IMG/VR virus record: IMGVR_UViG_3300023179_000626
Coordinates: 1-20,190 of that record
Source of the DNA: a virus
Reading direction: 5' to 3' (one strand)
Length of the DNA stretch: 20,190 bases
Below the pieces are notes generated by a model. It was not told the DNA's origin. It saw only the letters and a program-made list of their open reading frames with translations, and searched no databases. A program made the position numbers and the translations under genes. The first letter of the stretch is position 1. Each line of letters begins with the position of its first letter. Positions 1 to 20,190 of the stretch are shown here, piece by piece.

Positions 1-3000
1 GGTGTCAATAGAGTAAATATATCTTTATCTGCACTGGCACTTTCAGGTGTTAGAACAGTAAAAGATACCTTTTCTTCCTCGGCTGTAGGAGGAGTCATTA
101 CTGTTATTGTATCATACTCATTCCCTACTTGTTTATAATAGTCTAAAGTAGTTTGATATTCCCCAAGTAGCGGATCAGAGATTATAGGAACAAAATAATT
201 CAAATCCTGTTCTAGAGGGTCTCCAAAAAGGTAATTTATATAACCTAGTTCATATATAGCCTTTTCAGAGAATAAGTAAATTTGACCACCTGGTCTTTCT
301 TGTGGGATAAGTTCTTTTGTTAAATTAGACTGCGGTCCTTCTAGTTCTATAGGAGAAGGGTCCGATTTAAACGATGTCACTTGTTTATCAAACTCAAAGC
401 CACTCTTTTTACCAAAAATTGTAAATGGAAAATCTAGAAAAGGATCAGGTGGTTTAACTTTGGTTGGTATAAACGTCATAAAATTAAAATAATTTTTTGA
501 TGTAAAAAAGTTTACCGGAAAGTTTTTAGCATAATTACCCATTTTCTGTTTAAGCGTGGTAACTTGTGGTAAAACTTTATCATCGTTTTCTATGTTCACC
601 ATAATTGGATTTACGGTGATTCTAGGGCCATAAGTTAGCATTTTAGTAAATGATCCAAATTTTAAAACTTCTGTATCTGTGTCCTTAGTAAAAAAACTCG
701 GGCCTATGCCATGTTTATATCCAAGCGGGTTGCCATACAAATTAGGAGAACTAAAAACGCCAAAAATTGGTTGAGGTGTAGTGATGTAATTAAATTCAAT
801 ATTTGGTTTGTACGCCACTGTATTAATAACAATATTTGTTTCTTTTGGTAATAGTGTTTGTAATAAAGTAATAGCATTGTCTTGTTTAGCTGGCGGTAAA
901 TCGAAAGTTGGCAAAGCCTCAACTAATTCAGTAGATTTATCCATCTGAGGACCAAATGGAATCTTGATTTCTGTTTCATGTGGGAAAATATCGGTAGCCA
1001 ACACAGCTTCTAAAACAGCCGGCAGTGTAAATGGACCTACAATAGTTACAGTGGGCGGGTTTATATAGCCGCTTCCGCCGCTTGTCAAATTGATACTTAC
1101 AACAGTACCAGTGCCTATTAAATCTAAAACTATAATACCTTCTGCAGGTAGTCCCGGAGGAGGAGGGGGATCAATTACAAGTAACATATTATTTCTATCA
1201 TAACCAAGTCCGGCAAAAATTATGTTAATATTTGCCACACTTCGTCCTGTATTAGCTATACCATTAACAAGAATTGGTCCTACTATAGTTTTATTTTGAA
1301 TAGACCAACTTCCGACCTCTGTGTATACTTCACTATTATCTAATGGATCTAATGTAATCTGATAAATTTTAGAATTATTTGCATTATATGACCACAGATC
1401 CCATTCTAGACCAAGTAAAGTATTTGTAGGTATAGTATCATAAAATGTTCCTAACCTAGTGGTTTTTCCTAAACTATGAGTTATAAACGTTACATTAATC
1501 TGATCGCTGAATAAAGTAATTGGTGTTCCTGATGGCAAAGTAGGAGATGTAACATTAAGATACGAGTTAGTCTCATAATACGGGATAGACATAAAACTGT
1601 TACCATCGAAAGTTTCGTTAAAAGGTAAACCAATACCTAGCAAAAGTTGTGGGATGTTGGGACCACTCCCAGAAGGTAAAAATTGAACTTTAGTTAAAGG
1701 TGGACCTAATCCTGGATTAAGAACTATGTTAGCCGATCTATTAAGTTGGGTGAATGGTGACTGTAAAAGTCCATAATTTAAATAATTTATAATTGCTGGT
1801 GCACCAACTGTTTGAATTTGTAATTTTATAAACTCATTTGATCCAACTATTAAAGTTTCTATTATATTATATTGTCTATATCCGGTGAAGATATTATTTA
1901 CTTTCAACATGTCCCCAGCAGCTGGAGTAAAATAAGAACCCCTAGGAATATCATAATATTTGATTAAGCCAGTGTTATCCCATAAAGAAAATTGTATTTC
2001 GCTACCGCCTCCAGTGGAATCAGAAAAATAATCTGGGACAAAGTAATTACCAGTCACCAAAATAATGTAACTAATATTTTGATTAGTAATTGTAGGTTGA
2101 ATTCCCAACGGTACTATTGTATCGGTAATACTATTAATTTGTGATTCAGGAGTTATAGGTATTGCAAATTGATTTTTGCCTAAACCTAAAATTACAGCCG
2201 ATCTAATTAGATTTGTTTTGAATGGAACAATAAGAGTAAGTACATCACCTTCGTTTATCTTTTTAGAACCGTCGTAAAATCCATCATTTAATCGCAAAAT
2301 ACCATAATCTACGCTGGCTCTAACATCAATCAAGGTAGAAATTTTTTGATCTATGTAAATGTCATATTTGACTGTGGTTTCATCTACGCTTCTTTCTTTA
2401 AAAATTCTTGGTCTTCTTGCTACAAAACCACCAGATGGTAAATAATTAAATTTTCCTAGACCAAGATTATATAGTATACCATCGCTGTAATTACCACCAA
2501 ACAGGTATGACACCTGTGGTAGTGGCGGTGTCCCTGCTATTTGATAGTTATAGGTATTACTTGCATTTCGTAGACCAATTGTTAATGAACTGTCATGAAA
2601 AGTACTCGTAGGATAATTAAATTCTATGTATTGATAACCGCGGCCTCTCCAAAAACCAACATCAAACTCGATCATGCTAGGAACAAAATAGGTTTTAAAC
2701 AATATAGGAGTTGAAGCTGGAAGAACCTGTGATGTTGAAAATTCTAAAAAATTACCTTTTATATCAATAATGGTTGGTACAGTAATTGGAGTTGTTATAG
2801 GAGAAAGTAGCTCAAAGACATAATTTTTATAGCGAACTAAAGTAATCGAATAAACATCTACAGTTATGGTATCAAAAGGATCGGTTATAGGTGGTGCCGG
2901 TGGTGGTGGTTGTGGTAATGCATATACTATAGGATTATATACAGTTTGTTTTTGGACAGATGGTGGTAACGCCAAAAACGTAAACACCGAAGTATCACCG

Positions 3001-6000
3001 ATAATAATGTCAGTTACACTTGAATTATAATTTGAGGAGAAACCTATAAGGTAAAGAATTGTTGTAGCAAGATCAGAGCTTACTCCAGTATTCGATAATG
3101 TATTGCCAATCAATAACTTAGTAGCTGTAGTATGTCCTAATCTTAAATTAACACCTATACCTGTTAAGTTTGTTACCTTAACGTTCCAACTTTCTAATTT
3201 CTCTGTAGCAAACGGTATAGTATCTGCCACGACAGGAATTTTTATTCTAATATGATTACCATATATAGTTAAATTTACGGTTGGTCCATTAGCTATGGTA
3301 ATTGGAGCAATAACAGTTGTTGGCCATTCAACTGTCCAGAATGGTCCAAAATCTGCGGCTATGCTTACCGCCGGGAAATATGGTCCAGATGTAATATCAA
3401 ATTTATAAGCGTTACCGTCTGGAATATTAGTAGTAATAAAATCAATTACAATTGTAGTTGGAGGAAATACTGATGGCACACCCTCCCATGCCATTTGGGG
3501 GGTAACTGTTAATCTAAAAGTTATAGGTTGTGTGGTTTTACTTATAATTACGTCGGTTCCACCAAATAATGCACTCTTTAATGTTTGTCCAATCACTAAC
3601 TTATTATAAACAGTTGAATCTATTTCGATAAATTTATCGGATCTTGCTGAGGTTGGATTAAATGATACCGAAGAATGTTGAATATTGACTGCTGTAACAA
3701 TGTCATTAACTACAGTTGAGGTTGTTGTACCAACAACAGTTAAGAAATCATTTAATAAACCACGCTCGTATGTAGTACTGACTGTACTTGTTGTATATTC
3801 AAAAATAAATTCGTTTTTGTTTATAATGGCTAAATCAACTAGCCCCTCTTCTGTTACTTTGTTGCCGGATATCTCTAAAACAACATTACCGAGATAATAA
3901 TTATCATAGTTAACAGCAGCAGTCCAACCATACACAGAAGTCAAACCTGATGGTACAACTTGGGCATATTTGTAAAATGATGCTGCCGGAGTTGTGACAT
4001 AGACTCTATTTCCTGAACTATAGTATGCATTTTTTGTAACAAGATAAGGTATTATGCTTAATACTTCATTACTAGGAGAACCTACTACAGGTCCTGTAGA
4101 AACAATTACAGCATATGGTGGAGTACCGGCTATGGGATTGCTAGCATAATCCCTTACAAGAACACCGGAAAAATCCTGCATGTTTATATAAACACCAGTC
4201 TGAGCAATGCTTTCTGTAGACCTAACTAAACCGTTTGGATTTGGCGTTGGAATCGTTCCGACCGCTTTCCAATGATAATAATTAAATTCTCCTATTATAC
4301 CTTGTTTATAGAATACCCCAGGAATTATTCCCAAAAAGGTCGGAGCCCACGTAACTGCTGCAACTATACGATTATCAATGTGATAATCTATGTACATCTG
4401 CCTTGGTTCAATTAACAAAGCATTAGTTGTCATTGCTGCGAAGTTAGGCAATGTTATACCTAATGGAAAGGTTGTATCAAAACCTAAAACTCCATGATTG
4501 CCGCTAAACAAAAATTCAGTAAAGCTATTGCCGAAATAATTTATGTCAAACGGCAATGTATAAGTACCCGCAGCAAATACCGGAGGAACATACACAGTGC
4601 CCGGCGTAAAGGTTGCTACAAGGGTGTTGTAGGCACCAGCTGTAAAATGATCCAAATATGACGAATCTGTTATAGATTTTGTGTCGTAGTCAAGGGCATG
4701 TTCCCCTAATATTATAAAACTTCTATGTAATCCTGCCGAAGGAGCTCGGTAAACAACTCCTAAATAAGAATCATCAACTAGATTGGCCATAAGTTCGCCA
4801 TTAACCCACCATTTAATATATGGTCCGGCTATGGGTGTTAATGATGGTTCACCAATTAATCTAAATATTTTTGGTGTGGTTCCTATTGCATTAACTGGCC
4901 CTTCTCTATAATCTAAACTATAAGGGATTACCTTTTTTATACCAGAGCCAAGTAGATCTAATGTAGTTCTATTATCTAAAAAATGGTGAGCTAAAATTGA
5001 CATCCCTATTTTACTGGCTAGGGTTACTTTTTTTGTAAAATAATAATTTTTTATTTTAATAGCCGCCGAAGTCTCTGTTATACCTAATTGATAACTATCT
5101 AGTACATTTATTTCAATAACACAATTAGTATCGTGACCTGTAATTAGAATTGATTTACCAAATCTTTTAACATATGCTGGTACGAAATCTCCTAAATATA
5201 TATAGGTAATATCGGATGAAAGAATTCCGTTAATTATGATCAATCTTTTATTATGGCAATCAGGAATAGCAGTTCTACCGGCCTGACTATACTCCATATT
5301 ATCAGGTTGGCCTAAGACAAAGGGCCCCCCCGGAGGTGTTAGGTCGGTTATAGCTCCATTATTCTGTACATAATAAATTCTATGATTGGTAGTTGTAATT
5401 ATTACCCCAGATGTATCATGATAAGTCACTGAGGCTACCCTTAATCCACCTAAAGTAATAGTACTAAAGACTAAACCTGTGTCTAAATTTACACGTGCCA
5501 AAGAGGTAGATCCAGCAAGATATGCTTCCGACGTACCTATTTTAAGTGAACAAGAATTTACAACAGGAAATAAGCTAGTAACAAGTTTTGCTCTTGCTGC
5601 GTCAGAAAAACTACCTAAAAAGGGAATGTCTTCATTTATAGGTAAATTAGCATTTATAAATGCTAAACTTAGCGTAGCTGGTGTAAATGCATTGCTAACT
5701 ATGACCGATAAATCAGGTTTTATTCTGTATATTTTTCCGTCTGCACATAATACACCTAAATCGACGAATGTTTGACCGTTGTTGATATAGTTAAACTTAA
5801 AATATGAAATAGGAAAATCGGAAAGTTTTTTTGTAAAATTTAAACCTCCTTGGCCAGTGTACAAATTTACTTTGTAATTTTGAACATCTAAGATGATATG
5901 ATAGTCATTAAATTTTACAGTTGCGTTTTCTACCGCGATAGATCCGTGACCTAACCCTGAGGGACTCACATATAGAACAGTGTTACTATGAGCATCAAGT

Positions 6001-7079
6001 AAAGACACACTAGAATAGTAGTTTACATAATTAAAAAATCTTTTTAGTCTATCGGGACCTTTTACCACTGGACTATAATTATTTTTAGTGACTACAGCAA
6101 AATAATTTTTTTGATTTTTTAAACTATATTCATAGTAATTATAGCTTAAAAAGGTAGCGGGAGCCACAACCGAACAAGTTACATGATCTTTTTCTTTTAA
6201 TTTTACCTGTGCATTTACTGGAAATTGAGTACCGTTAGGTGTAACGTAAATTGTAGCCTGTACTTGATTTGTTTTCCTGTTTCTAATTTGCAAAGTAGAA
6301 GGCGTAGTAGCTGATGGTTTAAATGTGACGAAACCTCTCATGCCACCATAATTTTCCATTTCTGCCAAATGCCCTGCAGGCCATGATCCATAATAATAAG
6401 TTACAAATCCATTATTTACGAATTCTGTGCCCGGTGTCAGTTTGACACCACCGATTGAATATCTTACATTATTATGATGTAGTCCATCCCGTGCTGCATA
6501 AGCACCTACGTAAGGTATAAAATAAAGTGTACAGTTGTTAACAGGAACAGTAAAATTAACAGTGGCGTAATTAAAAATAGTGTTCAAAGTGACACTATAG
6601 TCAGGACCTAGGTATAAAAGACTTTTTACAGATGATCCAAAAGGTTGTCTCCAAATTGACCTAGACACTGCAAAGGGAAGATTTATAAGTGATGTTGGTG
6701 TTATTATAGTTTGAGTATTGATGGGTACACCTCCCTGCCAAATCACTACTTGTTTTTCTAAGGGATACCCATAATATCTAACACCATTTGTATACTCAAC
6801 TCCACTTGTGTTGGTGATAACAAAAGCTTCGTCTATTAACGTGTTTATTACAAATTGGTATGTTCGACCAATTAAAAAATAAAATTCTGGATTTACGTAT
6901 GGTACAAGTAAGGCAGCGTCTGTATAAAAATTATATACAGACGCTGTATGATTTACATAAAAAACATTGGCACTAACAACTTTTACAGGTTGATTAATTA
7001 CAAGAGTTTGTGATTCCTCTGAAGTAAAACTTGTAGTGACTACTGCTGATGGTATACATGATGATAGGCTAGAAAACAT
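1..7079 (-). CDS. Giant virion/tail-fibre-like structural protein, partial (C-terminus beyond left edge)
   Basis: A single reading frame runs from ATG at 7079 to the left edge. I read it line by line and found no stop, giving at least 2,359 residues. The start is fixed by an in-frame TAG four codons upstream. No overall family is recognised. Visible parts: residues 60-257 have cupredoxin-like traits (GRTYQFVIN, then NFTVPVNN). Residues about 440-680 look like beta-propeller blades (LGVLCADGKIYRI, AYLAGSTSLARVNLDTG). Residues about 836-940 carry a YTLPFDINYFGN...FSGNHGVLGF pattern like nidogen-type beta domains. A proline-rich linker (ALPQPPPPAPP) lies near 1387, another (DPPPPPGLP) near 1970, and a GGSGYINPPTVTI module near 2000. 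No signal peptide or membrane segment was seen. Its place after other virion genes, beta-rich composition and size suggest a tail-fibre, adsorption or surface protein. It is clearly a gene; the role is inferred. Confidence 0.93.
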   Translation of the reverse strand, partial: MFSSLSSCIPSAVVTTSFTSEESQTLVINQPVKVVSANVFYVNHTASVYNFYTDAALLVPYVNPEFYFLIGRTYQFVINTLIDEAFVITNTSGVEYTNGVRYYGYPLEKQVVIWQGGVPINTQTIITPTSLINLPFAVSRSIWRQPFGSSVKSLLYLGPDYSVTLNTIFNYATVNFTVPVNNCTLYFIPYVGAYAARDGLHHNNVRYSIGGVKLTPGTEFVNNGFVTYYYGSWPAGHLAEMENYGGMRGFVTFKPSATTPSTLQIRNRKTNQVQATIYVTPNGTQFPVNAQVKLKEKDHVTCSVVAPATFLSYNYYEYSLKNQKNYFAVVTKNNYSPVVKGPDRLKRFFNYVNYYSSVSLLDAHSNTVLYVSPSGLGHGSIAVENATVKFNDYHIILDVQNYKVNLYTGQGGLNFTKKLSDFPISYFKFNYINNGQTFVDLGVLCADGKIYRIKPDLSVIVSNAFTPATLSLAFINANLPINEDIPFLGSFSDAARAKLVTSLFPVVNSCSLKIGTSEAYLAGSTSLARVNLDTGLVFSTITLGGLRVASVTYHDTSGVIITTTNHRIYYVQNNGAITDLTPPGGPFVLGQPDNMEYSQAGRTAIPDCHNKRLIIINGILSSDITYIYLGDFVPAYVKRFGKSILITGHDTNCVIEINVLDSYQLGITETSAAIKIKNYYFTKKVTLASKIGMSILAHHFLDNRTTLDLLGSGIKKVIPYSLDYREGPVNAIGTTPKIFRLIGEPSLTPIAGPYIKWWVNGELMANLVDDSYLGVVYRAPSAGLHRSFIILGEHALDYDTKSITDSSYLDHFTAGAYNTLVATFTPGTVYVPPVFAAGTYTLPFDINYFGNSFTEFLFSGNHGVLGFDTTFPLGITLPNFAAMTTNALLIEPRQMYIDYHIDNRIVAAVTWAPTFLGIIPGVFYKQGIIGEFNYYHWKAVGTIPTPNPNGLVRSTESIAQTGVYINMQDFSGVLVRDYASNPIAGTPPYAVIVSTGPVVGSPSNEVLSIIPYLVTKNAYYSSGNRVYVTTPAASFYKYAQVVPSGLTSVYGWTAAVNYDNYYLGNVVLEISGNKVTEEGLVDLAIINKNEFIFEYTTSTVSTTYERGLLNDFLTVVGTTTSTVVNDIVTAVNIQHSSVSFNPTSARSDKFIEIDSTVYNKLVIGQTLKSALFGGTDVIISKTTQPITFRLTVTPQMAWEGVPSVFPPTTIVIDFITTNIPDGNAYKFDITSGPYFPAVSIAADFGPFWTVEWPTTVIAPITIANGPTVNLTIYGNHIRIKIPVVADTIPFATEKLESWNVKVTNLTGIGVNLRLGHTTATKLLIGNTLSNTGVSSDLATTILYLIGFSSNYNSSVTDIIIGDTSVFTFLALPPSVQKQTVYNPIVYALPQPPPPAPPITDPFDTITVDVYSITLVRYKNYVFELLSPITTPITVPTIIDIKGNFLEFSTSQVLPASTPILFKTYFVPSMIEFDVGFWRGRGYQYIEFNYPTSTFHDSSLTIGLRNASNTYNYQIAGTPPLPQVSYLFGGNYSDGILYNLGLGKFNYLPSGGFVARRPRIFKERSVDETTVKYDIYIDQKISTLIDVRASVDYGILRLNDGFYDGSKKINEGDVLTLIVPFKTNLIRSAVILGLGKNQFAIPITPESQINSITDTIVPLGIQPTITNQNISYIILVTGNYFVPDYFSDSTGGGSEIQFSLWDNTGLIKYYDIPRGSYFTPAAGDMLKVNNIFTGYRQYNIIETLIVGSNEFIKLQIQTVGAPAIINYLNYGLLQSPFTQLNRSANIVLNPGLGPPLTKVQFLPSGSGPNIPQLLLGIGLPFNETFDGNSFMSIPYYETNSYLNVTSPTLPSGTPITLFSDQINVTFITHSLGKTTRLGTFYDTIPTNTLLGLEWDLWSYNANNSKIYQITLDPLDNSEVYTEVGSWSIQNKTIVGPILVNGIANTGRSVANINIIFAGLGYDRNNMLLVIDPPPPPGLPAEGIIVLDLIGTGTVVSINLTSGGSGYINPPTVTIVGPFTLPAVLEAVLATDIFPHETEIKIPFGPQMDKSTELVEALPTFDLPPAKQDNAITLLQTLLPKETNIVINTVAYKPNIEFNYITTPQPIFGVFSSPNLYGNPLGYKHGIGPSFFTKDTDTEVLKFGSFTKMLTYGPRITVNPIMVNIENDDKVLPQVTTLKQKMGNYAKNFPVNFFTSKNYFNFMTFIPTKVKPPDPFLDFPFTIFGKKSGFEFDKQVTSFKSDPSPIELEGPQSNLTKELIPQERPGGQIYLFSEKAIYELGYINYLFGDPLEQDLNYFVPIISDPLLGEYQTTLDYYKQVGNEYDTITVMTPPTAEEEKVSFTVLTPESASADKDIFTLLT
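6433..6449. repeat. 7-bp hairpin GGTGTCA/TGACACC inside the giant gene
   Basis: GGTGTCA at 6433-6439 and TGACACC at 6443-6449 form a perfect 7-bp stem with a 3-base loop. It codes for part of a GGVKLTP stretch. It is short enough to be chance. Confidence 0.5.
6914..6946. repeat. 13-bp perfect inverted repeat inside the giant gene
   Basis: CAGCGTCTGTATA at 6914-6926 is the exact reverse complement of 6934-6946, separated by 7 bases (6927-6933, AT-only). It falls at codons about 45-56 of the giant gene, roughly 135-165 bases after the start codon. The transcript could form a stable hairpin. No T-tract follows on the minus strand, so it is not a normal terminator. Confidence 0.85.
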
Positions 7080-7104
7080 CTTTTGATACTATACAGTATC
7101 CTCA
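7080..7104 (-). promoter_or_regulatory. Ribosome binding site with hairpin between Shine-Dalgarno and ATG
   Basis: The minus strand reads TGAGGA at 7104-7099, then a stem (GATACT 7100-7095, loop GTAT, AGTATC 7090-7085), then AAAAG and ATG at 7079. The Shine-Dalgarno GAGG sits 20 bases before the ATG, too far for normal use, but folding the 6-bp stem would leave about 5 bases. T4 gene 38 is a known case of a hairpin correcting a long spacing. Function here is inferred. Confidence 0.5.
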
Positions 7105-8949
7105 TTAGTATATAGGATTATTTATAATAGTACCCGTGTAGTTAACACCAGTATTAGTTTGCTCGTCGGCATCATTAGCAGCAGTTAACATCATAATCCT
7201 CATACCCTTACCGTATTGTTTATTTGTAAACATTGCTCTATAGGTTCTTGTATAAGTATCTTGATAAACTTTAACTGTTATACTAGTACCAGCCCCGGCT
7301 ACTTCGGCACCAACAGTACCAATCAAATCCATTTCATCACCATATCTGAATCTTGATGTTGATAAATTGTTTAGGAAAGTTACAACAAATTCTCCTTGCT
7401 CGGTTACACTCTGCTGTGGCAATGGATTTAAAATTGCTGGACTATCTTCTGTGTTATATGTGGCAGGCCTTTTTGGACTTGGTACAAGAGAGTCAATTTC
7501 TCGTACAATAAACTTCCTATAGCTGTTTGGCACACCTGTGCCAAACACACAAAATACAGGGCAACGACTTGTTTCATTAGCAAATTTTGGAATGGGTGTA
7601 AATGTTGTAGCTGCTCCAGCCAAAGTTGTATAGCCGCTACCTCCAATAAGACCTATTAATGTTAAGACTTCTCCTGTAACAGGATTAATTGTATCGACGG
7701 TAACTGTGGCATTAAAAGCACCACCAAGTATAGTTACTGTTAACCCAACAGGATAAAAAGCTCCGCCAGATGCTACAGTTGCCACAGTAACTATGCCACC
7801 AACAGCAGTAATGTTTAATGTAAGACCTGATGGCTGTGTTGATGTAGCTACAGCTAGTGCCGCAGCATAGCCAGAACCACCAGAAGCTAATGTAAGTGTG
7901 AGTATTGCACCGGTGGTAGTATTAACCGTGTCTACAGTAAAGGTTGCACCTTTACCTCCACCTCCTGCTATATTAACTATATCGCCTACAGAATAATATT
8001 GTCCGCCTGCAACTAAAGTAGCACCGGTAACTGCGGTTCCCGGTGGTGTTACAGCAATAGTAACAGTTGCACCATACCCCCCTGTATTAAAAAACGGAAG
8101 ACCAGATCTAGTGGCATAACTGCCCCGTACTTTCCCAGTTTCTCTATCCACTGCTCTTTGGATGGCAAACCATCTCAATGGACTATTACCATAAGTTATA
8201 TCAACATTACCATTAAATGCACCATAACCATTTTCGGGTAAAGAACCTTCAGGAATCTCTTCTTGGTTATCCTCCCAAACTACTAATACCACACCTCTAT
8301 TTGTCATCGTTAGTGCGTAGTTCATCGGATAGGCTGTTTCAGCTCCTACACTTGTCACTCTTGATATAAAAACTTCATCTGGTTTAGTGTAATCCGGTGC
8401 TGGTAATTGAACATCACTTGTAGACCCTACCACTGATTTGGGTACCTTACCAAAAATATTATTAGTATTTGTGTAGTTACTCCATGACTTAATATTCATG
8501 CAACCTGCAGGCTCTCTGAATTCCAATGCATCAGCCTTGGTCGCTCGATTAGTTAAGAAAACTAAATTTCCACGTGGTGCTAAAGGATTTGTTTCTTTTC
8601 CAGGAAGATTTAATCTTGTACCAGCATGAACAGTTAATATATTCTCATTATGAAGCACAAAACCAAGTCTCCATGCTGCATTGATTGACCCGGAATTAGT
8701 AACACTTACATCTATATTTGCTAGAGGGTCGGATGCTATTCTTGACTCTAAAATTACAACATTAGCGTCAGGATAAAATCCACCATTTTTTGGTTGAAAA
8801 ACCTGCTGACCGGATGTATACGCAGTGGTCGGAAATACTAATTTAAAATATTCATGTCCATTTGTAGTTGAAGTCATGTCTCCAACTATAGAACTAACTA
8901 AAGCTCTTATGTTACTAAAACCGTTCTTTACATAATTAACTACAGGCAT
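7105..8949 (-). CDS. Virion structural protein with inserted GGSGY-repeat domain, 614 aa
   Basis: Unnamed, but clearly related to the 931-aa protein encoded just upstream. Both carry a block with YPxxY, a WE motif and QRxVxRxTGxVR, then PVFC, KFIVRE, TEDSxAxLN and RFRYxDExDLxG in the same order. Here the blocks lie at about residues 195-275 and 460-585. Between them (about 290-455) is a glycine-rich insert of four roughly 40-residue repeats, alternating VDTVN..TG and GGSGY types, which the 931-aa protein lacks at this place. No signal peptide is present. AAGGAG lies just before the ATG, and the gap to the upstream gene is 13 bases, so the two are probably co-transcribed. Likely a late tail, baseplate or capsid surface protein. 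The relationship is seen directly; the virion role is inferred from relatives in T4-like phages and from context. Confidence 0.92.
   Translation of the reverse strand: MPVVNYVKNGFSNIRALVSSIVGDMTSTTNGHEYFKLVFPTTAYTSGQQVFQPKNGGFYPDANVVILESRIASDPLANIDVSVTNSGSINAAWRLGFVLHNENILTVHAGTRLNLPGKETNPLAPRGNLVFLTNRATKADALEFREPAGCMNIKSWSNYTNTNNIFGKVPKSVVGSTSDVQLPAPDYTKPDEVFISRVTSVGAETAYPMNYALTMTNRGVVLVVWEDNQEEIPEGSLPENGYGAFNGNVDITYGNSPLRWFAIQRAVDRETGKVRGSYATRSGLPFFNTGGYGATVTIAVTPPGTAVTGATLVAGGQYYSVGDIVNIAGGGGKGATFTVDTVNTTTGAILTLTLASGGSGYAAALAVATSTQPSGLTLNITAVGGIVTVATVASGGAFYPVGLTVTILGGAFNATVTVDTINPVTGEVLTLIGLIGGSGYTTLAGAATTFTPIPKFANETSRCPVFCVFGTGVPNSYRKFIVREIDSLVPSPKRPATYNTEDSPAILNPLPQQSVTEQGEFVVTFLNNLSTSRFRYGDEMDLIGTVGAEVAGAGTSITVKVYQDTYTRTYRAMFTNKQYGKGMRIMMLTAANDADEQTNTGVNYTGTIINNPIY
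7119..7126 (-). promoter_or_regulatory. T4-type late promoter, perfect TATAAATA, for the giant gene
   Basis: On the minus strand 7126 to 7119 reads TATAAATA, the exact T4 late-promoter octamer (T4-type late sigma gp55 with coactivator gp33 in T4). It lies inside the last codons of the 614-aa gene, 39 bases before the giant gene's ATG. A start site about 6 bases downstream would give a leader of roughly 33 bases that holds the ribosome site and a hairpin. A chance match in AT-rich DNA is possible, but the placement is apt. Confidence 0.6.
7524..7547. repeat. 24-base near-perfect palindrome (11-bp arms) in the 614-aa gene
   Basis: TGTTTGGCACA at 7524-7534 is the exact reverse complement of 7537-7547, with CC between. 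It codes for the VFGTGVPN stretch right after the conserved PVFC motif, where the 931-aa paralogue has a different and shorter sequence. No T-tract follows on either strand, so it is not a terminator. Function unknown. Confidence 0.8.
7600..8034 (-). repeat. Four tandem ~40-residue glycine-rich repeats within the 614-aa protein
   Basis: Residues about 306-450 form two ~80-residue double units. Each has a first half with GG.Y/GGAFY...G...ATxTVDTxNxxTG and a second half with GGSGY. The glycines and hydrophobic strands repeat in phase, which suggests stacked beta-structure. The halves have diverged, so this is an old duplication rather than recent DNA slippage. Confidence 0.75.
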
Positions 8950-8962
8950 TTAATAAAACTCC

Positions 8963-11758
8963 TTATACGTAAATGTCTTTTAATACACAAACTCTCAAGC
9001 CTGCGTTATATGGTAAGTTAGCTGCTAAGGATTTGTAAACTCTTTGTTTTGGTTCGCCATAGGCAGTAATTTTTACGTCTGAACTTGCCATTGCAACATC
9101 AGCTGCTGTTTGACCAAGTAAATCTAATTCGTCTGAATATCTAAACCTCGGTGTAGTCAGGTTGTACAAAAAAGACACTAAGTACTTGCTGTCCTCAGTT
9201 AGTGCAATTTGATGAGTAGTATTAAGCAAAGCGTGACTATCCTCAGTATGTGCATCGGCTGGGACTCTATAAGGTGTTCTTATTGTTTTAACGTTTCCTG
9301 TAAATTCATCTACTCCAAAATAGAAAGTATCTGCATCACCTTGCGTGGGGTGCATTACATCACGTTCTCTTACAATAAATTTCCAATACCGGTAGCCTAC
9401 GCTGTTAATACAAAATACAGGACTTTGACCACCTGTACGCACAGCACCAGTTAATCTATGAACTGGTCTTTGAATTAACATCCAGTTAAACCAAGAATCC
9501 CTTTCTCCTAATTGACGCTTTCGACTTTTTTGCATTATGGCCCAAGAGCCTTCCCAAATTCCAAAAAACATTCCTTGTTTTGCAAAAGCTACATAATAAC
9601 TTAAAGGATAAGCTTCGGGGTACTGAGAAACTCTTACCGAACGATTAACAAAACCTTGAGTAACATCATTTGGATCGATATTCCTATCTATACATTTGGC
9701 TATGCCAAGTCCTGTAAAAGTTAGAGCTACAGTTGCAAGAGGGGCATACGATTTGTTTATTCGATATCTACCTTTACCTCCTAAAACTTCACTGGCAGTT
9801 GCATCTAATGGTAACATTTGTTCAATGATATAAGTATTTTCTTGCATATTACCCTGTAGTGTACCAGTAATTGTCGCATTAAGAGAATAGTCTAAAACCC
9901 ATCCAGGATATACTCTATCAGTAGCAGTAATTGTTGTAATTACAAGAACATTTGCTCCTCTTTCTGTTCCATGAAGACCGGTGACGTTTTCGCTCCCACC
10001 AATTCTTCCAGCTAAACCAGCAACTTTTTCAGTTGTAGACAACGTTGGTTTTGATGGAACATCCCCGATATAACCAGTAATATCATTGATGCCACCTAAG
10101 TAATCTGCTACCCTTGCTACTTTTACGTTTGCGTCATTTCTTAATTGAACTGCTGTGCCAGCAGCCAAAGATAAAGTTTGTTTACCATTGGCTATGAATG
10201 CTATACGGTATGATTGCGTAACCGGAAGATCAAATGTATATGTTTTTGTAGCACTCGCATTCATAGCTGTTACTAACGTAGGGGCTAACACAGTATCCAA
10301 AGTAACAGTTGCAGTCAATGCACCAGGAGCTTGAGTTACGCTAGCAACTTTAGCCCCTGCAAGATCTAGTGTTCCGGTATGGTCAACTACTGCTCCTTCA
10401 AAAATTGTAGGGTTCCATGCGGTCTTTGCATGAGTTAGTGTAGTTAACGCCATACTTGTTACACCAGCTGTAGTGCTAACTGTTGTAAGAGTTCCAGTAA
10501 CAGTTGCACGACCAGCCGCCAACGGATCAATTCTTTCAGTGGCTTCGGTTACTACTTGGAAAATTTCTGCGGTATCATTTAGAGTTGTTGTATCTGAGAA
10601 TGTAGCTCCTGCACCTCTTACATAAAACTGATCACCCTTATCTATTTTGATAGTTTGGTCAACAGTCATATAAATGTATCGATCAGTAGTCTCATACCAA
10701 TTAGCTGTTGTTGGGCTTGCCGGTTGACTAGTTAACCCATTTACAACTTCTATTTCTTCAACTTTTGTTACCAATGTACCAGCAGGAATATAACTTTCTG
10801 TATTGGCGAAACCCGGTACCAGCATTATCTCTGATCCAGGGAAAATTTGTTCGTTATCACCAGGCTTTATATTAGCCCATATACCATCAACTGGCCATCT
10901 AGTTACCGCTTGGCTTCCAACAAGTGCTGTTAAAGGAAATGGACCAGTAAAAGGGGTTAAAGATTTAATATCTCCAGGCCCACCTCGACCTCGTGGATTA
11001 GTGGAGCCATCACCGAAAGATTGTTGCCACCAGTTTGGTGTAGTACCACCTATAGTTTGAACAGCCCCTTTAAATGAGGCAATTACATTCGGGCCTTCTT
11101 TTAATGCCCCTGGAGTTAAAGAACTAGGTGTAAGCACCCACCCATTTCCTTGGTGTCTACTTTGGAAATAAAACTTGTTAGATACCTTATCAGTGTCATA
11201 ACTGTAATCCAAATTCTTGGTCATAGCGGCTTTAGGATTTAGTCTACGTCTAAATTCTAAAGGTTTAAAATCACTTAAAGGATTCACGCCAATATTGTAA
11301 TCTCCAGAATCTAGAACCTCAAATTCTTTTATGCCTTTTAAACCGTCAGAATCTACCGCTGTTACTTTAATTTTAACATTTGCTCTAGCACCCGGGATAT
11401 AGTGTAATAATTCGTCATCCTCATTATATCCAGCTCCTAGAATATCTATCTTTCTGATACGCTGTGCTAAAAACTTAGGATTAGCAGGATTTGCGTTTAC
11501 ATATTGGATATACTTTGTTATACCATTACTTTCCCTACTTGCATATGTTGACATGTGAGTTTCAACAATCGCAACATTAATTATTGTGAGGGCAGCTTCA
11601 TTAACGGCATCGGCTAATAAATCCCTCACTAATTCAGTCACAGTAAGATATCCAGTCCGCTCAATAGAACGAAACTGGTATAGTTGTTCTCTACTATCAT
11701 CACTTGCCCAAACTGGAGGCAAATTGGTGATTGTCTGCGTATTAATTGTTGCGGCCAT
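8963..11758 (-). CDS. Large virion structural protein, 931 aa, paralogue of the 614-aa protein
   Basis: Unnamed. The C-terminal domain (about 705-931) is shared with the 614-aa protein: YPLSYYVAF, GIWEG, QRPVHRLTGAVR, SPVFC, WKFIVRERD, TEDSHALLN, RFRYSDELDLLG. The N-terminal part holds a glycine-tyrosine module at about 103-160 (ILGAGYNEDD...VLDSGDYNIG) resembling the GGSGY units found in the next two genes. Residues about 260-640 are Thr/Ala/Val-rich and probably beta-structured. There is no signal peptide or transmembrane stretch. GGAG lies 8-9 bases before the ATG, and a late-promoter-like GATAAATA lies 32 bases upstream, so this gene may begin a transcription unit with the 614-aa gene. 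The likely role is a late tail, baseplate or surface component; this is inference from context and the shared domain. Confidence 0.93.
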   Translation of the reverse strand: MAATINTQTITNLPPVWASDDSREQLYQFRSIERTGYLTVTELVRDLLADAVNEAALTIINVAIVETHMSTYASRESNGITKYIQYVNANPANPKFLAQRIRKIDILGAGYNEDDELLHYIPGARANVKIKVTAVDSDGLKGIKEFEVLDSGDYNIGVNPLSDFKPLEFRRRLNPKAAMTKNLDYSYDTDKVSNKFYFQSRHQGNGWVLTPSSLTPGALKEGPNVIASFKGAVQTIGGTTPNWWQQSFGDGSTNPRGRGGPGDIKSLTPFTGPFPLTALVGSQAVTRWPVDGIWANIKPGDNEQIFPGSEIMLVPGFANTESYIPAGTLVTKVEEIEVVNGLTSQPASPTTANWYETTDRYIYMTVDQTIKIDKGDQFYVRGAGATFSDTTTLNDTAEIFQVVTEATERIDPLAAGRATVTGTLTTVSTTAGVTSMALTTLTHAKTAWNPTIFEGAVVDHTGTLDLAGAKVASVTQAPGALTATVTLDTVLAPTLVTAMNASATKTYTFDLPVTQSYRIAFIANGKQTLSLAAGTAVQLRNDANVKVARVADYLGGINDITGYIGDVPSKPTLSTTEKVAGLAGRIGGSENVTGLHGTERGANVLVITTITATDRVYPGWVLDYSLNATITGTLQGNMQENTYIIEQMLPLDATASEVLGGKGRYRINKSYAPLATVALTFTGLGIAKCIDRNIDPNDVTQGFVNRSVRVSQYPEAYPLSYYVAFAKQGMFFGIWEGSWAIMQKSRKRQLGERDSWFNWMLIQRPVHRLTGAVRTGGQSPVFCINSVGYRYWKFIVRERDVMHPTQGDADTFYFGVDEFTGNVKTIRTPYRVPADAHTEDSHALLNTTHQIALTEDSKYLVSFLYNLTTPRFRYSDELDLLGQTAADVAMASSDVKITAYGEPKQRVYKSLAANLPYNAGLRVCVLKDIYV

Positions 11759-11790
11759 CTATTATTCTCCGAATATTAATTCTTATATTC

Positions 11791-11798
11791 TATTTATC
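11791..11798 (-). promoter_or_regulatory. Candidate late promoter GATAAATA before the 931-aa gene
   Basis: The minus strand at 11798-11791 reads GATAAATA, one mismatch from the T4 late octamer. It lies in the 73-base gap between the 275-aa and 931-aa genes, 32 bases before the ATG. The same variant lies before the 147-aa gene. Confidence 0.45.
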
Positions 11799-11831
11799 CA
11801 ACTTGACTCTTAAACTCTTTATAGTACATGA

Positions 11832-12659
11832 TTATTTTTGTAAGAGCGGAAACCATCCACTTGGCCCATATACATAAATCCTATTATCGCCCTGTAACCA
11901 AACCATTTTACCAAAGTAAGCTAACAATGGTAGTGATGTAACAATATCCATATGAGCACCTTGATCAGTAATTGCCGGGTAGTACATGACTTCTAGTTCA
12001 ACAGGATCCCCGGCCAAATAACTGTCTAAGCTGCTCACTTTCATATAAACGTTTTGTGTGGGAGGATCTTCAAGATTATTCCAAATACTGTACTGTCTAC
12101 TTTGGAAACTGCTACCATCATTTAATATAACAGTACCATCATCTTTTAAATGGTCCGGAGTAGCAATGAAAGTATATGGATTATCCTCGTCCATGGCCGG
12201 TGTAGCAAACACTTCAACTTTTACCGGCCTGCTAACTTTAAGATTGTAAACAATACTGCTAACACCCAATGGTAATACAATATCAACGTTGGCATACCCT
12301 AACAAACTTGTAATTGTCGTTTGATATTTTCTACGTCTTGTTGTAGGAAAAGGTAGACCACCAAACCAAATAGTCTTAGAAGTATCTCCCCCGACAGCAA
12401 CCATGATCTGACCGGCTGTGGGTTGTGTAGTAGGTAGCTGGTATAAATTTCCAACTGTAACAGTTTTACCGACATATAAATTGCTAGTGACATTAGCACT
12501 ACCCCTAACATCCAATTCAACGTTAGGCTGTTTTGTGTTTATACCAACTTTTCTATAAACAACATCTAAGTAAATTAAATCTCCATCAAAGGAGAGATCC
12601 ATGCCCTGGCGTTCCAGGTCACGCAATAGCATTGGGCCTGATACACGTCCGATAGCCAT
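11832..12659 (-). CDS. Tail-fibre-like virion protein, 275 aa
   Basis: The N-terminus (AIGRVSGPMLLRDL, then DLIYLDV, VGINTKQPNVELDVRG) follows a pattern common in fibre-like proteins of T4-like marine phages, where a GI.T..P...LDV segment precedes the shaft. The C-terminus (WLQGDNRIYVYGPSGWFPLL) resembles the fibre-end pattern of a short strand pair followed by Y.G..GW. The middle (about 110-245) looks beta-rich with no catalytic motif. The ATG is one base after the stop of the upstream 401-aa gene (TAATATG), so translational coupling is likely; AGGA lies about 11 bases upstream. Probably a tail or neck fibre component or attachment protein. The specific role is not recognised. Confidence 0.9.
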   Translation of the reverse strand: MAIGRVSGPMLLRDLERQGMDLSFDGDLIYLDVVYRKVGINTKQPNVELDVRGSANVTSNLYVGKTVTVGNLYQLPTTQPTAGQIMVAVGGDTSKTIWFGGLPFPTTRRRKYQTTITSLLGYANVDIVLPLGVSSIVYNLKVSRPVKVEVFATPAMDEDNPYTFIATPDHLKDDGTVILNDGSSFQSRQYSIWNNLEDPPTQNVYMKVSSLDSYLAGDPVELEVMYYPAITDQGAHMDIVTSLPLLAYFGKMVWLQGDNRIYVYGPSGWFPLLQK

Positions 12660-12660
12660 A

Positions 12661-13866
12661 TTAGAATGGTCCTAAGAAAAGTTTCAATCCGATGGATGTC
12701 ATAGCAGAATTTGCTACAATATTGCCTGTTATCAAACTAGTATCACGTAATTGAACATAAAAACGTTTACCTAAATCTGTTGCTGAATAGGCAGCAGTTA
12801 CACCAAATGAGCCAGTATTTCCGGTTATTGTAACAGTTCCTGTCTTAATTGTAGTAGCGTTACTACCGTCAATATCAATATAGGTGATCGGATTGTATGG
12901 CCCAGGCATAACTTGCCAATGAAGCTGTGTTCCATCCGATACTTTTGTTGTGTTTACTGTAAATGTAACAGTAGAGCCTTTATTTATTAGATATAGATCT
13001 TGACTGATTTCATAAGTCTTAGGTCTTTCATCAAACAATTCAATCTCATACTCAACCGAAGTAGTTACCACAGTTCCGTATATGTTGCCGGTCATTATGT
13101 CAACATAAAAACTTTCATCGTGTTCGGTGATATAATCAGTTTTGATTTCAACATTAAACGTAGCTTGATTACTCTGTATTCTTAAATTACCAGCTAGAAT
13201 GTCAGGTGGTAATCCTAAAACAAAGTCTTGGTCTGTTACGGGAATATTTCCTGGTCTTATCTTCCAGTACAATTCTGTTCCATCTTCAACGTTCGTGGTA
13301 GTTACAGTAAACATAGCAACGTTTGAGTCAACCTCTATTAAGCGTTTCAAATTACTGGTAACACGATAACTTGTTTCGGTAAAGATTCTTGCCGGAGCTT
13401 GCCAAGTGCTAGGTATTTGTTCAAATGGATCGCCGGGCAAAGCTCCGTGTATAATTATAATTGGGTGCCCATCTGGTGGTGGACTAGAAAAAACTATTGA
13501 ATAATCATCTATTAAATAAGCAACACCAGGATTTTGATGTATATTATGCACATAAACTCTTAGGTATACCTCGTTATTTTTAGGATACTTATATTTCATA
13601 GGACCAAATACAACTTGTGTACCTGTACCATAAAAAGTTTCCTTATTAGGATAATCTATATCGCTCGCGAACGCTAGACCAACCCAACGCATTTCCGGTA
13701 ATCCATTTCTGATAACTGCTCTATATACTTCCAATCTGTTCTTGTTTGAGTTAAATCTAGTTAAACCCGGCACCGGCGCATTTGGACCTAGAACACTGGA
13801 TCCCATAGGCATCCGTACACTGTAACTTCCAGATTTGATTTCTTTATTTTTAATATATCGACCCAT
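12661..13866 (-). CDS. Virion protein with two Calx-beta-like repeats, 401 aa
   Basis: Residues 1-65 (GSYSVRMPMGSS, PVPGLTRFNSNKNRLEVYR) follow a pattern widespread in T4-like cyanophage and pelagiphage structural proteins, in which a short particle-binding-type segment is followed by surface domains. Residues about 72-145 form a second block (VVFGPMKYKYPK...YSIVFSSPPP). Two similar repeats follow at about 170-278 and 285-391: each has V.MFTV or VTFTV, then TxVxDGTxLxW, a GTV/GNL strand, and an acidic FYV strand. This resembles Calx-beta-type Ig-like domains that decorate phage surfaces. The start immediately follows the upstream stop (TAAATG). No enzyme motif was seen. Likely a tail or capsid surface protein; domain identity is from pattern only. 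Confidence 0.9.
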   Translation of the reverse strand: MGRYIKNKEIKSGSYSVRMPMGSSVLGPNAPVPGLTRFNSNKNRLEVYRAVIRNGLPEMRWVGLAFASDIDYPNKETFYGTGTQVVFGPMKYKYPKNNEVYLRVYVHNIHQNPGVAYLIDDYSIVFSSPPPDGHPIIIIHGALPGDPFEQIPSTWQAPARIFTETSYRVTSNLKRLIEVDSNVAMFTVTTTNVEDGTELYWKIRPGNIPVTDQDFVLGLPPDILAGNLRIQSNQATFNVEIKTDYITEHDESFYVDIMTGNIYGTVVTTSVEYEIELFDERPKTYEISQDLYLINKGSTVTFTVNTTKVSDGTQLHWQVMPGPYNPITYIDIDGSNATTIKTGTVTITGNTGSFGVTAAYSATDLGKRFYVQLRDTSLITGNIVANSAMTSIGLKLFLGPF

Positions 13867-14190
13867 TTACATCCCAATAGTCGACACAGTAGCAATTACA
13901 GCAGTGTTACTAGCATGATAGTTTACACCTAAGACTGCATATATTTTATCCCCGTCCTCTAAAATTAACTTTTCAGTATCCACTACATATGTATCTTTAA
14001 TTGCTATTGGAACTTCATAGTAGACAATATTGGTGGGACCAGGTGCAAAATTTTTCGGAACTACATGAACAGTCATGTAAGCAATCTGTTTACCAGTATT
14101 ACAGAAATACATAGTAGTTACTGCATTACTACCATCACTGGTAAAAATACTTGAGTTAATATCATTCAACAACGTACTTGTTATAGCCAT
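13867..14190 (-). CDS. Small virion-type protein, 107 aa
   Basis: A compact beta-rich protein with the line MYFCNTG...MTVHVVP...DTYVVDTEKLILEDGDKIYAVLG. This pattern (CN near the N-terminus, DTY..DTEK..LE.GD in the middle) occurs in small uncharacterised structural proteins of T4-like marine phages. There is no signal peptide or membrane segment. It starts 6 bases after the upstream 233-aa gene, with no clear Shine-Dalgarno, so it is probably read by coupling. The next gene starts directly at its stop. A small tail or baseplate accessory protein is the best guess. Confidence 0.85.
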   Translation of the reverse strand: MAITSTLLNDINSSIFTSDGSNAVTTMYFCNTGKQIAYMTVHVVPKNFAPGPTNIVYYEVPIAIKDTYVVDTEKLILEDGDKIYAVLGVNYHASNTAVIATVSTIGM

Positions 14191-14196
14191 ATTTTT

Positions 14197-14898
14197 CTAC
14201 AATACTAAAGAATATACTTGTGCTCGTCGCTTTGTAATAAGCTCTTCCTGCCGCTGCAACTTGTCTATGATATATAAACCAGAGACACCATTCCCAGGTT
14301 CTTTGCCAAAAACAATAGTTGAATTAGGAACATATGGAATGTTAGCAACTAAACTATTTACATGATTTATTTGTACGCCGGTATTAGCTTGTGTTCCATT
14401 CCAACCTGGGGTGAGAATTATATTAAACGGATCTTGACTACGGATTTCATAACCGTCTGTGTATAAATTTCCGCCAAAATGGGGATCGGGGTCATCCCGC
14501 AACATACGTAAAATTTTCCACATCATGAATGTATCATCACTAGGATCATTCCTTGATGAAGTTACATATCTTGTTGAATGACTAGCCGAAAACGTCCACC
14601 AATCTAATGTTTCGTCCCAGACTAAAGATATATTAGGACTAGTTCCACGCCTTACTTCTATGCCGCTATTTTCAAAAGGTGCAATACCTGTTACATCAGC
14701 GTTTAATGTTATAATGGGATCATAGATGTATGTCTCAATACTTTCAACTTTACTAAAAGTTCCAATTACGACTAAATTACCGTTGATGTAAAGAGTTTTT
14801 TGACCACCACCTACAGTGATAAACATGTCACCAGGTCCTTGCGGACCGGTGAGAGTATCAATATAAAAATTACCGGTTATTCTATCGTAGGCTGGCAT
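14197..14898 (-). CDS. Fibre-like virion protein, 233 aa
   Basis: The segment NLVVIGTFSKVESIETYIYD, then PIITLNA and SGIEVRRG...LVWDETLDWW (about 40-101), is a pattern common in phage tail-fibre proteins, where a short IV.GT...VES strand leads into SGIEV.RG and W.E..D.W. A GPQGPG collagen-like hint lies at 19-24. The C-terminal half is unrecognised. A terminator and a late-promoter-like CATAAATA precede it, so it probably opens a new unit with the 107-, 401- and 275-aa genes. The promoter is only 17 bases before the ATG, so the leader would be very short and no clear Shine-Dalgarno is seen; the start could be slightly different, but MPAYDR is the only start near the beginning of the conserved sequence. 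Confidence 0.88.
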   Translation of the reverse strand: MPAYDRITGNFYIDTLTGPQGPGDMFITVGGGQKTLYINGNLVVIGTFSKVESIETYIYDPIITLNADVTGIAPFENSGIEVRRGTSPNISLVWDETLDWWTFSASHSTRYVTSSRNDPSDDTFMMWKILRMLRDDPDPHFGGNLYTDGYEIRSQDPFNIILTPGWNGTQANTGVQINHVNSLVANIPYVPNSTIVFGKEPGNGVSGLYIIDKLQRQEELITKRRAQVYSLVL

Positions 14899-14915
14899 AA
14901 AATATAGCTTTTATC

Positions 14916-14923
14916 TATTTATG
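14916..14923 (-). promoter_or_regulatory. Candidate late promoter CATAAATA before the 233-aa gene
   Basis: The minus strand at 14923-14916 reads CATAAATA, one mismatch from the T4 late octamer, just after a terminator. It lies 17 bases before the ATG, giving a predicted leader of only about 11-12 bases. Confidence 0.4.
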
Positions 14924-14939
14924 CTATGCTGTCTGGAAA

Positions 14940-14965
14940 AAAATAGCACCCTAAGGTGCTATTTT
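14940..14965 (-). terminator. Rho-independent terminator after the 147-aa gene
   Basis: An 11-bp perfect stem (14940-14950 with 14955-14965, core AATAGCACC/GGTGCTATT) with a 4-base loop. On the minus strand a run of T covers 14943-14937. It lies 20 bases after the 147-aa stop and before the promoter-like sequence of the 233-aa gene, so it probably separates two units. Confidence 0.85.
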
Positions 14966-14984
14966 AAAGGACTTATTAAATTGA

Positions 14985-15428
14985 TTATAGATCGACGTTA
15001 CCTGATACAATGGTAGCATTACCTCTAATGGCTGTTGCTGCCATACCCTGAGATTCCTCGAGTTGTATGAAACCGTCAGTTAAACTTGAGGCAAACGACC
15101 ATGGGCCAGAACCTATAGTAGTACCGCTGGTGTTGACTAGCACACAAGTACGACCTTCTATTTTACTAACGTATCCAACTGTTGTACTATCAAGTCTAGC
15201 TCTGATGGTCATGTCCCCAACTGCTAAACTTCCATTAACTTTAGCTGCTAACGTGCAAATACTTGTTACAGCAGCATTACCGGCCGATACAAGAAATTTC
15301 TTACTGCCTTTTTGTTTTAGAATATATCCATCATATTCAATTCCGTTACCAGTTGCACGGAATCTTACACGAATATCACCTTCTGTAGTTGATGAACCAA
15401 AAAATCTTTTATTAATAGGACGTCCCAT
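14985..15428 (-). CDS. Small virion-type protein, 147 aa, MGRPINKRFFG family
   Basis: The N-terminus MGRPINKRFFG followed by YILKQKGSKKFLVS matches a recurrent pattern in small structural proteins of T4-like marine phages (MGRP.NK..FG ... Y...QKG...F.V). The rest is a likely beta-fold with no catalytic motif. AAGGAG lies about 8 bases before the ATG. A terminator follows, and a late-promoter-like GATAAATA lies about 70 bases upstream, so it may be a single-gene unit. It stands divergent to the lipoprotein gene. Likely a minor capsid or tail decoration protein; function is not recognised from sequence alone. Confidence 0.88.
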   Translation of the reverse strand: MGRPINKRFFGSSTTEGDIRVRFRATGNGIEYDGYILKQKGSKKFLVSAGNAAVTSICTLAAKVNGSLAVGDMTIRARLDSTTVGYVSKIEGRTCVLVNTSGTTIGSGPWSFASSLTDGFIQLEESQGMAATAIRGNATIVSGNVDL

Positions 15429-15497
15429 TTGTTTTTCTCCTTAAAATGGCGTTCTAGGCCTACGAGGTTGGGTTCCCCATAAGTTCGTTGAACTAAG

Positions 15498-15505
15498 TAT
15501 TTATC
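15498..15505 (-). promoter_or_regulatory. Candidate late promoter GATAAATA before the 147-aa gene
   Basis: The minus strand at 15505-15498 reads GATAAATA, one mismatch from the T4 late octamer, in the 120-base non-coding stretch between divergent genes. It lies back-to-back with the perfect octamer of the lipoprotein gene, 10 bases apart. Confidence 0.45.
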
Positions 15506-15515
15506 GTTAGCTTTG

Positions 15516-15523
15516 TATAAATA
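15516..15523 (+). promoter_or_regulatory. T4-type late promoter, perfect TATAAATA, for the lipoprotein gene
   Basis: TATAAATA at 15516-15523 is the exact T4 late octamer, 25 bases before the ATG at 15549. Its position also argues against the alternative ATG at 15513, which would lie upstream of the transcript start. Confidence 0.7.
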
Positions 15524-15536
15524 TATAACAAACCCA

Positions 15537-15548
15537 AGAGGTGACAAT
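15537..15548 (+). promoter_or_regulatory. Strong Shine-Dalgarno deciding the lipoprotein start
   Basis: AGAGGTGA at 15537-15544 is well spaced before ATG 15549. The longer in-frame start at 15513 has no such site and would put 12 residues before a good signal peptide. Confidence 0.8.
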
Positions 15549-16574
15549 ATGCGTTCGATAATTGCTATATCTATAGCTGCCTTGCTTGTAGCTGGTTGCG
15601 CTAACACAGATTATAAAATGTATTCGGAGACACAGCAGAAGATCGCTCAAGCATACGCTGTAGCTGAAACTGCTAGATATAATGCTCTGGCCGAAATTGC
15701 CAAAAATGGCGACAGTGGGGCCAAGGTGGCTGCTGTATTAAGCATACAAATGGGCGGCGGTGGGGGTAATAATCAAAGACAACAATTACAGGTCGCACCG
15801 CCCACGAACTGGGGAGACACTGCTCTAAAATGGACCAGTGTCTTATTGCCCAGTTTTACACAATTATATGGTATTACAGCAAATAAAGACATTGCTATAG
15901 CCCAAAGCAATAACCAAGCTGCCATAGCTCAAAGTACTAATCAAACCTTTGCATCCATGAGTTCTAACATGGGCACAAGCAATACCAATATAGCCCAATC
16001 AGGATTTAATGCCGCTACTTCTGCAGCCAATTCTTTGGCAACTGTAGCCACCGCAGGTATTACCGGGGTCAACAATGCTGCTGCTGCTGGATTTACCGCA
16101 ACTACAAATATAGGCACAGCAGGGTTTAATGCCTTGGGAACACAAAGCACCGCAGCGTTAAACGCACTACAGGCTACAAATATTGCCGGATTTAATGCAT
16201 TAAAAGATACGGCAGGTGCAGGGCTTACAGCATCAACTACTTTAGGAACTGCTGGTATCACTGGTGTTAATAATGCCGCTACAGCTGGTTTAACTGCTGC
16301 AACTACTTTAGGAACTGCTGGTATCACTGGTGTTAATAATGCCGCTACAGCTGGTTTAACTGCCGCAACTACTTTAAATGCTAGCAATAATGCAACTATC
16401 CAAGCGTTAGGTGCTCAAGCTATTACTAACATTACAACTTTAACTAATGCTAACAAAGATGTTGTTAAGACTCTAGCAGATAAATTAACAGGCACAACCA
16501 CTAATACAACTAATACTACTACCACAACAACTACTACAACCACAAGTTCTGTTAACACTGGTGGCGGTAATTAA
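15549..16574 (+). CDS. Phage lipoprotein with hendecad repeats, moron-like, 341 aa
   Basis: The only gene on the plus strand. Residues 1-17 form a type II signal peptide (MRSIIAISIAALLVAGC); Cys17 would be lipidated, and the following Ala favours outer-membrane sorting. Residues about 22-65 are a helical stretch (MYSETQQKIAQAYAVAETAR...) followed by a glycine run. A hydrophobic patch (WTSVLLPSFTQLYGI) lies near 98-112. Residues 170-279 are ten contiguous 11-residue units (G-[FIL]-[TN]-A/G..., ending TA or AA), with degenerate units on both sides. The end is Thr-rich. I do not recognise an exact family; short phage lipoproteins with a similar YSEAQ...IAEIAKNGDSAAKVAAV start exist in other phages (from memory, weak). 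It has its own late promoter and terminator, so expression is late. Could act at the envelope during lysis or superinfection exclusion; neither is shown. Confidence 0.9.
   Translation: MRSIIAISIAALLVAGCANTDYKMYSETQQKIAQAYAVAETARYNALAEIAKNGDSGAKVAAVLSIQMGGGGGNNQRQQLQVAPPTNWGDTALKWTSVLLPSFTQLYGITANKDIAIAQSNNQAAIAQSTNQTFASMSSNMGTSNTNIAQSGFNAATSAANSLATVATAGITGVNNAAAAGFTATTNIGTAGFNALGTQSTAALNALQATNIAGFNALKDTAGAGLTASTTLGTAGITGVNNAATAGLTAATTLGTAGITGVNNAATAGLTAATTLNASNNATIQALGAQAITNITTLTNANKDVVKTLADKLTGTTTNTTNTTTTTTTTTTSSVNTGGGN
16056..16385 (+). repeat. Ten tandem 33-base (11-residue) units in the lipoprotein
   Basis: From codon 170 the protein reads in units of 11: GITGVNNAAAA, GFTATTNIGTA, GFNALGTQSTA, ALNALQATNIA, GFNALKDTAGA, GLTASTTLGTA, GITGVNNAATA, GLTAATTLGTA, GITGVNNAATA, GLTAATTLNAS. 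The DNA period is 33 bases. Eleven-residue periodicity is typical of hendecad coiled coils or amphipathic helices. Confidence 0.85.
16241..16372 (+). repeat. Recent 66-bp tandem duplication in the lipoprotein gene
   Basis: 16241-16306 and 16307-16372 are identical except for one base (GCT versus GCC alanine codon). Each copy is two 11-residue units. The near-identity, compared with the diverged neighbours, marks a recent duplication. Confidence 0.95.
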
Positions 16575-16593
16575 AAAAATTTTACGCTCAACA

Positions 16594-16617
16594 AAAAAGG
16601 GCCTTGCGGCCCTTTTT
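16594..16617. terminator. Bidirectional rho-independent terminator between lipoprotein and gp23
   Basis: A 10-bp perfect stem (AAAAAGGGCC 16594-16603 with 16608-16617) and the loop TTGC. T-rich tails occur on both strands (TTTTTGTTTTTT after the plus-strand stem, TTTTTTGTTG on the minus side). It lies between the stops of two convergent genes and can serve both. Confidence 0.9.
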
Positions 16618-16646
16618 GTTTTTTCCCATCCCGAACTTAGGAAAAA

Positions 16647-17825
16647 TTAACTAAAAGTTAAGTTTGATACTGCGATACGCTCTAGATAGTCAGCTGCGTT
16701 ACCGAGTGAGCTGGCTGTGTTTGTCAACTCAACATATCCGTAACGTGTCATAAAGCCAACTACTGGCTCAAATGTTGCTGGATCTAGAATAACGCCCGAG
16801 CTCATTAGAGGAACATATGGGCAATAAAACGCAGCAGCATCGGCTTCGCTTGTACCTTTGTATCCAATTAGAACATCGGTACCGGTATTAGCATAACTGT
16901 CAACGTAGATCTTCATAGCACTGTTTAATGTACCAACAAATTTAGTGTTGGTTGGTGCTTCGAATGTACCTTCTGTTGTACGAGCAAATGCACTGGTCGT
17001 TGCACTTTGTAGTACAGTTAGAACTTCTGGACTTACAACCGCCCAGTTAGCTGCACCACGACGTGTACGCTGTGCAATCAAGTTTGCAGCACGATTGATA
17101 GTAACTGCAAGAGCAGCGTGCTCGTCACCAACAAATGTAGCTGTACCGCTTACAGCAGCTTGATTAAATGCTGGTAGGTTTGAAGGAGCTAGGCTACGTA
17201 GGCTCGCTAGGATCTCTTGGTCGATTTCAACTGTGATTTCCTGTGCTAGAGCAGCCATAATTTCTGCTTCTACATCAATACCATGCATTGCTTGTGCATC
17301 TTGTGCAGCCTCAAATGTCCAACGTGCGCTTAGTTTACGAGTCTTAGCTTCGACAACTTGCTTCAAGATTTGAACATTGATTTTGTTACCTGGCACACCT
17401 TCAAGAGCAGATGTTGAATCTGCACGGCTGGTTGATGCATTACCAGAGTAAGCGGTTGCAATACGGAATGGGCTTAGTGCCTCATCACCAGCTGTTGCAC
17501 CATCTGTCGCGGTTGTTGCACTAACAGTGTCAGCGTAACGAACACGTAGAGTATGGATTTGAGCAACTGGACCAGTCATTGGCTGAACACCAACGATTTC
17601 GTTTGCAATAACAGTTGGCATAACACGACGAATGATCGGTAGAATTACACGATTCAACGTTGCGATTTGACCAGCTGCTGTTGAGCCAGCTGTAACAGCT
17701 TCCATCAAGCTCTTGCGGGTATTTTCAAGCATAATACCCATGTTGTTGCGGCGTGAGCCTTGCAAGCCTTCTAACAGGGCTTCTTTAGTTTCGCCCCAAC
17801 GGCTTTCTAATAGTTCTTGTGTCAT
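16647..17825 (-). CDS. gp23: Major capsid protein, T4 gp23-like
   Basis: Forms the hexameric shell of the head. Conserved blocks match T4 gp23 in order: LPIIRRVMPTVIANEIVGVQ (about 57-76), the QVVEAKTRKL...FEAAQDAQAMHGID helix region, and PYVPLM...DPATFEPVVGFMTRYG near the end. At 392 aa it is much shorter than T4 gp23 (521 aa); most of the loss is between the GVQPM block and QVVEAK, where T4 carries its insertion domain. T4 gp23 is cut by gp21 after L-x-E before A/G; LME|A (Glu42) and LLE|G (Glu19) are candidates here, and Glu42 lies at the position expected from T4. AAAGGA precedes the ATG. It follows gp22 by 27 bases and is probably co-transcribed with gp21 and gp22. No late promoter octamer was seen just upstream. 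Confidence 0.97.
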   Translation of the reverse strand: MTQELLESRWGETKEALLEGLQGSRRNNMGIMLENTRKSLMEAVTAGSTAAGQIATLNRVILPIIRRVMPTVIANEIVGVQPMTGPVAQIHTLRVRYADTVSATTATDGATAGDEALSPFRIATAYSGNASTSRADSTSALEGVPGNKINVQILKQVVEAKTRKLSARWTFEAAQDAQAMHGIDVEAEIMAALAQEITVEIDQEILASLRSLAPSNLPAFNQAAVSGTATFVGDEHAALAVTINRAANLIAQRTRRGAANWAVVSPEVLTVLQSATTSAFARTTEGTFEAPTNTKFVGTLNSAMKIYVDSYANTGTDVLIGYKGTSEADAAAFYCPYVPLMSSGVILDPATFEPVVGFMTRYGYVELTNTASSLGNAADYLERIAVSNLTFS

Positions 17826-17852
17826 TATTTTCTTTCCTTTAAGGTTAAACTA

Positions 17853-18953
17853 TTATTTCAACCCTGCTAGTCTCTTCAACTCTACAACATTGGTTTCCCT
17901 AGCTTCAAGAGTTGATTGTGTCTTAGCAGTTTTATCTCCTGTGACTTCACTACGGCTCTCAGTTAGAACAGCCGGAGCTGGTTCCTTGGTGCCTGTAGTA
18001 AGGACTGCAGGAAGATACTTTTCAAATGCAGTCTTCAATTTTGGAGTCTGCACTGACTCGAGAAGTTCACGCATTACCGATTGCTTCTCTTTTACCAAAG
18101 TACCAAGTAACTCGTCCATTACTGTACGACGATCTTGGCTCTCTTTAATCACGCGAATTTCGCGTTCTTTTGATTCAACTAACTTTTCTGCATTTTGCTT
18201 TACAGCAATTGCTTCGGCGATTTGTTGATCTTTCCGTTCAACTTCTTTTCTTAGTTTAATGATTTCTTTATTCTCATTTAAATGAGTTAAGGAAAATTCA
18301 CTAGCAAAAGCTTCGAAGATGCGACGACCAAACATGTTCTCACGAGCACTTTGGATGTCTTCACGTAGTTGGGTTAGTTCAGCACCTAACTTTTGTGTCA
18401 CTGATTCTTTTACAATGCGAGCACTTTGTTCAATAAAACGACGTTGAATAGCTTCAAGTTTGTTCTTAGCTTCTGCTACCAAACGAACTTTAGTTTCAAC
18501 AACTGCCTTTTTATCTTGACTGAATTCTTTGATTTCTTCAGCCAATGCACGTACAATAAACTTCTCTAGTCGTGCTTGATTTTCCATCTGTGCTCTGCGA
18601 TCATAATGTAGTTCACGTACTTCTTCAGCTAACTTGTTAACCATGAAGTCATTAAAACGACCGGCACTTTCTAGCATGTGGTTTTTTACACGCACACGAT
18701 CTTCGACAATTGCCTGCTTTTCTACAGCGAACTCTTCAATCTCGGCCTTGAGATTTTCAGTGACCATTTTGTCTAGTGCTTCTACCATTACAGTTTTATC
18801 GTGTTCATAGCGAGCTGCCATTTCTTCACGAAGTTCGGCACGAATTTGCTCGCGAGCCTCATTTAGCTTGGCTTCCCATGCTTCATTAATAGCTGTACGA
18901 GTGTCTTCATTAATAATACCGCTGTCTAGCAATGGTTTTAAAGCGTCAAACAT
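17853..18953 (-). CDS. gp22: Prohead core scaffold protein, T4 gp22-like
   Basis: Internal scaffold of the prohead, removed by the protease before DNA packaging. The protein (366 aa; T4 gp22 is 269) is almost entirely charged alpha-helix and likely long coiled coil, with Lys/Glu/Arg-rich repeats such as KLAEEVRELHYDRRAQMENQ and RLEKF/KNKLEAIQRRF. There are no membrane or enzyme motifs. The C-terminus ends VVELKRLAGLK. Identity rests on composition and on its place between gp21 and gp23, the conserved T4 order. The start is supported by AAGGAG 8 bases upstream, and it follows gp21 by 12 bases. The extra length compared with T4 is typical of relatives but makes the exact alignment uncertain. 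Confidence 0.9.
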   Translation of the reverse strand: MFDALKPLLDSGIINEDTRTAINEAWEAKLNEAREQIRAELREEMAARYEHDKTVMVEALDKMVTENLKAEIEEFAVEKQAIVEDRVRVKNHMLESAGRFNDFMVNKLAEEVRELHYDRRAQMENQARLEKFIVRALAEEIKEFSQDKKAVVETKVRLVAEAKNKLEAIQRRFIEQSARIVKESVTQKLGAELTQLREDIQSARENMFGRRIFEAFASEFSLTHLNENKEIIKLRKEVERKDQQIAEAIAVKQNAEKLVESKEREIRVIKESQDRRTVMDELLGTLVKEKQSVMRELLESVQTPKLKTAFEKYLPAVLTTGTKEPAPAVLTESRSEVTGDKTAKTQSTLEARETNVVELKRLAGLK

Positions 18954-18965
18954 TGCGGTTTCTCC

Positions 18966-19604
18966 TTAGATTTTAAGGTCTTTGATTAGACGAACAACTT
19001 CGTCTTTCAAATACTTCTGCACTTTTTGATTTTGACCGACTTCACCGGCTATTTCTAGCACACGGTGGCCACCACGCATGTTTAATAAACCTTCGTAAAT
19101 AGCTTTAGGATACGCATGTGGAGCACTAGGTTGTGCCACGATATCCACGGTCTCAATAACAAATCCACTGACGTGCCCAGTGGACTCATGTACTTCGCCG
19201 CTTCCGCGACTTGATACGCCTAATTTCACACCACTTTCTAACATAGTGCGAATCAACTGACCCATTGGTGTGGGTAGAATCTTTAATTTACCATGGCCGC
19301 AAGGTCCATCCATCCACATTTGTTGAATCATGTGGCTGACACGATCTAAGTTAATTTTTAGATCATCGGGATGGTCTACTTCACCGAGTACGCTGTAACC
19401 ACCTTTAATTTTTTCATTAATGGTCTCTACAGCTTTACTAATTTCGTTAACAGGGTAAACACGGTTGTTACCGTTCTTTACCCCGCCCTCGATGAATATA
19501 CCTTTCATGTAAAGATCTTTACCACCACCGTCAGTGCGATCCTCAGAAAGGATCTGCATTTGGGCGTGATCAAACGTTAGATCTTCGCGTAGGTATTGGC
19601 TCAT
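18966..19604 (-). CDS. gp21: Prohead core protease, T4 gp21-like
   Basis: Serine protease of the T4 prohead, which cleaves scaffold and capsid proteins during maturation. The length (212 aa) equals that of T4 gp21. Key features: SVLGEVDHPDD (about 71-81) with the catalytic His78, LGVSSRGSGEV (about 129-138) with the nucleophile Ser in the SSRG motif, and VDIVAQPSAPHAYP near 153-166 as the third conserved block. The DLKINLDRVSHMI segment follows the His motif as in relatives. The start lies one base after the upstream stop (TAATATG); no clear Shine-Dalgarno, so coupling is likely. The order acidic protein, gp21, gp22, gp23 matches T4-like phages. Confidence 0.96.
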   Translation of the reverse strand: MSQYLREDLTFDHAQMQILSEDRTDGGGKDLYMKGIFIEGGVKNGNNRVYPVNEISKAVETINEKIKGGYSVLGEVDHPDDLKINLDRVSHMIQQMWMDGPCGHGKLKILPTPMGQLIRTMLESGVKLGVSSRGSGEVHESTGHVSGFVIETVDIVAQPSAPHAYPKAIYEGLLNMRGGHRVLEIAGEVGQNQKVQKYLKDEVVRLIKDLKI

Positions 19605-19605
19605 A

Positions 19606-20190
19606 TTACTTGTTTCTTACTGTTGTACCAATAAAAGCCTTGCCATCTACAGGCATTTTACCGTCTGTAGTTTGACCTTCTTTACCATGCTGCTTTTCAT
19701 AGCTGGTATGCTTGTCTGTATAACCCTTGGTCTTTGCACCAGGAACATTCTCAAACTGCCCGGCATGTTTTACTTGCCCTTGACCTTTTGTGTACTGATT
19801 ACTGGCTTTGGGTACTGGCTTTCCATCAGCTGCTTGCTCGGTTCCACCTTTTACAATGTTTCCGGCTGTGCCGCCCATGTTATTTGCTTTTTGTAGACCC
19901 GGACTTTTAGCATTGACTGTGGGCTTGCTGCTGCTCTGAGCACCGACTGTCTGACCTTCGGCATTACCAGGAATAGCAACTTTATCCACATACTCACGAA
20001 CCATGCTTTCCTCTTTTGGCTCTTCATCGCCACCAAAGTCGGGATCGCTTTCACCATCGTGATGCTCGGGCTCGCCTTCTTCATCGGCCATTAATGCGTC
20101 GAATTCGGCCTTGAGCTCGTCGAGTGCTGCCTCAAGATCCATAACACGATCTTCTAAGCCGCCTTCGTCGCCCATGCCCATGTCATCACC
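19606..20190 (-). CDS. Acidic prohead-core-like protein, partial (N-terminus beyond right edge)
   Basis: The frame is open at the right edge (GDD precedes the first visible ATG), so the start lies outside. Visible residues: a helical, coiled-coil-like stretch (LEDRVMDLEAALDELKAEFD) and a run of Asp/Glu (MADEEGEPEHHDGESDPD), then a low-complexity Gly/Lys/Asn-rich tail with SPGLQKANNMGGTAGNIV. Small acidic proteins sit between portal gp20 and gp21 in T4 (gp67, gp68), and a protein with SPG...NDMGGTA segments sits at this position in relatives. I infer a prohead core component expressed with gp21 and gp22. It is not obviously homologous to gp67 or gp68. Confidence 0.85.
   Translation of the reverse strand, partial: GDDMGMGDEGGLEDRVMDLEAALDELKAEFDALMADEEGEPEHHDGESDPDFGGDEEPKEESMVREYVDKVAIPGNAEGQTVGAQSSSKPTVNAKSPGLQKANNMGGTAGNIVKGGTEQAADGKPVPKASNQYTKGQGQVKHAGQFENVPGAKTKGYTDKHTSYEKQHGKEGQTTDGKMPVDGKAFIGTTVRNK

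Follow-up and report, generated by a model that had tools for sequence, protein, structure and literature searches.

The window analysed here is an entire IMG/VR record of 20,190 bases. On its minus strand it carries, in order, genes for a gp21-type protease, a gp22-type scaffold protein, gp23, P147, P233, P107, P401, P275, P931, P614 and a very long protein, hereafter called the giant, in whose gene the record stops. The gp23-type major capsid protein (16647-17825, minus strand) was identified by PF07068 (E 1e-97) and by PHROG. P401 (12661-13866, minus strand) has a conserved stretch of 140 residues at its start that is followed by beta modules, as indicated by profile searches and homologues. 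The three partner genes of the giant, also on the minus strand, are P275 (11832-12659), whose N-terminus resembles the start of the long fibre-like ORFs of related phages and whose middle resembles Lu11 gp245, and P931 (8963-11758) and P614 (7105-8949), which share the C-terminal domain phrog_12249 according to PHROG profiles and homologues. Between gp23 and P147, on the opposite strand (15546-16574, plus strand), lies a lipoprotein-like gene with Asn/Ala/Thr-rich repeats; a relative occupies the same position in contigs L114, L115, L116, L119 (87% identity) and L122, described below. The isolates with the most similar capsid proteins (63-67% identity) are jumbo phages including Vibrio phage 2.275.O, PA5oct, Phosso and the GAP32/121Q group. 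By annotation, the cassette formed by P275, the two phrog_12249 genes and the giant is absent behind gp23 in PA5oct, Vibrio phage 2.275.O and GAP32.

The giant gene (3-7079, minus strand) opens with an ATG at 7079, immediately downstream of an in-frame stop at 7091, and continues through 2,359 codons with zero internal stops to window base 3, where the record edge ends it. As the window is the complete record, nothing is left to read beyond that base. The other five frames across the same 7,077 bases contain 135-235 stops apiece with a longest open run of at most 116 codons, and the homologue on contig L115 aligns to giant residues 1-2040 (31% identity) in a single frame with no frameshift; on these two grounds a chance frame was rejected. 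The codon-position GC along the frame, ~0.43/0.40/0.21, is steady in 200-codon bins, indicating one coding frame and not a sequencing-error fusion. Stop counts, GC and the L115 alignment therefore confirm the original prediction that a non-random frame of at least 2,359 codons runs off the left edge. That prediction had also named a sequencing error as a possible source of the frame; the frame is instead intact and its homologue collinear over residues 1-2040. The record does terminate within the giant gene, as might be expected had an assembly or sequencing error fused unrelated frames, but homologues on 16 contigs, one of them aligned across residues 1-2040, refute such an artefact for those residues and leave it a negligible probability. 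The giant frame is a genuine gene, cut by the end of the record. A 33-bp imperfect palindrome, with a 91% match to its own reverse complement, is present within its coding sequence at 6914-6946.

Both AlphaFold models of the giant are nearly all beta, with approximately half of each at pLDDT <50. The start, MFSSLSSC (residues 1-30; 6990-7079), is conserved in alignments of 7 and 14 members and was modelled at pLDDT 74-87. The first beta domain is split by an insert of ~250 residues (31-278; 6246-6989) that the alignments reveal only in the window giant and L115; it was modelled at pLDDT ~30, and a cupredoxin-like label given earlier to part of the protein was not borne out. Residues 362-703 (4971-5996) are predicted to form a 7-bladed beta-propeller, with pLDDT mostly 65-89 and VIA-align Z scores of 22-23 (in the best matches, rmsd ~3.1-3.6 over ~263-289 aligned residues). 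A conserved beta domain is predicted by AlphaFold at residues 715-805 (4665-4937). Further on is a beta-sandwich module (residues ~1181-1310; 3150-3539), drawn from alignment, AlphaFold and fold matches and Calx-beta-like by eye, which recurs in P401 homologues and in other cassette proteins of relatives. The sequence then reads into Pro-rich linker 1 (residues 1389-1396; 2892-2915) and a second conserved beta-rich half (residues 1420-1935; 1275-2822), the latter delimited by alignments and AlphaFold. ORF comparisons define a GSGY module (residues 1930-2031; 987-1292), common to the window giant and ORFs of related phages, in which Pro-rich linker 2 occupies residues 1971-1976 and the GGSGY motif starts at residue 2001. 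The visible chain finishes in a variable tail (residues 2040-2359; 3-962) that is predicted to be disordered, at residues 2080-2359 in the AlphaFold model, and its last residues resemble, in a repeat scan, the onset of a degenerate 15-residue repeat.

The propeller-like and GGSGY segments and the two Pro-rich linkers listed in the original prediction could all be located in this way. Its beta-sandwich-like segments hold up as predicted modules, but the fold matches listed for them score low (Z 5.6-7.3). No Pfam or PHROG tail-fibre model matches the window giant, in agreement with the earlier remark that the protein is unlike a classical T4 fibre. Pfam and profile searches of the visible window protein also revealed no carbohydrate-binding domain of known type. 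A tail tape-measure protein was considered and rejected, since a long, mainly alpha-helical chain would be expected and the models are almost wholly beta. These data support the description of the giant as a mosaic, beta-rich protein within a T4-like structural gene cluster.

Searched alone, the giant gave no match in Pfam, PHROGs, tblastn against cultured phages or IMG/VR peptide patterns. When 40 capsid-related contigs were searched with it, only GGSGY-module matches were returned, and the long ORFs at the giant's position in these contigs have no detectable similarity to it. The family was found via the partner gene: an alignment of the phrog_12249 domain led to 36 IMG/VR loci, and in nine of these (L114-L122) a long ORF lies directly behind the phrog_12249 pair. 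BLAST links eight of the nine ORFs to the giant; for the remaining one, in L121, the link is a profile match. A search with the family alignment added five contigs (L168, L172-L175) and one with the C-terminal block added L182 and L183, whose giants are equal in length and ending, bringing the total to 16 contigs with giant homologues, all behind the same gene pair. The complete members span 1,179-3,685 aa; the giants of L115 and L118 are cut off by contig ends. In L117 the gene is split at 15426 into ORFs of 1,136 and 926 aa whose stop and start overlap, which looks like a natural fission of the gene.

The order P233-P107-P401-P275-P931-P614-giant is kept in L114-L119, L122, L168 and L172-L175, with gp23 ahead where the contig reaches. 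The window's gp23 is 84-88% identical to that of its five closest contigs and the giant only 25-31%, a drop that fits what is expected of a host-facing protein. The members share a common plan, composed of an MF-x-S start (MF-x-S-x-S, or almost so), a 7-bladed propeller, beta-sandwich modules, a hypervariable stalk and a fixed C-terminal block. The stalk is often repetitive, and tandem repeats with units of at least 42 bp are present in eight relatives, mostly in the stalk that corresponds to residues 2080-2359. Lectin domains are inserted in some members; the 2,899-aa giant of L173 (9920-18619) contains three Laminin_G_3 lectin domains (E 1.3e-38). In L168, L172 and L173 the gene after the giant encodes GDSL esterase, Laminin_G_3 and ILEI domains, and in G041 collagen-like and subtilase genes are found farther downstream. 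In L160 (1016-15006) the region downstream of the giant encodes a collagen-like protein of 2,198 aa, then another collagen-like protein, a subtilase and a protein rich in glycine. An apparent rhamnose-lectin-like motif close to the C-terminal end of the giants in G049 and G046 was dropped, having no Pfam support. Searches of PDB sequences with the family profiles gave nothing convincing.

The constant C-terminal block comprises ~75 residues (...GTDYWNYRIYFN...PVTW[LY]IRGG) and, in G049 and G046, is broken up by an insertion. GG closes the protein in each of the 13 distinct complete relatives; in 12 the ending is W[LY]IxGG. Among 801 ORFs in the loci examined, 32 distinct ORFs of at least 300 aa end in GG and 28 of these are members or counterparts of the giant, a count that is descriptive only because the counterparts were partly chosen by that ending. 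The visible part of the window protein, cut at the record end, does not contain the GG block. Its full length is predicted to be ~2,430-4,120 aa (median estimate 2,670) with the same GG block at its end; the estimate derives from 12 complete members, and the lower bound of ~2,430 is the visible part plus the missing block. An early stop beyond the edge with unrelated domains, the other outcome that had been set against the long frame, is not what the relatives display: every complete one has this block, which the window protein has still to reach.

Counterparts are found in seven cultured jumbo phages: PaBG (990 aa), NCTB (1,330 aa), pEa_SNUABM_5 (1,315 aa), JA11 (1,320 aa), Y3 (1,394 aa), Lu11 (1,433 aa) and HRDY3 (1,374 aa). 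In the first five the gene directly follows a phrog_12249 gene, in Lu11 and HRDY3 it is just ahead of the P275-like gene, and in all seven the final GG is preceded by a hydrophobic residue and then one of any kind. Two features that define the family, a beta-propeller in the first half and linkage to a P275-like gene and one or more phrog_12249 proteins, are found in the window giant, the propeller in the window model. The family profile matches PaBG gp224 (E 4e-6), Lu11 gp244 (E 5e-6) and the HRDY3 protein (E 1e-4), and hhalign supports the profile-linked isolates with probabilities of 80 and 91%. In a viral structure library, three of the best six matches of the N-terminal model are named as PaBG, JA11 and pEa_SNUABM_5 proteins, and another agrees with NCTB only in its length of 1,330 aa. 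One of the top structural matches to the window model is a 925-aa PaBG entry, presumably gp224 (E 1.7e-13). Profile searches detected no sequence homology to NCTB and the Erwinia/Dickeya (phrog_29316) branch save a weak C-terminal match, and when the N-terminal half was compared profile to profile with the PaBG and NCTB/Erwinia branches, no match emerged. Homology to the isolate proteins is supported for most of the seven phages by a profile or predicted-fold match, while the kinship of the NCTB and Erwinia/Dickeya branch is suggested by fold, gene place and ending. In the stretches read of more remote phrog_12249 loci (L135, L137, L139, L142-L149) and of Atu_ph07 there was no GG-ended giant.

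The domain shared by P931 and P614 is labelled "tail sheath" and is also present in Lu11, HRDY3, PaBG, NCTB, Erwinia and Dickeya jumbo phages. JA11 and PaBG have sheath genes separate from their phrog_12249 genes, and the PaBG phrog_12249 protein is entered as "Unknown" among virion proteins (PMC7412058). The label may be an annotation carry-over, and possibly misleading. Comparison of the domain with PDB sequences gave nothing convincing.

The virion proteins of PaBG identified by mass spectrometry include gp261 (34,778 Da) and gp263 (18,908 Da), both of unknown function (Table 1 in PMC7412058). The gene ahead of PaBG gp224, which is gp262 in that numbering by calculated offset, encodes a protein with a computed mass of 35,165 Da, or ~34,778 Da if the start is the fifth residue, Met, and the gene behind it one of 18,908 Da. 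These masses fit gp261 and gp263, so both neighbours of gp224 match virion proteins. The Atu_ph07 phrog_12249 genes fall within CDS 284-329, a range said to hold many virion proteins detected by mass spectrometry (PMC6102473). We consider it very probable that the giant itself is present in the virion. PaBG gp224 (107.9 kDa) is absent from the 14 listed virion bands (PMC7412058), as it would be if the giant acted in infection or assembly outside the particle; yet the match of both flanking products to virion proteins, the beta-mosaic build and the structural genes all around make such a non-virion role very unlikely.

We favour the reading, with a probability of roughly 0.6, that the giant is a modular adhesin borne by the particles of a jumbo myovirus whose head is of T4 type, and binding of the host surface is its probable role. 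The conserved N-terminal half, with its MF-x-S start, 7-bladed propeller and beta-sandwich modules, would provide a rigid base. Next would come a stalk of variable length, often built of short tandem repeats, into which lectin-type or other beta domains are inserted in some relatives, and the constant ~75-residue block, usually with W[LY]IxGG at its end, would cap the chain. Together with P275, P931, P614 and the downstream collagen-like and lectin/esterase proteins, the giant probably forms one appendage that touches host glycans. The lectin inserts of L173, the downstream esterase, lectin and collagen-like genes and the drop in identity favour this host-facing adhesin, though short of proof. 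Counting against it, the PaBG counterpart is not in the listed bands, propellers serve many functions, both ends of the giant are conserved, about half of each AlphaFold model lies below pLDDT 50, and the visible window protein showed no known carbohydrate-binding domain.

That both ends of the giant are conserved sets it apart from a plain fibre, in which the base is constant and the tip varies. With a variable middle between them, the two ends could be anchors and the stalk a spacer in a structural part of the tail or baseplate, such as a connector or a tail or neck decoration, which would carry other appendages without binding the host itself. The tail sheath label of the partner genes' domain, and the position of the PaBG, JA11 and Y3 cassettes near true sheath and tail genes, would agree with such a part; the very fast divergence compared to the head genes and the lectin insertions in L173 point outward to the host, and we regard it as rather unlikely. 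Less probable still is that the cassette, with its GG-ended giant, builds hair-like whiskers in one hairy jumbo myovirus lineage, the giant being the variable host-facing hair protein. Lu11, Y3, JA11 and AD1 are described as hairy; the first three have the cassette and AD1 has phrog_12249 genes, and published work on CBB did not identify the genes for its hairs (PMC5259590). PaBG, however, has the cassette and reportedly bears only small appendages at the tail end, and CBB is hairy but has no phrog_12249 match.

The adhesin reading aside, the giant belongs to a widespread, unnamed family of giant jumbo-phage proteins with common gene neighbours and a common ending. The cassette and the C-terminal signature link a metagenomic orphan to uncharacterised proteins of PaBG, Lu11, HRDY3, NCTB, Y3 and JA11, and thus one laboratory phage could test function for all. 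The family also supplies specific candidates for the appendage genes left unassigned in published work; should the cassette indeed build hairs, it would be their genetic basis in one hairy jumbo myovirus lineage.

Among cultured phages, PaBG gp224 (RefSeq O152_gp224) is, like the giant, encoded directly behind a phrog_12249 gene, and it ends in GYVGGG; by contrast, it is less than half as long, is without the MF-x-S start and shows no sequence match to the N-terminal half of the giant. The phrog_29316 proteins (pEa_SNUABM_5 gp157 and Dickeya phage JA11 gp140) and NCTB BN7874_240 adjoin phrog_12249 genes, match the window model structurally (NCTB by length only) and end in RGYLSGG, RGYLAGG and SGYIRGG, but at ~1,315-1,330 aa they display only a weak C-terminal sequence match, and a PHROG search of the window protein gave no match to phrog_29316. 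Lu11 gp244 and the HRDY3 protein share the partner genes, are homologous by profile over the second half and end in ISGL[MI]QGG; they differ in lying ahead of the phrog_12249 pair and in a distinct, glycine-rich first half. The long tail fibre proteins gp34-gp37 of T4 resemble the giant as very long appendage proteins of T4-type phages. Unlike these, the giant matches no tail-fibre model and instead combines a predicted propeller and beta sandwiches with conservation at both ends.
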